A stretch of 64,000 nt of DNA, from assembly GCA_902792985.1 (NCBI GenBank), contig CADBBT010000002.1:21099-85098 (forward strand), written 5' to 3'. This DNA is from Oscillospiraceae bacterium. GTDB taxonomy: Bacteria > Bacillota > Clostridia > Oscillospirales > Acutalibacteraceae. The translations under genes were made by a program, and so were the position numbers. The number at the start of each line of letters is the position of its first letter. Within the stretch, counting starts at the first letter, position 1. Below, one piece after another: positions 1 to 64,000 of the stretch. The notes under the pieces are model-generated. The model was not told the origin of the DNA. It did no database searches and saw only the letters and a list, made by a program, of their open reading frames with translations.

Positions 1-557
1 AGGTCTGCACCGACGTCGGCAGCTTTGGTGTAGATGCCGCCGCCCACACGGGCAAACAGCGCGATGGAGGAAGCGCCGAGCGAAAAGCCGAAGAGCACAT
101 CGGCGTTCTTGGTGATGGCATAGATCACGGAGATGCCGAGCAGACCGAAGCCCGCCACGCAAAGTCCCATGACCGCGCCGCCGGAAAACGCAACGGAAAG
201 CGCTTTCGCCATGCCTTTTTCCTTCGCTGCGTTCGCAGTGCGCACATTCGCGAGCGTTGCCACCTGCATGCCGAAATAGCCGGCCGCGATGGAGAACACG
301 GCACCGACCAGGAAGCACACAGCCTCCAGCCAGTTTTTCAGCGCAAAGCCGATGGCGAGGAAGATCACGGCAATGAAGATGACGATGATCTTGTACTCGG
401 AAAAGAGGAAAGCAGTCGCGCCCTCATGGATGGAAGCGGCGATCTCTTTCATGCGGGCAGTGCCGGGATCCTGCTTTTTGACCTTCAGCGCAAGGAACAG
501 CGCGAAGAGCAGACCGAGCACACTGACAACGGGCACAAGATAGATGAGTTTGTCCAT
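1..557 (-). CDS. hppA: Membrane-bound ion-translocating pyrophosphatase, N-terminal part
   Basis: Reading the minus strand from an ATG at 557 gives MDKLIYLVPVVSVLGLLFAL, a first membrane helix, then further helices and the stretch GGGIYTKAADVGADL that is highly conserved in H+/Na+-pumping pyrophosphatases. The gene runs off the window edge, so only about 185 residues of a usual ~670-700 are present. The family hydrolyses PPi in the cytoplasm and pumps H+ or Na+ outward. The residues that separate K+-dependent Na+ pumps from H+ pumps lie outside the window. An AAAAGGAG ribosome binding site precedes the ATG, and a strong promoter sits at 628-656. Confidence 0.93.
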   Translation of the reverse strand, partial: MDKLIYLVPVVSVLGLLFALFLALKVKKQDPGTARMKEIAASIHEGATAFLFSEYKIIVIFIAVIFLAIGFALKNWLEAVCFLVGAVFSIAAGYFGMQVATLANVRTANAAKEKGMAKALSVAFSGGAVMGLCVAGFGLLGISVIYAITKNADVLFGFSLGASSIALFARVGGGIYTKAADVGAD

Positions 558-627
558 AGTGTTACTCCTTTTAATATGTTTTCTCCATAGTGGTTTCTCC
601 AAGTCACATCACTATGTTGTATCCAAT

Positions 628-656
628 ATCATACCCCAAAATTTGACATCTGTCAA
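628..656 (-). promoter_or_regulatory. Sigma-A promoter of hppA with overlapping palindrome
   Basis: On the minus strand TTGACA (651-656) and TATGAT (628-633) are separated by 17 bases. The -35 box is one half of a perfect palindrome, TTGACAGATGTCAA (643-656). Its TTGAC-N4-GTCAA layout resembles CRP/FNR-family sites, so a regulator competing with polymerase is plausible but not shown. Confidence 0.75.
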
Positions 657-730
657 GATTTCGGGCTCATTTCATGGCATTGTTCAATAAATTTTTTCTC
701 TTTCGGAATGAGTTTTTGGGCAGGTATGCA

Positions 731-2254
731 TCAAGCAAGGGTCTCAACCGTGATCTCGTTCGTCATATAATCGAAAATGACACGCACAACGGTGTTGTCC
801 TGCGCAATCTTCAGTGCGCCTTTGCTGCCCGTACCGCTGAAAGGAAACGCGTGCGCCGTGCTCACGCAGGCACTCAGCGTGCCCCAGGTGGAAACGGCAA
901 AATCATACGTTCCGGCAAACGGCATCACGAACGACAGCGCGTATTTTCCGCCGCCGATGTAATACATGCGCGTGATCTCGCTGTTGGAATCGTCCGCCAC
1001 CGCGCCGACATAGGGCTGGAAAGAACCGTAAAGCACGACCTTTTCGGGATAGCGCACACCGGTCTCGGGGTCGTCCTCGTTTTTGCCGCCGTAATCAAGC
1101 ATGGAAGGATTGCCCAGAGCGCGGAATCTATCGTAACCTTCGTGCAAAAGCTTTGCCGCCGCATCCTCCTGCGAAAAGCCGTCGGGGCACGCGTCGGAGC
1201 GGTTATTGAGCTTATAAGTCGTGCTTTGGCCGTCACCGCCCTCGCCGAGCCCGCGCATGAGCGGAAACAGGAAAAAGCCGTCGGGGTTGTTGATCGCCGT
1301 CCATTTGAACGAATAATCCAGGAACTTGTTGCGCTCCTCTTCGGGCTGGCAGGCGAACCAGGAGATCTGGTCTCCGCCCCACCACTGGTTCCAGGCGCGT
1401 TCTTCATAGCTCTGGTGTTCATAGGCCCACTTGTCCCTGCCGCCCCAGTTGTCATATTCATACAGGAACGGCAGCGCTTCTTCATAAACGCCTTCAGGCG
1501 AAATGCCTCCGCCGCTTTTGCCCTCGCGCACCAGCACCAGCTTTTCGCCCGGGCGGTCGAGGATCGGAAAACGCGTGAAGGGCATGGCGTTGTAATCGAG
1601 CAGGCTATGACCGTTCACCACCAGCGAATGGGAGTGCGCGTCAAAGATGACCTTGTGGCGGCGCGCGTGCGCTTTGCCGTAGGCGCGCAGCATGGAAAGC
1701 ACTTTGCCGATGCTCTTGTAACCGCGGTCATGACCCGTATAAAGGTGGATCTGTCCCATGTGGAACGCCTCATAGCCGCTGTCGATATAGCGTACGCCGC
1801 GGTAATAAAACCACATCTGCGCTTCCTGTTGCGAAATGTCGGGCATGCAGTCCCAGGTGTCGGTGCCTTTCGGGAACAGGCAGGCGTCATAGTTGAAATT
1901 TCGCGTTTCGACCGGCAGACCGAACGCTTCAAACACCCATGCCGGTACCGGCACATTTTCCACATCCTCGCGGTAGATCGCCTCAAAGATGCAGGCTTGC
2001 AAAATGATCTCCGGGTCTGCAGCGTGGATCTTGTCCGCCGCAGCCTTCACCTTTGCAAAATGCGCCTCCTCGGGCATGTCGCCCTTCCAGATCCCGGCGG
2101 CGCGACCGAGGAATTTCAGCCCCGTTTTCAGCACCACGCGGATGTCGTCGTCCAGCGTGTCGCTCATGGAGATCCACTGCGCGCTCGCCGCGTGGGAAAG
2201 ATAATATTCGAGCACCTTGCGCGGCATGCTGCCGTCGAAATAACCCTTGTTCAA
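731..2254 (-). CDS. Unrecognised 507-residue protein, possibly glycoside-hydrolase-like
   Basis: I do not recognise a named family. The protein has no signal peptide or membrane segment. It is rich in Trp, Tyr and acidic residues, with patches such as HMGQIHLYTGHD, WNQWWGGDQISWF and NNPDGFFLFPLMRG that look like the aromatic substrate clefts of carbohydrate-active TIM barrels. The last ~90 residues (FQPYVGAV onward) look like a beta-rich end domain. The start is TTG at 2254, chosen because GGAG lies eight bases upstream and no better in-frame ATG exists. It is the last gene of a three-gene operon, 12 bases after the MBL-fold gene. The divergent sugar-oxidoreductase operon supports a role in glycan metabolism, but that is inference. 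Confidence 0.8.
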   Translation of the reverse strand: MNKGYFDGSMPRKVLEYYLSHAASAQWISMSDTLDDDIRVVLKTGLKFLGRAAGIWKGDMPEEAHFAKVKAAADKIHAADPEIILQACIFEAIYREDVENVPVPAWVFEAFGLPVETRNFNYDACLFPKGTDTWDCMPDISQQEAQMWFYYRGVRYIDSGYEAFHMGQIHLYTGHDRGYKSIGKVLSMLRAYGKAHARRHKVIFDAHSHSLVVNGHSLLDYNAMPFTRFPILDRPGEKLVLVREGKSGGGISPEGVYEEALPFLYEYDNWGGRDKWAYEHQSYEERAWNQWWGGDQISWFACQPEEERNKFLDYSFKWTAINNPDGFFLFPLMRGLGEGGDGQSTTYKLNNRSDACPDGFSQEDAAAKLLHEGYDRFRALGNPSMLDYGGKNEDDPETGVRYPEKVVLYGSFQPYVGAVADDSNSEITRMYYIGGGKYALSFVMPFAGTYDFAVSTWGTLSACVSTAHAFPFSGTGSKGALKIAQDNTVVRVIFDYMTNEITVETLA

Positions 2255-2266
2255 TGTTTTTCTCCT

Positions 2267-3184
2267 TTATGTATCGTTATGAATATGTCCGAAAACTTCG
2301 ATCTCGCCTTTGTCACCGATGACAGCGAGCACCCCGTCTTCCACACCGGTAAGATAAGTCTGCGCATTACAGATGTCTTTGATTCTCGCGCGCGATTCTT
2401 GGTTGTGCTGAGCATCATAGCTTGTGAGCACGCAGATGCGCGGCATGAGCGCTTCGATCAAAAACGCGGGATTGTTGCCGTCGATGCCGTGGTGACACAG
2501 CTTGAACAGATCAACCTTTCCGATTTGCGGCGCAAGCCGTGTCAAATCGCCGGTGGCGTCTTCCAAATCCGCACCGAGGAAGATGCGTGTGCCGTTCTTT
2601 TCAATGAGCATCCCGATAGACTGGTCGTTCTCCCCAACCTTCTCTTCAACCGCGGGGTCGTCTGTGTTCAGCAGCGTGATTTTAAAATTGCCGAGCTGAA
2701 ACGGCGTGCCGTTCATTTCGGAAATCACGGGAATGTTCCTTGCCCGCAGTGCGGCGATCGTCTGGTCATAGACCTCCTGATTGTCCCATTCCGTATTTTC
2801 CGCGTCGTTGATGCGGCTGCTGTCATATTTTTTGAGATATGCGCGGTCGACCGTCGCATCCGGGTCGGCAAGAATCGTATCAAAACCGCCGAGATGGTCG
2901 GAATGCGCGTGCGTGCCGACAATGAAATCCAAATGCACCTTTCCGCTTTCGTCCGCCGCGTGCGCTTTGAGATAAGCGAGCACACGCTGCTCATAGCCCG
3001 GCAGATCCAGCGCCGGAAAGCCGCGCGGGTTGTCGGTGTCTTCGCCGCCATCCACCATGGCAAAATGCCCGCAGCTTTCGAGCAGGATCGCATCGGAGTT
3101 TCCGGTGTTAAGGAAATGGATACAATCGATCTGTGCACTCTTTGCCGCAAAATCAAACGGCAGCAGTTTGCATTGTTCTTTCAT
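2267..3184 (-). CDS. MBL-fold metallohydrolase, ComEC C-terminal-domain type
   Basis: 305 residues. The signature THAHSDHLGG near residue 113 is the HxHxDH zinc motif of metallo-beta-lactamase-fold hydrolases. GADLED and KLCHHG further on supply the later metal ligands. The order NSDAILLE, VDGGED, HAHSDH, GADLE, CHHG is that of the soluble domain of ComEC/Rec2-like proteins, but there are no membrane helices, so this is a free-standing cytoplasmic enzyme of unknown substrate (phosphodiester or nucleotide are the usual guesses). It sits 12 bases after the EEP gene, so the two putative phosphodiesterases are co-expressed. Confidence 0.85.
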   Translation of the reverse strand: MKEQCKLLPFDFAAKSAQIDCIHFLNTGNSDAILLESCGHFAMVDGGEDTDNPRGFPALDLPGYEQRVLAYLKAHAADESGKVHLDFIVGTHAHSDHLGGFDTILADPDATVDRAYLKKYDSSRINDAENTEWDNQEVYDQTIAALRARNIPVISEMNGTPFQLGNFKITLLNTDDPAVEEKVGENDQSIGMLIEKNGTRIFLGADLEDATGDLTRLAPQIGKVDLFKLCHHGIDGNNPAFLIEALMPRICVLTSYDAQHNQESRARIKDICNAQTYLTGVEDGVLAVIGDKGEIEVFGHIHNDT

Positions 3185-3196
3185 CTCTTCAAAACC

Positions 3197-4159
3197 TCAA
3201 TGCAGAATGATCGGATGGTCGATCGGCACGACTTCGCCCGGCGTCAGATCGTCCGCAGCATTCACGTCGCTCAGCGTGAGCTTCATTTGAATCGGATAGT
3301 GATCGCTCGGATACACGCCGTCGTAGCTGTCGCGCAGAATGCGATACTGCTTCACGTCGATGCCCGTTTTGGAGATAAAGAAGAAGTCGTCGATCTCCGA
3401 AGAATACGACGTGTTCCAGCCGATACCGTGCCAGGTCGGGCCGTCGTCGGAATCCGTGGTGCAATACTTCGCGTTGTCAAAATAAGTCAGCGCCGTGCGG
3501 TAAGCCGTACCGCTTTCCACGGCAAAGTTCATGTCGCCCATCAGGATGCACGGAATGTCGCCGTATTGTTTCATGCGTTCGACAATCATTTTAATCCCAT
3601 TGATGCGCGCCTGCTGACCGACGTGATCCAGGTGTGTGTTGAACACCGCAAAGTGTTTGCCGTCGCTCTTTTGGCTGAGCACAACAAAAGTGCACACGCG
3701 ATAGCATGCCGCGTCCCAGCCCCTGGACATCTCCTGCGGCGTTTCGCTCACCCAGAAACTGCCCTTGTCCACCAGATCGAACTTGCCCGTGTTGTAAAAG
3801 ATCGGGTTGCTGCCGGAAAACGCGCCGTCGTCGGAATAAAGGATCTCGCTGTCATAACCCTTGAGGGATTTTTTCAAATAGGTATACTGCACCTTGGCAA
3901 CTTCCTGCATGCCGAGAATGTCCGGCGCAGCCTTTTCCAGCGTTTTCACAAGCAGCGGCGCGCGCACAAACCAGTGAATGTTGCCCTTGTCGTCCTGATC
4001 AAAACCGCGCACATTCGCGTTCACGACCGTGATGACGTCCCCGTCGGCGATCTGCGTGATGTCAAAGGACGGCTGGTCCCTGCGATAGTTCAGATACGCC
4101 GGAAACATGGTGAGCACACAGAAAAAATAAAGCACCATTCGTTTGAGCAGTTCATACAT
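3197..4159 (-). CDS. Endonuclease/exonuclease/phosphatase (EEP) family protein, membrane-anchored
   Basis: 320 residues. Residues ~6-25 form a single N-terminal hydrophobic helix (signal anchor), followed by an EEP/DNase I-like domain. The fold's landmarks are present: VNANVRG, MQEV (metal-binding Glu), NTHLDHVG (catalytic His), GDMNF (Asp/Asn), and SDHYPI at the end (Asp/His pair). Family members cleave phosphodiesters in nucleic acids, lipids or inositol phosphates. The membrane anchor and lack of a DNA-repair context make an extracytoplasmic phospholipid- or sugar-phosphate substrate likely. First gene of the minus-strand operon, reading away from the shared regulatory region at 4201-4297. 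Confidence 0.85.
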   Translation of the reverse strand: MYELLKRMVLYFFCVLTMFPAYLNYRRDQPSFDITQIADGDVITVVNANVRGFDQDDKGNIHWFVRAPLLVKTLEKAAPDILGMQEVAKVQYTYLKKSLKGYDSEILYSDDGAFSGSNPIFYNTGKFDLVDKGSFWVSETPQEMSRGWDAACYRVCTFVVLSQKSDGKHFAVFNTHLDHVGQQARINGIKMIVERMKQYGDIPCILMGDMNFAVESGTAYRTALTYFDNAKYCTTDSDDGPTWHGIGWNTSYSSEIDDFFFISKTGIDVKQYRILRDSYDGVYPSDHYPIQMKLTLSDVNAADDLTPGEVVPIDHPIILH

Positions 4160-4200
4160 AAAAACGACCTCCGTTTATGTTTTTTTGATTTTACCATAAT

Positions 4201-4297
4201 TTGTCCAACAAATGTCCAGCAAAGAAAAAAATGAATTGTTAATTTTTTTTGAATTCCATGAAATTGTGATTCTTTTTGTTGGACATTTGTTGGACAA
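4201..4297. promoter_or_regulatory. Pair of inverted 23-bp operator-like elements in a divergent promoter region
   Basis: The stretch at 4275-4297 contains TTGTTGGACA twice, 11 bases apart. The stretch at 4201-4223 is the same 23 bases inverted, with one mismatch. Each copy sits against the promoter of one of the two divergent operons. Tandem half-sites one helical turn apart are typical of AraC-type binding. No regulator gene is adjacent. Confidence 0.7.
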
Positions 4298-4308
4298 CAT
4301 GGTATAAA
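4279..4308 (+). promoter_or_regulatory. Promoter of the five-gene oxidoreductase/TIM-barrel operon
   Basis: TTGGAC (4279-4284) and TATAAA (4303-4308) are separated by 18 bases. The -35 box lies inside the repeated operator element, so a bound regulator would either block or replace -35 contacts. Confidence 0.55.
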
Positions 4309-4367
4309 TTAGATAAGCAACATTTTGTTGTTTTTACCATTATCTGTACTTCAAGGAGGAATGTACT

Positions 4368-5522
4368 ATGGCAAACGCAGCCGGATTGGACGCGTTCAAG
4401 GAAATTCACGAAGAAAAAGCAAAAAAAGGCGGAAAGGCCGTCAAGATCGGCATCATCGGCACAGGCTGGATCGCGGAAAGCCATGTTGAATGCTATAAAG
4501 AGATGGACGATGTGGAAATCGTCGCGCTGGCCGATCTCGTGCCGGGCAAAGCAAAGGAATTTGCCGAAAAGTTCGGTCTGGAAAACGCGCACATCTATGA
4601 GAGCGACGAAGCGCTCCTTGCGTCGGAAAAAGACCTTGACGGCGTGAGCATCTGCACCTATAACTGCCAGCACGCCCCCTGCGCCATCCACGCGCTGGAT
4701 GCGGGCATCAACGTTATGCTTGAAAAGCCCTTCACTGTCACGCTCGACGAAGCGATCGAAGTCATGCGCGCCGAAAAGCGCAGCGGCAAGATCCTCACGA
4801 TCGGTTTCCAGCCGCGCATGAGCGAAAACATGAAGATGATCAAAAAGATCGTACAGTCCGGCGAGCTGGGCAAGGTCTATTATCTGCAGTCCGGCGGCGG
4901 CAGACGCCGCGGCATCCCGACCCCGTTCGGCACCACCTTCATCGAAAAAGAAACCGGCGGCATCGGCGCTGTGGGCGATATCGGCTCCTATTCCCTTGAC
5001 ATGCTGCTGGGCGCTGTCGGCTATCCGAAGCCGCTGACCGTTTCCGGTTACACCTCCGCGTTCTTCGGCACAGACCCCGGCTATTATCCCGGCCATCCCG
5101 AATATGCCGACAAATTCGGCGTGGATGATTTTGCCGCCGGCTTCGTGCGTCTGGAAGGCGACATCATCCTCGACTTCCGCATCTCCTGGGCCATGAACAT
5201 GGACACTCCGGGCGACGCGATCATTCTCGGCACCAAGGGCGGTCTGCGCATTCCCTCCACCGACTGCTGGAACGGCGAATTTGACAAGCCGCTGAAGATC
5301 TATAAGACCGTCTGCGGCGAAGAGATCGTTTATGAAGTGCCCCTGAAGCCGACGAAGAACCTCTTCCTGGAAAAGCTGCGCGCCTTTGTGGACGCCATTC
5401 AGGAGGGCGGCAAGCCGACCGTTCCTTCTTCGGAGATCGTGTTCAACCAGGCGATCATCGACGGCATCGTCCGTTCCGCTGCCTGCGGCAAAGAGATCGC
5501 CATTGAGATCCCGGAAGTCTAA
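4368..5522 (+). CDS. Gfo/Idh/MocA family NAD(P)-dependent oxidoreductase
   Basis: 384 residues. After an unusual ~24-residue charged leader, the Rossmann motif GIIGTGWIAESH appears near residue 27. EKPFTV, the EKP active-site motif whose Lys is catalytic, lies around residue 116. A C-terminal alpha/beta substrate domain follows (GGIGAVGDIGSYSLDMLLG). Members oxidise or reduce hydroxyls of sugars, inositols and glycosides. The start is the ATG after AAGGAGG. First gene of an operon with three TIM barrels and a second dehydrogenase (8150-9208). Substrate unknown; inositol or 3-keto-sugar chemistry fits the neighbours. Confidence 0.92.
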   Translation: MANAAGLDAFKEIHEEKAKKGGKAVKIGIIGTGWIAESHVECYKEMDDVEIVALADLVPGKAKEFAEKFGLENAHIYESDEALLASEKDLDGVSICTYNCQHAPCAIHALDAGINVMLEKPFTVTLDEAIEVMRAEKRSGKILTIGFQPRMSENMKMIKKIVQSGELGKVYYLQSGGGRRRGIPTPFGTTFIEKETGGIGAVGDIGSYSLDMLLGAVGYPKPLTVSGYTSAFFGTDPGYYPGHPEYADKFGVDDFAAGFVRLEGDIILDFRISWAMNMDTPGDAIILGTKGGLRIPSTDCWNGEFDKPLKIYKTVCGEEIVYEVPLKPTKNLFLEKLRAFVDAIQEGGKPTVPSSEIVFNQAIIDGIVRSAACGKEIAIEIPEV

Positions 5523-5531
5523 GGTGATCGT

Positions 5532-6335
5532 ATGGCTATGAAGCTCGGTATCATCACCGACCCCGACGTCGAAAGCGCAAAATGGGCGGCGGACAAGGGT
5601 CTGCACTATCTTGAATACTGCTACAACGGCGGCGCGGATATCGACATTCTCGCCGCACGCGTTCCGGCGCTGAAAAAAGCCTATGCGGACTATGATCTGC
5701 ACCTCGGCGCGCTCGGCCGCTGGAACGAAAAGAAGATCGCGCCCGACGGCACGTTTTTGGAAGAAGGATTGCAGAACACAAAGCGGCTGATCGACATAGC
5801 CGCCGAGCTCGGCGCGCCTGTGTTCAACACCGGCGTCAACTATGTGGATGAGCTGACCTACCTCGACAATCTGAACGCTTCCGTCAACTTTTTGCGCACC
5901 GTCGTGGATTACGGAAAAGAAAAGGGCGTCAAGGTCGCAGTTTACAACTGCGACTGGGGCGGCAACTTCATCCGCGACCCCGCCACCTGGCGCATCGTGC
6001 TTGAAGCGGTGCCGGAACTGGGAATCAAATTTGACCCGTCGCACTGTATCAACGTTCACCACGGCGATTACCTCGCGGAGATCCGCGAATTCGGCGATCG
6101 CATCTATCACTTTCACGTCAAAGGCACGCTCAACATTGCCGGGGATCATGTGGACGATCCGCCTGCAGGACTGGACGGCACCAACTGGAACGCCGTTTTC
6201 GGTCTGCTTTACGCGCAGGGCTACGACGGCATGCTCTCCATCGAGCCGCACTCCCGCACCTGGGAAGGCGACATGGGTGACTGGGGCGTGGACTATACGA
6301 TTCAATACATTTCTAATATGCTTTATAAAGGATGA
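5532..6335 (+). CDS. Sugar phosphate isomerase/epimerase-like TIM barrel (AP endonuclease 2 superfamily)
   Basis: 267 residues forming one xylose-isomerase-like TIM barrel. KFDPSHCINVHHGDY and YHFHVKGT supply the Asp/His residues that bind the divalent metal in this superfamily, and SIEPHSRTW near the end gives the usual C-terminal Glu/His. No signal peptide. It starts nine bases after the first dehydrogenase and ends six bases before the next barrel. Related proteins are IolE/IolI-type inositol dehydratases/isomerases and the lyases of C-glycoside cleavage; sequence alone does not decide. Confidence 0.88.
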   Translation: MAMKLGIITDPDVESAKWAADKGLHYLEYCYNGGADIDILAARVPALKKAYADYDLHLGALGRWNEKKIAPDGTFLEEGLQNTKRLIDIAAELGAPVFNTGVNYVDELTYLDNLNASVNFLRTVVDYGKEKGVKVAVYNCDWGGNFIRDPATWRIVLEAVPELGIKFDPSHCINVHHGDYLAEIREFGDRIYHFHVKGTLNIAGDHVDDPPAGLDGTNWNAVFGLLYAQGYDGMLSIEPHSRTWEGDMGDWGVDYTIQYISNMLYKG

Positions 6336-6341
6336 TGACTT

Positions 6342-7148
6342 ATGAAACTCGGTGTACAGCTTTACTCCGTCCGTGACGAGATGGGCAAAGACTTTGAAGG
6401 AACTCTCAAAAAGGTCCGGGACATGGGCTATGAAGGCGTGGAGTTTGCCGGTCTTTTCGACAAAAGCGCCGAAGAAGTCAAAGCGCTGTGTGAAAAATAC
6501 GACCTCGTTCCCGTTTCGGCGCATGTGGCGCTGCATGAGATGCTCGGCGACGAAAACGTGCTGCAAACCTATGCGGACATCGGCTGCAAATTCGTTGCCA
6601 TTCCGTGGATGAGCGAAGAATATCGCCCGGGTTATCCCGGGTTCGAGCAGAATCTCCCCAAGCTCATTGCGCTTGCCAAACGGGTCAAAGAACTCGGCAT
6701 GTTCCTCGCCTATCACAATCATGATGTGGAATTTGAAAAAAAAGACGGCGAATATGTGCTTGATATGCTCTACCGCATCATTCCGGCAGATCTGCTCAAA
6801 GCAGAACTTGACACCTGCTGGGTCAACGTCGGCGGCGAAGATCCGTCCGAATATGTGCGTAAATACGCCGGCCGTGTGGACATTATCCACCTCAAGGATT
6901 TTGCCGGCAAAAAGAGCGAGAACATGTATGCGCTGATCGGCGTGAACGACGGTCAAAAAGACGAGACGGTCGGCGACTTTGAGTTCCGCCCGGTCGGACA
7001 GGGCCTGCAGAACATGCCCGCCATTCTCAAAGCCGCCGAGGAAAGCGGCACGGAATGGGCCGTTGTTGAAATTGACGAGCCGACGCGCGGCCTGACGTCG
7101 CTGGAATGCATCGAAAAGAGCGCGGCTTATCTGAAACCTCTGCTGTAA
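6342..7148 (+). CDS. Sugar phosphate isomerase/epimerase-like TIM barrel
   Basis: 268 residues, starting MKLGVQLYSVRDEMGKDFEG, the very common start of this subfamily (QLYSVR). Metal-site segments are AYHNHDVEFEK, KAELDTCWVNVGGEDP and IIHLKDF, then VVEIDEPTRG. The GGEDP loop and the LKDF motif match the hydroxypyruvate-isomerase/inosose-related branch. Third gene of the operon, six bases after its paralogue. It shares the fold with both neighbours but little sequence, so the three are probably distinct steps rather than a recent tandem duplication. Confidence 0.88.
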   Translation: MKLGVQLYSVRDEMGKDFEGTLKKVRDMGYEGVEFAGLFDKSAEEVKALCEKYDLVPVSAHVALHEMLGDENVLQTYADIGCKFVAIPWMSEEYRPGYPGFEQNLPKLIALAKRVKELGMFLAYHNHDVEFEKKDGEYVLDMLYRIIPADLLKAELDTCWVNVGGEDPSEYVRKYAGRVDIIHLKDFAGKKSENMYALIGVNDGQKDETVGDFEFRPVGQGLQNMPAILKAAEESGTEWAVVEIDEPTRGLTSLECIEKSAAYLKPLL

Positions 7149-7163
7149 AGGAGACAAAGCAAC

Positions 7164-8129
7164 ATGAAACTCGGCGTATTGACCAACATGCTCGGCTCCT
7201 GGCCGCTGGAAAAGGCACTGGCATACTTCACCTCTCTCGGCATCGAGATGGTGGAGATCGGCGCCGGCGGTTATCCGGGCAAACAGCACGCAGATCCGGA
7301 AGTTCTGCTGCACAGCGAAAGCAAGCTGCAGGAATTCAAGGACCTCATTGAAAAATACGGCGTCGGCATCAGCGCCATCAGCTGCCACGGCAACCCCGTG
7401 CACCCGAACAAGGAGATCGCAAAGAACTTCGACACCGAAATGCGCCAGGCGATCCTGCTGGCGGAAAAGCTCGATGTTCATCAGATCAATACGTTTTCCG
7501 GCTGCCCGGGTGACTGCCCGACATCGGAAAACCCGAACTGGGTGACCTGCCCGTGGCCAAACGAATTCACAGACATTTTAGACTATCAGTGGAACGACGT
7601 TCTGCTGCCCTACTGGGCGGAGTTTGTCAAATTCGCCGCCGACCACGGTGTGGACAAGATCGGCTTTGAGCTGCATCCGGGCTTCTGCGTCTATAACACG
7701 CAGTCCATGCTGCGTATCCGCAAGGAGATCGGTCCCGCACTTGGCGCGAACCTTGACCCGAGCCACCTGATCTGGCAAGGCATGGAGCCTGTTGCGGTCA
7801 TCCGCGCGCTGGGTGACGCGATCTTCCACTTCCACGCCAAGGATACCAAGGTCGACAAATACAACACCGCTGTCAACGGCGTGCTCGACACCAAGCCCTA
7901 CGGCGACGAGATCCATCGCTCCTGGGTGTTCCGTTCCGTCGGCTACGGCAACGATGAACTCTATTGGAAAGACATCATCAGCAACCTGCGCATGGTCGGC
8001 TACGATCACGCAATCTCCATTGAGCACGAGGACTCCATTCTCAGTCAGAAGGAAGGTCTGGAGCGCGCTGTCTCCATGCTCAAGCGCTGTATGATCGGCG
8101 AACAGCCCGGCGATATGTGGTGGGTATAA
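7164..8129 (+). CDS. Sugar phosphate isomerase/epimerase-like TIM barrel, long form
   Basis: 321 residues, about 50 longer than the two barrels before it. It begins MKLGVLTNMLGSWPLEKALA. The metal site is visible in GFELHPGFCVYN, ANLDPSHLIWQGM, FHFHAKDT and SIEHEDS. An insertion after KDT (VDKYNTAVNGVLDT) probably covers the active site. This long form resembles proteins usually found beside Gfo/Idh/MocA enzymes in inositol and plant-glycoside loci. Fourth gene of the operon, with AAAGGAG upstream. Confidence 0.88.
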   Translation: MKLGVLTNMLGSWPLEKALAYFTSLGIEMVEIGAGGYPGKQHADPEVLLHSESKLQEFKDLIEKYGVGISAISCHGNPVHPNKEIAKNFDTEMRQAILLAEKLDVHQINTFSGCPGDCPTSENPNWVTCPWPNEFTDILDYQWNDVLLPYWAEFVKFAADHGVDKIGFELHPGFCVYNTQSMLRIRKEIGPALGANLDPSHLIWQGMEPVAVIRALGDAIFHFHAKDTKVDKYNTAVNGVLDTKPYGDEIHRSWVFRSVGYGNDELYWKDIISNLRMVGYDHAISIEHEDSILSQKEGLERAVSMLKRCMIGEQPGDMWWV

Positions 8130-8149
8130 GCCAGAAAAGAGGAACCGAT

Positions 8150-9208
8150 ATGAAAGAGATCAAAGTTGCAGTCGTCGGATACGGCGGTATGGGCGGCTGG
8201 CACACGCGCCGCATCTCAGAGATGCAAAAATTCACCCTCGCCGGCGTGTGGGATATTGACCCCGAACGATTGGACGCGGCAAGAGAACGCGGCATTCACA
8301 CCTACGCCTCTTTTGAGGATGTGCTTGCAGACAAAGAGCTGGAGCTTGTGGTCGTTGCCACATGGAACGACGTGCACAAGCCGCTTTGCATTGCGGCGAT
8401 GCGTGCGGGCAAAAATGTGATTTCGGAAAAGCCCGTGGCCATGAGCCTTGCAGAGCTGGATGAAATGATTGCCGTGTCCAAGGAGACCGGAAAGCTCTTC
8501 ACCGTGCATCAGAACCGCCGCTGGGACGATGATTATTTGACCATGCTGAACATTGTCCGAAAAAACAAGCTCGGCAAGGTGTTCCGCATTGAATCGCGTG
8601 TGCAGGGCTCGCGCGGCATTCCCGGCGACTGGCGCAGAGAAAAGGGCCACGGCGGCGGCATGGTGCTCGACTGGGGCGTCCATCTGCTCGACCAGGCACT
8701 GACGATGAACGACAACGTTAAGCTGCAAAGCGTTTGGGCACAGACCACACACATCACCAACGACGAGTGCGACGACGGCTTTTACTGCGAGCTGCAGTTT
8801 GAAAACGGGCTGCGCTACGCTGTGGAAGTCACCACAAACAACTTCATCACCCTGCCGCGCTGGTACATCCTCGGTGAAAACGGCTCCGCCGTGATCGAGG
8901 ACTGGGATCTGAACGGCAAGATGACCCTCGTGCACAACTGGGACAAGATCGACTCCGTTCCCGTCAAGGCAGGCACGGGCATCACAAAGACCATGGCGCC
9001 GCGCACGGACGAAACGATCCATGACGCACCGCTGGAAAAGATCAGCGGCAAATGGGAGCAGTACTACGACAACATCTATGACGTGCTCAGAAACGGCAAA
9101 ACGCAGACGGTCACCCACCGTCAGATGCGCCGCTGCCTGAAGCTGATCGAAGCGATCTTCGAATCGGCCGAAAAGAATCAGGTGGTTGCGTTTGATGAAA
9201 ATAAATAA
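8150..9208 (+). CDS. Gfo/Idh/MocA family NAD(P)-dependent oxidoreductase
   Basis: 352 residues from the ATG at 8150, preferred over an in-frame upstream ATG at 8117 because AGAGGAACC precedes it and the upstream start lies inside the previous gene. VAVVGYGGMGGWH is the dinucleotide-binding motif, SEKPVAM the EKP active-site motif, and MVLDWGVHLLDQAL the substrate-domain Asp/His region. Last gene of the operon, followed by a short-sequence repeat and then a terminator (9293-9318). Two dehydrogenases flanking three isomerase-like barrels suggests oxidation, rearrangement or elimination, and re-reduction. Confidence 0.92.
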   Translation: MKEIKVAVVGYGGMGGWHTRRISEMQKFTLAGVWDIDPERLDAARERGIHTYASFEDVLADKELELVVVATWNDVHKPLCIAAMRAGKNVISEKPVAMSLAELDEMIAVSKETGKLFTVHQNRRWDDDYLTMLNIVRKNKLGKVFRIESRVQGSRGIPGDWRREKGHGGGMVLDWGVHLLDQALTMNDNVKLQSVWAQTTHITNDECDDGFYCELQFENGLRYAVEVTTNNFITLPRWYILGENGSAVIEDWDLNGKMTLVHNWDKIDSVPVKAGTGITKTMAPRTDETIHDAPLEKISGKWEQYYDNIYDVLRNGKTQTVTHRQMRRCLKLIEAIFESAEKNQVVAFDENK

Positions 9209-9209
9209 A

Positions 9210-9240
9210 GTCGAAAGTCGTTAGTCGGTAGTCGTTAGCA
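9210..9240. repeat. Short repeat built on AGTCGTTAGTCGRTAGTC, copy 1
   Basis: Begins right after the stop codon at 9206-9208 and consists of imperfect repeats of AGTCGTT/AGTCGGT. An inverted copy starts at the stop codon of the aminopeptidase gene at 12538. Function unknown. Confidence 0.7.
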
Positions 9241-9292
9241 TGTGGAATAGCCGTGCGCGTTTTTTGCGGCGGCATGAAATGAAAATCAATGT

Positions 9293-9318
9293 GGGCGGCT
9301 GTGAGCCGCCCGTTTTTT
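9293..9318 (+). terminator. Rho-independent terminator of the oxidoreductase operon
   Basis: GGGCGGCT (9293-9300), a 3-base loop, AGCCGCCC (9304-9311), then G and a run of six T. A perfect eight-base GC-rich stem. Confidence 0.92.
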
Positions 9319-9327
9319 GTGGAAAGC

Positions 9328-9356
9328 TTGACTTCTTTCGGAGAATATGATAAAGT
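9328..9356 (+). promoter_or_regulatory. Candidate promoter for the 9421 leader and surface-protein gene
   Basis: TTGACT (9328-9333), a 17-base spacer and TAAAGT (9351-9356). The -35 box is good and the -10 moderate. Transcription would start near 9363 and give a leader of about 250 bases. Confidence 0.5.
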
Positions 9357-9420
9357 ATAGGTGCCAAACAAAAAAGTGAAGCTTATTTCACAGATATTTT
9401 TATGCATGCATGATATAAAC

Positions 9421-9565
9421 GTGCAGGAGGTGCAACCTAATAAAAAGGTGCATCTGTTATCTCCTGCGCGCACACTTTGTCATGCTGTGCAATAAGCTGA
9501 GATCTTTTTTGTTTGGCGACGAAATGAGATGCACTTTTTATGCGTCTCATATGAGGCGCTTTTTT
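9421..9565 (+). promoter_or_regulatory. Structured leader with competing antiterminator and terminator hairpins (riboswitch-like)
   Basis: A terminator forms from GCGTCTC (9542-9548) and GAGGCGC (9553-9559), followed by six T. An alternative 10-base-pair helix uses ATGAGATGCA (9524-9533) with TGCGTCTCAT (9541-9550) and would destroy it. GTGCATCT (9448-9455) can pair with AGATGCAC (9527-9534) and free the terminator. Upstream, GCAGGAG (9423-9429) pairs with CTCCTGC (9461-9467), enclosing a smaller hairpin. This is the architecture of a transcriptional riboswitch or protein-controlled attenuator. I cannot match the upstream part to a known aptamer class. Confidence 0.7.
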
Positions 9566-9610
9566 GTTGCCTCAAAACTCTATTTTATTTCCGAAAGGAG
9601 AAAGTCAAAC

Positions 9611-11110
9611 ATGAAAAAAGTCCGAAAACAAACAAAAAGAGCGCTGCCTGTTTTGCTGGCGGTGCTGATGGTCGTGCTGGCCATGCCAGTGGCGGGGTTT
9701 GCTGGTATTGAACTGTTCCCGAAGGCTCAGGCGTATAGCGTTGGTGATCACATTCAATTTGGCACCTACCCACAAACGCGCATTGACGAAACAACCGCAC
9801 TGAAAAACGCTGCGAACGCTGCAACATGGAAAAGCTATAATTATTTCACTGGCACAGGTTCATGGAGCGACGGCAACATGCGGTCGAGCGATTACATGCA
9901 ATTTGCAGATTTTTTCTGCAACGGAATAAAGTATCGTGCAGTGACGTTTTCCGATTATCGCCCGAGTAATACAGGATATCAATCCGACAGAACCTATCAG
10001 GATGACAACGGTTATGCGTCAAATCATGTTTATTATTTCAAATATGAGCCGCTGACGTGGCGGATTCTTGATCCGTCTATCGGCTATATCATGTGTGAAA
10101 ATCTCATTGATTCCCAAGCCTATCAGAATACGATTTGCTATGCGAATAACATATACTGGAGATGGATGGGTTCGGATTTCTATGCCAACGATTACGCAAC
10201 ATCCTCTATCCGCAACTGGCTGAACTATGATTTTTATGAAACGGCATTCACCACAGGTCAAAAGGCAAAAATCAAAACGACAGCACTGAACAACGACGCC
10301 TATGATCCCTTGTCGTATGGAAACCCGAATTATCCGCAGTACAACAGCAACCCCACGAACGACAAAATCTTCCTGCTGTCTTATCCAGATGCCATCAATC
10401 CTGCCTATGGCTTCTCATCCTCCTCTGCTACATTCGATGCCGCAAGAAAGGCAAAAGGGACGGACTATGCAAAATGCCAGGGACTTTACGTCTATAGTGA
10501 CACCACCTCTACGGACAACGGCAATTCCGTGTGGTGGCTACGGTCGCCCGGCAACTATTCCCATTTTGTATGCCCTGTCCGTCACAATGGTGAGGCACGC
10601 GGCAGCAACGATGTCAGTCGCACCTATTATGGAATTCGTCCAGCCTGCAATCTTTCAAATTTGAAATCTGACATTCTCCAATCTGATCTTTTGTTTTCCA
10701 GTGGTACGTACGAACATCAGCCGGGAGAGCCGCTTATTGAAAACGAAGCTGCCGCAACGTGCAAAGCGAAAGGAAGCTATGACGAAGTAATCTATTGTAT
10801 CAAGTGCGGTGACGAACTCTCAAGAACACCGCATGAAACTGCAACAAAACCTCATACGCCTGCACCGGCTGTACGTGAAAACGTTGTTCCTGCGTCAGAC
10901 AATCGCGCCGGCAGCTATGACGAGGTTGTCTATTGCTCTGTTTGCAAAACGGAACTCAGCCGCACGCAAGTGACGATGGAGCCTTTGAATCCACCGAGCA
11001 CTGAGCCGGTTCAGCCCGCCCAAGACGAAGCTCCCACGCAAAACCTCAACTTCTTCCAGCGCATCATCGAATGGTTCCGCAACCTATTTGCCCGCCTGTT
11101 CGGCAGATGA
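9611..11110 (+). CDS. Secreted DUF6273 surface protein with C-terminal CxxC repeats and amphipathic tail
   Basis: 499 residues from the ATG at 9611, behind GAAAGGAG. A start further upstream at 9482 would place the leader hairpins inside the coding region. Residues 1-~35 are a signal peptide. A DUF6273 domain (~40-360) begins GDHIQFGTYPQTRID and ends with WWLRSPG and YYGIRPACNL, the family signature. Two repeats follow with the form GSYDEVxYCxxCxxELSRT, each with a CxxC pair. The last 20 residues, NFFQRIIEWFRNLFARLFGR, form an aromatic/basic amphipathic helix. Likely cell-surface; molecular role unknown. Expression is probably controlled by the leader at 9421-9565. Confidence 0.88.
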   Translation: MKKVRKQTKRALPVLLAVLMVVLAMPVAGFAGIELFPKAQAYSVGDHIQFGTYPQTRIDETTALKNAANAATWKSYNYFTGTGSWSDGNMRSSDYMQFADFFCNGIKYRAVTFSDYRPSNTGYQSDRTYQDDNGYASNHVYYFKYEPLTWRILDPSIGYIMCENLIDSQAYQNTICYANNIYWRWMGSDFYANDYATSSIRNWLNYDFYETAFTTGQKAKIKTTALNNDAYDPLSYGNPNYPQYNSNPTNDKIFLLSYPDAINPAYGFSSSSATFDAARKAKGTDYAKCQGLYVYSDTTSTDNGNSVWWLRSPGNYSHFVCPVRHNGEARGSNDVSRTYYGIRPACNLSNLKSDILQSDLLFSSGTYEHQPGEPLIENEAAATCKAKGSYDEVIYCIKCGDELSRTPHETATKPHTPAPAVRENVVPASDNRAGSYDEVVYCSVCKTELSRTQVTMEPLNPPSTEPVQPAQDEAPTQNLNFFQRIIEWFRNLFARLFGR

Positions 11111-11149
11111 GCAAACCCCTTTCACCACTCGCCTGCGGCGAGCGGTCCC

Positions 11150-11181
11150 CCTTCCCCATTGAAATGGGGAAGGCTTTTTTT
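11150..11181 (+). terminator. Rho-independent terminator of the DUF6273 gene
   Basis: CCTTCCCCATT (11150-11160) pairs with AATGGGGAAGG (11163-11173), followed by C and seven T. Confidence 0.92.
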
Positions 11182-11196
11182 GCATGGTTTTCTTTT

Positions 11197-11228
11197 GGTT
11201 CCTTTTCTTGCCAAAAAGAAAAGGAACC
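11197..11228. repeat. Perfect 13-bp stem-loop, intergenic repeat-like
   Basis: GGTTCCTTTTCTT (11197-11209) and AAGAAAAGGAACC (11216-11228) form a perfect stem with a six-base loop. There is no T run on either side, and a good terminator already precedes it. Similar in style to the long hairpin at 39623-39661. Confidence 0.6.
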
Positions 11229-11284
11229 CCGCCGCGGAACGCATCCACAGCGAGGTTTTCAATTCAGTTGACAAACGCCTTTTC

Positions 11285-12388
11285 TTATTCATACAGTCCG
11301 GCCGCCTGCTGCAGCGCTTCGGTGATCCCGATATGCTGCGGGCAGGTGCCCTCGCATTTTTTGCAGCCGATGCAGGCAGACGCCGGTGCAGAGCCTGCGC
11401 GCAGCAATGCGTCATACGCCGCCTTGCCCTCGGCAGTCTGTCCGCTGACAAGATGCAGGTTCAGCGCCTCCAGGACTGCAGGGATCTCGATGCCTTTCGG
11501 ACAGCCCTCTTTGCAGTATCCACAGCCCGTGCAGGGAACGGCAGCGGATTTTTGATAGATCTCCTGTGCTTTGCGGATGATGGCGCGCTCCTCGGCGTTC
11601 AGCGGCCGGAAATCTTGCATGAACGAGAGGTTGTCGCGCATCTGCGCCGTGTTCGACATTCCGGAAAGGACGGTCAGAATGCCGTCCAGCGACGCCACAA
11701 AGCGAATTGCCCACGAAGCGAACGAGGCGTTTGGCGCATAGGCTTTCATCAGCGCTTTGACCTGCTCCGGCGGGTCGGCCAACTTGCCGCCCTTGACCGG
11801 CTCCATGACCACGATCTGCTTGCCGTGGGCGCGTGCGACCTCGTAATTACGCCGCGCGGCGATCTTTTCGCTTTCCCAGTCCGCGTAGTTGATCTGCAGC
11901 TGCACAAAATCCATATCCGGATGCGCAGTCAAAAGCTGATCCAGCAGCTCCGGACCGTCGTGGAACGAAAAGCCGACGTTGCGCACAAGCCCTTCCGCCT
12001 TCTTTTGCTTTGCAAACTGCCAAAGATCAAACCTGTCGTATTTGCGCACATTTTTGTCCATCAGCGTGTGCAGCAGATAGTAATCGAAGTAACCTGCCCC
12101 GGTGCGCTTCAAGCTGGTTTCGAACTGGCTTTTGACCATTTTTTCCGTCAGCCCCGGAATGGCGGCGTTGATCTTTGTGGCAAGGGTGTAGCTCTCGCGC
12201 GCATAGCGATCCACCAACGCCTTTTTTGCGGCGGCCTCGCTGCCCGGATAGATGTAAGCGGTGTCAAAATAGGTGAATCCCGCCTCCATAAACAGATCGA
12301 CCATCTCTTTGACCTGCGCAATGTCGATGCCGGTCAGCTTTTTCGGCAGACGCATCAGGCCGAAGCCCAGTTTTTTTGTTTCATCCAT
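11285..12388 (-). CDS. Aldo/keto reductase with C-terminal 2x[4Fe-4S] ferredoxin domain
   Basis: 367 residues from the ATG at 12388 (MDETKKLGFGLMRLP, the usual start of this subfamily). An in-frame upstream ATG at 12454 would add an unlikely 22-residue extension. The aldo/keto reductase barrel spans residues 1-~270, with FDTAYIYPGSE (Asp and Tyr), LATKI (Lys) and YLLHTL (His) forming the catalytic tetrad. The C-terminal ~90 residues carry CTGCGYCKEGCPKG and CIGCKKCEGTCPQH, two four-cysteine clusters for [4Fe-4S] centres. Common in clostridia as a cytoplasmic oxidoreductase of unknown substrate. Monocistronic. Confidence 0.93.
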   Translation of the reverse strand: MDETKKLGFGLMRLPKKLTGIDIAQVKEMVDLFMEAGFTYFDTAYIYPGSEAAAKKALVDRYARESYTLATKINAAIPGLTEKMVKSQFETSLKRTGAGYFDYYLLHTLMDKNVRKYDRFDLWQFAKQKKAEGLVRNVGFSFHDGPELLDQLLTAHPDMDFVQLQINYADWESEKIAARRNYEVARAHGKQIVVMEPVKGGKLADPPEQVKALMKAYAPNASFASWAIRFVASLDGILTVLSGMSNTAQMRDNLSFMQDFRPLNAEERAIIRKAQEIYQKSAAVPCTGCGYCKEGCPKGIEIPAVLEALNLHLVSGQTAEGKAAYDALLRAGSAPASACIGCKKCEGTCPQHIGITEALQQAAGLYE

Positions 12389-12467
12389 AAGAGTCCCACC
12401 CTGCTTTGATCTTTCCACCACAGTGTAACATAGCGCAAGCACAAATGCAAGCATCTGACAAAAAATA

Positions 12468-12498
12468 CCCCGCCGCGGCTTTTTCGCTCACGGCGGGG
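12468..12498 (-). terminator. Terminator downstream of the M18 aminopeptidase operon
   Basis: CCCCGCCG (12468-12475) and CGGCGGGG (12491-12498) form a perfect eight-base stem. On the minus strand it is followed by TATTTTTT. Confidence 0.85.
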
Positions 12499-12507
12499 TT
12501 TCAAACT

Positions 12508-12540
12508 GCTATAGACGAATGACTATCGACTAACGACTCA
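12508..12540. repeat. Short repeat built on AGTCGTTAGTCGRTAGTC, copy 2 (inverted)
   Basis: On the minus strand it reads GAGTCGTTAGTCGATAGTC and on to CTATAGCA. It starts at the TGA of the aminopeptidase gene and matches the copy at 9210-9240 in inverse orientation. Confidence 0.7.
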
Positions 12541-13947
12541 CTTTTCATACGAAAAGTACGCCTTGCACGCACGGAACGTGCTGTAAACGTCGTTTTTGGC
12601 AACAACTTCAAACGGCGCGTGCATCGACAGCACGGGCACGCCGAGATCGACCACATCCACGTTCATGTTGGCAACATACATTGCCACCGTGCCGCCGCCG
12701 CCCTCATCGACCTTGCCGAGCTCGCCGATCTGCCAGCAGACGTTTTCGCTGTCCAGCGCGGCACGGACCCAGCCGAGGAATTCCGCATGCGCATCGGAGC
12801 TGCCGCTCTTGCCGCGTGCGCCGGTGTATTTGGTAATGACCGCGCCGTGGTTGAGGAACGCGGCGTTCAACTTGTCGTGCACCTGCGGGAAGGTCGGGTC
12901 AAAGCCGGCGTTGACGTCGGCGGAAAGACAGGAGGATTTTCCGAGCACACGGTGCACGGGCACGCCTGCCTGCAGTGCAAGCTCGGCGATGAAATCATGC
13001 AGATAGGCCGAATTCAGGCCGGTGTTGCCGTCGGAGCCGATCTCCTCCTTGTCGGTGAGCACGGCCAGTGAGGTCTTCGCCGGCACGTCAACGGCAAGCA
13101 GCGCCTCCATCGCGGGATACGCGCACACACGGTCGTCGTGGCCGTAGGCGCCGATCATGCTGCGGTCAAAACCGATGTCGCGCGCCTGAAACGCCGGAAC
13201 CAGTTCCAGCTCGGCAGAAATGAAGTCGTCTTCGGTGATGCCGTATTTTTCGTTAAGCAGACGCAGAATATTCAGCTTGACCAGCTCGCTGCCCTCGTCG
13301 TCCTTGAACGGGCGCGAACCGATCAGGATGTTCAGTTCTTCGCCCTTGATGCCGTCAGACAGCGTGCGTTTGGACTGCTCCGCCGCAAGGTGCGGCAGCA
13401 AGTCGGTGACCACAAACTGCGGCTCGCCCGCTTCTTCGCCCAGCCGGACGGTGACTTTTTCGCCGTTCTTTTTGACAAACACGCCGTGCAGAGACAGCGG
13501 GATGGCGACCCACTGATATTTGCGGATGCCGCCGTAATAATGCGTTTTGAAATAGCCAAGCTCGTCACTTTCATACAGCGGAGTCGGCTTGAGATCCAGA
13601 CGCGGAGAGTCGATGTGCGACGCGACGATCCGTACGCCGTTTGCAACGCTCTCTTTGCCGAAGACGCAAAGAATGACCGACTTGCCGCGGTTGCCGAAAT
13701 AGACCTTGTCGCCAGGAGCATAGGTCTTGTCGGGATCAAACGGAACAAAGCCCGCCTCTTCAATGTGCTTCACGATCCAACAAAAACATTCACGCTCGGT
13801 CTTGGCGCCGTTCAAAAACGCTTTGTACCCCTCGCAGAACGCGTCGGCGTTTGCCGTTTCATCTGCGTCAAAGCGCGCGGTGAAGTGCTCGTTTTTGCGG
13901 AACAACTGCTCCTTGAGCTGTTCAGCCTTTGATTTTTCCTTGTCCAT
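12538..13947 (-). CDS. M18 family metalloaminopeptidase
   Basis: 469 residues, full length for the family. VASHIDSPRLDLKP (His111, Asp113) supplies the first dizinc ligands. TDKEEIGSDG supplies the catalytic and metal Glu residues. FEVVAKNDVYST near the end contributes the final segment, and the last ligand His is in SMHAPFE. M18 enzymes remove acidic or neutral N-terminal residues from peptides in the cytoplasm as dodecamers. Last gene of the DUF951-prfA-tsaC-coaE-transglycosylase run, 12 bases after the transglycosylase. The stop codon overlaps the short repeat at 12508-12540. Confidence 0.93.
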   Translation of the reverse strand: MDKEKSKAEQLKEQLFRKNEHFTARFDADETANADAFCEGYKAFLNGAKTERECFCWIVKHIEEAGFVPFDPDKTYAPGDKVYFGNRGKSVILCVFGKESVANGVRIVASHIDSPRLDLKPTPLYESDELGYFKTHYYGGIRKYQWVAIPLSLHGVFVKKNGEKVTVRLGEEAGEPQFVVTDLLPHLAAEQSKRTLSDGIKGEELNILIGSRPFKDDEGSELVKLNILRLLNEKYGITEDDFISAELELVPAFQARDIGFDRSMIGAYGHDDRVCAYPAMEALLAVDVPAKTSLAVLTDKEEIGSDGNTGLNSAYLHDFIAELALQAGVPVHRVLGKSSCLSADVNAGFDPTFPQVHDKLNAAFLNHGAVITKYTGARGKSGSSDAHAEFLGWVRAALDSENVCWQIGELGKVDEGGGGTVAMYVANMNVDVVDLGVPVLSMHAPFEVVAKNDVYSTFRACKAYFSYEK

Positions 13948-13959
13948 AATGGAACCTCC

Positions 13960-14568
13960 TTAATCTAAATCGTAGAGTGCGGCGTAAATGCGCTGCACTT
14001 TTTTTACTCTTTTTACATAGCGCTCCGTGGTGCCGAACGGAATAGTGCGCAGCGTTTTCCCGTCTGCGCTGTAACGCTCGTCCTGCAGCCATTTGCCGAC
14101 ATTGCCGATCCCCGCGTGATAGGCGGCGACCGCCGTACTCTGTTCGCCGGCGAATTCCGACAGCAGGATGTGCAGCAGATAGCAGCCGTAGCGCACGTTG
14201 ATTGCCGGATCAAACAGATCGTCTTCGGTGTATTCCTCACCGGTTTTTGAGCACAGCCAACGGAAAGTATCCGGCATAAGCTGCATCAGCCCGCGTGCGC
14301 CGACATTTGACACCGCCTGCGGATCAAAGCCGCTTTCGCATTTGATGACGGCGTAAACGAACGAGCGCGGCAAATTTTGCGCCTGACAACCGATTTCGAC
14401 CTCTTTTTCATATTGCAGCGGATATAATGATTTCAGCACACCGCGCACGGCAAGTCTGCCGGTGAAGCCGACCAGAAAGCCGACGCCCACACACAGCAGC
14501 AAAATCAGCACGACAGCGCGCAAGTGGATCCTGCGGTGCACACGGCGAGGATTATTCAAGCGTTTCAA
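13960..14568 (-). CDS. Lytic transglycosylase (SLT domain), membrane-anchored
   Basis: 202 residues with a TTG start at 14568, chosen because GGAGG sits six bases upstream; longer in-frame starts run far into coaE. An Arg-rich N terminus and one hydrophobic helix (VVLILLLCVGVGFLVGF) anchor it. The SLT domain has VIKCESGFDP (catalytic Glu), GARGLMQLMPDT and AAYHAGIGNVGKW, the three classic motifs of soluble-lytic-transglycosylase goose-type domains. It cleaves peptidoglycan between MurNAc and GlcNAc to give 1,6-anhydro ends. It overlaps the coaE 3' end by 17 bases, so translation is probably coupled. Confidence 0.92.
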   Translation of the reverse strand: MKRLNNPRRVHRRIHLRAVVLILLLCVGVGFLVGFTGRLAVRGVLKSLYPLQYEKEVEIGCQAQNLPRSFVYAVIKCESGFDPQAVSNVGARGLMQLMPDTFRWLCSKTGEEYTEDDLFDPAINVRYGCYLLHILLSEFAGEQSTAVAAYHAGIGNVGKWLQDERYSADGKTLRTIPFGTTERYVKRVKKVQRIYAALYDLD

Positions 14569-15127
14569 TGGCAGCCTCCAGTGCGTTCGGTGTGTTGTTT
14601 TCAATGATGATGTCGGCCTGTGAAAGATAATAGTCGTCCTCTTTCTGCATCCGCATCCGCGCACGCGCATCTTCTTCGCTTAAGCCGTCGCGGGAACGAA
14701 TGCGCTGCAAACGTATTTGTTCCGGCGCGGTGACAACGATGATTTTTTCGCACAGCGCTTTGGACGGACTTTCCAGCAGCGCCGCCGCGTCAAACACGCA
14801 GCGGGTAAAGCCGGCGTTTTGCGCCTTTTGCACCTCGGCGCGCAACAGTGCGTCGATTGCGGGATGAGTGATCGAATCGAGCTGCTGTTTGCCGTCCGAT
14901 CGCGTGTTTACCTTGCGCACAAGCGCCTTGCGGTCAAGACTGCCGTCCGGCAGCAAAATGTCTGCGCCGAAGACGGAGGCCAGCGTTTGCAAAACAGGCG
15001 AACCCTTTTGCGTCACCTGCCGCGCGAGCACGTCGCCGTCGATCACATACCAGCCCTTTTCACGCAGCAGCGCCGCAGCAGTGGATTTTCCAGCACCGGT
15101 TTTTCCGGTCAAGCCGTAAATTTTCAT
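14552..15127 (-). CDS. coaE: Dephospho-CoA kinase
   Basis: 191 residues from the ATG at 15127. MKIYGLTGKTGAGKST contains the P-loop GKTGAGKS. VIDGDVLARQV follows, the substrate-binding Asp segment of CoaE. FDAAALLES and RIRSRDGLSEEDARARM are the lid and LID-helix motifs. The enzyme phosphorylates the ribose 3'-OH of dephospho-CoA, the last step of CoA synthesis. It lies seven bases after tsaC. An open frame extends further upstream but lacks a ribosome binding site and would run into tsaC. Confidence 0.95.
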   Translation of the reverse strand: MKIYGLTGKTGAGKSTAAALLREKGWYVIDGDVLARQVTQKGSPVLQTLASVFGADILLPDGSLDRKALVRKVNTRSDGKQQLDSITHPAIDALLRAEVQKAQNAGFTRCVFDAAALLESPSKALCEKIIVVTAPEQIRLQRIRSRDGLSEEDARARMRMQKEDDYYLSQADIIIENNTPNALEAAIETLE

Positions 15128-15134
15128 AAGCGCC

Positions 15135-16160
15135 TCACAGTTCGATGATATGGAACGCAGCGGCACGCACAAGCCGATTGAACACGGCAAGGCCGATGCC
15201 GTCCATCGCCGGAAAACGGGCATACACGCGTTTTGCCCCGCAGCGGTCCACTTCCCGCAGCGCTTCAAAAATGCGCTGCGCCTGTGAAAGGCTGTCCTTT
15301 TCGCTGCCGAACGTCACGGTTTTTACCGGAAGCAGCGCGGCCTCCTCCGTAAAGCAGAGCGCAAGCGTGTGTTCGTCCGCGTGCGATAAAACATAAGCGC
15401 GAAATGCTTCAAAGCTGCCCTTGAGCAGCACGACCTCAGCGCGCGGCGCGTAGTGTTTGTATTTCATGCCCGGAGACGCGGCAACAGCGCCGCTTTGCAG
15501 CTGATCGTAAACAGCGGGGTCGATCTCAAGTTCACCCAGCACTTTGCGCAGCATTTCCGGCGTTACGCCGCCCGGACGCAGCAGCCGCGGCACATCGCCG
15601 CACAGTGAAAGCACCGTGGATTCCACGCCGACACTGCACGGACCCGCGTCTACGATGGCGTCGATCTTTCCGCCGAGATCCTCCAGCACATCCGATGCTC
15701 TGGTCGGACTGGGGCGCCCGCTCGTATTTGCGGAAGGCGCGGCCAGCGGCACGCCGGCAAAGTCGATCACCGCACGCGCAATCGGATGCGACGGCAGGCG
15801 CACGGCAACGGTGGAGAGTCCGCCGCTGACAACAGGGCCGATGCGTTCGCTTTTCGGCAAAATCATGGTCAGCGGACCCGGCCAAAACAGCGACGCGAGC
15901 TTTTTTGCGCGATCGGGAATCTCTGTTACAAGCGCTTCCCATTGTTCAAACGCGCTGATGTGCACGATCAAAGGGTTGTCGGACGGTCTGCCCTTTGCCC
16001 GGTAAATGCCGCGCACGGCGTCTTCGTCAAAGGCGTTGGCCGCAAGGCCGTAGACCGTTTCGGTCGGAATGGCGGCAAGTCCGCCGCGCCGAAGAATTTT
16101 ACCGACATCCTTCAGACGTTCGTCGTGCGGGTCAGTGGTCGTAATCAGTTTTGTTTCCAT
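15135..16160 (-). CDS. tsaC: L-threonylcarbamoyladenylate synthase, long Sua5/YwlC type
   Basis: 341 residues. The YrdC domain (residues ~15-200) shows AAIPTETVYGLAANA and YRAKGRPSDNPL, the nucleotide- and bicarbonate-binding motifs. SHPIARAVIDFAGVPLAAPSANTSGRPSPT and CSVGVESTV complete the core. Residues ~215-341 are the Sua5 C-terminal domain, which marks the long form. The enzyme makes threonylcarbamoyl-AMP for the t6A37 modification of ANN-decoding tRNAs. It follows prfA by three bases, and the pairing of a translation-termination factor with a tRNA-modification enzyme is widespread in Firmicutes. Confidence 0.95.
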   Translation of the reverse strand: METKLITTTDPHDERLKDVGKILRRGGLAAIPTETVYGLAANAFDEDAVRGIYRAKGRPSDNPLIVHISAFEQWEALVTEIPDRAKKLASLFWPGPLTMILPKSERIGPVVSGGLSTVAVRLPSHPIARAVIDFAGVPLAAPSANTSGRPSPTRASDVLEDLGGKIDAIVDAGPCSVGVESTVLSLCGDVPRLLRPGGVTPEMLRKVLGELEIDPAVYDQLQSGAVAASPGMKYKHYAPRAEVVLLKGSFEAFRAYVLSHADEHTLALCFTEEAALLPVKTVTFGSEKDSLSQAQRIFEALREVDRCGAKRVYARFPAMDGIGLAVFNRLVRAAAFHIIEL

Positions 16161-16163
16161 CTT

Positions 16164-17246
16164 TTATCCTTCGTTTTCGCCGCTCGCCTTGAGCTTTTCG
16201 GCAGTATCGGCGGTGATCAGCGCGTCGATCACTTCGTCCATATCACCGTTAATGAACTGTTCCAGCTTATACAGCGTCAGCCCGATGCGGTGATCGGACA
16301 CGCGGCTTTGGGGAAAGTTATAGGTGCGGATGCGTTCACTGCGGTCGCCGGTACCCACCTGGGACTTTCGCGTGTCGGCAATGGTCGATTGCTGCTTTTG
16401 CCGCTCCTGTTCAAGCAGCTTTGCACGCAGCACCCGCATGGCCTTGTCTTTGTTTTTATGCTGACTGCGCTCATCCTGACATTCCACGACCGTGCCCGTC
16501 GGCAGGTGTGTGATGCGGATGGCGGATTCCGTTTTGTTGATATGCTGACCGCCGGCGCCGCTGGAGCGGAACGTATCGATCTGCAGATCGGCGGGGTTGA
16601 TGTCGATATCCACGTCCTCGGCCTCCGGCAGAACGGCCACCGTCGCGGTCGATGTATGGATGCGGCCCTGCGACTCCGTTTCCGGCACGCGCTGCACACG
16701 GTGCACGCCGCTTTCAAATTTAAAGCGGGAATATGCGCCTTCGCCCGAAACGAGGAAGCTGACTTCCTTGAAACCGCCGAGCTCTGTCTCGTTGGCGCCG
16801 AGCAGTTCCGTTTTGAACCCCTTGCGTTCGGCGTACATCCCGTACATACGGAACAGCACGCCCGCAAACAGCGCGGATTCTTCGCCGCCGGCGCCGCCGC
16901 GAATTTCCACGATCACGTTTTTGTCGTCGTTTTCGTCGCGCGGCAGCAACAAGACCTTCAGCTCCTCTGTCAGCTTTTCGCAGATCTCCTTCTGCGCTTC
17001 GGCCTCCTCTTGCGCCATCTCGCGCAGCTCCGGGTCGCTGTCGGGATCTTCAAGCAGCAGCTTCGCTTCATCAAGCGCCGCCTTTGCGCTTTGATAGGCG
17101 CGATATGTTTCCACCACCGGCTGCAGTGTCTTGCGCTCGCGCATCAGCGCGGCATAGGTCTTCCGGTCGGAAACAACGGCGGGATCGCAAAGCTTTTCAT
17201 CCACTTCCACAAACCGCGCTTCCACATCGGCAAGTTTTTCAAGCAT
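16164..17246 (-). CDS. prfA: Peptide chain release factor 1
   Basis: 360 residues, typical length. The PET tripeptide at 188-190 matches the PxT stop-codon-recognition motif of RF1 (UAA/UAG), not the SPF of RF2. GGQ lies at 232-234 in [14 protein letters not shown], the peptidyl-tRNA hydrolysis motif; its Gln is normally methylated by PrmC, whose gene is not adjacent here. The start ATG overlaps the end of the DUF951 gene by eight bases, which suggests translational coupling. Confidence 0.97.
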
Positions 17247-17436
17247 CGCTTTCCTGCTCCTCCCTGATGATCTTTCGGATGTTCTTTTCCGCCTTGCGTC
17301 GCGGCACCATCACCTCATGCGCACAGCCACGGCAGCGCAGACGAAAATCCATGCCGCTTCTCAGGACCTCAAATTCGTTGGCGCCGCAGGGATGATTCTT
17401 TTTCATCACCAGCACATCGCCCACACGCACGTCCAT
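17239..17436 (-). CDS. DUF951 small protein
   Basis: 65 residues from the ATG at 17436, behind [29 protein letters not shown] and [16 protein letters not shown] carry the conserved HPCG and CxxC motifs of DUF951, probably a zinc-binding small beta protein. Family members are common in Firmicutes near translation or chromosome-maintenance genes. The function is not established. First gene of the prfA operon, transcribed from the promoter at 17469-17497. Confidence 0.88.
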
Positions 17437-17468
17437 AAAGCATCTCCTTTTCAAGTCTCTAAAGATAT

Positions 17469-17497
17469 ATTATACCAAATGATTCCAAAAATATCAA
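17469..17497 (-). promoter_or_regulatory. Promoter of the DUF951-prfA-tsaC-coaE operon
   Basis: On the minus strand TTGATA (17492-17497), a 17-base spacer and TATAAT (17469-17474). Confidence 0.78.
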
Positions 17498-17591
17498 TCA
17501 TTCCGGGCAATCAATCAAAATAAAATCCGTTTTCAATACATATATTGAAACGAAACAATAAAAAGCTGCTTGCAGCGGAAAGGACTTCACC

Positions 17592-18545
17592 ATGAAACTC
17601 TATTATCCGGAAAGCTATCTTCTCCCCACCGAGGACAACGTCGCCGCATTTTCTTCCGGCGCGGCGCTCAAGGAGGCGTTTTACAGCGGAAAAATCTTGG
17701 AAGCGCGCGCCGTTATGTGCGACAAGGCGCACGATCTGCATGTCGATCTCGGCGTGATGCGCGGCATCATCCCGCGCACAGAAGGAGCGATCGGACTCGA
17801 CGACGGCTCCGTGCGCGACATCGCGGTCATCTCCCGTGTCGGCAAGCCCGTGATGTTCAAGATCACCGGTTTTACCGCCGACGAAAGCGGCCGCCCGCTC
17901 GCTGTGCTCAGCCGCCGCGCTGTGCAGCAGGAATGTTTGAACGAATACATCGCGCATCTGCTGCCCGGCGACATCATCGACGCCGTGGTCACACATCTGG
18001 AACCCTTCGGCGTATTCTGCGACATCGGCGCGGGCATCAGCGCGCTGATGCCGATCGACACGATCTCCGTCTCGCGCATCCCCCACCCCTGCGCGCGCTT
18101 CACGCCGGGGCAGCGCATCAAAGCGCTCGTCAAGAATATGGACGATGCAGGCAGGATCACGCTCAGCTATAAGGAGCTGCTCGGCACATGGGAGGAGAAC
18201 GCGGCGTTTTTCCGCCCGGGCGAAACCGTGCCGGGGATCGTGCGCTCTGTGGAGCGGTACGGCATTTTTGTGGAGCTGCGGCCGAATCTCGCGGGGCTCG
18301 CGGAATATCTGCCGGGGGTATCGCCCGGGCAGCAGGCCAGCGTGTATATCAAGAACCTCATCCCGGAGCGCATGAAGATCAAGCTCATCATCGTGGACGC
18401 CTTTGACGCAGCTGTTCCGGCGGCAAAAACGCAGTATTTTCTTTCCGGCACGCACATTGACCGCTGGGTCTACTCCCCCGCCTGCTGCGAAAAGACCATC
18501 GAGACGGTTTTTGCGCGACAGCCGGCTGTTGCGGGCGCCGTTTGA
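17592..18545 (+). CDS. S1 RNA-binding domain protein (ribosomal protein S1-like)
   Basis: 317 residues. Three OB-type S1 repeats are visible: residues ~35-100 (ARAVMCDKAHDLHVDLGVMRGIIP), ~120-195 (GDIIDAVVTHLEPFGVFCDIGAGISALMP) and ~205-275 (GETVPGIVRSVERYGIFVELRPNLAGLAEY). The second and third carry the canonical GxV...FGxFV pattern. S1-family proteins bind single-stranded RNA and assist translation or RNA turnover. It is shorter than E. coli S1 (six repeats). No neighbour is co-oriented, so it is probably monocistronic. AAAGGA precedes the ATG. Confidence 0.9.
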   Translation: MKLYYPESYLLPTEDNVAAFSSGAALKEAFYSGKILEARAVMCDKAHDLHVDLGVMRGIIPRTEGAIGLDDGSVRDIAVISRVGKPVMFKITGFTADESGRPLAVLSRRAVQQECLNEYIAHLLPGDIIDAVVTHLEPFGVFCDIGAGISALMPIDTISVSRIPHPCARFTPGQRIKALVKNMDDAGRITLSYKELLGTWEENAAFFRPGETVPGIVRSVERYGIFVELRPNLAGLAEYLPGVSPGQQASVYIKNLIPERMKIKLIIVDAFDAAVPAAKTQYFLSGTHIDRWVYSPACCEKTIETVFARQPAVAGAV

Positions 18546-18828
18546 GCGAATGATTTGCAGAATTTCTGTAAAGGTTATGCATTGTCAAAGCAAAAGAGGG
18601 TGTAAAGTAAAAAGCTTCTCTTTGTGGAAAACTGCGTGAAATTTATTGAAAACTTTAATTTTTCCACATATTTTTTCTGGTTTAGAATGATTTTTCCGGG
18701 AAATCGTGAAGTTTTCCGCTTTACTCACAGAGTTTTCCACATCCGGCGGTAGGATTATTCATTTATATGTAAATGAAGGAAAAGAAAAAACGCCGCTCCG
18801 CCGCTAAGAGAAGGCGTAAAAAAGAAAC
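18546..18828. other. Gene-free AT-rich region with three DnaA-box-like sequences
   Basis: No coding region. Three nonamers of the form TTTTCCACA occur at 18623-18631 (minus), 18660-18668 (plus) and 18733-18741 (plus), one mismatch from the DnaA box TTATCCACA. The stretch between is AT-rich. There is no dnaA, dnaN or other replication gene nearby, so I do not call it an origin. Confidence 0.5.
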
Positions 18829-18859
18829 GATCGGGTTCCGCTTGTCCGGAGACCCGATC
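18829..18859 (-). terminator. Terminator of the carboxylesterase gene
   Basis: GATCGGGT (18829-18836) and ACCCGATC (18852-18859) form the stem. On the minus strand it is followed by GTTTCTTTTTT, and a T run also follows on the plus strand, so it may work in both directions. Confidence 0.85.
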
Positions 18860-18865
18860 CGTTTT

Positions 18866-20692
18866 TCAGCAGGCTTTGCCGGATTTCTTTTTCCTGTGCC
18901 GCCGGATCAAAAGCACTGTGCCGACGATCAGCAAAGCGAGCAGTGCGACAAGCAGTGCGGCAGCGATGCCGACAACCTTCCAAACCGTGGGAACATTGAA
19001 ATCCAGATTCGTATAGCAGCCATTCAACCCGTATTTCAACAACGGCTCGATCAAAACGCGCTGCTGCGAAAGCAGGTCGGTTTCCGTGCCAAACTTATCG
19101 CCGATCACCATGCTCACCCGATTCGTTTCACTGTAGGGCGGCCACACGATGTCGTCTGTGCTCGGATCGCCCGTCTGCGCAAAATTGATCCACATGGTCT
19201 GCACCGTTGCGGCAAGAAGCGGGTCAATGTTGTTGCCCGTATAGATGGTCTGATCGAGGTTGTTGAAAACATAGGCCAGCTCAACTGCGTGGCAGGCGCC
19301 GACATCGCCCAGTGCGGAAGGATAGGTCCAATAATAGACAAACGCTTTGCCGCCGTTTGCAGCGTTTGCGCCGGCCTGCGCCGCCGCCGGGACCCGGAAC
19401 AGGATATCGTTATAGAATTCCGTGATATTCCATACCTGTTTGTCATGCTGCAGCGCAAGGAACGTCTGCGCTTTCTCCCGGTCACTTTCGGAAAACGATT
19501 TGATATTAGATTCATACATCACGGGCATCATCAGCCGATAGATGAATTCTCCGTCAATGCCCGGCACGTAATATCCCATTTCAAATGTCCAGTAGCGTGC
19601 CTCATCCGCGTTTGTTCCGATCAAAAAATCCACATGCGCCGCGTCTCCGCGTTCATATGCCGCGTAAAGATCTTCCGGCAAAACAACGCCATCGCGTTCG
19701 GGGAAGTTGTTGTAATCGTTCAAATTGAGGTTGCACTGCGCCAGCTCCTCTTCCGACAGTGCTGTCAGCTCTGCCATGGTGCTGCAGCCCGTCTCATCCA
19801 GCAACATCTGCGTCAGACGCTGGCATTCATCCTTGCTGTAGGTGAGCGCAACGGAGCCGCTTTCGGAGATCACGCGCTGAAAAAGCCCCTGTGTCCCCTG
19901 CATCAGCGGCAGCAGCGACACGGCGCCGCCGCCTGCAGATTCACCGAAGATCGTCACATGATCGGGTGCGCCGCCGAACGCGCGGATATTGTTTTGCACC
20001 CACTGCAGCGCGCAAACCATATCAAGCAATCCGAGGTTTCCGCTGTCTGCGTAATCTTCACCGCCGGGCACCGCGGAAAAATCAATAAAGCCCAGAATGC
20101 CCAGACGGTACTCCACAGTCACGAGCACCACATCGGGATGCGCGCGCACGAAGTTTTCACCGTCGTAAATGGGATCGCTGGTTGCGCCCCAGCCGTAAGA
20201 ACCGCCGTGGAAAAAGACCATCACACACTTCTCGCCGCCGTCCGTGCCGGATGTCCAGACGTTCAGCTTCAGACAGTCCTCACTTTGCGGGTAATAGGAC
20301 CCGACCTCTGACGGCCACTCGGTCTGGATGGGCGATGCACCGAAATAATATGCTTCATAGACGCTTTCGCTTTCTGCAGCAGGGACCGGCGCCTTCCAGC
20401 GCAGTTCTCCTACCGGCGCTTCGGCAAACGGAATGCCCTTATAGGCGCGAACGCCGTCTGCTTCCCTGCCGACAAACACACCGTTGCTGCATTTGACAGC
20501 AAGGTTCGTTTCATATTCGCCGGTGATCTCCCGGTTCACGCCGTAAAGCGAAAGCATCTTCTGTTTGATGTCCTCCGGTTCGCCTTGCGCGCAGACACAA
20601 AAAGGCAGAACCAGCGCGAGCAGCAGCACGGCAACGGCAAAACTGCAGAACCTTCTGCGCAAGGTCCATCGGTCAAAAAGCAACTGTTTCAT
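18866..20692 (-). CDS. Secreted/membrane-anchored carboxylesterase, type B
   Basis: 608 residues from the ATG at 20692, which has GGAG six bases upstream; TTG at 20704 is an alternative. Domains in order: signal peptide (FCSFAVAVLLLALVLPFCVCA), alpha/beta-hydrolase of the cholinesterase type, and a C-terminal transmembrane helix (VVGIAAALLVALLALLIVG) ending in a basic cytosolic tail. FFHGGSYGWG is the oxyanion-hole region, GESAGGG holds the nucleophile Ser, TNADEARYW is near the acid, and GACHAVELAYVF the catalytic His. It probably acts outside the membrane on acylated plant or glycan esters. Monocistronic. Confidence 0.92.
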   Translation of the reverse strand: MKQLLFDRWTLRRRFCSFAVAVLLLALVLPFCVCAQGEPEDIKQKMLSLYGVNREITGEYETNLAVKCSNGVFVGREADGVRAYKGIPFAEAPVGELRWKAPVPAAESESVYEAYYFGASPIQTEWPSEVGSYYPQSEDCLKLNVWTSGTDGGEKCVMVFFHGGSYGWGATSDPIYDGENFVRAHPDVVLVTVEYRLGILGFIDFSAVPGGEDYADSGNLGLLDMVCALQWVQNNIRAFGGAPDHVTIFGESAGGGAVSLLPLMQGTQGLFQRVISESGSVALTYSKDECQRLTQMLLDETGCSTMAELTALSEEELAQCNLNLNDYNNFPERDGVVLPEDLYAAYERGDAAHVDFLIGTNADEARYWTFEMGYYVPGIDGEFIYRLMMPVMYESNIKSFSESDREKAQTFLALQHDKQVWNITEFYNDILFRVPAAAQAGANAANGGKAFVYYWTYPSALGDVGACHAVELAYVFNNLDQTIYTGNNIDPLLAATVQTMWINFAQTGDPSTDDIVWPPYSETNRVSMVIGDKFGTETDLLSQQRVLIEPLLKYGLNGCYTNLDFNVPTVWKVVGIAAALLVALLALLIVGTVLLIRRHRKKKSGKAC

Positions 20693-20769
20693 CATTTTCT
20701 CCAATCTCCCGTTTTTTATTCATTATAGCCGTTTACCGCAAATAAAGCAAGCTTCCCCTTTATGAAAAT

Positions 20770-20800
20770 GCCCTGCTGTGTTCCGTCAACTCAGCAGGGC
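20770..20800 (-). terminator. Terminator of the glycosidase/transporter operon
   Basis: GCCCTGCTG (20770-20778) and CAGCAGGGC (20792-20800) form a perfect nine-base stem. ATTTTCAT follows on the minus strand and TTCTTTTCTT on the plus strand. Confidence 0.75.
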
Positions 20801-20808
20801 TTCTTTTC

Positions 20809-22191
20809 TTATGATCTGCGCGGCAAAAGCACAAGCGCCTGACCGGGCTTGACTGCGAGCTGTACGCTTCCGTTCTTGATTGTTGCGCTGCCGCAGGGAA
20901 CATTGCCGTCGGGCGTGATCTCAAACACATTCGCGTTTACAAACGCCGCGTCGGGAATCGCCCAATCGCCCGTTTTTCCGTTTTTGGAATAGGCGATGAA
21001 CACGTCGTTCTTTTCGTTCAGCGGCAACAGCACGTCGTCACCGTCTTTGATCGTTCTGCCGTCTTTTGTGATGCGGCCGTCGCGTCCGCAGCTCACAACG
21101 CCGCCGGAAAAAGAAACGGTAACGCCGTCGCCATCGGCCTCGGCGTGTTCTCTTTGCAGACGGTTCAAATAAAAATAGGGAAGCTGCAACGTGCAGAACT
21201 GATATAAAAATTCGTCTGTCCAGCATTCCGGCAGCGGAACCTTCTTCATCCAGATATCCTCGCCGTGCATCGCGCCGTAAAACGCCTGCAGCAGCTTCGG
21301 ATCCGTCAGATGTCCGCTGTACAAAGACGGCGGGATGCGCATGCAATCGTCAAGCGTCATGTTCGATGTCCACCAGGAAGCCGGGATCCTGCCGAGCGTG
21401 CGAAGCGGCGCGTCCTGCCACCGGCCCGTCGGCAGATCGTCCACCGCCGTCGCATAGAACTTGCGGATCGGGTGCTCGGTTGATTCCGCGCGCCATTCCA
21501 GCTCGCGATAGGTGTATTCCGTGGTCACATCAATGCCGCACGACTGGATATAATCCAGCATTTTGTTGCGCGCCGCGTCCTCTTCTTCAACAGACGTATA
21601 CGGGTTCAGACTCTGCGCGATGCAGAAATTATCCAAATGCACCGTTCCCGCTTCGCGCACAGGCGTCACTTCGCAAAAGCGATCCCAGTTTTTTTGAAAC
21701 AAACCGCTTTCAAAATAGCCCTTATAGGAAATCTTATAACCGTCGCGCCCGTTGAACACTTCGATCGGCGTCGCTTCGCCCTTTGCGTTTTTGACAACGG
21801 CGTTTTCCCGGACAAGCAACGGAAAACAGGGCGTCTGCGTATAAGCGTCGGCCAGGTTGCCGTGAAAGCTGACGACCGTGTGATACTTTTTTGCCTCCTC
21901 AAACAGCCGCCAGAGGCTTTCGCGCGCCGTTTTGTCTTCGGGACGTTTCAGCGCTTCGTTGACGATCTCCATTTCGGGATAGCAGTCGTCGTGTCCGAGT
22001 CCCTGCCAGCCGACAAGGTAGACGATTTTTTCGATCCCCTGTGTCAGGTTGTCCATCTTTCTGATGATGTCCAGCGCCTGCGCGAAGGTAATATACACCT
22101 TTGAACAGCCGTTCAAAAAGTCCGGCTCGGCCAGATACATCTTCATCCACAGCGTCTGACTGTAATCATAATTCCAGGTTTGGTTTTCCAT
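20809..22191 (-). CDS. Putative glycoside hydrolase, GH101 (endo-alpha-N-acetylgalactosaminidase)-like
   Basis: 460 residues from the ATG at 22191 behind AAAGGGGGAG; an open frame running further upstream is spurious because it overlaps the transporter gene. The segments GIEKIVYLVGWQGLGHDDCYP, VVSFHGNLADAYTQTP and VHLDNFCIAQSLNPY look like the barrel strands of GH101-type catalytic domains, with Asp residues at strand ends. The C-terminal ~90 residues are a small beta domain (VLLPLNEKNDVFIAYS). No signal peptide, so it would act on imported oligosaccharides. Coupled by 17 bases to the GPH-type transporter upstream. The family call is from memory of motif style. Confidence 0.6.
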   Translation of the reverse strand: MENQTWNYDYSQTLWMKMYLAEPDFLNGCSKVYITFAQALDIIRKMDNLTQGIEKIVYLVGWQGLGHDDCYPEMEIVNEALKRPEDKTARESLWRLFEEAKKYHTVVSFHGNLADAYTQTPCFPLLVRENAVVKNAKGEATPIEVFNGRDGYKISYKGYFESGLFQKNWDRFCEVTPVREAGTVHLDNFCIAQSLNPYTSVEEEDAARNKMLDYIQSCGIDVTTEYTYRELEWRAESTEHPIRKFYATAVDDLPTGRWQDAPLRTLGRIPASWWTSNMTLDDCMRIPPSLYSGHLTDPKLLQAFYGAMHGEDIWMKKVPLPECWTDEFLYQFCTLQLPYFYLNRLQREHAEADGDGVTVSFSGGVVSCGRDGRITKDGRTIKDGDDVLLPLNEKNDVFIAYSKNGKTGDWAIPDAAFVNANVFEITPDGNVPCGSATIKNGSVQLAVKPGQALVLLPRRS

Positions 22192-22208
22192 CAAAGCGCT
22201 CCCCCTTT

Positions 22209-23990
22209 TTATTGCTGCGTCTGTGCAGAAAGCACCGGCTCCTGCGCCGTGCCCGACAAAGCAGCGTCGGACGGCGCCGGTGTTTCGGCGGCCTGTTCTG
22301 CGCGTTCCTGCAAGACCTTCATGATCTCCACATGCTTTTCGTCGGTATAATCCCAGAAGAAGATGTACGGCACCATCATCAGCACATAGCCCACAAGGTC
22401 GATCACAATGCCGATGAGCATACATTTGAGACGCACATCGTCCATATACAGCACATCCCAGTCGGAAGTGAAGCCGATGCTGACAAAGATCAGCGGGATG
22501 ACCAGCCCGACGACCGAGGTGATCGGCTTTGTGAACCAGCCGATCAATTCCTGATAGCCCTCGAACCGTTCGCCGGAAAGATACATCTGATAGTCGCTCA
22601 CGCGGGTCTTCATGTCGTCTTTGGCAATGCTGATCGCGGAGGTCAGCGCGTTGCCGATGAACACACCGACAAACAGCAGCACGCCGCAAGCCCAATGGAC
22701 TTTGCCGAGGAACAAAATCGCGATGATATAGATCACGGAACGCAGAACGCTTGCAAGCTGGTTGAAGATCATCAGCGTTTTATACTCAAACCGCTTGCGG
22801 ATCCACGGTGCCAAGAACTGTCCGGGCGTGCCGGCAAATTTGAACACCAGCTCCGCAACCGAAAAGAGCAGTCCGGTTTCGCGCCAGGTATAGATCAGCA
22901 AGATCGTCTGCACGTTCAACATGCCGTTGCCGAGCGAATCCAGCAGTTCGACCATTTTGTTGATCCAAAGATACTTGTTTTTGAATATGCCGCCCACGCA
23001 GGTCCAGAAGGAGAAGTATTCCTTCTTTTCGATCGGCGGCGCGGGGATGCGTTCCTTGATGCCGCGCAGACTGACGAACATGATGGCCGCGCTGACAAGG
23101 AAGAACGGCGGCAGCAGATAACGGAACATATCGCGGTCGCGGATGCCCTCCACAAACAGCGCGCCGGCAATCGTGGGCAGCAAAAAGTTGACAATGTTCT
23201 GCACCAGATGGCTGAGCTTCACCGGGATGGAATTGATGATCAAGCGCTCCTGCTGATCGGGGCTGATCGACTTTGCCACCTTTTCCGTGTGGCCGGTAAA
23301 CGTAAAGGTCGTATAAAGCTGGAAGAGCAAAAACAGCTTCCAAACGCGCTCGGTCATCGGCAGCTCATACAGCGGCAGCCAGCAGATGAGCATTGCGACC
23401 ACAACGCCCTGCAGGATGTTTGCATAGGCGAATAATTTATAGCGTCCGAGCTTTTTAAGCAGGAGCTTGCGGATCACGATGTTGCGAAAACCGCTCCAAC
23501 TGTTGGCGAGCAGATGCGCACCGAAGATCTTGAACAAACTGACTGCGTCGATGCCGGGCCATTTTGCGTCCAGCGACTGCTGCAGCGTTTGCGGCAAAAG
23601 CGCGGAAACATCGAACAAGAGCAGCAGCAGACCCAGCACGGTGAATGACAGATACACCGCAAAATATTTTCGCTCCACCTTTTTGGGCAAAAAGCCGAGG
23701 TTCGCGTCCACGCCCATGGAAAGAATATCCCACAGATATGTGATCGCGATAAAAAAGGTGTTGATCGCGGCAAAGGTCAGCAGCGGGATCTGATAATAGA
23801 ACGCGACCAGATAGCAGCCTGTGTTGAAGGAGAGAAACTTGCAAAGATATTGCAGCGTATAATCACCGCCGACTGCGCCAAAGATGGAAAGATATTCCCG
23901 ATACGGCACATATTTGCCTTCCGGCGGCGTTTTCCAATGCGATCTGACATCCGAAAAGAACGTTTTGAGCTTTCCGCGTGATTCAGCCAT
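22209..23990 (-). CDS. MFS/GPH-type sugar transporter
   Basis: 593 residues with about 12 hydrophobic helices, a long cytosolic loop in the middle (IKERIPAPPIEKKEYF) and a hydrophilic Ala/Pro/Gln-rich C-terminal tail. The N terminus has VPYREYLSIFG, shared in form with the second transporter of this window (35345-37501, VAYREYLMLS), so the two are paralogues. GPH-type carriers import glycosides or oligosaccharides with H+ or Na+. Substrate unknown; coupling to the GH101-like gene points to a glycan fragment. The ATG overlaps the end of the preceding gene by eight bases. Confidence 0.85.
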   Translation of the reverse strand: MAESRGKLKTFFSDVRSHWKTPPEGKYVPYREYLSIFGAVGGDYTLQYLCKFLSFNTGCYLVAFYYQIPLLTFAAINTFFIAITYLWDILSMGVDANLGFLPKKVERKYFAVYLSFTVLGLLLLLFDVSALLPQTLQQSLDAKWPGIDAVSLFKIFGAHLLANSWSGFRNIVIRKLLLKKLGRYKLFAYANILQGVVVAMLICWLPLYELPMTERVWKLFLLFQLYTTFTFTGHTEKVAKSISPDQQERLIINSIPVKLSHLVQNIVNFLLPTIAGALFVEGIRDRDMFRYLLPPFFLVSAAIMFVSLRGIKERIPAPPIEKKEYFSFWTCVGGIFKNKYLWINKMVELLDSLGNGMLNVQTILLIYTWRETGLLFSVAELVFKFAGTPGQFLAPWIRKRFEYKTLMIFNQLASVLRSVIYIIAILFLGKVHWACGVLLFVGVFIGNALTSAISIAKDDMKTRVSDYQMYLSGERFEGYQELIGWFTKPITSVVGLVIPLIFVSIGFTSDWDVLYMDDVRLKCMLIGIVIDLVGYVLMMVPYIFFWDYTDEKHVEIMKVLQERAEQAAETPAPSDAALSGTAQEPVLSAQTQQ

Positions 23991-25011
23991 TGCTCTGTGC
24001 CTCCTCTCTGCTGGCGTTCAAAAGATCGGCCCGATAGCTTTCGATCAGCGCTTCGCTTTCTTCGCGCGTTTTGCCGAACTGCGGCTCCGGCGCTTTCCAA
24101 AGCGGACCGGCCTTGATATTTTTCGGCCGCCACGCTTCGCCGAGTGACAGCGCGTCTGCGTCCGCCGCGCCGAGATAGATCGTTTTCATGCCGCTGCAGG
24201 AGAAAAACGCGTGGTGCCCGATCGTTTGCAAAGACGCGGGCAGATACAGCATCGGCGCAATGCTGCCGCATTTGCTGAACGCGTCCGAACCGATGCTGAC
24301 GATGGAATCCGGCAGCGTAAAGCCGGTGCCTTCCAGCGTATCGGTTTCGGCGTTATAGGTATATTTACCGAGATTGCTGCAGCCGAAAAAGCTCATATCG
24401 CCGATCGAAAGCAGAGAATCCGGCAAAATTAAATCACGGATATGCGTATTCTTCAAAAACGCAAATGTTGCAATGCGCTCCACGCCGTCCGGCACCGTAT
24501 AGGCGTGCGGATAAGTAAACACGCCTTTTTTGTCCGTCGGCGTCTGGCCGTAGCAGGCGGGATACAGCAGCAGTGTTTTTCCGTCTTTGCTGAACAGCAC
24601 GCCGTTGATGTCACGATAATAGGCATTCTCAGGTGACACTGTGACTCTTTGCAGATTTTTCAAATTGAAGAACGATGTCTCTTCGATCCGCTGCACCGAT
24701 TTGCCGATTTCCATCGTTTGCGCATATTCATCTGCATTGGCGGCATAGGCGCCGACAGCGACCACCGGGCGCGTTTCGTCCGGTTCTTTGCCGTTTTTAT
24801 CGCGCACATAGTCGATCGAAAGCGTCTTGGTTCCCGCGTTGCCGTTGAACCCGGTCAAGACCCAGCCGTTCAGGTTTTCGTTGCCGTCAATCGCCGTTTG
24901 TTCATCGAACGCATAAGTCGGTCGGGAAATGGAGATCAGCGAAATTGTGACCGACGCGCTGACAAATAAGATCAGCGCAAGAATAAACACCAGTTTTTGC
25001 CATGTTTTCAA
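23983..25011 (-). CDS. Membrane-anchored BspA-type leucine-rich-repeat protein
   Basis: 342 residues. One N-terminal transmembrane helix (LVFILALILFVSASVTISLI), then LRR_5/BspA-like repeats around residues 100-275: SVQRIEETSFFNLKNLQRVTV, GVERIATFAFLKNTHIRDLIL, SLLSIGDMSFFGCSNLGKY, SIVSIGSDAFSKC and SLQTIGHHAFFSCSGMKTIYL. Such proteins are extracytoplasmic adhesion or ligand-binding modules. The start is TTG at 25011 behind GGGAGG. Its place between GDPD and the transporter suggests surface capture of the substrate used by the operon, but that is inference. Confidence 0.85.
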   Translation of the reverse strand: MKTWQKLVFILALILFVSASVTISLISISRPTYAFDEQTAIDGNENLNGWVLTGFNGNAGTKTLSIDYVRDKNGKEPDETRPVVAVGAYAANADEYAQTMEIGKSVQRIEETSFFNLKNLQRVTVSPENAYYRDINGVLFSKDGKTLLLYPACYGQTPTDKKGVFTYPHAYTVPDGVERIATFAFLKNTHIRDLILPDSLLSIGDMSFFGCSNLGKYTYNAETDTLEGTGFTLPDSIVSIGSDAFSKCGSIAPMLYLPASLQTIGHHAFFSCSGMKTIYLGAADADALSLGEAWRPKNIKAGPLWKAPEPQFGKTREESEALIESYRADLLNASREEAQSNG

Positions 25012-25082
25012 GAGTCCAAGCCTCCCGTCTTTGAAATTTGCCAGGGATCAGGGAAAACGCAGAAATCACTTTGCCGTATTTC

Positions 25083-25925
25083 TTATGCTTGTGTGCGGCA
25101 CCACCATTCGGTATAGGCGTCGGGATAATTCGTTTTGAAGCCCGTCACACCCATATCGCAGATCTGCTGCCACCATTCGGGATAATCACCGAGGTTGGAA
25201 AAGACTTTGATCCCCATGTCGGCAAGCATATCCACATCCGCCTTGGTGAACGCTTCGTTGTTGAGACCGACCTCCCACAGATCGGAACGACGCACAAAGT
25301 CCATGGTCTCTTCGGTAAGGAAGCGAATATTCGCGCCGAGCCGCAAACCTTCGGGCTTTCCCTTTGCGCGGTAATGCGCCTGCATCTCTTCCAGTACGTC
25401 CCAGTTGCCGGAAAAGAAGATGTAGCGCGACACATTGGGCGATGTTGCAAGGATCTCATCCATACGCGGGCACATCCCGGTCGTTTTGAACTCCACCTCA
25501 ACGGTGAGGTCGTAATCGACCGTTGACAGCCATGCGTCGAACTCCGGGAAGGTGATCAGGTGTGTCACGCGTTCTTCGCGATAATCCGGCGGATTGATCA
25601 TGCGCCGGCCACCGTCGTGTTCGGTCCACGGATACGGCGGATACTTCAGCTTCAGCGCGTCGCGGTAGGGAATGTCAAACCGTTTGATCTCTGCGGCTGT
25701 CAGTTCCCGCAGCACATCCCGATGCCGCTCGAAGGTCATATAACCCATGTTGCCATTGTGCGTCACAATGATCTCGCCGTCGCCGCTGATCTGGATGTCC
25801 AGCTCGATCCCCTCGCAGCCGAGCTCGGCCGCTTTTTGAAACGCTTCCAGTGTATTTTCCGGCGCGAACTGGGTCACACCCGTATGGGCAAAACGCATCG
25901 GCAGCCCGCAGTATTCTTTTTTCAT
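25083..25925 (-). CDS. Glycerophosphodiester phosphodiesterase family protein
   Basis: 280 residues from the ATG at 25925 behind AAGGAGG. FAHTGVTQFAPENTLEAF, GIELDIQISGDGEIIVTHN and VEVEFKT are the three GDPD active-site stretches: the first His, the Glu-Asp metal pair, the second His, and a later Glu. The usual HRG at the first motif is HTG here, so the Arg that normally contacts phosphate is missing and the substrate or activity may differ. No signal peptide, so cytoplasmic. A TATAAT at 25965-25970 (minus strand) is a likely -10 box for the four-gene operon. Confidence 0.88.
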   Translation of the reverse strand: MKKEYCGLPMRFAHTGVTQFAPENTLEAFQKAAELGCEGIELDIQISGDGEIIVTHNGNMGYMTFERHRDVLRELTAAEIKRFDIPYRDALKLKYPPYPWTEHDGGRRMINPPDYREERVTHLITFPEFDAWLSTVDYDLTVEVEFKTTGMCPRMDEILATSPNVSRYIFFSGNWDVLEEMQAHYRAKGKPEGLRLGANIRFLTEETMDFVRRSDLWEVGLNNEAFTKADVDMLADMGIKVFSNLGDYPEWWQQICDMGVTGFKTNYPDAYTEWWCRTQA

Positions 25926-26105
25926 GATGGTTCCTCCTTGCATTTGGAAAAAAGTGTTCGATTGATTATAACACAACCGCAGATAAGACACCAGTGTTTT
26001 CATCAAAATCAACAGAAAAAATGAAAAAATTTACAAAAAATACATTTATAACTTACAACGCGTGATCTGTTTTTTCCGTTCAAGCAGAGAAAACTACGCT
26101 TTGAC

Positions 26106-26255
26106 GTGCAGCCAGCAGTGCCCGCCGAAAGCCGGTTTTCAAAGCTTTTCCAAATGATCGCAAACTTCTTCAGCAAACTGTTCGGCGGCAGCCGTTCTTA
26201 CATATACGGCAAAGCACTCTATAAAATGAAGTGCAGCGTTTTTCGAGCACAGCAT
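26106..26255 (+). pseudogene. Possible 3' remnant of a secreted-protein gene (amphipathic tail only)
   Basis: In the 389-base gap 25926-26314 the plus strand encodes SKLFQMIANFFSKLFGG at 26145-26195, an aromatic/basic amphipathic stretch like the tails of the proteins ending at 11110 and 31236. There is no start signal and no recognisable domain upstream, and the frame then runs on without a clear end. It could be a decayed gene end or chance. The rest of the gap is AT-rich and otherwise featureless. Confidence 0.25.
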
Positions 26256-26258
26256 AAA

Positions 26259-26282
26259 AAAGCGGAGCTTCGGCTCCGCTTT
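26259..26282 (-). terminator. Bidirectional terminator with TTCG tetraloop
   Basis: AAAGCGGAGC (26259-26268), loop TTCG, GCTCCGCTTT (26273-26282). A-runs and T-runs flank it on both strands. It ends the phosphatase gene on the minus strand. Confidence 0.88.
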
Positions 26283-26314
26283 TTCTTTGTGTTATTATTC
26301 AAAAACAGATCTGC

Positions 26315-28459
26315 TCATTCGCTCTGCGCGCTGTCGATTCCGCGCCAGGTCATACCGATCATGGTCACATCGTCAAACTGCGGCGCTTCACCTGTGAATT
26401 CCGCAACATCAAAGCCGACTTCCTTGATGAAGACCTCAGGTTTCGGATCTGTGCGGCGATTCAGCGATTCCAGCATCCTGTCTGTTCCGAACATTTCACT
26501 GTCCGCGTTCGTTGCCTCCGGCACACCGTCCGTATATACGAATATGCTGCCGCCGCGCTGGAGTTGTATCTCATAGTCGCGGTAGCGCGCGCCCTCCATG
26601 CCGGCAAGCACAAAGCCGTGTTTGTCGCGGAAAAGCTCAAATTTTCTGTCGGGCCCGCAGACGGCGGGGAATTCATGTCCGGCGCTTGCGGCTGTCAGGA
26701 TGCCGGTGGAAAGATCAAAGATCCCCAGCCAGCAGGTGACAAACATTTCCGCATCGTTGCCCTCGCAAAGCTGATTGTTCACATCGGCGAGAATCTGCGC
26801 CGGGGTGCCGCCCTGCATGGCACGGTTTTTGATCAGCGTTTTGGAGATCACCATAAACAGCGCCGCCGGCACGCCCTTGCCGGACACGTCCGCGATCACC
26901 AGCGCCAGACGGTTATCATCGATCAGGAAGAAGTCGTAGAAGTCGCCGCCCACCTCTTTTGCAGGCGTCATGGAGGCAAAGAGGTCGATCTCTTTTTTCT
27001 GCGGGAACGGCGGGAAGATCCGCGGCAGCATATCCGCCTGGATCTGCGTTGCAACATTCAGCTCGGCGCCGATACGTTCCTTTTCAGCGGTGACAGCCTT
27101 CAGATTCTCCGTGTATTGCTTCAAATCATCCTGCATCTTGTTGAAGCCTCGCGCGAGGTCACCGATCTCATCGCGGGTATCAATATCCGATTTTTTGTCA
27201 AAATCACCTTCGCCGGTATTCTTTACCGTATCCGTCAGCTTAATGATGGGCTTCGAGATCGTGCGCGAAATGAAATATTCGACAACGGAGACAATGAGAA
27301 GGATCGCGACGATGGCGAGCAGCACGTTCACGATCAGCGATTTGAATTCTTCCGTCATTTTTGTGCGCGCATCGGCAAACAGCTGATCGGATTGCGCCGT
27401 GACCTTTCCGATGGGCTCCGTGACTTCTTCGGCATTGATCGCCGTGCAAAGAAGCCAGCCGGTAGAGGGGATCTCACGGGCAGTCATATAAATCTCTCTG
27501 CCGTCAAACTCGGCATGGAACGCCTCTCCGTGGCCGAAAGCGCAGTCATCGATTCTTTTCAGCACGCTTTTTGCGTCTGCAAAATGATCCTCAAACGCGT
27601 TATACAGACCGTTATGCGCTTTGACGTCATCCATAAAGGTGCTGTATGCCACCAGATCTCTGGTCACGCCGAGCACAAAGGTCGTTCCCGTTTCGCCAAG
27701 GCCGCTGCCGATCACGTTGGACATCATCTGCTCAAAATTCACGTCGGCCGCCACAACAGCGACAACCTTTCCTTCGGCGTCCTTGACTGCCATGGAGGCT
27801 GTGATGCACGGTCTGCCGTAGGAATCGATCTCCGTCTCCTTCCACATGATCTTGTCGGGCGAGGCAGCCGAGCTTTCATACCAGTGCCGCTGTGTGACCA
27901 CATAGTTTTCGCGGAAAACGTTATTGTCCGTGTACTGATAAAAGATTCCGCTGGCCGTACCGACATAAAGGTTATCCAACAATTTACTGTTGTATTCCAT
28001 GATCGGCGCAAAGATCTCCTCCATATTCGACAAAACCTTCAGTTCTTGCCGCAGAGCATCCGTCTCTTCGATCCCCGCGCTGAACATGTATCTTGCAGAG
28101 AGCGTGTCCGGCGCCTTGGACAGATGAACGGGAGCGTAGGAGGAGTTTACATAATTCGATGGCGACGCGTAAAGCCTTTCGGCATACACCGCCGACTGCT
28201 CAACCGCGTCCGACACAATGCGCAGACGCGAATCTGTCACTTCCATCTGCATGTCTGCCAGTACGCCGAGCGAATCGGAATCCTGTGCGTAAAGGCCTTC
28301 TTCGATCGTCTGCTCCGCGCCTGTTCTGATCTCTTCATACAGTGTTTGAATGTTTTCCCGCAAATCGGATACAATCGCGTACAGCCCGCCATAGACGAGC
28401 AGCATCGTACCGACCGTCAGCGCAAGCATGGATAAGATCAGTTTTTTTCCAATTTTCAA
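26315..28459 (-). CDS. Sensor protein with Cache-like domain, HAMP and SpoIIE-type PP2C phosphatase
   Basis: 714 residues with a TTG start at 28459, nine bases after GGGAGG. Order: first transmembrane helix (KLILSMLALTVGTMLLVYG), a ~350-residue extracytoplasmic region with a dCache-like fold (GRPCITASMAVKDAEGKVVAVVAADVNFEQM), second helix (LIVNVLLAIVAILLIVSVV), HAMP (ISKPIIKLTDTVKN), a short coiled coil, and a PPM phosphatase domain with GGDFYDFF, IADVSGKGVPAALFM and DDVTMIGM holding the metal-binding Asp residues. Such RsbU/SpoIIE-like proteins dephosphorylate anti-anti-sigma factors in response to an external ligand. No STAS or anti-sigma partner is adjacent. Confidence 0.92.
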   Translation of the reverse strand: MKIGKKLILSMLALTVGTMLLVYGGLYAIVSDLRENIQTLYEEIRTGAEQTIEEGLYAQDSDSLGVLADMQMEVTDSRLRIVSDAVEQSAVYAERLYASPSNYVNSSYAPVHLSKAPDTLSARYMFSAGIEETDALRQELKVLSNMEEIFAPIMEYNSKLLDNLYVGTASGIFYQYTDNNVFRENYVVTQRHWYESSAASPDKIMWKETEIDSYGRPCITASMAVKDAEGKVVAVVAADVNFEQMMSNVIGSGLGETGTTFVLGVTRDLVAYSTFMDDVKAHNGLYNAFEDHFADAKSVLKRIDDCAFGHGEAFHAEFDGREIYMTAREIPSTGWLLCTAINAEEVTEPIGKVTAQSDQLFADARTKMTEEFKSLIVNVLLAIVAILLIVSVVEYFISRTISKPIIKLTDTVKNTGEGDFDKKSDIDTRDEIGDLARGFNKMQDDLKQYTENLKAVTAEKERIGAELNVATQIQADMLPRIFPPFPQKKEIDLFASMTPAKEVGGDFYDFFLIDDNRLALVIADVSGKGVPAALFMVISKTLIKNRAMQGGTPAQILADVNNQLCEGNDAEMFVTCWLGIFDLSTGILTAASAGHEFPAVCGPDRKFELFRDKHGFVLAGMEGARYRDYEIQLQRGGSIFVYTDGVPEATNADSEMFGTDRMLESLNRRTDPKPEVFIKEVGFDVAEFTGEAPQFDDVTMIGMTWRGIDSAQSE

Positions 28460-28503
28460 ATTGTGATACCTCCCGGCGATCAGTTTTGCATGATTTAGTA
28501 TTA

Positions 28504-28532
28504 TTCTATCACAAAAAAGAAACGGACACAAG
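28504..28532 (-). promoter_or_regulatory. Promoter of the SpoIIE-type phosphatase gene
   Basis: On the minus strand TTGTGT (28527-28532), 17 bases, TAGAAT (28504-28509). Confidence 0.55.
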
Positions 28533-28756
28533 AAAAAAATCCCAAAAAATTGGGCAAAAATAGAAAATAATCAGATTGCTGTACCCGCTCGCCTTCACGT
28601 TCAACAAAAGCAGTGCCAAAAGCGCATGCAGCTGCTGACAGCAGCATTTATCCAAAAAAAGCAGGGATAAAACAGCGTCCGCTTCGCTTTTTGATATTTA
28701 CATTCCGACACATTTGTGATATATTTATAAGCAAGCAAAAAAAGGAGGACGGGAAA

Positions 28757-29635
28757 ATGCAGAAAGAAACCAACAGTTTTGCACTTGAATTCCGCCTTCG
28801 TGAACTTGACCGCGATCTGCATAAGCGGTTTACCGACTGCGTTTTTGTACTGCAAAAGATCCTGTCGAACTATAGGCTGTTATTTCCCGAATATACCGAT
28901 CATTCCGAGCTGCACTCGCTCACCGTGATCGATTTCTGCAATACTCTGATCGGCGAACAGCTCCCTTTGCTCAACAAGAATGAGATCTATGTTTTGCTTT
29001 CGGGCTGTTATTTTCACGATACAGGAATGGGGATCACAAGAAAAGACTTTGAAGCATTTTCCAAAGAGATCGAGTTCGGTGACTATTTTGAAAAGCACCC
29101 CAACGCGTCAGCCACCGAACAGATCCGCGATTTTCATAACGAATACTCCGGTTTGTTCATACGAAAATATGCAGAGCTGTTCGAGTTTCCGAGCAATGCC
29201 CATCTGGAGGCTGTGATCCAGATTTCAAGAGGACACCGAAAAACAGATTTAAAGGATGAACGCATCTATCCGATCAGAATGCCGACGCCCGACGGCGACA
29301 CCCTTTGTTTGCCTTATCTTGCCGCGCTGCTTCGTCTGGCGGATGAAATCGACGTGACCGCCGCGCGAAATCCGAAGCTTCTTTATGATCTTGAGGTGAT
29401 CACAGACGATCACCAGCTCCTTGAACACAAGCGCCACCGGGCAGTGCGGGATTTAATCGTCAGCAAAGACGCCTTCACCCTGAAAATCGACGACAGCGAT
29501 CCCTTGATTTTCGAAATGATCCGAAAAATGTCCGGAAAAATGCAGCAGACGCTTGACACCTGCCGCGACGCTGTCAACGGCCGCACACCTTTTGAGATCA
29601 CCCAGCGCCACATCCTCCTTTCTCCGATTTCTTAA
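28757..29635 (+). CDS. HD-domain metal-dependent phosphohydrolase-like protein
   Basis: 292 residues from the ATG at 28757 behind AAAGGAGG. HSELHSLTVIDFC, GCYFHDTGMGIT (the HD doublet), ISRGHRKTD and LLRLADEIDVT follow in the order expected for the H...HD...H...D metal site. The rest is helical. Similar HD modules occur fused to or beside Hsp90-like ATPases and as stand-alone signalling phosphohydrolases. There is no GYP motif, so it is unlikely to be a c-di-GMP phosphodiesterase. Alone between two terminators. Function unknown. Confidence 0.8.
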   Translation: MQKETNSFALEFRLRELDRDLHKRFTDCVFVLQKILSNYRLLFPEYTDHSELHSLTVIDFCNTLIGEQLPLLNKNEIYVLLSGCYFHDTGMGITRKDFEAFSKEIEFGDYFEKHPNASATEQIRDFHNEYSGLFIRKYAELFEFPSNAHLEAVIQISRGHRKTDLKDERIYPIRMPTPDGDTLCLPYLAALLRLADEIDVTAARNPKLLYDLEVITDDHQLLEHKRHRAVRDLIVSKDAFTLKIDDSDPLIFEMIRKMSGKMQQTLDTCRDAVNGRTPFEITQRHILLSPIS

Positions 29636-29660
29636 AACACATTAAACAATGCAAACAGAA

Positions 29661-29698
29661 AAAAACGGTTTCAGGTCAAAGCCCGAAGCCGTTTTTTT
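29661..29698 (+). terminator. Terminator of the HD-domain gene
   Basis: CGGTTTC (29666-29672) pairs with GAAGCCG (29685-29691) through one G-T pair, extended by flanking A and T runs, and ends in seven T. Confidence 0.8.
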
Positions 29699-29711
29699 AA
29701 TCTTTATATGT

Positions 29712-31013
29712 TTATCGGATGATATCGAAGATCAGATCGGTTTTTTCCGGCGCTTTCGGACCGACGGTCAGCGCATCAAGATACCGCTTTGCTGCCGGTT
29801 CGACTGCCGCAGCGTCGTTCGTATAAAGGGTGGCGAGGATTTCCCCTTTCTTGACCGCATCGCCGGTTTTTTTGTAAACGAGGATGCCCGCACTGTCATC
29901 GATCTCGTCTTCCTTTTTGCTGCGGCCCGCACCGAGGATGACCGCCGCCGTGCCGATCGCTTCGGTATCCATGAACGTGATATAGCCGTCCGCGGAAGAA
30001 ACAACGGGAACCGCCAGCGCCGCACCGTCGCCGTATTTTGCGTTTTCAAGCCACGCCGCGTCGCCGCCCTGCGCAGTCACCCATTGCTGCATTTTTCGGA
30101 AGGCTTCGCCGCTTTCGAGGGCGGCAATAACCCGCGCCTCGGCTTCTGCATGAGGAATGTTTGCAAACAGCATGGCCATCTCGGTTGCGAGTGCCACGCA
30201 AACGTCGTATAAATCACCCTTGGACGCGCCGCGAAGCACCTTGACCGCCTCGATCACCTCAAGCGTGTTGCCGACAGCCGTCCCGAGCGGACGGTTCATA
30301 TCGGTGATCAAAGCAGACATCCTGCGTCCGCACGCCTTGCCGATCGCCACCATGTTGCGCGCAAGAACGCGAGCGTCGTCGGCCGTTTTCATAAATGCGC
30401 CGGAGCCCGCCTTGACGTCAAGCACAATGCTTTTGGAGCCGGCGGCGATCTTTTTGGACATGACACTTGATGTGATCAGGGGGATGGAATCGACCGTTGC
30501 AGTCACATCACGCAGCGCATACAGCTTTTTATCCGCCGGGGTCAGATTGCCGGACTGGCCGATCACGGCGATGCCGATCTCTTCCACCTGTTTGAGAAAC
30601 GCTTCCCGCTCCATGGTCACCCGCATGCCGGGGATCGATGCAAGCTTGTCGACCGTTCCGCCGGTATGGCCGAGTCCCCTGCCGGACATTTTTGCAACCT
30701 TTCCGCCCAGCGAGGCAACGATCGGCGCAACGATCAGCGTGGTCTTGTCTCCCACGCCGCCGGTGGAATGCTTGTCAACGGTCAGATCGCCGAAGCGCGA
30801 CAGATCGATCATGTCGCCGGAGCGCGCCATGCAGTCTGTGAGCGCAGCGGTCTCTTCGTCGGTCATGCCGCGAAAAAAGATCGCCATACAAAGCGCCGAC
30901 GCCTGATAATCGGGGATCGTACCGTTCACATAGCCGTCAATGAAGGCAGCGATCTCTTCCTTGGTGAGCGTGCCGCCGTTTCGTTTTTTCAATATAATAT
31001 CGTAGATTCTCAC
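29712..31013 (-). CDS. pdp: Pyrimidine-nucleoside phosphorylase
   Basis: 433 residues, full length, starting with GTG at 31013 behind AAGGAGAT. KHSTGGVGDKTT is the phosphate-binding signature of the thymidine/pyrimidine phosphorylase family and SGRGLGHTGGTVDKL the pyrimidine-binding region. The C-terminal domain spans ~345-433. It splits uridine or thymidine with phosphate to base and (deoxy)ribose-1-phosphate. Gram-positive family members usually accept both uridine and thymidine, hence pdp rather than deoA. No other nucleoside genes are adjacent. Confidence 0.95.
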   Translation of the reverse strand: MRIYDIILKKRNGGTLTKEEIAAFIDGYVNGTIPDYQASALCMAIFFRGMTDEETAALTDCMARSGDMIDLSRFGDLTVDKHSTGGVGDKTTLIVAPIVASLGGKVAKMSGRGLGHTGGTVDKLASIPGMRVTMEREAFLKQVEEIGIAVIGQSGNLTPADKKLYALRDVTATVDSIPLITSSVMSKKIAAGSKSIVLDVKAGSGAFMKTADDARVLARNMVAIGKACGRRMSALITDMNRPLGTAVGNTLEVIEAVKVLRGASKGDLYDVCVALATEMAMLFANIPHAEAEARVIAALESGEAFRKMQQWVTAQGGDAAWLENAKYGDGAALAVPVVSSADGYITFMDTEAIGTAAVILGAGRSKKEDEIDDSAGILVYKKTGDAVKKGEILATLYTNDAAAVEPAAKRYLDALTVGPKAPEKTDLIFDIIR

Positions 31014-31104
31014 AATGCAATATCTCCTTCTCGGATCAATAATAAACCGAACGGGGTTCCGATTGCGTGTGACGCGTTGGCTTGGACTTTCCCGCTGTTT
31101 CAGA

Positions 31105-31133
31105 ATTATATCACTCTTTGATAATTATTTCAA
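31105..31133 (-). promoter_or_regulatory. Promoter of pdp
   Basis: On the minus strand TTGAAA (31128-31133), 17 bases, TATAAT (31105-31110). Confidence 0.75.
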
Positions 31134-31235
31134 TACCGGCTTGCAGACAGTCCATCCGAAAACGCAATGATATCAGCCGCGCTTGCTCCGGTCGCTTCTC
31201 CGCCGGCACAGCGCCGCAGATGTGCTTTTCCCATA

Positions 31236-31766
31236 TCATAGCACGGCTTTGATGGCGTGGAACAACAGCTTGAACGGACGGGCCAAAAGGCGGAAGAACG
31301 CCGTCAAAGCGTTCGCGCCGTTTTGCACCTTGATTTCGGTTGTCAGTGCCTCAGACTGCACGCCGTAAGCGTTTTCGGCGATCACGCGCACGGTATAACC
31401 GCCCTTTGCAAGCCCCTGCACTGTGAAGGGGATCGTCTCTTCAAGCTTGTCGGCAACATAGTAATGCGGCAGATACCACTGCTTATCCACGGTCAGGCCG
31501 AGCTTGTTCTTGACAATCACGCGATAAAGCACGATCGGCTGACCATCGGTGGAAGTGGCTGCAGGCGCCGAGACAACAAGCTTGCCCTTGCCGGTCTCTT
31601 CCGCCGTCAGGGCAGCGTCCGCAGAAAAGACGGGCGCCGAGCACAGCAGCAAAAACAGACAGACGGATACTTTTTTTGAAAACCCAACGAAAAACGCCGG
31701 AGAACAGAATTGGGCACCTCTAAAACTCGTGTCGTTTGAGTGTGGCACAGATTTTGCGGTACTCAT
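31236..31766 (-). CDS. Small FN3-like secreted protein or remnant, amphipathic C-terminal tail
   Basis: 176 residues if started at the ATG that overlaps the stop of the upstream fragment (ATGA). The first ~28 residues look non-coding, then KKVSVCLFLLLCSAPVFSA is a signal-peptide-like core with no good start codon in front. One fibronectin-type-III-like beta domain follows (GKLVVSAPAATSTDGQP to AENAYGVQSEALTTEIKV). The last ~22 residues include TAFFRLLARPFKLLFHAI, the same kind of tail seen at other ends in this window. It may be a real small surface protein with a damaged 5' end, or the end of a larger gene. Confidence 0.5.
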   Translation of the reverse strand: MSTAKSVPHSNDTSFRGAQFCSPAFFVGFSKKVSVCLFLLLCSAPVFSADAALTAEETGKGKLVVSAPAATSTDGQPIVLYRVIVKNKLGLTVDKQWYLPHYYVADKLEETIPFTVQGLAKGGYTVRVIAENAYGVQSEALTTEIKVQNGANALTAFFRLLARPFKLLFHAIKAVL

Positions 31767-32138
31767 TTGTAAAACAGTCGGGCCGCCGCTCTTCCGAAGA
31801 TCGCAAGAAAATCGGCGATCCCATGCCAGAGCTTTGCAAAAAACAGTTTCAGTTTTGAAACGGCACCCACTGCGATCAACTGCGAATCTTTCTTTTTTGC
31901 AAGGTCCATGGTCAAAAGGACTTTGCTTTCATATGTGCCGTCCTCGTGCAGGGTGATGACCCTCGACCCCCAGTTGAGCATTGTGCGCAGCTTGTGGGGT
32001 TTCACGCTGGGCGTGTTGACAATGTCAACGCCGTTGATCTCCACGGTAAAACTGTTGTAGTGATCGTGACCGTTGATGATCGCTCTCGCAGCGTCGGGCA
32101 TTTTTGTTGGTCTGCGTTTTTTGCATACATCAGAAAAA
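31763..32138 (-). pseudogene. 3' fragment of a metallophosphoesterase gene
   Basis: Only the last ~125 residues remain. INGHDHYNSFTVEING has the GHDHYN motif that ends the calcineurin-like metal site, followed by VNTPSVKPHKLRTM and a tail containing LWHGIADFLAIFGRAAARLF. The upstream catalytic half (DxH, GDxxD, GNHE) is missing, because the frame closes at about 32138 beside the TraX fragment. The product therefore cannot be active. Its stop overlaps the ATG of the next gene. Confidence 0.65.
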
Positions 32139-32144
32139 AGCGGA

Positions 32145-32773
32145 TCAACGGTCGGTCAGCACGCAGAGCAGGCCGACCGCAAACATGTGGGCAGGATAGA
32201 ACGATACATACAGCTTCCGGAACCACTTCGCATGATATCCGAGCTCGCCGTTGTAAAAGCTGAGGATGAAACCTGCCAGAAAATGACCGGCGACCCACGG
32301 TGCAAATGCAACGACCTCTTCCCACCATCTTGCCGGGTCTCCGAATCCGCTTCGCGCCCAGAAGTAAAGCGAAAGATAGCAGATAAAGACCGCCAGCAAC
32401 ACCAGAACTCGTCTTGTCCATCTCCAGCTTCTTCCCGCGTTCGACGCTTTTTTGGATTCTCTGATATACCAGTAGAATGCAATGGCCAAAAGGGGCCCCA
32501 CCAGATTGAAGTTTCCTTTTAACATATAGTTGGAAAAACCAAGCAAGCCGTAGATACAGACAAGCACAGCGACATTTTTCCGTTTTGCGACCGCTTCTCC
32601 TGACGCCGCCGAGGGAAGAAACCATTCTGTAGCCATCATTCCCAAATAGCCCAGCAGAAGCGTGATCATGTTGCTTTGAGAACTGAGATACTCTGAAAAG
32701 CCAAGGCCAAAATCCAGCAGGTCATAGCACGGCTCTGAAATGAAAGCCAAAAAAATGAGCATTGCGAAGTGTT
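32145..32773 (-). pseudogene. TraX-family membrane protein, 5' end removed by an IS
   Basis: About 209 residues with several hydrophobic helices. LIFLAFISEPCYDLLDF, NMITLLLGYLGMM and FSNYMLKGNFNLVGPLLAIAFY match the middle and end of TraX-like proteins (a membrane acyltransferase-like family first named for pilin acetylation). The first ~30 residues, including the usual DHxG helix, are gone; the frame continues into the right end of the IS3 element at 32774, which supplies a foreign MYCPYKLVQF. The 3' end is intact. Confidence 0.75.
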
Positions 32774-33590
32774 TGAACTGCACCAATTTATACGGACAGT
32801 ACAAAAAACAGCCTAAATGGTAGAAATAACTAAATCGTTAAGCAACGAACTGGCGCCGATATTCCATCGGTGTCAGTTTTGTTTTGAGTTGGATACGCTG
32901 GTAGTTGTAGAAATGGATGTATTCACCTATGAGGAGGCGCGCCTCCTCATAGGTGCGCGGCTTTGCACGATTAATACACTCAGTTTTCAAAATTGAGAAA
33001 AAGTTTTCTGCCAAAGCGTTGTCATATGGGTTCCCACGTCTTGACATCGACGGCGTAATGCCGTATGATTGAGTCAGGCGGAAATATGCTTGAGAGGTAT
33101 ACTGGAAGCCTTGGTCACTGTGGAGCTGCAACTCTGCAGTGACATTTTCTTTTCTCCGGGCTTCTCTGACCGTGCTCAATACAAGTTGAATATTCTGTTT
33201 CGTACCGGTTTTGTATGCGACGATGCTATTGTCATACAGATCCCGGATGATGGAAAGATACAAGAATCCCTGTCCCGTCTTGATGTATGAAATATCCGTT
33301 ACCCACTTTTGGTTCGGCCGATCGGCATGGAAATCTCTGTTCAGAAGGTTCGGATATCTGTGCAGGCAATCCCCGTAATGCTGATACTTCTTTCTTCTGA
33401 CAACGGAAAGCAGATTGTATTTCTGCATGACACGCAACACCGTCTTCGGATTTCGATGAATTCCCTGTCGGTCAAGCCAAATCTGAACTCTCCGATAACC
33501 GTAGGTCTGTTTGACTTCTGATTGACAGGCGCGGATCCGGTCGGCCAACGGCAGGTCCCGATCCGGTTGCTCCATGCGCTTACTTGTGGC
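32774..33590 (-). mobile_element. IS3-family insertion sequence, left part missing
   Basis: The right end carries TGAACTGCACCAATTTATAC, read inward on the plus strand from 32774, typical of IS3-family termini. The orfB transposase is present, but no orfA-like helix-turn-helix gene and no matching left terminal repeat were found between 33590 and 33967. The match to orfB also fades just before its Met at 33575. The element is therefore truncated and cannot move alone. Confidence 0.75.
32838..33575 (-). CDS. IS3-family transposase OrfB (DDE), N-terminally truncated
   Basis: 245 residues. HTH_21-like start (YGYRRVQIWLDRQG), then an rve integrase core with WVTDISY (first Asp), LHSDQGFQY (second Asp) and NALAENFFSILKTE (Glu). 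Exactly 35 residues lie between the second Asp and the Glu, the DD(35)E spacing. Intact OrfB proteins are ~270-290 residues; the 5' portion and the frameshift-linked OrfA are missing. Catalytic residues are all present. Confidence 0.9.
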   Translation of the reverse strand: MEQPDRDLPLADRIRACQSEVKQTYGYRRVQIWLDRQGIHRNPKTVLRVMQKYNLLSVVRRKKYQHYGDCLHRYPNLLNRDFHADRPNQKWVTDISYIKTGQGFLYLSIIRDLYDNSIVAYKTGTKQNIQLVLSTVREARRKENVTAELQLHSDQGFQYTSQAYFRLTQSYGITPSMSRRGNPYDNALAENFFSILKTECINRAKPRTYEEARLLIGEYIHFYNYQRIQLKTKLTPMEYRRQFVA

Positions 33591-33967
33591 TTTGCGAAGG
33601 CAGTCAGGATTGCTTCCATCGTTTTTTGCTGTTCCGGCTGCAGTCCGGGGATCAGCGAACGAAGAAGCGCTTCCTGATCATCATGCAGATACCGGCGGGA
33701 GAGGTACCATCCGTCCATGGCCCGGACGCCGCCTGCACCAGACGTCTGCGTGTAAATCGGGTGAGAACATGCAAGAATCCTTTTTTTAACTTGCAACCGT
33801 TTTTCTTTGATTCCGCGCAAGTGCCTCAGCACAGCATGAAATAAGAGAGCTTTCTCCCAAAAAGCTCTTGTGTTTTCCGGTGAAGTGTGATATGTTTTAT
33901 TTGATACAAAGTATCTGCCGCTGCGGCTGCTGCCCGCTTCGAACAGTTTTGATACAGGAGAACGCAT
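33591..33967. other. Gap between IS remnant and GH30 operon: unrecognised fragment plus hairpin
   Basis: The minus strand stays open from about 33780 to the IS junction and encodes an unrecognised segment (AMDGWYLSRRYLHDDQ, SLIPGLQPEQQKTMEAIL) that may be the end of another decayed gene. A perfect stem AGAGCTTT (33846-33853) / AAAGCTCT (33861-33868) lies beyond it. The GH30 promoter should lie between 33870 and 33967, but no confident boxes were seen. Confidence 0.35.
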
Positions 33968-35341
33968 ATGGAACAGATTTTGATCGACCCGCAGAAAACG
34001 TATCAGACCATCGAATCCTTCGGTGTTTCCGGCGCGTGGTGGGCGCAGGAAATCGGTGGCTGGGAAGAACCCGACGAAGAAAGCGGTCTGCCGAAGCGCG
34101 AACGCATCGCCGAACTGCTGTTCGACCGGGAAAAGGGGATCGGCGTCAGTTGCTATCGCTATAATCTGGGCGCCGGTTCCAAACAAAGCGGCAAAGGGCA
34201 GTACAGCCCCGCCTGCCGCCGCGCCGAAAGTTTTGACTGCGACGGCGGCGCGTATGACTGGAGATGCGACAAAAATGCCGTTTGGATGTTGCGGCAGGCA
34301 GTGAACTACGGCGTGAGCGAGATCATCTTCTTTGTCAATTCTCCGCCGGAGCGGTTCACGAAAAACGGCATGGCGCACGGCAGCAAAGCTTTTCACAGCA
34401 ATCTTTCAAGAGCGAATTACACAAACTTTGTCAATTATTGTCTGGACTGTGTGGCACATTTCCGGGCAGAAGGGATTCCCGTGCAGTACCTTTCGCCGGT
34501 CAACGAGCCGGTCTGGAAATGGACCGGCGGGCAGGAGGGCTGCCATTACCGCCCGCATCAGGTGCGAACGCTGTTTCGTTTGTTTGCCGATGCGTTGGAG
34601 CAACGCCCTGACCTTGTCGATCTGAAGCTCTCCGGCGCGGAAAACGGCGATATCCGCTGGTTCAACAAAACCTATTGCCGCATAATGCTCGGCGACAAAA
34701 AGATTCGTGCCCGTGTGGACGCGATTGACACGCATTCCTACTGCGTGACGCCGCAGGTCGGACCGCTGCCGTCGCTCATCGGCGACCGGCTGCCGTTTCT
34801 GAAGCGCTACCGCCGGTACCTCGACCGGCATTTCCCGGACGTGCCCGCAAAAACGAGCGAATGGACGCATATGAAGGGCGGCAGGGATTACGGCATGGAT
34901 TCCGCGCTGGAACAGACCAGGATCCTGATGGAGGATCTGACGATCTTGCGTGTGTGTTCGTGGCAGCTCTGGATCGCTGTTTCCAACGTGGATTACTGCG
35001 ACGGACTGATCTATGCGTTCGATGATACGCGCACCTTCGCGCTCACAAAGCGTTACTATGCTTTCGGTCATTTTTCAAAGTTTATCCGGCCGGGCAGCGT
35101 CCGTGTGCATACAGACGCCGGCACACATCTGCAGGCGGTCGGATTTGAAAAAGACGGACGGCAGGTCGTTGTGATTGCCAACCACAACACATACGAAACA
35201 AGAGCATCCCTTCCCGCAAATGTCAGCGCGGTTTATCTGACCGATGAGACCCATGCGCTGACGCCGGTGGTTCCGGCAGCTGTGTTTTCCTTTCCGTCGA
35301 AAAGCGTAACGACGATCATCATTGAAAAACAGGATGGATGA
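33968..35341 (+). CDS. Glycoside hydrolase family 30
   Basis: 457 residues without signal peptide, so intracellular. A (beta/alpha)8 barrel with LSPVNEPVWKW gives the acid/base Glu180, and KTSEWTHM gives the nucleophile Glu298, at the spacing expected for clan GH-A. TIESFGVSGAWWAQE near residue 14 is the GH30 start motif (FGxSGAxW). The last ~80 residues form the side beta-sandwich typical of GH30. Family activities include beta-glucosidase, endo-beta-1,6-galactanase/glucanase and xylanase. Coupled three bases upstream of a GPH-type transporter, which suggests an imported beta-linked oligosaccharide. Confidence 0.9.
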   Translation: MEQILIDPQKTYQTIESFGVSGAWWAQEIGGWEEPDEESGLPKRERIAELLFDREKGIGVSCYRYNLGAGSKQSGKGQYSPACRRAESFDCDGGAYDWRCDKNAVWMLRQAVNYGVSEIIFFVNSPPERFTKNGMAHGSKAFHSNLSRANYTNFVNYCLDCVAHFRAEGIPVQYLSPVNEPVWKWTGGQEGCHYRPHQVRTLFRLFADALEQRPDLVDLKLSGAENGDIRWFNKTYCRIMLGDKKIRARVDAIDTHSYCVTPQVGPLPSLIGDRLPFLKRYRRYLDRHFPDVPAKTSEWTHMKGGRDYGMDSALEQTRILMEDLTILRVCSWQLWIAVSNVDYCDGLIYAFDDTRTFALTKRYYAFGHFSKFIRPGSVRVHTDAGTHLQAVGFEKDGRQVVVIANHNTYETRASLPANVSAVYLTDETHALTPVVPAAVFSFPSKSVTTIIIEKQDG

Positions 35342-35344
35342 AAC

Positions 35345-37501
35345 ATGATTGAAACGATCAAAGGCTTGCTGCATGAGATCTTTGCACATTGGCGCGTTCC
35401 GGCAAAAGGCAACAGCGTTGCCTACCGGGAATATCTGATGCTCTCCGTCGGCTGGCTCGGAATGCGGCTTGCAACGGTGTTCGGCATTGCGTTCGGTGTA
35501 AACGATCCGTTCACCGCCATGACGCTGCACATGACGCATCGGGATCTTCTGGTGTTCGGCTACATCTGCACTGCCATTGGTTACGCGCTCGCACCGCTCA
35601 ACGCCTACATCATTGACAATCTGCGTTCCCGTGTCGGAAAGTACCGCGTGTTTGTCAGACTTGCCGTTCCTTCGGGCATTCTGTCGCTGTTCGCGCTGTT
35701 TTTTCCGTATGAAAAAATGGGCTATTTTCCGATGATCGTGTCGCTGTTTCTCATTGGACAGATTCAGGGCTACGTGCAGGGCTGGTACAACACCGGCGTG
35801 AGCAATCTGGTCTATGTGATCTCCCCGAATTCGCAGGAACGCGTGCGCATCATGGCGGTCTCTTCGCTCGTGCATAATTTTGCGCCGAGCCTGACGGGAC
35901 TGCTGATCCCTGTGCTCAGCGACGTTTTTGCCGACGGCGATCTTTACAACATCCGGTCCTATCGCATGATCTATCCCGTGTTCATCGTGATCGGTGTGGC
36001 GATGAGTCTTGCGGCATATTACGGTGTGCGTGAACGCATCATCGCCCCGCGCTCAAGAGTGACAAAGGTCGGACTTTGGGACGCGCTGCGGGCGGTATCG
36101 AAAAACAAGCTGTTCTGGATCAAATGCTCCGATAACTGGAACAACTTTATGGAGGACAGCAAGAACGTGCTGATGCAGTGGCTGTTCTATTACGGCAAGG
36201 TCGGCTCCATGACGACCTACGGCATCATGGATACGCTGTCCTACAATTCTTCCATGTGGGCGATGCTCGCGTCACCGTGGCTGATCGGCAAGCTCGGCAA
36301 AAAGGGCTTCAAGCTGATGAAGAATTTCTCGCAGGTGTTCATCACGCTGGGCCTTGCGCTGACCTATAAAAAGAGCCTTGTGCTGATATTCATCTTCTAT
36401 TTTCTCAACCGCTTCTGGGAGACCACCGAAATCATTGACCGCGCGATGGAGTCCGACATCCGCGACTATCAGCAATATATCAGCGGAGAACGCATCGACG
36501 GTTCGTTCGGCGTGGTAGATACCTATGTCGGCGGCGCAGTCGGCGCGGTGACGAATCTCTTTGTCCCGTGGGTCTATCGACGCAACGGCTTCGACGGCAC
36601 CGACTATTCCGTGCTGAGTGTCTATCACGACGACGGCAGTTTCAACAGCGGCAATGTGCTGTATACCTTGCTTGACAAGTTGTTGGTCATATCGCTCATC
36701 GGTGCTGCGGTCGACGTCTTGCCGTGGTTCTTCTACGACCTGAGCGATACGGATCAGAAGGCGATCGTCCGTGTGCTGCGGTTGCGGACCGCCATCGAAG
36801 ATAAGGCTGCGGGCGTTCTGCAGGATGACGTTTACTGTGAGGCGTGTGAAGCACTGCAGGCCATGCGTGCAAATCTTGCGCAAGAAAAAGAAGCAAACGT
36901 AAGGAAACATGACGTTTCCTCCTCCAAAGAAAGGCGGACGGCAAACAAGCAGATTCGACAGCACAATGAAGAAATTGACATCGCGCAATTTCTGCAGCGT
37001 GAGCTGCACCGCTATACATCGCCGTTCGGTGAGGCGCTCATCGATCTTTGCCGGAAAATGGTGCAAGATGGTGCGCAAGCGGACGAACTCGAGAAGCTCG
37101 CTGTGACGCTGCCGCAAGGTGGGCGCCGGGAAGACCGTGCGCTGCGATCTGACGCAATCCATATGGCGCGAGCCGTGAAACGCAGTGAGGCTCTGCTTGC
37201 AAAGTACCCGGAAACAAAGAACGCGCTCTCCGCCGACGAATACGAACTGCTGTACGGCCTGCCGGAAGACACCAAAGAACAGCGCCGTGAAAAACGCACG
37301 CTGCTCCGGGCTGCAAACCGGGAACGCAACCGCTGCGGCAAAGTCATGAAGCCCGTGCTCTGGGCGCAGCGCAATCTTCTGCTGTGCGAAGCGTATGCAA
37401 ATCTGGAATCGTTTGAGGCGGACTATCCGCAGGCGCAGCAGCGGCTTGAAGAAGCCCATCGCGCCGCAGCGCAGAAAGCGGCCGCGTCAAAAACCTCCTG
37501 A
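35345..37501 (+). CDS. MFS/GPH-type sugar transporter with long cytosolic C-terminal extension
   Basis: 718 residues. About 12 membrane helices occupy residues ~30-480, starting with VAYREYLMLSVGWLGMRLAT. The last ~220 residues are hydrophilic, helical and rich in Arg, Glu and Lys (from about RVLRLRTAIEDKAAG), with no membrane segment. The membrane part is paralogous to the transporter at 22209-23990, which has only a short tail. The extension has no domain I recognise and could be regulatory or scaffold a partner such as the GH30 enzyme encoded just upstream. Confidence 0.85.
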   Translation: MIETIKGLLHEIFAHWRVPAKGNSVAYREYLMLSVGWLGMRLATVFGIAFGVNDPFTAMTLHMTHRDLLVFGYICTAIGYALAPLNAYIIDNLRSRVGKYRVFVRLAVPSGILSLFALFFPYEKMGYFPMIVSLFLIGQIQGYVQGWYNTGVSNLVYVISPNSQERVRIMAVSSLVHNFAPSLTGLLIPVLSDVFADGDLYNIRSYRMIYPVFIVIGVAMSLAAYYGVRERIIAPRSRVTKVGLWDALRAVSKNKLFWIKCSDNWNNFMEDSKNVLMQWLFYYGKVGSMTTYGIMDTLSYNSSMWAMLASPWLIGKLGKKGFKLMKNFSQVFITLGLALTYKKSLVLIFIFYFLNRFWETTEIIDRAMESDIRDYQQYISGERIDGSFGVVDTYVGGAVGAVTNLFVPWVYRRNGFDGTDYSVLSVYHDDGSFNSGNVLYTLLDKLLVISLIGAAVDVLPWFFYDLSDTDQKAIVRVLRLRTAIEDKAAGVLQDDVYCEACEALQAMRANLAQEKEANVRKHDVSSSKERRTANKQIRQHNEEIDIAQFLQRELHRYTSPFGEALIDLCRKMVQDGAQADELEKLAVTLPQGGRREDRALRSDAIHMARAVKRSEALLAKYPETKNALSADEYELLYGLPEDTKEQRREKRTLLRAANRERNRCGKVMKPVLWAQRNLLLCEAYANLESFEADYPQAQQRLEEAHRAAAQKAAASKTS

Positions 37502-38070
37502 CGCTGATTATTCCCGGCGGCAACAATTTGCGGCCGAATCTCCCTTATGTAAGGTTCTGACCCAATGAAAAATTCTGACCTTTTGAAAAATGAACCGATG
37601 CTGCCGCTGCGGTACTGGCTGCGGCAGCCGCCGTTTTGCTGACGGACCGACGCCTGCTTCTGAAAACGGATCATGTTTTGCCGGTGACGATTGATTGCTT
37701 TTTGTGTTTTCCTCCTCTGTTGCCGCAAACGAAACGATCGCGTTTTTCCTCGAGCGTGCAATGGGGGACACGAATACATCGGGAGCATTCTGTTCAGTCA
37801 GGTGATCTCAAACGTTCCCGTGGCAATCGTCCCGTATCTGTTCAGCCGGAACACTGGCGTACGGCTGTACGGACTTGACAGCGCGGGGCTGGTCTCTTTG
37901 ATCGGTGCGCTTGCGCCGGTGGTCAATTACCGCATTTATGTGCATGAATACCCGGGCAGCGGTTGGAAATTCATCAAAACATTCATGCGCGTGAGCCTTG
38001 CATTTTTGCAATCGTGGTATTTCATCAGTAAAGGATAAGGCGTCTTTTACTGGCTCAATACGGCAAAGCA
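37502..38070 (+). other. Gap with a possible membrane-protein fragment
   Basis: No complete gene. From about 37770 to 38038 the plus strand encodes GHEYIGSILFSQVISN, VAIVPYLFSRNTG and SLAFLQSWYFISKG, which read like part of a membrane protein but match no family I know. An unsupported 25-codon frame starts at 37565. The stretch may be the decayed end of another gene. Confidence 0.3.
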
Positions 38071-38100
38071 AAACAGCACCGGTGCAACCCGGTGCTGTTT
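38071..38100. terminator. Terminator hairpin between convergent units
   Basis: AAACAGCACCGG (38071-38082) pairs with CCGGTGCTGTTT (38089-38100). The stem is perfect over 12 bases and symmetrical A/T flanks allow action on both strands. Confidence 0.8.
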
Positions 38101-38115
38101 TATCATCTGTTTGAA

Positions 38116-38775
38116 TTACGGCAACAGTGCCAGAAGGTCGTCCAGCTGTGCGGTGGCGAGACAGACGCAGGTGTCGGACGCGCCGTAATAGATTTTGACC
38201 TCGCCGCTTTCTTCAAGCAGCATGGCGCAGGGGAAGATGACATTCTGGCGGAAGCCGACGTCGGTTTCCACCGGCATATCTGGTGCCATCAGCGGCTGAT
38301 CGTACACGGAAAGCACTTTTGAAGGGTCGTCGAGGTCGAGCAGCATCAGCCCGGTGGTATAGCGCTTTTTCCATGCTTTTTCCCAACCGTTCTTTCCGCG
38401 GCTTTCATCTCTGTCAACGGCGTGGAACAGCGTCAGCCAGCCTCTTTCGGTTTTGATGGGCGAAGCAGTCGGTCCGATTTTGTCGTTGGCCCAGAGCACC
38501 CGTTCCGCGCCCAGCAACAGCTTGCTGCGTCCCCAATAGATCAGGTCGGGGGAGCGGGAGAGCCAGATGTCGAATCGTTCGTTGTTGCGGCTGTAGACCG
38601 GCATTGGCCGTTCCATGCGAAGATATTCGCCGCCGATCTTTTCCGGAAACAGAACCATGTTGCGGTTATCCGGTACACTGAAACTGATTTTTCGGAAGGT
38701 TATCAGATCATCGGAAAGTTCCCCGATCGTGCCGCAAAGTCCGTGACGGGTGTCTGTCGCAAGGCAGAGATACAG
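38116..38775 (-). pseudogene. Glycoside hydrolase family 130 gene, 5' half missing
   Basis: The remaining ~220 residues contain NRNMVLFPEKIGGEYLRMER, RSPDLIYWG, KIGPTASPIKTERGWLTLFH, MLLDLDDPSKVL and VIFPCAMLLEESGEVKIYYG. These are the C-terminal blades of a GH130 beta-propeller (mannosyl-phosphorylase family), including the phosphate-binding Arg/Lys region. The 5' half is replaced at about 38775 by a phage tape-measure sequence in another frame, so the catalytic Asp region is lost. Confidence 0.8.
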
Positions 38776-39536
38776 ATGCCGTTCCACAGGTTCGTGAAAA
38801 ACGACTTGATCCCTGACCAGAAGGATTCCCAATCCGAGCCGAACCAGCCCAGCACCGTGTCCGCTACGCCCTTGATGGCATTGAGCACGATGCCGATGTA
38901 GTTCTTGATGCCTTCCCAAATTGCGGAAAAGTATTCCTTGATGCCTGTCCACACCTTTTCCCAGTCTCCGGTAAAGATGCCGGAGAAGATATCGAACAGG
39001 CCGGTCAGCATGCCGAGCGCCGTTTCAAGCGCGTTTGCGATATTGTCAAAAACCGCGATAAAGATCGGGGCCAGCAGGTTGCAAAAGCCGTCCCAGATCT
39101 TTTTGATCGCGTCCGTGATGTCCGTGAACGTGATGCCGAGATTGCCGAGGCGTTCCTTGATCCCTTCGACGAAGCCGGAAAAGATTTCCTTGGCTTTGTT
39201 CCAGATCGCGGTCACCTTGTCCCGGAATTCCTCGTTCGTCTGCCACAGATGCACGAAGGCCGCAACCAGCACAGCGACCGCTGCGATCACAAGGCCGATG
39301 GGCGACGTCAGAAAGCCGATGGCTTTGCTGCGCACGCCGCTCACGCCGCCGAGGCTGCTCGTTTTGCCGCTGAGGGAAAGGATGCCTTTGCCGAGGCTGG
39401 AAAAGCCGGACATGGCGGAACCAACCGTGCTGATCAGTTTGCCGACGACGAGCAGCAGCGGCCCGATGGCCGCCGCGAGCGCCGCCACCTTGAGGATGGT
39501 CTCTTTCTGCGCGTCGCTCATGCCGTTTAAAATCAA
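38776..39536 (-). pseudogene. Phage tail tape-measure protein fragment
   Basis: About 250 residues. KVAALAAAIGPLLLVVGKLI and FLTSPIGLVIAAVAVLVAAF are the hydrophobic TMP core helices, followed by repeated Trp/Phe-rich heptads (WEKVWTGIKEYFSAIWEGI, WESFWSGIKSFFTNLWNGI) typical of tape-measure proteins of siphophages infecting Firmicutes. Both ends are broken: an in-frame stop lies just upstream and the 3' side joins the GH130 fragment. No other phage gene is present, so this is a prophage relic. Confidence 0.82.
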
Positions 39537-39936
39537 GGTTTAGGCGGTACGAAATAGTTACTTCGGGAGCTGTCGTCGTCAATTTTTCGCCAATTGAAGG
39601 TTCAAATCCTCCCTCCCCAACACTTTTTGCGTTTCTTTACAGAGCTAAGAAACGCAAAAAGTACACCAGCGTTTTCGGGCATTTTTGAGGGCTGAAAGCA
39701 AAAAATCGGGCTCCGAAGCCCAATTTTGCTTGATTTTCCCATATTTTTGCCTTTATTATTCCAATATGACATTAAAAGCCTCTTTTGCCCTGATAGACAA
39801 GAGAGGCTTCGTTTATGTCCATTACTACTCAAAAGGTACATATCCGAGCTAAAACTACCTAAAAGGTACACGCTCTTCACCTCGGAAAACTGGAATTTGT
39901 CTGGTTATTGGCGATCTGCCTTTCAACAAAAATATG
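39537..39936. other. Gene-free stretch with tRNA-like end, long hairpin and direct repeats
   Basis: GAAGGTTCAAATCCTCC at 39592-39608 resembles a T-arm (TTCAAAT loop, one stem mismatch), possibly a phage attachment relic. CTTTTTGCGTTTCTT (39623-39637) and AAGAAACGCAAAAAG (39647-39661) form a perfect 15-bp stem. A second hairpin (AGCCTCT/AGAGGCT) lies near 39780-39810, and direct repeats follow at 39823-39870. No coding region seen. Confidence 0.45.
39823..39870. repeat. Direct repeat, two 18-bp copies exactly 30 bp apart
   Basis: TACTACTCAAAAGGTACA (39823-39840) and AACTACCTAAAAGGTACA (39853-39870). Multiple spaced terminal repeats ending in GTACA are seen at the ends of IS21-type elements, so this may be the scar of one; no transposase is nearby. 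Confidence 0.5.
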
Positions 39937-40572
39937 CTATTTATTTAATATTTTTTGTATTTCAGCCCATGTTTCTTCGTCAAAACGGCGGTCCTTGTAA
40001 TAAAACTGTTTGTCTTCATCGGTTATGTGTTTTATTGGCTTACATGGATTCCCGGCAGCGACAACACCCGAGGGGATATCTTTTGTGACGACGCTGCCTG
40101 CGCCGATAACCGTATTGTCTCCGATATGAACACCCGGAAGCACAACTGCATTTGCGCCAATCCATACATTGTTTCCGATGGTTATTGAAATACCGTATTC
40201 ATATCTTGTGTTTCTTATTTCGTGATGAATCGGATGCCCCGCAGTGATTACCGCAACATTCGGTCCGAATTGCACATTATCACCGATTTTAACCTTTGCG
40301 ACATCAATGATAGTACAACCGTTGTTCGCATAGAAATTATCACCGATTTCAATATGCTTGCCATAATCGCAGCGAAACGGTGGTTCGATGTATATGCTTT
40401 TTCCGTGCTTTATTCCCAGCAGTTTAAAAAGCAGGTATTCTTTGGGAACATTAAACGGAACGGAGCGATTAAATGAGCGAAGAAGCAGTTTGGACTTAAA
40501 TTGTTCTGCCAGAACAGAAGCATCGGAAATATAAGGCAATTCCATATCGCGGCGCTTTTTGTGCTTTTTCAT
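39937..40572 (-). CDS. Sugar O-acetyltransferase, maltose-acetyltransferase type (hexapeptide repeat)
   Basis: 211 residues from the ATG at 40572, seven bases after GAGG. The N-terminal part is helical. The left-handed beta-helix runs from about residue 72: HIEIGDNFYANNGCTI, VKIGDNVQFGPNVAVITAGHP (the catalytic His is in GHP), ITIGNNVWIGANAVVLPG and IGAGSVVTKDIPSGVVAAGNP. It transfers acetyl from acetyl-CoA to a sugar hydroxyl. It follows the ATC-hydrolase-like gene by 31 bases, and base composition here is noticeably more AT-rich than the flanks, consistent with recent acquisition. Confidence 0.9.
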   Translation of the reverse strand: MKKHKKRRDMELPYISDASVLAEQFKSKLLLRSFNRSVPFNVPKEYLLFKLLGIKHGKSIYIEPPFRCDYGKHIEIGDNFYANNGCTIIDVAKVKIGDNVQFGPNVAVITAGHPIHHEIRNTRYEYGISITIGNNVWIGANAVVLPGVHIGDNTVIGAGSVVTKDIPSGVVAAGNPCKPIKHITDEDKQFYYKDRRFDEETWAEIQKILNK

Positions 40573-40603
40573 AGTCAATCCTCATTTCATCAAATCCGAA
40601 TTG

Positions 40604-41227
40604 TCATCTCTTTATCTTTCGCTTGTCCATGATGATGTCATGGCAGCAGTCCCCATCAGATAAATCCGAATACCTGATGAACTCAACGTGTTTCTCAAGA
40701 TTGCTGTAAGCGGTTGTATCCGTCATGCAGAATATTTTACACAGTGGTCTGATCCCGTATGTTTCAAACATCTCCACATACATACACTTTGATATGTTAT
40801 ATTCTATTTTCCCATCGGATACATCAAATTGATCGTAAAAGATACTGCCGTCCCGCACGCGCTTATCGTGATCTGATATATTCCAATTTTTCGCGATCTG
40901 ATAGCTGTTAGGAAGCAAGTCAATGCATTTGATCAGGCGCTTAAAGAAATTTCTCCGCCTGCTGAAACCGCGATTTACGGCGTCAATAATCTCTTTATCT
41001 GACAGTCCGAATTCCTTTAATTCCAGACACATGGCAATGATCGCATAGATATGCTCCGCATTTGTTGTTGGATATATGTTATGCCCTGCGTATTTTTGGG
41101 AGGCATACATTTCAGTAAGCCTTTTCTCATAGGCTTTCTGTTTCACATCTGAATCAGGGAAGTTCCCTATGACAAGAATCTTCCTGAAGATTTTCCCGTA
41201 TTTTATTACTGCTTTTGATATTTCCAT
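40604..41227 (-). CDS. L-2-amino-thiazoline-4-carboxylic acid hydrolase family protein
   Basis: 207 residues, all cytoplasmic. The C-terminal third shows the family pattern: CMYVEMFETYGIRPLCKIFC, DTTAYSNLEKHVEFIR and GDCCHDIIM, with the Cys-rich end (DCCxD) conserved in ATC-hydrolase-like proteins. True ATC hydrolases open the thiazoline ring in L-cysteine synthesis in Pseudomonas; clostridial relatives are mostly uncharacterised. GGGAGGAG precedes the ATG. Upstream lies only a NADAR fragment. Confidence 0.75.
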   Translation of the reverse strand: MEISKAVIKYGKIFRKILVIGNFPDSDVKQKAYEKRLTEMYASQKYAGHNIYPTTNAEHIYAIIAMCLELKEFGLSDKEIIDAVNRGFSRRRNFFKRLIKCIDLLPNSYQIAKNWNISDHDKRVRDGSIFYDQFDVSDGKIEYNISKCMYVEMFETYGIRPLCKIFCMTDTTAYSNLEKHVEFIRYSDLSDGDCCHDIIMDKRKIKR

Positions 41228-41254
41228 ACTTTGCTCCTCCCGTCAAATCCCGAT

Positions 41255-41420
41255 TTATTGATTTGTTCTTATCATCTCCCGCATTTCAATCAATGCGAAG
41301 CCAAGAATGTTCATTCCTATCCAATTGGCAGTATCACGGCGGCGGTCGTCATTCAATCGGACTCCGCAAGCCCAAATCTGATCTGATCTGGCGCATTCGA
41401 TAAGAACAGCATCTGCGCCT
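41255..41420 (-). pseudogene. 3' fragment of a NADAR-family gene
   Basis: The minus strand encodes about 50 residues ending at the TAA at 41255-41257: LIECARSDQIWACGVRL, then TANWIGMNILGFALIEMRE. These match the last motifs of NADAR (riboflavin-intermediate N-glycosidase, DUF1768) proteins, where D-x-x-W-G and W-x-G-x-N-x-L-G are conserved. The rest of the gene is missing; the fragment abuts the stop codon of the acyltransferase gene at 41440. Confidence 0.6.
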
Positions 41421-41439
41421 GTTACAGCCGGAGCAGATA

Positions 41440-42771
41440 TCAGATATTGAAAAACGCTTTCACCGCATCCGGTCCGGCAATCCGGCCTTTTCTATCCTTC
41501 TTCGGCGTTTTGCATGGTGCGGTGCCTTCTATGATCTCGGTTGCCACAGCGAGGTCCTGCGCACGCAGAATCTCCACGCAGGCGTCAAACCAGGCGGTTT
41601 CTCTGTTGGTTCTGCTGAAGCAAAGGGAGAGTGTGTCGCGGAAACTGACACACGAGCATGTGACAGGCAGGCCGTATCGCCGCGTATCACCGTTGATGAA
41701 TCGGTATTTTTCAACCGCGTTGGCAAGCAACGCCGGAGGCGTTCGCTCTCCAAGATTGGTAAAAATCGTTGTGGCGTCCTTGTGGCTGCCTTTTTGCAGC
41801 ACAGCCAAAACGGGCTTTTTGATGAAGTACGGAACCGCACGCAGCACTGGGTTGGTTTTCAGCGCACCGAATTTGTTCAGGTCCTTCTGCAAAAGCTCTT
41901 TTTTCAGTGATGCTTTCAATGAGCCCTGCATCGCTTCGAGGATATCCTCCAGTGTGTAATCCCGTCTTCCGTTCGGTTCAAAAGAAATATGGGATTCTAT
42001 GGTAAAATTGCGCAGCGTCTTTGTCGGAAAAAACCGCCGCAAGTCCACCGGTATGGAGATTGTAATCGGTTGCGTAATCGGCGCTTCGACTGACCGGATA
42101 ACACCGAGGACGAGCACGCAGCTGAGGTACTCCGTCACCGTCATCGCATGGCTGTGTGCAAGTGCCCTGATGCTGTCTTTTGACATCTCGGCAAACAACA
42201 GCTTGATATAATCCTTCTCATAATGCTCATCAAAGTGGAACGCCGGCGCCAGCCTACCCGACGGCTTTTCGCCGCCTTTTTCATAATAGGAATCAAAGGC
42301 GTTTTCCATTGTTTCGCTTGCCGGTGCAATCGGAAGATACGGTTCCTGTTTGCCGTCCAGAAGAGCAACGTATCTTGTCAGGACCTCCTCATAAAGGCGC
42401 ATCACACCGCGGCCGTCCCCGATACAGTGCGCCGCTTCCAGCGTCAGTGTTTTTCCCGCGTACACAAACCGGAGATTTGGCAGTCCTTTTTGACGCGCAG
42501 TGATCGGCAGCAGCGGTCTTGTCGTTTCGGGGCGAATCTCCGCCGCGGTGTCAACAATAATCTGGTAGCTCCAAAAGAAACCGCTTCGCAGGTCACTTGA
42601 AGCAGATGGATAGTTTGGAAAAACGTCGTTGACGGCTGTTCTGAGCACGGCTGGGTTGATGTCGTCCTTCATAATGACCGTGAAAGCAAATGTTCTTCCC
42701 CAGTTTTTCGATGTCAAAGAGGTGAACATAATCGACGCTGTGTCAACCTTTGTCCATGCTGAGTGTTTCAT
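41440..42771 (-). CDS. Condensation-domain/alcohol-acetyltransferase-like protein
   Basis: 443 residues. AAHCIGDGRGVM near residue 113 is a variant of the HxxxDG catalytic motif of CoA-dependent acyltransferases and NRPS condensation domains: His and Asp-Gly kept, with a spacer Cys-Ile-Gly. PITISIPVDLRRFFPTKTLRNF corresponds to the second half-domain bridging region. There is no carrier protein, adenylation domain or polyketide gene nearby, so it is a stand-alone acyltransferase (alcohol or lipid O-acylation is typical). A -10 TATAAT lies at 42834-42839. The 306-base gap 42772-43077 otherwise holds only this promoter and the terminator at 42932-42969. Confidence 0.8.
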   Translation of the reverse strand: MKHSAWTKVDTASIMFTSLTSKNWGRTFAFTVIMKDDINPAVLRTAVNDVFPNYPSASSDLRSGFFWSYQIIVDTAAEIRPETTRPLLPITARQKGLPNLRFVYAGKTLTLEAAHCIGDGRGVMRLYEEVLTRYVALLDGKQEPYLPIAPASETMENAFDSYYEKGGEKPSGRLAPAFHFDEHYEKDYIKLLFAEMSKDSIRALAHSHAMTVTEYLSCVLVLGVIRSVEAPITQPITISIPVDLRRFFPTKTLRNFTIESHISFEPNGRRDYTLEDILEAMQGSLKASLKKELLQKDLNKFGALKTNPVLRAVPYFIKKPVLAVLQKGSHKDATTIFTNLGERTPPALLANAVEKYRFINGDTRRYGLPVTCSCVSFRDTLSLCFSRTNRETAWFDACVEILRAQDLAVATEIIEGTAPCKTPKKDRKGRIAGPDAVKAFFNI

Positions 42772-42833
42772 CCGGTTCTCCCTTCTATGCTTATCTCTCG
42801 GTTCTATTAAAAGCGATTCGGCGTATTTAATTT

Positions 42834-42839
42834 ATTATA
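42834..42839 (-). promoter_or_regulatory. -10 box of the acyltransferase gene
   Basis: TATAAT on the minus strand, 62 bases before the ATG. The -35 region 17 bases further upstream (TTTTCG) is weak. Confidence 0.45.
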
Positions 42840-42931
42840 TCACAATTATTGCGTTACGAAAAGAGCCAAAACGTAAATTAAACTAATCGAACTTATTATT
42901 GTTGGCTGACGGTTTTGGGCGTATAATGAAG

Positions 42932-42969
42932 AAAAGTCGTTGCTCTCTAACGGAGAAGCAGCGACTTTT
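42932..42969 (-). terminator. Terminator of the GH28-phosphatase-EamA operon
   Basis: AAAAGTCGTTGCT (42932-42944) pairs with AGCAGCGACTTTT (42957-42969) with one mismatch; T-rich sequence follows on both strands. Confidence 0.8.
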
Positions 42970-43077
42970 CTTTCGTTAAGGATAGTACCGGTATTCACTT
43001 TTTCAAAGGAATGATCACCACTGAAAAAGGCTCACTCCTTTTTTCTCTACAAACCGGAATATGGCACGTTACATTTC

Positions 43078-43944
43078 CTAAGCCCAAATTGCCATCGTCA
43101 AAGTGCTGACGACGATCAGGATCAATCCGGCAATCGCTTTTCTGTTCAGTTTTTCTTTGAACACGAAACAAGAAAAAGCGACAGAAACGACAACGCTGAG
43201 CTTGTCGATCGGAACGACGACGCTGACGATGCCGTTCTGTATGGCGTAATAATAGCAGAGCCACGACGCGCCTGTAGCGATCCCGGACAGTGCTATAAAA
43301 ACAAGCTCTTTGCGGTCGAGCTTTTTCACTTCATTTCCCTTGCCCTTCACAAAGACGATCAGCCATGCAATCACGAGAACAACGCCGGTGCGGATCGCCG
43401 TTCCGAGATTAGACTCGACGTCCGAAATGCCGATTTTTCCGAAAATGGAAGTCAGAGCGGCAAAAACAGCCGAACCGATCGCGTACGGCAGCCACGTGCG
43501 CTTTGTTTCTTTCTCTTCTGTTTTTTTCTTTTCGATCATCAGAAGCACGCCAACCGCAAGAAGCGCGGTACCGATCAGCTTGACCGCCAGATGCTTGGTC
43601 TCGTTGAAAAGTATGATCGCGAGAAGCACAGTCAGTACTGTACTCGATTTGTCAACTGGAACGACCTTGTTTACGTCGCCGATAGACAAAGCTTTGAAAT
43701 AGCAGATCCATGACGCGCCGGTCGCAATGCCGGACAGGATTAGGAAAATGCTCGATTTTGCTGATATTTCTGTGATCGTACCAGCAGAGCCGACGACAAA
43801 CACCATGAGCCACGAGAACAGAAGCACTACAACCGTCCGCAAGACTGTCGCCACTTCGGAATCTGTCTTTTTTATCCCGCATTTTGCCAGTATTGACGTA
43901 AGCCCTGCAAAGAGCGCGGAAAGCGCCGCCATGATCAGCCACAT
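43078..43944 (-). CDS. EamA/DMT-superfamily transporter
   Basis: 288 residues with ten hydrophobic helices in two homologous halves. Each half carries the same motif: SGIATGASWICYFKALSIGDVNKVVPVDK in the first and SGIATGASWLCYYYAIQNGIVSVVVPIDK in the second. DMT carriers export amino acids, nucleotides or small metabolites; the substrate cannot be read from sequence. Last gene of the operon after the tyrosine phosphatase (49 bases). Confidence 0.92.
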   Translation of the reverse strand: MWLIMAALSALFAGLTSILAKCGIKKTDSEVATVLRTVVVLLFSWLMVFVVGSAGTITEISAKSSIFLILSGIATGASWICYFKALSIGDVNKVVPVDKSSTVLTVLLAIILFNETKHLAVKLIGTALLAVGVLLMIEKKKTEEKETKRTWLPYAIGSAVFAALTSIFGKIGISDVESNLGTAIRTGVVLVIAWLIVFVKGKGNEVKKLDRKELVFIALSGIATGASWLCYYYAIQNGIVSVVVPIDKLSVVVSVAFSCFVFKEKLNRKAIAGLILIVVSTLTMAIWA

Positions 43945-43993
43945 ATCACTGCCTCTTCAAATCATTATATGACCGTCAAAAGACAAGGACCCT

Positions 43994-44782
43994 TCACTCA
44001 GACAAAATCTCCGATTCTGTCAATACCCGGTTCCTGAAATCGACGATCCGTGCGTCCGACAGCCCGAGACTGTCGTGAAAAAACGTTTCTGTCCCGCAAT
44101 ACTGCTTGTTGATCGCATCAAAAGCCGCCCGGATACAGGTTTCATCCGCACGATACAAATCGCGCACTTGTCCGGCGGCCTTTTTGTCTCTCGTCATCAG
44201 CAAAACCAATGCGTAATAGCGGTCTGCAGTGCGCTTCAGTGCGGCGTTCGTTGCCAGATAATCCGTCAGAATGGTTTCGGAAGGCACGTCCAGCAAGGTG
44301 AGCAGCAAAGCGGATACGATCCCGCAGCGATCCTTACCTGCCGTACAATGCCAAAGGATCGCACCGTCCCGCGGTTCTGTGATCAAGTGAAAAATCCGCC
44401 GAAGCCGGTCGATACAATACGGATCCGCGACCATTTTCACATTCAGTTCTTTCAAATCCGGCAGCATGGAAAGGATCTGACGGCGATCAATCTCTCGCTC
44501 ATGGGTAACGCCCATGACGGCTTCCGAAAAAATCGGGATATGGATCGTTTCCACGCCGGGAATCGCTGCGTCCGGCTTCTGCTCACGTTCTGTCTGCGTC
44601 CGAAGATCGATCACGGTGCACACACCGTATTTGTCCCGGAGCGCTGCGGCATCCTTTTTGGAAAGTCGGTTCAAGGCGGCGCTGCGAAGGAACAGCCCGA
44701 TTTTGACCGTTTTACGGTCTTTCGTCTGCGTAGCGCCGAAATCACGCAGATTGACAACACTTTGCAACGGCAATTCTTTCAT
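43994..44782 (-). CDS. Tyrosine-protein phosphatase family, Y_phosphatase3/LipA type
   Basis: 262 residues. NLRDFGATQTKDRKTVKIGLFLRSAAL at the start and HCTAGKDRCG (Cys146, Arg152; CX5R P-loop) are diagnostic of this family, in which the Lys-Asp after the Gly is conserved. VIDLRTQTEREQKPD supplies the general-acid region. Relatives such as Listeria LipA act on phosphotyrosine or phosphoinositides. No signal peptide. It lies 18 bases after the GH28-like gene, an unusual partner. Confidence 0.9.
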   Translation of the reverse strand: MKELPLQSVVNLRDFGATQTKDRKTVKIGLFLRSAALNRLSKKDAAALRDKYGVCTVIDLRTQTEREQKPDAAIPGVETIHIPIFSEAVMGVTHEREIDRRQILSMLPDLKELNVKMVADPYCIDRLRRIFHLITEPRDGAILWHCTAGKDRCGIVSALLLTLLDVPSETILTDYLATNAALKRTADRYYALVLLMTRDKKAAGQVRDLYRADETCIRAAFDAINKQYCGTETFFHDSLGLSDARIVDFRNRVLTESEILSE

Positions 44783-44800
44783 ATTCTGTTTCTCTCGATT

Positions 44801-45970
44801 TCAGATCGTGATGATCCTGAGGTTCGGACTTTCCGGATCGAACAGACTGCCGACGCCGGTTTGAAACTCGGCGGTCACGTCCCGCAGATATACGGTCAGC
44901 GGTTCTTCTGCGGAGGCCTCCACACGGGAGCTGTGTTTCAGCCCGGTAAACCGCACGTTTTCAAAGGTCAGTTCGCGCAGTCTGTCGCCCGACTGCAGGT
45001 CTCCTGAGGAATCGGCATGGTAATGCAGCACCCGATCGGCGTTTTCCACGATCAGATTCCGGAATACGATACCGTGGGAATGCTCCCTCGCAGGGAAGGT
45101 CTCGCTGGCGAAAAACATCATCATTGCGTAAAGATTGTGTCTTCCCGCCTCCCGGGGCAGGATCTCCGTTCTCGATTTGACCACCGTCACCCGATGCGGA
45201 TAATAGCCGGGACCGTACACGTGGCAGTTCTCCGCCAGGATATTGACGCCGCCGATACGAAACGCCTGACAGGAGGAATTCAGCACACAATTGTTGACAT
45301 GAAGGTCCCGGACATCGATCCCGGCAATGCAGTCGTCACCGGTGCGGAAGACGCAGCGGTTGATCTCCACGTTTTTACAGCAGTGCAGATGGATCCCGTC
45401 GCTGCCGCCGAGGCTCGTCACGTCCGTCATCGAAACGTTTTCGCAGGCGTCCAGCTGGTGCATGAAATTGCCGCTGTGCCGGACGGTATACCCCTTCAGC
45501 ACGACGTTTTCACAGTTTGAGAGGAAGATCCCATGCGGGCCGCGGTAGTGCTCCTCCCCGTCCGGATCGAAGCAGTTCTGTCCGTCGATCACGGCTCCCG
45601 GCTCGCCGATGATCGAAATATTGCGAGCGCCGTATGCCGAGAGCATCGCTCTGCGGTATTCCGCTCTTTTTTTGTTCCCGAAGTACTGCGGGATCAGCTC
45701 CTGATCCGTGCGCAGAGAAACGTTCTCCGGCACGTCGAACACTTCGTAATCGTCGCAGTTCTCGCTTCCCAGCAGCACCGCGCCGCTTTTGAGCAGGACT
45801 GTGGTATCGGAATAAAGCAGCAGACCGGAAACGCGATACGTTCCTTTCGGGAAAACGACCGTTCCTCCGTTTTCTTTGCAGAAATCGAGGACCTTCTGTA
45901 TTGCATGCGTCTGCGGCGCGCCCGCGTCCGGCTTTATGCCGCAGGCGGTCAGATCATAAATCAAACTCAT
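44801..45970 (-). CDS. GH28-like right-handed beta-helix glycosidase
   Basis: 389 residues, no signal peptide. The N-terminal strand pair TVVFPKGTYRVSGLLL with LKSGAVLLGSEN is the pectate-lyase_3/GH28 cap. RTGDDCIAGIDVRDLHV contains the G-D-D active-site pair of polygalacturonases, and GGSDGIHLHCCKNVEI the preceding N/SxDG motif. The third motif, usually GHG, reads FRIGG here, so the conserved His is missing from its usual place; specificity may differ from polygalacturonase. Starts the operon with a phosphatase and a DMT transporter. Confidence 0.82.
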   Translation of the reverse strand: MSLIYDLTACGIKPDAGAPQTHAIQKVLDFCKENGGTVVFPKGTYRVSGLLLYSDTTVLLKSGAVLLGSENCDDYEVFDVPENVSLRTDQELIPQYFGNKKRAEYRRAMLSAYGARNISIIGEPGAVIDGQNCFDPDGEEHYRGPHGIFLSNCENVVLKGYTVRHSGNFMHQLDACENVSMTDVTSLGGSDGIHLHCCKNVEINRCVFRTGDDCIAGIDVRDLHVNNCVLNSSCQAFRIGGVNILAENCHVYGPGYYPHRVTVVKSRTEILPREAGRHNLYAMMMFFASETFPAREHSHGIVFRNLIVENADRVLHYHADSSGDLQSGDRLRELTFENVRFTGLKHSSRVEASAEEPLTVYLRDVTAEFQTGVGSLFDPESPNLRIITI

Positions 45971-46003
45971 TTGGATTTATCCCCCAAATATTCTTATGTT
46001 GGT

Positions 46004-46606
46004 TTAACCGCCGAAAAGGCCGGTAATGAAGATCTCTATACCGATACCGATAAGGATCACGCCGCCGAGTATGGTGGCTTTCCAGGAAAGGCGGGTTCCG
46101 AAGCGCTGCCCGATTTTTAACCCGCAGAAACAAATCACGAATGTAACTACCGCTATGATCAGACACGCCGCAAGCGCATGTCCGAACCGGTAATCCTCAA
46201 TCGTAAACCCAACAGACAGCGCGTCTATGGAGGTTGCGATACCCTGAACGAGCAAAGTATGAGGTTTTAACGCGGCGTCCTCCCTGTTTTCCGTGTTTCT
46301 GTTTTTGATCCCTTCGACCAGCATTTTTCCGCCGATAAAGAGAAGTAGCGCAAGTGCGATCCAGGGAATCGCTTTCTGAAAGGCGGCAAACGCTTCCGCG
46401 ATGCTCCGCACACAAAACCAGCCGATCATGGGCATCAGGAACTGAAATCCGGCGAAGGTCAGTGGAATTGCCGCTCGCATTCCTCGAGAGAGTTTCGGCG
46501 CGTTAAGACCATTCGCCAACGATACAGAAAAAGCATCCATTGCAAGACCAACACCGAGTAGAATACTATTGATCAAAAAAAGCCCTATTGTTTCCATATT
46601 ATACAT
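46004..46606 (-). CDS. mntP: Manganese efflux pump
   Basis: 200 residues with six membrane helices. GLAMDAFSVSLANG in the first half and ATSIDALSVGFT in the second are the paired DxxS motifs that line the Mn2+ path in MntP. No yybP-ykoY-type leader is visible upstream. The start may be either of two ATGs three codons apart (46606 or 46597). Monocistronic, ending 34 bases before the GH28-like gene. Confidence 0.93.
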   Translation of the reverse strand: MYNMETIGLFLINSILLGVGLAMDAFSVSLANGLNAPKLSRGMRAAIPLTFAGFQFLMPMIGWFCVRSIAEAFAAFQKAIPWIALALLLFIGGKMLVEGIKNRNTENREDAALKPHTLLVQGIATSIDALSVGFTIEDYRFGHALAACLIIAVVTFVICFCGLKIGQRFGTRLSWKATILGGVILIGIGIEIFITGLFGG

Positions 46607-46737
46607 TCTTCTTTCTACCGCGAATCCAAATTAATGTTCAATTATCGTCATATTGAGATTCCTCTTCGTTTTCACCGGCGTCAACTGCATTGGGCAAAGC
46701 CAACGCGAGTTTTTTCTCACTGCTCAGCTTCATTCAT

Positions 46738-46940
46738 TTATGCATTAAAAATCCGCAGCACATCCAAAAGGAACGATAACACGAGGTGGAGAATATGAAT
46801 CCACCCGGTGTTGTCCAAGACATAGGGCTTACCGTCATCGCCGCTGTCTTCGGCCGCCGGTTCATCCGCTGGCACGTCGCCCTGTGCGACATATAGATAA
46901 TAATAGTCATCATACAAGCCCAGACAAGCATAGTGATATT
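46738..46940 (-). pseudogene. 3' fragment of a secreted-protein gene with hydrophobic tail
   Basis: Within the 479-base gap 46607-47085 the minus strand encodes DDYYYLYVAQGDVPADEPAAEDSGDDGK in pieces, then WIHILHLVLSFLLDVLRIF and a stop. An acidic linker followed by a hydrophobic/amphipathic end resembles other gene ends in this window. No start signal; an in-frame stop lies just upstream. Beyond its stop a 31-codon frame (46638-46733) lacks a ribosome binding site and is not called. Confidence 0.4.
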
Positions 46941-46984
46941 TGTATTATACCTGAATTCTCTCCTCTTTTCAATCCCACAAACAG

Positions 46985-47024
46985 AAAAACCGCCCGCAAT
47001 GCTCGTTAAAAACGAGTTGCGGGC
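46985..47024 (-). terminator. Terminator after the 47086-47860 gene
   Basis: GCCCGCAA (46992-46999) and TTGCGGGC (47017-47024), with an inner CTCGTT/AACGAG stem. GGTTTTTC follows on the minus strand. Confidence 0.85.
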
Positions 47025-47085
47025 ATGATACTATATAGTGCTGATGATTTCTTTTTCGTCTATGACTGTTAATTCTTTTCTGCTC

Positions 47086-47860
47086 TTATCTCAGCCCGAA
47101 CAGGTGCGCCCAGAAGTAGAAGATCGTGTGCCAGAAGCCGACGATGCTGCCCCAGAAGCCACTGTGCTTTTCGCCGCACCACTTGCATTTGCCGCTTTGC
47201 GACGGTGTGTCGGGCTGGCTCGGCGTGGGTTCGCCGGTTGCTGTGCCGGGAACCGTGATATTCTCCGTTTCGGTCGAATAGGTTTTGCCGTTAAAGGTGA
47301 CCGATACAGTGTATTTCACGACCTGATCGGCGGTCGCCGTCGCTGCAGAGACTTCCACCTGTGTCGCAGTCTTCGTCACTGTCTGCGCGTCGTCGCCCTT
47401 GTTGCAGGTGAAGGTCGCCGTGACGGTCTTGTGATCTGACGACCACGACCACGTCGGCGCACCATAGGTGTGCCCATTCGCGGGAATACGGACCTTTTGA
47501 ACATCTTTGTACGTTTCCCCTTCAAATTCGACCGTTGCCGTGTGAACCATTTCGCCGTCTTCGGTGCAGGTGGCGTCCGGCGTCGGTACTTCCGTAACCA
47601 CAGCATTCAAGGTCTGCGTGTTGTCCTTCTCCTTGCAGGAAAGGTCGCGGTCGCGCTGTGATAGCTCTTGGACCACAGCCACGTCGGATCGCCATAGGTG
47701 TGCCCTGTGGCGGTGCCGGCTACTTCACGGCTGTCCGTCTCCCCGCAGCCGTTGTCGCAGGTTGCAAGTTCCGTTCCGTTTTCGGTGCAGGTGACGTTGT
47801 TCTGATAGACATAGTTCGTGAACTTAACGCAAAACGTCACGGCATGACCCTCGTTGATTA
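47086..47860 (-). pseudogene. Repeat-containing surface protein gene with a frameshift and missing 5' end
   Basis: Two frames joined near 47638 restore a protein with tandem modules: HTYGDPTWLWSKSYHSATATF and HTYGAPTWSWSSDHKTVTATF, each preceded by a Cys-rich stretch (CTENGTELATCDNGCGE). The shift needs one extra T in the run TTTCC, so it is a single-base deletion in a homopolymer. The end is CKWCGEKH, then a hydrophobic aromatic helix ending FWAHLFGLR. No start or signal peptide exists; the 5' end stops where the iterons at 47864 begin. Confidence 0.7.
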
Positions 47861-47863
47861 AAC

Positions 47864-47946
47864 TTGTTCCAATTTGCCCTCATTTGTTCTATTTTGTTCC
47901 AATTTGTTATGCCTTGACGTGTTTTGTTCCATTTTATTCCAAAAGG
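47864..47946. repeat. Helically phased iterons of TTGTTCYAWTTTG beside the integrase gene
   Basis: Copies start at 47864, 47884, 47894 and 47924, with a degenerate fifth (TTATTCCAAAAGG) at 47934. All offsets are multiples of 10, so they face one side of the helix. They lie just downstream of the integrase gene. Integrase arm-type sites are the leading explanation. Confidence 0.7.
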
Positions 47947-47974
47947 CAAGAGGTTGTTTTCCCTCTTGCCTTTT
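47941..47974 (-). terminator. Terminator of the integrase gene
   Basis: AAAAGGCAAGAGG (47941-47953) pairs with CCTCTTGCCTTTT (47962-47974), a perfect 13-base stem flanked by A/T runs. Confidence 0.85.
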
Positions 47975-47975
47975 G

Positions 47976-48935
47976 TCACTTCTTCATTTGAATCCTGTCT
48001 TTCTTTTGCGTCTTCTGCGCAATCACGTCCAGCGGATTGTGCGAATCAAAGCCGTTTTGTAAATCCTTGCCGAACAGCGCAACATACTCTTTCACCATCT
48101 CCATGCTTGAATGGCCGAGAATCGTTTGCAGCGATAAAATGTCGCCGCCGTTCAAAATCCAGTTCTTTGCGAATGTGTGCCGGAAAGCGTGGATGGACGT
48201 TCTTTCCACCCCTCTGCTGTGGTTATACACTGTGATTTGCTTTTGGAGCGTTCCCCGGTTGAGCTGGTTTCCAAAAGAAGAACAAAACAGATAATCGTCA
48301 GGCTTACCTTTGCGATAGAGCAAGTATTCCCGCAACACCTTACTCAACTGCGCGGAAAGCGGAATCGTATATTGCCGCCTGTTTTTCAGCTTTGTCAAAC
48401 GGATCTCCCGCTCCGCAAAATCCACGTCGCCGATTTTGATGTGCAGCAGCGTTTCCAAGCGGTTGCCCGTTGCCAGAAGATAGTTGACGATCGCCCAGTT
48501 GCGGAACTCCGCGAAGGTGCATGTGTTCAGATTCGGCTTTTGGATGAGGGCCGCGATCTCACGCTCCGTATAGGTCTCTTTTTGCTTCTTTTCGGCGCGA
48601 AGGAGCACGATTTTGAAGGGGTTTATACATACGATCTCCATTCCGTAGTATAAAATAGCACGAACGCCTCTGAGGTAGGTATTGATCGTGATGTCATTGA
48701 TCTCACCCCTGCTTTTGAGCGCCAAAATGTAGCGGTTTACGGTCTGGAGCGTGATTTCCGCGCAGGGCGTTTTCTCGTCAACATAGTCTGTAAAATGGCG
48801 GAAGCAGCCCTCATAATACCTTAAAGTATAAGGGGAAACGTTGATACACTGCTTTGCGATGAGGAATTCCTCAAACAGCTCTTTGAGCGTCATTTCCCCG
48901 GATGGATTTCTGATCGATAGTTTCTTCATTTTCAA
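47976..48935 (-). CDS. Tyrosine recombinase/integrase
   Basis: 319 residues. N-terminal SAM-like core-binding domain (residues ~15-105: LFEEFLIAKQCINVSPYTLRYY), then the catalytic domain with Arg159 (TGNRLETLL), the Lys in LTKLKNRRQYT, His249/Arg252 (SIHAFRHTFA), His275 (ILGHSS) and Tyr284 (VKEYVALF): the complete R-K-H-R-H-Y set. The size and lack of an arm-binding domain fit XerC/D-like or small mobile-element integrases. A 3' tRNA-Ser fragment (49106-49128) lies upstream and phased iterons downstream. Confidence 0.93.
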   Translation of the reverse strand: MKMKKLSIRNPSGEMTLKELFEEFLIAKQCINVSPYTLRYYEGCFRHFTDYVDEKTPCAEITLQTVNRYILALKSRGEINDITINTYLRGVRAILYYGMEIVCINPFKIVLLRAEKKQKETYTEREIAALIQKPNLNTCTFAEFRNWAIVNYLLATGNRLETLLHIKIGDVDFAEREIRLTKLKNRRQYTIPLSAQLSKVLREYLLYRKGKPDDYLFCSSFGNQLNRGTLQKQITVYNHSRGVERTSIHAFRHTFAKNWILNGGDILSLQTILGHSSMEMVKEYVALFGKDLQNGFDSHNPLDVIAQKTQKKDRIQMKK

Positions 48936-49063
48936 ACCTCTTTTCGCTTTTCCCGTTGATTTGAATATGAAACACCGCCCGCAAAAGGCCCCGAAAAGAG
49001 GCGCACGATTCGGCGAAAACCCGCAAAAAATCGTACCTACCTGAAAACAGACACAAAAAAACA

Positions 49064-49092
49064 GATAAGTCCTTGCAAATCAAGGGCTTATC
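49064..49092 (-). terminator. Terminator next to the tRNA-Ser fragment
   Basis: GATAAG-T-CCTTG (49064-49075) pairs with CAAGG-G-CTTATC (49081-49092); TGTTTTTTTG follows on the minus strand. Its position 14 bases after the CCA end suggests the native tRNA terminator. The rest of the 403-base gap 48936-49338 is AT-rich with no gene. Confidence 0.75.
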
Positions 49093-49105
49093 CGCTTTTT
49101 GAATA

Positions 49106-49128
49106 TGGCGGAGAGCAAGGGATTCGAA
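49106..49128 (-). other. 3' tRNA-Ser fragment, probable integrase attachment site
   Basis: On the minus strand: TTCGAAT (T-loop), CCCTT (T-stem), GCTCTCC (acceptor), G (discriminator), CCA. This is exactly the 3' end of a tRNA, most like tRNA-Ser. The 5' T-stem partner (AAGGG) is absent upstream, so the tRNA is broken at the T-loop, as left by tyrosine-recombinase integration. Confidence 0.7.
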
Positions 49129-49338
49129 GTTCGGCAAAAGGGTAAAAAAACGTGTAAAAAAGTGCAAAAAAGCCCTATTTTACTGCATTTTATCCTTTGA
49201 GATCTTTTTTCTAAAAGCGCAAGAAAAGAACAATAAGAATAAAATTCTGAACACAAAAAAAGGGGTGCGTCAGCAGCTTTTTCGTCCCCTCTCTCAGCCA
49301 TGATTTTTGACTTACATTTTTTCAAGGAGGCTATCAAA

Positions 49339-49689
49339 ATGAACATCACTTACACGAAAAAAGGCGACTTTTACTATCCCGATCTCGTCTATTCCAAAAA
49401 CGACTACCCGCCCCTCGGCAAGTACGGGATGCTGCGCAAGACGTATCTCAAAGAAAACTTCAAGGCGCAGTACAGCCTGATGCTGATGAACGACACCCTC
49501 TGGCCGCATCTGCTTGACATTGACAAACAGGCGCATGACATGATGGATACCATTGTGGAACAAATGAAACAGGAACGCGGCATTACGGAACAGCTCAAAG
49601 CCGATGACTGGTGGCGCTGGGTGCAGGAGGTCGGAAACATTCGCAACGCGGCGGAAGAATTTGTACTGCGGGAGGTGGTGTACGCGTAA
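49339..49689 (+). CDS. tnpV: TnpV-family transposon protein
   Basis: 116 residues from the ATG at 49339 behind AAGGAGG. YTKKGDFYYPDL, PPLGKYGMLRKTYLKE, WPHLLDIDKQAHDMMD and WWRWVQEVGNIRNAAEEFVL are the four conserved blocks of TnpV, a small helical protein carried by many clostridial mobile elements beside recombinases. Its biochemical role is unknown. It stands alone, with no large serine recombinase nearby. A hairpin without T run (GGCAGCG/CGCTGCC, 49722-49746) follows. Confidence 0.88.
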   Translation: MNITYTKKGDFYYPDLVYSKNDYPPLGKYGMLRKTYLKENFKAQYSLMLMNDTLWPHLLDIDKQAHDMMDTIVEQMKQERGITEQLKADDWWRWVQEVGNIRNAAEEFVLREVVYA

Positions 49690-49791
49690 ACAGGGGTCGT
49701 ACGCGTAAAACAATATCATTGCGGCAGCGTCCGATTCGGGCGCTGCCCATTCCTTATCGCCTGCCATCAATAACATCATTCTTTATAAAAA

Positions 49792-49872
49792 TGATGCAAT
49801 TAAACGCTTGACAATGGCATGGATTCTGCATATACTATAATTGCATCACCGAAAGAAAAAATGATGCTATTA
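49792..49872 (+). promoter_or_regulatory. Operator array TGATGCWATTA around the fic promoter
   Basis: TGATGCAATTA at 49792-49802, its inverse at 49838-49848, and TGATGCTATTA at 49862-49872. They bracket the promoter; the middle one covers the start-site region. This pattern suggests autoregulation by the Fic protein, which has a C-terminal winged-helix-like domain, or control by an unlinked repressor. Confidence 0.7.
49808..49836 (+). promoter_or_regulatory. Promoter of fic
   Basis: TTGACA (49808-49813), 17 bases, TATACT (49831-49836). Confidence 0.8.
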
Positions 49873-49888
49873 AAATGAGGAATACGCA

Positions 49889-50947
49889 ATGAGAGATTTT
49901 CAATACAAGAAAGAATATGAAACGCTGCTGACCCCCGACATTGTGTCACTGCTTTCAACGATCCACGAACACAAAGGAAAGCAGGCGCTGTTTACGGACG
50001 CCAAGCCCGAAGCGCTCCGTTCGCTGCTTGAAGTAGCAAAGATCCAGAGCACAGAGGCTTCCAACCGGATCGAGGGGATCATCACGACGGATGTACGCTT
50101 AAAGCAACTGGTGCGCGAAAAAACCATGCCACGCACACGAAGCGAAAAAGAGATCGCCGGCTACCGGGATGTGCTCTCCACCATCCACGAAAGCTACGAC
50201 TATATTCCGCCGCGGCCGTCTCTGATCCTGCAGCTGCACCGCGATCTGTATAAATACAGCGGTATGTCGATCGGCGGGAGCTACAAAAGCAGCGACAACG
50301 TCATTGCCGAAGACCACGCCGACGGCACACGGACCATCCGCTTTCAGCCGGTTCCGGCGTGGGAAACAGCGGAAGCGATGCAGAGCCTTTGCGATGCATT
50401 TGATGTCGCGCTCGGTGACGCCGACCTCGATCCGCTGGTGCTCATTCCGATGTTCATCCTTGACTTTCTCTGCATCCATCCGTTCAACGATGGGAACGGG
50501 CGCATGAGCCGCCTGCTGACGCTGCTTTTGCTTTACCGCGCGGGCTATTTCGTCGGGAAGTATATCAGTATTGAAAAGCTGATCGCCGACAGCAAGGAGA
50601 CCTATTACGAGGCACTGCAGGCAAGCTCTTATGACTGGCACGAGGCCAAAAATGATTATGTGCCATTTGTCAGATATCTGCTCGGCGTTGTCGCCGCCGC
50701 ATACCGTGATTTCACAAGCAGGGTCGAACTGCTGACAAAAGAGAAGGCGACGAAGGCCGACCGTGTGCGCGAAGCCATCAAAAACCACCTTGGACCAATC
50801 ACCAAAGCCGAGATTGCCGCGCAATGCCCGGACATCAGCGAAGTCACGATTGAACGCACACTGGCCGCGTTGAAAACGAACGGAGACATTCTGAAAATCG
50901 GCGGCGGCAGATACACGAAATATGTTTGGAACCACGAAGAGAATTAA
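49889..50947 (+). CDS. Fic-family protein (AMP-transferase) with N-terminal inhibitory helix and C-terminal winged helix
   Basis: 352 residues. SNRIEG (58-63) matches the inhibitory motif S/T-xxx-E-G/N, which in class II Fic proteins lies N-terminal to the Fic core. HPFNDGNGRMSR begins at catalytic His197. SYKSSDNVI is the beta-hairpin flap that positions the target. Residues ~285-352 form a winged-helix-like end (AIKNHLGPITKAEIAAQCPDIS, then TIERTLAALKTNG). The enzyme would transfer AMP to a protein hydroxyl, restrained by Glu62. GAGG precedes the ATG. The S23-like gene and hsd genes follow. Confidence 0.93.
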   Translation: MRDFQYKKEYETLLTPDIVSLLSTIHEHKGKQALFTDAKPEALRSLLEVAKIQSTEASNRIEGIITTDVRLKQLVREKTMPRTRSEKEIAGYRDVLSTIHESYDYIPPRPSLILQLHRDLYKYSGMSIGGSYKSSDNVIAEDHADGTRTIRFQPVPAWETAEAMQSLCDAFDVALGDADLDPLVLIPMFILDFLCIHPFNDGNGRMSRLLTLLLLYRAGYFVGKYISIEKLIADSKETYYEALQASSYDWHEAKNDYVPFVRYLLGVVAAAYRDFTSRVELLTKEKATKADRVREAIKNHLGPITKAEIAAQCPDISEVTIERTLAALKTNGDILKIGGGRYTKYVWNHEEN

Positions 50948-50971
50948 GAATTAGGAATTAAGAATTAAGAG
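50945..50971. repeat. AT-rich repeat AATTAAGAATTAGG, left copy
   Basis: Starts at the TAA of fic and consists of near-tandem AATTAAGAATTA units. An inverted counterpart lies at 51323-51351 across the S23-like gene. Confidence 0.7.
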
Positions 50972-50981
50972 GTGTTTTTCG

Positions 50982-51335
50982 TTGGATAATGCGATATTGA
51001 ATAAAAGCAAGGCTTTTGCAATCAGGATCATCAGGCTTTATCAATACTTGAAAGACGAGAAGAAAGAGTTTGTTCTTTCCAAACAGCTATTGCGCAGCGG
51101 GACAAGCATCGGCGCCAATTGCCGCGAAGCATATCGTGCGCAGAGCCCGGCCGATTTCACGGCGAAACTCGGCATTGCGCTGAAAGAAGCAGAGGAATCC
51201 GCCTACTGGCTTGAACTGCTGGCAGAAACAAATTATCTGACAAAAGAACAGTTCGACAGCATCTACGCCGACAACGAAGAACTCATCAAGCTGCTTGTCA
51301 GCATCATCAAAACCACCAAACTTCATAATTCATAA
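50982..51335 (+). CDS. Four-helix-bundle protein, 23S rRNA intervening-sequence (S23) family
   Basis: 117 residues, all helical. KSKAFAIRIIRLYQYL, VLSKQLLRSGTSIGANCREAY and FTAKLGIALKEAEESAYWLEL are the three conserved blocks of the S23/four-helix-bundle family. The start is TTG at 50982, eleven bases after AGAGG. Members occur inside 23S rRNA intervening sequences, beside diversity-generating retroelements (Avd) and scattered in genomes; function unclear. The last codons (KLHNS) and stop lie inside the right-hand AT-rich repeat, so gene and repeats probably travel together. Confidence 0.9.
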   Translation: MDNAILNKSKAFAIRIIRLYQYLKDEKKEFVLSKQLLRSGTSIGANCREAYRAQSPADFTAKLGIALKEAEESAYWLELLAETNYLTKEQFDSIYADNEELIKLLVSIIKTTKLHNS

Positions 51336-51351
51336 TTCTTAATTCATAATT
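51323..51351. repeat. AT-rich repeat, right copy (inverted)
   Basis: Tandem CATAATTCATAATTCTTAAT units; the reverse complement resembles the left copy at 50945-50971. It includes the stop codon of the S23-like gene and ends 20 bases before hsdM. Confidence 0.7.
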
Positions 51352-51371
51352 GTAAAGGAGCGCAGCGACTT

Positions 51372-52868
51372 ATGATTACCGGCGAACTGAAAAACAAAAT
51401 CGACGCACTTTGGGAGATCTTCTGGACGGGCGGCCTGACCAACCCGCTGGACGTGATCGAGCAGATCACCTATCTGATGTTTATCCACGACCTTGACGAC
51501 AGCGACAACCTGCGCGCCAAGGAGAGCGCGATGCTCGGCCTGCCCTATCAGAGCATCTTTTCCGGCGAAGTGCAGATCGGCGAACGCACCGTTGACGGCA
51601 ACCAGCTCAAGTGGTCGGTGTTCCACGACTTCCCCGCCGCGCGGATGTATTCCGTGATGCAGGACATGGTGTTCCCGTTTATCAAAAATCTGCACGACGA
51701 CAAAAACAGCGCCTATTCCAAATACATGAACGACGCCATTTTCAAGCTGCCAACACCGCTGATGCTTTCCAAAGTTGTGGACGCCCTCGACGGCATCTAT
51801 GACCTGATGGGCGGCCCGCAGGCCGGCGACGTGCGCGGCGACGTCTATGAATATCTGCTTGCCAAAATTGCCACGGCGGGCGTCAACGGCCAGTTCCGCA
51901 CCCCGCGCCACATCATCCGCATGATGGTGGAGCTGATGGACCCCGGCGCCGACGACGTGATCTGCGACCCGGCGTGCGGCACATCCGGCTTTCTTGTCAC
52001 GGCCGGCGAGTACCTCAAAGAGACGCGCAAGGAAGAGATCTTCTTTGACCGCCGGAAGAAAGCGCACTACATGAACCGCATGTTCCACGGCTACGACATG
52101 GACCGCACCATGCTGCGCATCGGCGCGATGAACATGATGACCCACGGGATCGACAACCCGTTCATCGAATACCGCGACAGTCTTTCCGACCAGAACCCCG
52201 ACCGCGACGCCTATTCGCTGATTCTGGCCAACCCGCCGTTCAAGGGCAGCCTTGACGCCGATACGGTCTCGCCCGACCTGCTCAAGGTCTGCAAGACGAA
52301 GAAAACCGAGCTGCTGTTCCTGGCGCTGTTTCTGCGGATGCTGCGCGTGGGCGGCCGCTGCGCGTGCATCGTTCCCGACGGCGTTTTGTTCGGCTCTTCC
52401 ACGGCGCACAAGGCGATCCGCAAAGAGCTGATTGAAAACAACCGGCTCGAAGCCGTCATCTCCATGCCCTCCGGCGTGTTCAAGCCCTACGCGGGCGTGT
52501 CCACGGCGGTATTGGTGTTCACCAAAACCGGCCACGGCGGCACCGACAACGTCTGGTTCTATGACATGCACGCCGACGGTTTTTCGCTGGACGACAAACG
52601 GACCCCCGTCAAGGAAAACGACATCCCCGACATTGTGGCGCGGTTCCGTAACCGCGACGCCGAGCAGGCAAGGGAACGCACCGAGCAGTCCTTCTTTGTG
52701 CCGAAGGCGGAAATCGTGGAAAACGGCTATGACCTTTCCATCAACAAATATAAACAGACGGAATACAAGCCCGTGGAGTATCCGCCGACAAGCGAACTTC
52801 TGGCCGAACTGAACGAGATCGAGATGGAGATCACCAAGGCGCTCGCGGAGCTGGAGGAGATGGTGTGA
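51372..52868 (+). CDS. hsdM: Type I restriction-modification DNA methyltransferase (M) subunit
   Basis: 498 residues. An HsdM_N helical domain covers residues ~5-140, then the N6-adenine methyltransferase core. DPACGTSGF (199-207) is motif I for S-adenosylmethionine and NPPFKGSLD motif IV, the N6-adenine catalytic motif [17 protein letters not shown] precedes motif I as usual. It methylates adenine in the bipartite site chosen by HsdS and forms the M2S1 and R2M2S1 complexes. AAAGGAG precedes the ATG. The TGA overlaps the hsdS ATG by one base. Confidence 0.96.
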
Positions 52869-54016
52869 TGGATTATACTCGGCTCAAGAATATAAATGAA
52901 TACACTAGCAAAAGCGTTAATCCAATGAGTTTTCCTGATACGCTTTTTGAATTGTATAGTGTCCCCATTTTTGATACCGGGCATCCTGAATATCTGCGTG
53001 GCAGCGAAATCGGATCTACTAAAGTACTAGTTGAAAAGAACGATATACTGCTCTGCAAGATTAATCCGCGTATCAATCGAGTGTGGGTTGTTGCTGATGA
53101 ATCGAAGCACCAAAACATAGCCTCATCGGAATGGATTGTAGTCCGAAGTTCCACATATAATCCAGAGTATTTAGCTTGGTATTTCAGAACTCCAAAGTTT
53201 CAAAAGCTTATGACAAGCGAAGTCACTGGAATCGGCGGATCGTTAACAAGAGCTCAACCAAAGGCTGTCGCTGAATACCCTGTTCCTGTCTTGCCAAAAG
53301 AGAAACAAGACGAGATAGTGAGCATCTTAAACAACATCGACCACCTCGTCTCCTTGCGTAAGCAGCAGCTTGCCAAACTGGACGAGCTCATCAAAGCCCG
53401 CTTTGTTGAAATGTTTGGGGATCCGGAAGCGGGCGCTTGCCACTTTCCAGTGCAGAAGCTAGGAAGCTTATCTCTTAAGATTTCAGACGGTGTTCATGCC
53501 AAACCTGAGTACACCGAATTTGGACGACCGTTCTTATCGGTTGTAAACATCAACAAAGGGAAGGTTAATTTTACAGACTGTAAATATGTATCTGAAGAAG
53601 CATATCAAAAAATGATTAAAAGCACACATCCTGAATTTGGTGATGTTCTTTATACAAAAGTTGGAGCAACTTATGGAATTCCAGCCTATGTAGATACGGA
53701 ACGTGAGTTCTGCTTATATGTAAGCGTTTGCTTAATCAAGCCAAATCATGAACTAATCAATTCTCGATTTCTTGCTATCCAAATGGCAATGCCTTCAATT
53801 AAGCATCAGGCAGATGCAAGGATAAAAGGAATCGGTGTTCCTGATTTGCATCTTAATCAAATAAGCGAGTTTTTAATTGTTTGTCCACCAAGACAGCTTC
53901 AAGATGAGTTTGTTGTTTTAACTGAAAACATTGACAAATCAAAAGCCGTCGTGCAACAATCGCTCGACAAACTGGAAACGCTGAAAAAAGCATTGATGCA
54001 GGAATACTTTGGGTGA
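52868..54016 (+). CDS. hsdS: Type I restriction-modification specificity (S) subunit
   Basis: 382 residues from the ATG at 52868. Two target-recognition domains (~1-135 and ~190-340) alternate with conserved helices (SLRKQQLAKLDELIKARFVEMFGDP in the middle, SLDKLETLKKALMQEYFG at the end). Each half thus binds one part of a split DNA site, with the helices as a ruler. The recognition-domain DNA is clearly more AT-rich than the conserved spacer segments and hsdM, a mosaic expected from domain swapping. The target sequence cannot be predicted here. Confidence 0.95.
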   Translation: MDYTRLKNINEYTSKSVNPMSFPDTLFELYSVPIFDTGHPEYLRGSEIGSTKVLVEKNDILLCKINPRINRVWVVADESKHQNIASSEWIVVRSSTYNPEYLAWYFRTPKFQKLMTSEVTGIGGSLTRAQPKAVAEYPVPVLPKEKQDEIVSILNNIDHLVSLRKQQLAKLDELIKARFVEMFGDPEAGACHFPVQKLGSLSLKISDGVHAKPEYTEFGRPFLSVVNINKGKVNFTDCKYVSEEAYQKMIKSTHPEFGDVLYTKVGATYGIPAYVDTEREFCLYVSVCLIKPNHELINSRFLAIQMAMPSIKHQADARIKGIGVPDLHLNQISEFLIVCPPRQLQDEFVVLTENIDKSKAVVQQSLDKLETLKKALMQEYFG

Positions 54017-54025
54017 GGTGAAAAG

Positions 54026-54778
54026 ATGGACTCAAATATCATTGGTTCTATTATTGGTGCATGTGCAACTATTATAGCTGCACTTATCGGGCTAATCGGA
54101 ATAATTATTACTATTAAGAAAAAGAAAACGAACGACTCCGGAAATATAACTCAAAATGCACAGGGAAACAACATCACTCAGATTGGTACACTAATTCAAA
54201 ATGAGGTTCAGCCAATACCAAATTCAGTAATTGACGCCATTATTGACGAAGGAAGAATACCAAACGAAGTTGACAAGGCTTGTGAAAAGAGTCAGGCAAA
54301 AAGTCAACAACAAAACGCAAAAGAACTTGATGAAGTACCGTTTATGGATAAGCTTTATTCGAATGTAACAATAAACTCGTCTATAGACAGCGTTGAAAAA
54401 CATATCTGTGTTAAAGCCAGAATCCATGATTCCTTTTCTTTTGATTATTCTAATTACGACGGAGAAATAGCAATTGGAACAGAAGAATACCAATTCACAA
54501 CAAAGTGGTCAAAAGCAAGTGATACGAGTATTCATGCGTACAAAGATGCCGCTGACATTGATTCCATAGCATTGATTAAAGGGCCAAAAGAATGGGAGGA
54601 TATCGTTCATGAAGAATTGAACTTTACTTCAAGATGCCGAACGCCCAAAATAGGCGATATAGTCATTTGGAAAAACATTCACGGTAAGTATGCTGCCACA
54701 AAAATTGTTTCAATCGCTGATGATACACGTGGGGCCGATCGAGACAATTTGACTTGTGAGTATATAATCTTCGAATAA
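54026..54778 (+). CDS. Unrecognised membrane-anchored protein inside the hsd operon
   Basis: 250 residues; no family recognised with confidence. Residues ~5-33 form one strong transmembrane helix (IIGACATIIAALIGLIGIII) followed by KKKK, which predicts the rest is cytosolic. A polar linker with NITQNAQGNNITQIG follows, then a C-terminal domain (~105-250) containing DYSNYDGEIAIGTEEYQF, TTKWSKASDTSIHAYKD and IGDIVIWKNIHGKYAATKI. From memory, the WSKAS-TSIH pattern resembles C-terminal domains of some bacterial defence proteins, but I cannot verify this. The gene is AT-rich, lies nine bases after hsdS with its own GAGGTG site, and precedes hsdR, so it is expressed with the restriction system. Confidence 0.75.
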   Translation: MDSNIIGSIIGACATIIAALIGLIGIIITIKKKKTNDSGNITQNAQGNNITQIGTLIQNEVQPIPNSVIDAIIDEGRIPNEVDKACEKSQAKSQQQNAKELDEVPFMDKLYSNVTINSSIDSVEKHICVKARIHDSFSFDYSNYDGEIAIGTEEYQFTTKWSKASDTSIHAYKDAADIDSIALIKGPKEWEDIVHEELNFTSRCRTPKIGDIVIWKNIHGKYAATKIVSIADDTRGADRDNLTCEYIIFE

Positions 54779-54795
54779 TGCAAAAAGGTGATACC

Positions 54796-57700
54796 ATGAC
54801 CAACTTTGATTTTCTTCTTGCGGACAAGCAGTTTTCATCCTTCGCCTCTGTGGCGGTCGCGGCGGAAAACCTGCTGCATATCGACGCGGACGCCTGCGTC
54901 CTGAACTGCCGGCGCGCCATGGAGTTCGCCGTCAAATGGATGTACTCGGTGGACCGCGATCTTGCCCTGCCCTATCAGGACACGCTGGTTGCGCTGATGA
55001 ACGACGGCAGCTTCCGCGACATCGTCGGCCCCGATACCTGGCGGCGCATGGATTTCATCCGCAGGCTCGGCAACACCGTTGCCCACGGCGGCAAAAAGAT
55101 CACCGCCGACCAGGCGGAGCTGTGTTTGGAAAACCTGTTTTACTTCATGGATCAGGTGGCCTGCTTCTATGCGGAAAGCTACACCGAGGGAAAGTTTGAC
55201 CGTTCGCTTTTGACCCTCACCCCGCAGGAGGCGCTGAATTTCGTTTCCAACGAAAAAATCGACCTTGCCGCGCTGATCGAAGAGAACAAAACCCTCAAGG
55301 CTGAGCTCACCGCCCGCCGCGCCGAAGGCCAGCAGACCTATGTGCCGAAGCCGCTGGAGCTTTCGGAATACAAAACGCGGAAGGTCTATATCGACTTCAT
55401 GCTGCAGGACGCCGGCTGGGTCGAGGGCAAGGACTGGCTGAACGAAGTGGAGCTGCCCGGCATGCCCAACCCAAGCGGCGTGGGCTACGCGGATTATGTG
55501 CTCTATGACGACGACGGGCGCGCCCTCGCCGTTCTGGAAGCCAAGCGCACCTGTGTGGACGTTGCCAAGGGCCGCCAGCAGGCGAAGCTGTATGCCGACC
55601 TTTTGGAAAAGAAATACGGCCGCCGCCCGGTGATTTTCCTGAGCAATGGCTTTGAAACGCGGATGCAGGACAACCGCTATCCGGAGCGTAAGGTCGCGTC
55701 GGTGTATTCCAAGCGCGATCTGAAAAAGCTGTTCAACCTGCAAAGCATCCGCACAAGCCTGCGGCACATTTCGGTCAACAAAGCCATCGCCGGCCGGTAC
55801 TATCAAGAGGCGGCAATCAAGGCAACCTGCGACGCCTTCGATCAGGACAACCGCCGCAAGGCGCTGCTCGTCATGGCGACCGGTTCCGGCAAGACCCGCA
55901 CGGTAATCGCGCTGTGCGATGTATTGCTGCAGCACGGCTGGGTCAAAAACATCCTCTTCCTCGCCGACCGCAATTCTCTTGTGACACAGGCGAAGCGCAG
56001 CTTTGTCAATCTTCTGCCCGACCTCTCGGTGACGAACCTTTGCGAAGACAAGGAAAACTACACGGCGCACTGCGTCTTTTCGACCTATCAGACGATGATG
56101 AACGTCATCGACAGCGCCAAGGACGACGAGGGCAAGCTGTTCACCGTGGGCCACTTTGACCTTGTGATTTGTGACGAGGCGCACCGCTCCATCTACAACA
56201 AATACCGCGACATCTTCAATTACTTTGACGCGCCGCTGGTGGGTCTGACCGCCACGCCGAAGGACGAGATCGACAAAAACACCTATGACGTGTTCGAGCT
56301 GCAAAGCGGCGTGCCGACCTATGGGTACGAACTGGCACAGGCGGTCAAGGACGGGTATCTGGTCGATTTCATGTCGGTGGAAACGCAGCTGAAATACATT
56401 GAGCAGGGCATCGTTTACGACGAGCTTTCCGACGAAGACAAGGCACAGTATGAAGACACCTTCAAAGACGAAGACGGCAACATGCCGGAAAGCATCGCGT
56501 CCTCCGCGCTGAACGAATGGGTGTTCAACAAAGACACGATCCGCCAGGTGCTGCACATCCTGATGGAGCACGGGCTGAAGATCGATTACGGCGCAAAGCT
56601 CGGCAAGACGATCATTTTTGCAAAAAGCCACGCCCACGCAGAAGAGATCTTCAAGGTGTTTAACGAGGAATACCCGCACCTGCCCGGCTTTGCAATGGTC
56701 ATCGACAACTACATGACCTATGCCCAGAGCGCCATCGACGACTTTTCCGACCCGCACAAGCTGCCGCAGATTGCAATCTCTGTCGATATGCTTGACACCG
56801 GCATCGACGTGCCGGAAGTACTGAACCTCGTCTTTTTCAAAAAAGTGCTCAGCAAAGCAAAATTCTGGCAGATGATCGGCCGCGGCACCAGACTCTGTCC
56901 TGCCCTGCTGGACGGCAAGGATAAAGAAAAGTTTTACATTTTCGACTTCTGCGGTAACTTTGAATTTTTCCGCATGAATCAAGGCAAGCCGACCGTGAAC
57001 ATGATCGCGCTGCAGGGCGCCATCTTCCATCTGAAAGCGGAAATCGTGTATAAGCTGCAGGATCTGGTGTACCAGACCGAAGAATTGATCGCTTTCCGCA
57101 AATCGCTGGTGGACGACATGGTGAAAAAGGTGCGCGAGCTGAACAAGGAAAACTTCGCCGTTCGGCAGCATCTGAAATATGTGGAACTGTACGCGAACCC
57201 GGACAATTATCAGACACTGACCTATGAAGACACGCTGATGATCTGGCAGGAGCTTGCGCCGCTGATCATCCCCGATGACGACGACGCAAAGGCGATGCGC
57301 TTTGACGCGCTGATGTACGGGATCGAGCTCGCTTATCTGGCCGGAAAGAAATACGGACGGCACCGCAGCGACTTTTTCAAAAAGGTCAACGCGGTCGCAA
57401 GCGTTGCCAACATTCCGGAGATTATGATGCAATCGGAGCTGATCAACAAGATTTTGCACACCGATTATTTCAACAACGCCAGCATCAACGAGTTTGAGCA
57501 TATCCGCGAAAACCTGCGCGATCTGATGAAGTACATCCCGCAAGGCAAGCTGCGCTATGACACAAATTTTGAAGAAGACGTTCTTTCCCTTGACTGGAAG
57601 GAATCGGATCTGGAAAACGATGATCTGAAAAACTACAAAGCCAAGGTGGAGTTTTATATCCGCCAGCATCAGGACAACGAGGTCATTGCCAAGCTGAAAG

Positions 57701-58089
57701 GCAACCGGCCGCTTACGACGGACGACATCAAAGCGCTCGAGTCTCTGCTTTGGAATGAAATCGGCACGAGGGACGAGTATGAAGCCGAATACGGGAAAAA
57801 GCCGCTTGGCGAACTGGTGCGTGAAATCGTCGGCCTCGACATGAATGCGGCAAAAGAGGCGTTTTCCGAATATCTGAATGACACCAGCCTCGACAGCAGA
57901 CAGATCTATTTTGTCAATCAGATTGTGGAGTATATTGTACATAACGGATTGCTGAAAGACCTGACCGTGCTGCAGGAGCCACCGTTTACCGACCGCGGCA
58001 GCATTGTGGATGTCTTCACCGACGTCACGGTGTGGTTCGGCATCAAGAAGATTATCGACCGTGTAAATGCAAATGCGCTGGCGGCGTGA
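54796..58089 (+). CDS. hsdR: Type I restriction-modification endonuclease/translocase (R) subunit
   Basis: 1097 residues from the ATG at 54796 behind AAAAGGTG. Order: DUF4145-like N-terminal helices (~1-115), a coiled linker, an HSDR_N nuclease domain with GYADYVLYDDDGRALAVLEAKR (PD-(D/E)xK: Asp and ExK), a DEAD/SF2 translocase with ATGSGKTRT (Walker A), DEAH and TATP, a helicase C domain with QMIGRGTR, and the EcoEI_R_C end (~870-1097). It cuts unmethylated DNA after ATP-driven translocation. The DUF4145 front is typical of one branch of type I R subunits. Confidence 0.95.
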   Translation: MTNFDFLLADKQFSSFASVAVAAENLLHIDADACVLNCRRAMEFAVKWMYSVDRDLALPYQDTLVALMNDGSFRDIVGPDTWRRMDFIRRLGNTVAHGGKKITADQAELCLENLFYFMDQVACFYAESYTEGKFDRSLLTLTPQEALNFVSNEKIDLAALIEENKTLKAELTARRAEGQQTYVPKPLELSEYKTRKVYIDFMLQDAGWVEGKDWLNEVELPGMPNPSGVGYADYVLYDDDGRALAVLEAKRTCVDVAKGRQQAKLYADLLEKKYGRRPVIFLSNGFETRMQDNRYPERKVASVYSKRDLKKLFNLQSIRTSLRHISVNKAIAGRYYQEAAIKATCDAFDQDNRRKALLVMATGSGKTRTVIALCDVLLQHGWVKNILFLADRNSLVTQAKRSFVNLLPDLSVTNLCEDKENYTAHCVFSTYQTMMNVIDSAKDDEGKLFTVGHFDLVICDEAHRSIYNKYRDIFNYFDAPLVGLTATPKDEIDKNTYDVFELQSGVPTYGYELAQAVKDGYLVDFMSVETQLKYIEQGIVYDELSDEDKAQYEDTFKDEDGNMPESIASSALNEWVFNKDTIRQVLHILMEHGLKIDYGAKLGKTIIFAKSHAHAEEIFKVFNEEYPHLPGFAMVIDNYMTYAQSAIDDFSDPHKLPQIAISVDMLDTGIDVPEVLNLVFFKKVLSKAKFWQMIGRGTRLCPALLDGKDKEKFYIFDFCGNFEFFRMNQGKPTVNMIALQGAIFHLKAEIVYKLQDLVYQTEELIAFRKSLVDDMVKKVRELNKENFAVRQHLKYVELYANPDNYQTLTYEDTLMIWQELAPLIIPDDDDAKAMRFDALMYGIELAYLAGKKYGRHRSDFFKKVNAVASVANIPEIMMQSELINKILHTDYFNNASINEFEHIRENLRDLMKYIPQGKLRYDTNFEEDVLSLDWKESDLENDDLKNYKAKVEFYIRQHQDNEVIAKLKGNRPLTTDDIKALESLLWNEIGTRDEYEAEYGKKPLGELVREIVGLDMNAAKEAFSEYLNDTSLDSRQIYFVNQIVEYIVHNGLLKDLTVLQEPPFTDRGSIVDVFTDVTVWFGIKKIIDRVNANALAA

Positions 58090-58450
58090 TGCTATCAAAC
58101 ACTGGAAAAAATATCCGTTAAGCTTGTGTATGAAGATCAGAAATGCGATTTTTCACCGCTGAATCGACAGTGCATAAAAGCAAGAAATGAAAAACATGGA
58201 TTCAAAAAAGAAAAACAATTGATTTTCAGATATACAACGAAAAAGGAGCAAATAATCATGACTAGCAGACTGCTTTGGGATTGAAAGGTGGGACTATATG
58301 GAGGGGTAACCACAGGACAGCAGATACAGAAAAACGGCAGCACGTTCGGTGCTGCCGTCAGACTGTATACGTGCGTATACAGGCATTTTTATTTTCGTTT
58401 GATGTAAAATTCCTTCCTTTCGAAGGATGCTCTATGCGGTGGGCTTTCCT
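58090..58450. other. Gap after hsdR: small orphan frames and palindromes, no gene
   Basis: An 8-codon frame (58258-58284) has a strong GGAG site but no recognisable product and may be the stump of a deleted gene. A palindrome GTATACGTGCGTATAC lies at 58365-58380. The terminator at 58336-58356 belongs to ptsI. Nothing else supportable was seen. Confidence 0.5.
58336..58356 (-). terminator. Terminator of the fructose PTS operon
   Basis: GGCAGCAC (58336-58343), loop GTTCG, GTGCTGCC (58349-58356); GTTTTTC follows on the minus strand. Confidence 0.85.
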
Positions 58451-60064
58451 TTATTCGCATTCGCAGATGTTGCGCCGTGTCTGCAAAATGGACGACGGCG
58501 TTACCGAAAACTCATCCAGTCCCCAGGCAACAAGCTTTGGAATCAGGCGTTCGTCCGCTGCCGCTTCGCCGCACATGCCAACCGGAATACCCGCTGCCTT
58601 TGCGTTTTTAATCGTCATTTCAATCGCACGCAGCACCGCGGGCTGGAACGTGTCATACAAGTGGCTGACATTTGCATTGCCGCGGTCAACCGCCATCGTA
58701 TAGCCTGTCAGGTCGTTCGTGCCGATGGAGAAAAACGCAGCTTCTTTTGCAAGCAAATCGGAAATCAATGCTGCCGAAGGCGTTTCAATCATCACGCCGA
58801 GCGGCGCCATACGGTAGTGCAGGCCTTCGCTTTCAAGCTCTGCGGCACATTCGTTGATCAGCGCCTTGGCCGCATGAACCTCGTCCAGAGACGTCACAAG
58901 CGGAAGCATGATTTTGATATCGCCGAAATAGGCTGCGCGAAGCAGCGCGCGGATCTGCTTTTTGTAAAGCTCTGTGTTTTTCAAACAGAAACGGATTGCG
59001 CGGAACCCGAGGAACGGGTTCTCTTCCTTTTCGATTTTGAGATAATCAATCGCCTTGTCTCCGCCGATGTCAAGTGTCCGGATGATGACTTCTTTGCCGT
59101 CCATGGCCTTTGCAACGGTTGAATATGCTTCAAACTGCTCTTCTTCAGTCGGCGCGTGGTCTCTGTCCATAAAGAGGAATTCCGTTCTGAAAAGTCCGAT
59201 GCCTTCGCCGCCGTTCTGAATCACATTCTGTGCGTCTTCGGCTTTTCCGATGTTGCCGTAAACAGCCTTTTTCACGCCGCTCTTTGTGACCGTCGGTTTG
59301 TTGAAATAGACCATCAGCCCTTCTTTTTCATCCAGATAAGCCTTTTGCTTGCCTGTGTATTCAGCAATTTCGGCTTCGCTCGGCTGTGTGAAAACCTTCC
59401 CCTTAAAGCCGTCAACAATCAATGTGCTGCCGGTTTCGATAATCTGGGTTGCGTTGATCACGGAAAGCGCAGCGGGAATTCCCATTGCGCGTGCAAGAAT
59501 TGCACTGTGACTTGTAACGCCGCCGACCTCTGTCACGATTGCACTGACATTTTCCTTGTTGATCTGACTTGTCATCGAAGGCGTAAAGTCCTTTGCGATC
59601 AGAACGGTGCCCTTCGGCACAGAAACAATGTCTATGCTTTTGACGCCAAGAAGGATTCTGATCATGCTGTCCCTGATATCCTTCACATCAGACGCGCGCT
59701 GGCGCATCATTTCGTCGTCAACACCTGCAAACATATCGTAAAACATGGTGCATACATCGTCAACCGCAGCTTCCGCAACGGCGCCGCCGTCAATTTTGTC
59801 GTTCATCTGTGAGAGCATAAACGGGTCGGCAAGCATGGTGAGATGGCCTTCCAGAATTTCCGCTTCTTTTTCGCCTGCGCTCGCTTTCAGCCCTTCCGCC
59901 ATTGCTCTGGTTTCAACGGTGAACGCCTCCACCGCTTTTGCAAGGCGCGCTTTTTCTTCCTGTGCGGTTGTGTATTTCACAGCAGAATAATCAAGGTTGA
60001 TATCCTCAATAATCACTGCTTTACCGATACCGTAGCCCTGAGAAGCGCCTATACCCTGTAACAT
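58451..60064 (-). CDS. ptsI: Phosphoenolpyruvate-protein phosphotransferase (enzyme I)
   Basis: 537 residues, slightly short of the usual ~570. The N-terminal HPr-binding and phospho-His domain has GGVTSHSAILAR with the active-site His186. The C-terminal PEP-binding barrel has GEGIGLFRTEFLFMDR, MLPLVTSLDEV, IGTNDLTGYTMAVDR and GMCGEAA (active-site Cys). Enzyme I takes phosphate from PEP and passes it to HPr. Being the last gene of the fru operon, it is induced together with the fructose transporter rather than standing in a ptsHI unit. Confidence 0.96.
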   Translation of the reverse strand: MLQGIGASQGYGIGKAVIIEDINLDYSAVKYTTAQEEKARLAKAVEAFTVETRAMAEGLKASAGEKEAEILEGHLTMLADPFMLSQMNDKIDGGAVAEAAVDDVCTMFYDMFAGVDDEMMRQRASDVKDIRDSMIRILLGVKSIDIVSVPKGTVLIAKDFTPSMTSQINKENVSAIVTEVGGVTSHSAILARAMGIPAALSVINATQIIETGSTLIVDGFKGKVFTQPSEAEIAEYTGKQKAYLDEKEGLMVYFNKPTVTKSGVKKAVYGNIGKAEDAQNVIQNGGEGIGLFRTEFLFMDRDHAPTEEEQFEAYSTVAKAMDGKEVIIRTLDIGGDKAIDYLKIEKEENPFLGFRAIRFCLKNTELYKKQIRALLRAAYFGDIKIMLPLVTSLDEVHAAKALINECAAELESEGLHYRMAPLGVMIETPSAALISDLLAKEAAFFSIGTNDLTGYTMAVDRGNANVSHLYDTFQPAVLRAIEMTIKNAKAAGIPVGMCGEAAADERLIPKLVAWGLDEFSVTPSSILQTRRNICECE

Positions 60065-60109
60065 AAAATCACCTCATAGAGGGCGGATTTCTCCGCCCCG
60101 TTTCATGGA

Positions 60110-60376
60110 TTATTCTTCGCCGAATCCGCTTTCAATCAAAGATGCCGCTTCGTTGAGCATGGCCTCTTCGTCAGCGCCGTTGCAGGTAACCGTGATTTCG
60201 CTGCCGCATTTCATGCAGGCGGCCATAATGTTCATGATGCTTTTGCCGCCGATGTCCTTACCACCAAAGTTGATCGTGATTTCGGAGGCGTACTTTGCCA
60301 TTGCAGTGACGAAAACCTGTGCGGGACGCATATGAAATCCCATTTTGTTCGTGAGTGTAAATGTCTTTGATACCAT
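60110..60376 (-). CDS. ptsH: Phosphocarrier protein HPr
   Basis: 88 residues. NKMGFHMRPAQ places the active His at position 15, and GGKSIMNIMAA puts Ser at position 46, the site phosphorylated by HPr kinase/phosphorylase in Gram-positive catabolite repression. The hydrophobic patch after Ser46 (IMNI) needed for CcpA and enzyme contacts is kept. It lies between fruA (28 bases) and ptsI (45 bases). Confidence 0.97.
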   Translation of the reverse strand: MVSKTFTLTNKMGFHMRPAQVFVTAMAKYASEITINFGGKDIGGKSIMNIMAACMKCGSEITVTCNGADEEAMLNEAASLIESGFGEE

Positions 60377-60404
60377 ACTGATAACCTCTTTCTGTCGTTA
60401 AGAT

Positions 60405-62342
60405 TTACGCTGCTTTCTTTGCAGCCTTGTTTTGGTTTTTCTTGAGTACCGTGAGCATCAGTGCGCCTGCAACGGAGCCTGCGATCAGAGAAATGATGTA
60501 GCCGAGCGGATGTTCAACCACTGCGAAGGTAAAGATGCCGCCGTGCGGTGCCGGGCAGGCACAGTTGAAGAGTGCGCACACAGCGCCCGAAACACCTGCG
60601 CCGACCATGCAGGACGGGATGACGCGCAGCGGGTCGGATGCCGCGTAGGGAATTGCGCCTTCGGTGATGAAGCACAGACCCATCAAATAGTTTACGGGGC
60701 CGCTCTTGAGCTCCTGTGCCGTCCACTTGTTCTTGTTGAAGGTGGTGGAAAGTGCAATTGCAATCGGAGGAACCATACCGCCGATCATAACGGCCGCCAT
60801 GATCCATGTGTTGCCTGCCGCGATTGCCGCTGTGCCGAAGACGTAGGCCGCTTTGTTGAACGGGCCGCCCATATCAATCGCCATCATCGCCGCGAGAACG
60901 ATGGAGAGCAGGAGTCTGCTGGTGTCGCCAAGGTTTGTAAGGAAGTTGGAAAGTCCGGTGTTGAGAAGGCCGACAACGGGGTTGATCAGAAGCATGACAA
61001 CACCGATCAGCAGGGTGCCGAAAAGCGGATAGATGAAGACCGGCTTGATGCCGTCCATCGACTTCGGCAGCCAGTTGAACGCTTTTTTCAAAAGGTTGAC
61101 AAGCAGACCTGCAACGAAACCGGCGAGCAGTGCGCCGAGGAAGCCGGAAACGGCCGTGTCGTCGCCTGTCGGCATGGTAAGCGTTGCGCCTGTTGTTGCA
61201 AGATAGCCGCCGACAATACCGGGCAGAAGACCGGGACGGTCTGCGATCGACATGGAGATATAACCGGCAAGAACGGGAAGCATAAACGCGAACGCCGCTT
61301 TACCGATCCAGAAGACAACCGCAGCCACGGGGTTGGTGAAGCCGAAGTTGCCGCCGACGTCTGCGTTGCCTGCGATCGTATCGATCAGGAAGCCGAGCGC
61401 GATCAGAACACCGCCGCCGACAACGAAAGGAAGCATATGGGAAACGCCGTTCATCAAATGCTTGTAAACCTTGCGTCCGAAGCCTTCGCCGTCGCCTGCC
61501 GCATCCTCCGACGCGTCTGCGGAATCGCTGTGATACACAGGCGCCTGCTTGTTGAGGATTTTGTTGATCAGCTCTTCGGGTTTGTTGATGCCGTTGGAAA
61601 CTGCCGTCTTGTAAACGGGTTTGCCGTCAAATCGTGCCATTTCAACGTTTCTGTCCACCGCGCAGATAATGCCGTCGCAGTTGGCGATTTCCTCTTTGGT
61701 AAGCACGTTCTTTGCGCCGCCGGAGCCATCGGTTTCAACCTTAATGGTAACGCCCATTTTTTCAGCCGCCTTTTCCAGCGCTTCGGCTGCCATATAGGTG
61801 TGGGCGATGCCGGTCGGGCAGGCGGTGACTGCGAGGATCTGATAGCCCGTTTTGGGTGCCTCTTTTACAACAGGCTCCTCGGGATATTTCTCAGCCTCGG
61901 CCTTGTCGATGATTGCGAGATATTCCGCGGGCGTTTTTGCCGCACGCAGCTTTGCGCAAAACGCGGGATCCATGAGCATGACCATCAGACGCGAGAGAAT
62001 TTCAAGATGAAGATCTCCGTCCAGCGGCGCCGCGATCATGAACAGGATGTCTGACGGCATACCGTCGGGTGCGCCGTAATCCACGCCGCCGGGCACTGTG
62101 ATGGCGGCAAGGCCCGGCACTTTCACGCTGTCGCTTTTTGCGTGAGGCACCGCGATGCCTTCGCCGATTGCGGTGGAACTCTGGCTTTCTCTGGCCAGGA
62201 TCGCGCCTTTGTAGGTTTCGGCATCGTTGAGATTGCCGGCACCCGCATGCAGCGCAACCATTTTGTCAATCGCTTCGTCCTTTGTGGAAACGGAAGCGTT
62301 CAACGCAATGGCGTCAGCTTTGAGTAAATCGATGATTCTCAT
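60405..62342 (-). CDS. fruA: PTS fructose transporter, fused IIA-IIB-IIC
   Basis: 645 residues. The IIA domain (1-~150) has GIAVPHAKSDSV with phospho-acceptor His67. IIB (~165-265) has AVTACPTGIAHTYMAAEAL with Cys175. A ~30-residue acidic linker follows (SDSADASEDAAGDGEG). IIC (~295-640) has about eight to ten helices with GGGVLIALGF and PHGGIFTF. The protein imports fructose as fructose-1-phosphate, fed by HPr and enzyme I encoded downstream; fruK then makes fructose-1,6-bisphosphate. The domain order A-B-C is that of Firmicutes FruA. Confidence 0.95.
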   Translation of the reverse strand: MRIIDLLKADAIALNASVSTKDEAIDKMVALHAGAGNLNDAETYKGAILARESQSSTAIGEGIAVPHAKSDSVKVPGLAAITVPGGVDYGAPDGMPSDILFMIAAPLDGDLHLEILSRLMVMLMDPAFCAKLRAAKTPAEYLAIIDKAEAEKYPEEPVVKEAPKTGYQILAVTACPTGIAHTYMAAEALEKAAEKMGVTIKVETDGSGGAKNVLTKEEIANCDGIICAVDRNVEMARFDGKPVYKTAVSNGINKPEELINKILNKQAPVYHSDSADASEDAAGDGEGFGRKVYKHLMNGVSHMLPFVVGGGVLIALGFLIDTIAGNADVGGNFGFTNPVAAVVFWIGKAAFAFMLPVLAGYISMSIADRPGLLPGIVGGYLATTGATLTMPTGDDTAVSGFLGALLAGFVAGLLVNLLKKAFNWLPKSMDGIKPVFIYPLFGTLLIGVVMLLINPVVGLLNTGLSNFLTNLGDTSRLLLSIVLAAMMAIDMGGPFNKAAYVFGTAAIAAGNTWIMAAVMIGGMVPPIAIALSTTFNKNKWTAQELKSGPVNYLMGLCFITEGAIPYAASDPLRVIPSCMVGAGVSGAVCALFNCACPAPHGGIFTFAVVEHPLGYIISLIAGSVAGALMLTVLKKNQNKAAKKAA

Positions 62343-62367
62343 AGTATTTCCTCCTTGTTAATTAATA

Positions 62368-63285
62368 TCAGCTTTTGCTAATATCCAGTAATTCAAAAAT
62401 GCGGTCAATGTCCGCTTTCTCCGCAAGCCCTTCGGAAAAGGCCGTTGCGTTTCCGCATACCGTGCCGAGCCGCAGCGCGTGGGCGTAATCGTTCGATTGG
62501 ATGTAGCCTGCAATGAAGCCGCCCACCATACTGTCGCCGCAGCCGACGGAGTTGACGAGTGTTCCTTTTGCGTTGCCGATTTTGTACGCTTTGCCGGTTT
62601 CGTCAATCAGCATGGCGCCGTCCTTGGAACGCGAAACGAGCACATTTCGCGCACCCATTTTCTGCAGCTTTCTTGCGTAGGTTTCAATTTCTGCGTCCGT
62701 TTTGGTTGTAACACCGAATAGATCTCCGAGCTCGTGATGATTGGGCTTTACGAGAAACGGCTTGTATTTCAGCACGTTCAAAAGCAAGCTTCCCGTTGTG
62801 TCAACCACAAAGTTTACGCCTTTTCCGTCCAGCCTTTGCAGCATACGCTCATAGATATCCGCAGGCAGTGTGCGCGGCACGGAGCCCGCAAGCACCAGAT
62901 AATCGCCGGCTTTGATTTCGTCAAGCTTTTCGAGCAGTTCTTCAATTTCGCTTTCGGAAATGTCGGGACCCTGCGCGTTGATATCCAGTTCGGTGTCCGC
63001 CTTGATTTTAACATTGATTCTTGTGCTTCCGCTTCTCAGCCGGTTGAAATCGCAGTTGATCGCGTCGTGTTTCAGCATGCGTTCGAGTGCATCACCCGTA
63101 AAACCTGCGACAAAGCCGAGCGCCTTGTTTTCAACGCCGAGCCTTGTGAGGATCACAGATACGTTGATGCCTTTGCCGCCGTAATACAGCGTTTCCTCTT
63201 TGGAACGGTTGATGTCGTCAAAACGGAGCGTTCCGACCTTCATCACGTAATCCAGCGCCGGATTCAGGGTTACTGTGTAAATCAT
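62368..63285 (-). CDS. fruK: 1-phosphofructokinase
   Basis: 305 residues from the ATG at 63285 (MIYTVTLNPALDYV, the standard PfkB-family start). GGKGINVSVILTRLG is PfkB signature 1 and VNSVGCGDSMVGGFIAG signature 2 with the catalytic Asp. It phosphorylates fructose-1-phosphate to fructose-1,6-bisphosphate. Its start overlaps the fruR stop by four bases (ATGA), so the two are translationally coupled. A longer in-frame start at 63357 is rejected because it lies inside fruR. Confidence 0.95.
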   Translation of the reverse strand: MIYTVTLNPALDYVMKVGTLRFDDINRSKEETLYYGGKGINVSVILTRLGVENKALGFVAGFTGDALERMLKHDAINCDFNRLRSGSTRINVKIKADTELDINAQGPDISESEIEELLEKLDEIKAGDYLVLAGSVPRTLPADIYERMLQRLDGKGVNFVVDTTGSLLLNVLKYKPFLVKPNHHELGDLFGVTTKTDAEIETYARKLQKMGARNVLVSRSKDGAMLIDETGKAYKIGNAKGTLVNSVGCGDSMVGGFIAGYIQSNDYAHALRLGTVCGNATAFSEGLAEKADIDRIFELLDISKS

Positions 63286-64000
63286 GTTGCATCCACCTCC
63301 TTGATGACGGTTTTTGATTGGATCTCGGGATCGGTGCATCTGTCGCAGATGATGCACGACGAATCGATCGGCGCAACGGTGACGGCGGATACCTTGCCGA
63401 ACTTGGAGGCGTCCGTCAGCACGTAGCTGACAAAGCTTCGTTCCATCGCCACGACTTTGATGGTTGCTTCTTCCATGTCGGTGGTTGTGAAGCCCTGCTT
63501 TTCGGTGATGCCGTTGATCCCGATAAATGCTTTTGAAAAGTTATACTGCTGCAGATTCGTTGCGGCAACAACGCCCGTGATCGCTTCCGTGGAGCGTTTC
63601 AGCTCGCCGCCGAGCACGGTGACACGACAGCCCTTTGCCGCAAGCTCCTGTGCGTGCGCGATGCCGTTTGTAACATACCGTGCCTTGGTGTTTGTGATCG
63701 CGCAGGCAAGCAAAAATGTTGTGGAGCCCGCGTCAATGAACACATAATCATCGTCCCGGATGAGCGAAGAAGCGTATGCGGCAATTTTTGATTTTGCAGC
63801 ATAGTTGGCGTTGACCTTTTTATTGATGGTTTCCTCCCGGTTGAGAAATTCCTGCGAGAGAAGCATAGCCCCGCCGCGAACCTTGTTGATTTTACCGATT
63901 GCGGTCAGCGCTGCCAGGTCGCGCCTGATGGTGGATTCGCTTGCGCCGAAAACATCGCAAAGCTCAGAGACGGTCACGCTCCCCTTGTTACTGATGAGCT
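63282..64000 (-). CDS. fruR: DeoR-family transcriptional regulator of the fru operon, 5' end outside window
   Basis: About 238 residues are visible. The partial DeoR helix-turn-helix (NKGSVTVSELCDVFGASEST, then IRRDLAAL) is followed by the sugar-phosphate-binding DeoRC domain: FIDAGSTTFLLACAI, RVTVLGGELKRSTEAITG, FIGINGI and VSYVLTDASKFGK. Regulators of this type usually sense fructose-1-phosphate and repress their own fru operon. The reading frame is open to the window edge. Confident in family and context; the symbol is by synteny. Confidence 0.9.
   Translation of the reverse strand, partial: LISNKGSVTVSELCDVFGASESTIRRDLAALTAIGKINKVRGGAMLLSQEFLNREETINKKVNANYAAKSKIAAYASSLIRDDDYVFIDAGSTTFLLACAITNTKARYVTNGIAHAQELAAKGCRVTVLGGELKRSTEAITGVVAATNLQQYNFSKAFIGINGITEKQGFTTTDMEEATIKVVAMERSFVSYVLTDASKFGKVSAVTVAPIDSSCIICDRCTDPEIQSKTVIKEVDAT

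Follow-up and report, generated by a model that had tools for sequence, protein, structure and literature searches.

The RNA element at positions 9361-9573 (+ strand) of the window, the 64,000-nucleotide stretch of Oscillospiraceae DNA that was analysed, is, with a probability of about 0.7 judged from sequence comparison, an attenuator that acts in cis on transcription and represents an RNA family not catalogued before. In the copies compared this family lies behind a predicted promoter and in front of accessory genes of many kinds, and it is apparently large, occurring in gut and rumen Clostridia and often in many copies per genome.

Anatomy of the leader

A promoter-like site (-35 TTGACT, 17-nt spacer, -10 TAAAGT) is present at 9328-9356 on the + strand. 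Given the usual spacing between -10 and +1, which locates the transcription start, the predicted +1 is 9363, the seventh base past the -10 hexamer. Here begins a long-range helix, P1, of 14 perfect pairs (9363-9376/9504-9517, 127 nt between the strands), whose 5' strand is placed by complementarity and promoter spacing and whose 3' strand by complementarity and covariation in the family. Within P1 lies a long stem, P2, taken from the minimum-energy fold only, with lower parts at 9380-9387/9491-9498 and 9389-9392/9486-9489 (5' side 9380-9392) and upper parts at 9408-9415/9478-9485 and 9420-9429/9461-9470 (5' side 9408-9429). It is capped by the apical hairpin P3 at 9430-9453 (9430-9434/9449-9453 and 9436-9438/9446-9448), which is seen in the fold and covaries in the family.

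Three further strands compete. Strand X (9443-9455), which overlaps the 3' arm of P3, can pair with strand Y (9527-9539) over 13 bp (X:Y, -17.9 kcal/mol), while Y, as part of 9524-9533, can pair instead with strand Z (9541-9550) to form a 10-bp antiterminator with one G-T pair (Y:Z, -13.0 kcal/mol alone); these strands are placed by duplex energy and family pairing, and the antiterminator is in addition present in the minimum-energy fold of 9421-9580 (z = -4.87, with none of 200 shuffles as stable). Z in turn overlaps the 5' arm of a predicted intrinsic terminator at 9542-9565 (stem 9542-9548/9553-9559, 4-nt loop, T-run 9560-9565). As judged from sequence patterns and family conservation, this terminator lies between the promoter and the putatively controlled gene at 9611-11110 (+), which begins 37 nt past the element and encodes a 499-aa DUF6273 protein with a signal-peptide-like start. 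The original prediction had named the terminator, the antiterminator and 9448-9455 as a competitor for the 5' strand of the latter, all of which are confirmed here, the competitor as part of the longer X:Y helix. It had also described a folded upstream region of about 100 bases; the region in front of the antiterminator is folded, but it starts at 9363 and measures about 155 nt, and P1 had been missed.

It is scarcely credible that the site does no more than terminate the upstream gene and is complementary to its surroundings by chance. Terminator-like sites do abound near the leader (14 in 3 kb, 3.5 expected), but the upstream oxidoreductase gene, which ends at 9208, is already followed by a terminator-like site at 9291-9313, a promoter-like site intervenes, and in our view the family-wide pairing described below refutes this explanation. 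Between the oxidoreductase gene and its terminator-like site there is a short direct repeat (9209-9236, AGTCGNNAGTCGTT). Elsewhere in the window a nested inverted repeat of TGTCCAACAAA units, with 28-nt arms that are 89% complementary and an 11-nt perfect pair, occupies 4201-4297, upstream of a gene starting at 4368; the two other matches of the family model in the window, of about 16 bits each at 4201-4336, are probably due to composition.

Helices maintained within each copy

Further copies of the leader were found in the window's own genome by BLAST, and a covariance model of the 3' half (R1), built from five copies, matched at a loose threshold (E ≤0.1) in 35 of 59 genomes, the own genome included. 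The 60 regions fetched, together with the own copies, gave 70 members with a common plan: promoter, P1 5' strand, a variable stem and an apical hairpin with an A-rich 3' arm, followed by the P1 3' strand, then a strand similar to the hairpin's 5' arm, and lastly the terminator. A full-length covariance model (R2) was built from 28 short members (A2, MAFFT alignment), and matches the window element with 55.0 bits (E 1.2e-8). Two further alignments were assessed: A3, of 108 matches (106 distinct rows), which shares one locus with the A2 set (L132 = L115, genome G058), and A4, which includes the 28 A2 members and is therefore not independent of R2. The counts for P1, P3 and the terminator lean to the model, while X:Y and Y:Z are absent from it.

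For the 11-nt P1 3' strands the best complement in the member's own upstream sequence had a mean score of 23.9; the means were 13.0 when the upstream came from a member whose P1 differs and 11.4 when it was shuffled. The complement adjoins the promoter in 67 of the 70 members; in L096, L119 and L127, where the ungapped match was interrupted by a shift of one base, P1 was placed manually. The A2 sequences were cut two bases before P1 and their alignment, which shows compensatory P1 columns (e.g. CG16/UA11 and CG15/GC10/AU2), is not blind to P1; the R2 hits and the promoter spacing are blind to its placement. In A3 P1 is 98.0% paired, all 11 pairs are changed on both sides in some member, and pair 5-191 occurs as GC (47), CG (40), UA (14) and AU (5) with zero mismatches over the 106 distinct rows. 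The modelled helices together are 95.8% paired in A3, with a covariation score of 0.482 against 0.189 when shuffled and at most 0.092 when slid, and 95.1% paired in A4. P3 and the terminator covary in both alignments, the terminator stem being 99.2% (A3) and 99.6% (A4) paired.

For the two helices outside the model the columns speak less evenly. For X:Y the paired fraction in A3 is 90.2%, its score of 0.370 compares with 0.238 when shuffled and a maximum of 0.183 when slid, and 144 cells are changed on both sides compared with 62 in shuffles, although the number of pairs so changed (10) is not above shuffles (239 of 500 as high). In A4 X:Y is 84.6% paired (0.188, against 0.158 shuffled and 0.090 slid), and here only 4 of 500 shuffles have as many pairs changed on both sides. 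Y:Z is 80.2% paired in A3 (0.279 against 0.244 shuffled) and 72.8% in A4, where one slid version is nearly equal (0.207 against 0.218); neither its pairs changed on both sides (404 of 500 shuffles as high in A3, 271 in A4) nor its further pair types (303 and 109 of 500) exceed shuffles. The covariation that the original prediction asked to see in homologous leaders is thus present, the helices recurring with compensatory changes, and the antiterminator is the weakest of them by columns.

Because insertions and deletions blur the columns, we compared the duplex energy of each strand with its own partner and with partners from other members. Over 104 A3 members the own and foreign means were -16.1 and -9.3 kcal/mol for P1, -12.0 and -7.1 for X:Y, and -12.7 and -9.6 for Y:Z. 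The own partner was better than the mean foreign partner in 103/104 (A3) and 92/92 (A4) members for P1, in 104/104 and 88/92 for X:Y, and in 93/104 and 81/92 for Y:Z. In each of the six cases none of 2000 permutations reached the observed mean, and as the permutation ignores kinship these are not exact probabilities. P1, P3, X:Y, Y:Z and the terminator (Z:W) are shown by these comparisons to be maintained within each copy, and a mutually exclusive antiterminator appears to have been maintained by evolution according to the own-versus-foreign test, its column-wise support being weaker.

Mean energies over 105 members were -7.2 kcal/mol for P3, -12.0 for X:Y, -12.2 for Y:Z, -16.0 for the terminator and -16.1 for P1, with X:Y stabler than P3 in 93/105; the terminator is stabler than the antiterminator in 94/105, whereas in the window copy the antiterminator is slightly the stabler (-13.0 against -11.4 kcal/mol). 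Nested folding of 106 members in three stages kept P1 (mean pair probability 0.94-0.95) and gave X:Y at most 0.01, which is uninformative as a test of X:Y because this helix crosses P1 and the energy model does not treat pseudoknots. The nested folding, the mean energies and the comparison of own and foreign partners used the members with all segments: 106, 105, and 104 plus 92 respectively.

Since strands are shared, only some of X:Y, Y:Z and Z:W can coexist, and together with the covariation in homologues this supports the mutually exclusive helices and attenuation logic first proposed from the window. As P1 and X:Y are both conserved, the simplest reading is that X:Y replaces P3 and forms a pseudoknot with P1. 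Transcription from a sigma-A-type promoter at fixed distance would start the RNA at the first base of P1. While X is kept in P3, Y would pair with Z, the terminator would be blocked and the gene transcribed; if X leaves P3 and takes Y as its partner, perhaps with the bulge on its 3' side as a toehold, Z would be left free, the terminator would form and transcription would stop at about +200. A cellular signal acting on the P1-P2-P3 domain would tip this balance.

Promoter, tandem units and distribution

From 216 rows four were dropped (two reverse-strand, one weak at 34.6 bits and one cut by the locus end), and 208 distinct copies were kept. A promoter of the form TTGNNN-16..18-TANNNT stands at the expected place in 175 of these, compared with 5.6% for shuffled upstreams; 164 of the 175 have a 17-nt spacer and 163 have exactly 4 nt between the -10 and the start of the match. 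The usual -10/+1 distance would put the first transcribed base at model position 3, where the pair is G-C or A-U. Promoter and RNA, as far as these spacings indicate, are locked together.

Eleven loci have two to four complete tandem units; 26 of the 27 units have a recognised promoter and the gaps measure 34-149 nt. These gaps (in L163, L143, L164, L172, L225, L093, L128, L130, L099, L129 and L239) leave room at most for a very small gene, and L130 holds a fifth copy cut by the locus end. Tandem units with their own promoters would suit a stable small-RNA gene, in which the terminated RNA of about 200 nt is itself the product and the downstream gene is reached occasionally, as would a transcript whose blunt 5' helix begins at the predicted +1 and which has a terminator at its end. 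We nevertheless consider this improbable, for a gene start (ribosome-binding site; at least 60 aa or open) follows within 140 nt on the same strand in 159/207 copies and in the divergent direction in 20/205, and a maintained antiterminator has no obvious role in such a gene.

R2 matches were found in at least 29 of 34 genomes of the genus, in at least 84 of 245 genomes and 52 of 127 genera of the order, and in at least 50 of 196 genomes and 36 of 132 genera of the class, the own genome being included each time. Of the 50 carriers listed in the class sample, 48 are outside the listed members of the order. In the phylum-wide sample the RNA was present in 1 of 199 genomes, the window's own; R1 and R2 sampling was confined to this phylum. 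The own genome has 10 copies and another (G030) at least 27, and one copy (93.1 bits) was found in a human-faecal contig.

A 2017 paper reportedly presented 224 candidate RNAs. Rfam 15 has no relevant match to the element, in keeping with the original prediction, which could match no known aptamer to it. At the gathering cut-off there were no matches in the 64-kb window, and at 38 homologue loci only an LSU rRNA end (L119) and a tRNA (L259), both outside the leader. A permissive search of 9320-9640 reached 18.5 bits at best against a cut-off of 70, and at seven homologue loci it gave only sub-cut-off sRNA and miRNA matches; the Rfam searches thus returned none of the T-box or riboswitch matches that would have explained the leader away. 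No description of this RNA was found in the portions consulted of the literature, including PMC11109978, PMC8632094 and PMC2965389.

Viral and plasmid origins were considered and rejected, as two exact patterns had no match in viral contigs and one member used as a BLAST query had none in plasmids. The same query matched two unannotated records filed as 'Bacteriophage sp.', and in one of these, MT835845.1, the RNA lies in front of a lipoprotein-like frame. This record reads as a bacterial contig filed as phage, because of its Clp-ATPase-like, ComEC-like and YicC-like frames (named by reading of the frames).

Downstream genes and the putative signal

Among the 208 distinct copies, 166 are followed within 140 nt by a gene start with a ribosome-binding site, 16 by another copy and 25 by neither, and one is at a contig edge. 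Protein scans covered 130 of the 166 downstream proteins, chosen by hand so as to omit near-duplicates and the last entries of the list. Among them 75 Pfam families occur, the largest being BspA-type repeats (21), with CHAP (5), DUF6273 (4) and DUF6809 (4) among the others, and no common pathway is apparent in this set. DUF6273 surface proteins, suggested from the window as the target class, do not hold as such: they are 4 of the 130, and only two of the six DUF6273 places in the genome are in a gene behind a copy. Nor was a common target found in defence genes (18 PADLOC families, each represented by a single one of the 130 proteins) or phage families (the commonest PHROGs, 21 and 20 of 130, have no function assigned, and Sie-like proteins number 3); the two commonest PHROGs may be the repeat proteins. 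A home-made, rough heuristic assigns a hydrophobic N-terminus to 93/166 and a lipobox to 26/166. In appearance the downstream set is accessory, mixed and rich in exported proteins, these counts being given without a background. The exported-type proteins of L021, L023 and the window (9611-11110) share their signal-peptide region, and the ends of the first two closely resemble each other (FFHSILALFGLRK and FFHSILALFGLHK), a similar hydrophobic/basic tail being present in the window protein. Recurrent proteins of 77-78 aa are encoded directly behind the RNA in L151, L249, L251, L257 and L259, from several genomes of the order and class samples.

The mixture of targets bears on what might be sensed. 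In a small-molecule riboswitch P1-P2-P3 and the X:Y pseudoknot would make a pocket, and a metabolite or second messenger would stabilise X:Y and turn the gene off. The architecture of pseudoknot and terminator is appropriate to this, as are conserved unpaired positions outside the switching strands, namely the P3 loop GGUA (where a letter is present, G in 90/98 rows and the last A in 94/95), a UU in the bulge that follows X and a CAA behind P1. Such positions are however few and scattered, P2 varies in length and sequence, and the downstream genes have no common pathway, so that we regard a riboswitch as possible but rather unlikely. With so little strong conservation among the unpaired positions, an attenuator that senses a protein or an RNA, or one that works by kinetics alone, is no less possible than a metabolite riboswitch.

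An RNA-binding protein that sets X:Y against Y:Z by binding P3 or the bulge, and thereby governs an accessory regulon, is a tenable if still doubtful explanation. The mixture of secreted, lipoprotein-like and small unknown proteins and the many copies (at least 27 in one genome) would suit a single shared regulator, but the two general candidates tried, CsrA and Hfq, do not fit. Among the matches listed, and subject to confounding by kinship, CsrA is present in 0/50 RNA-bearing and 68/146 RNA-free genomes of the class and Hfq in 15/50 and 79/146, while the window's own genome, at about 89% completeness, yielded neither. Their presence across these genomes does not support either as partner.

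ZTP and c-di-GMP-II riboswitches have pseudoknots and control terminators, and like them the present RNA would share a long-range pseudoknot strand with its expression platform and act on a terminator; unlike them it has no Rfam match, a P1 beginning at the predicted +1, no evident compact conserved core and unrelated accessory targets. T-box leaders are clostridial and choose between antiterminator and terminator, as this leader would, but it has no Rfam T-box match and there is no amino-acid theme among the 25 of the 75 target families that were listed. The chain of competing helices P3, X:Y, Y:Z and Z:W resembles the successive alternative strands of trp-type attenuators, from which the leader differs in that the frame open through its 3' part is not the same in the two copies compared by eye. 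In the pT181 and pIP501 plasmid antisense-RNA attenuators strand pairing likewise decides whether the terminator forms, whereas here the pairing partner is within the same RNA.

By its anatomy, then, the RNA would work like an attenuator. The same-strand gene bias, the fixed promoter distance, the own-strand pairing and the specificity in the phylum-wide sample (1/199) speak for this. Against it, X:Y needs a pseudoknot, and with a P2 as long as that of the window Y and X are far apart if the stem does not bend; moreover 25/207 copies are accompanied neither by a clear gene nor by a further copy. In our view the likeliest signal is a factor common to many accessory genes, either a bound protein or a signalling molecule, rather than the substrate of one pathway. 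We tentatively suggest, as an idea that may well prove wrong, that the family is a new RNA class, observed to date in Clostridia only, in which promoter and switch together make a portable cassette. A 5'-terminal pseudoknot starting at +1 would read one common cellular signal and so control accessory genes that change from case to case, encoding surface proteins, lipoproteins and small proteins; in tandem cassettes with no genes between them the terminated RNAs would serve in addition as decoys or trans-acting RNAs for that same signal.

About one in four of the sampled class genomes (at least 50 of 196) carries this structured RNA family, which reaches at least 27 copies in one genome and, as far as tested, has no match in Rfam 15. 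If it is a true switch, it would mark out, in Clostridia of gut and rumen, a regulon made up of surface and accessory proteins, for which the question is what is sensed; with copies so numerous, any cultured carrier would serve to test it.
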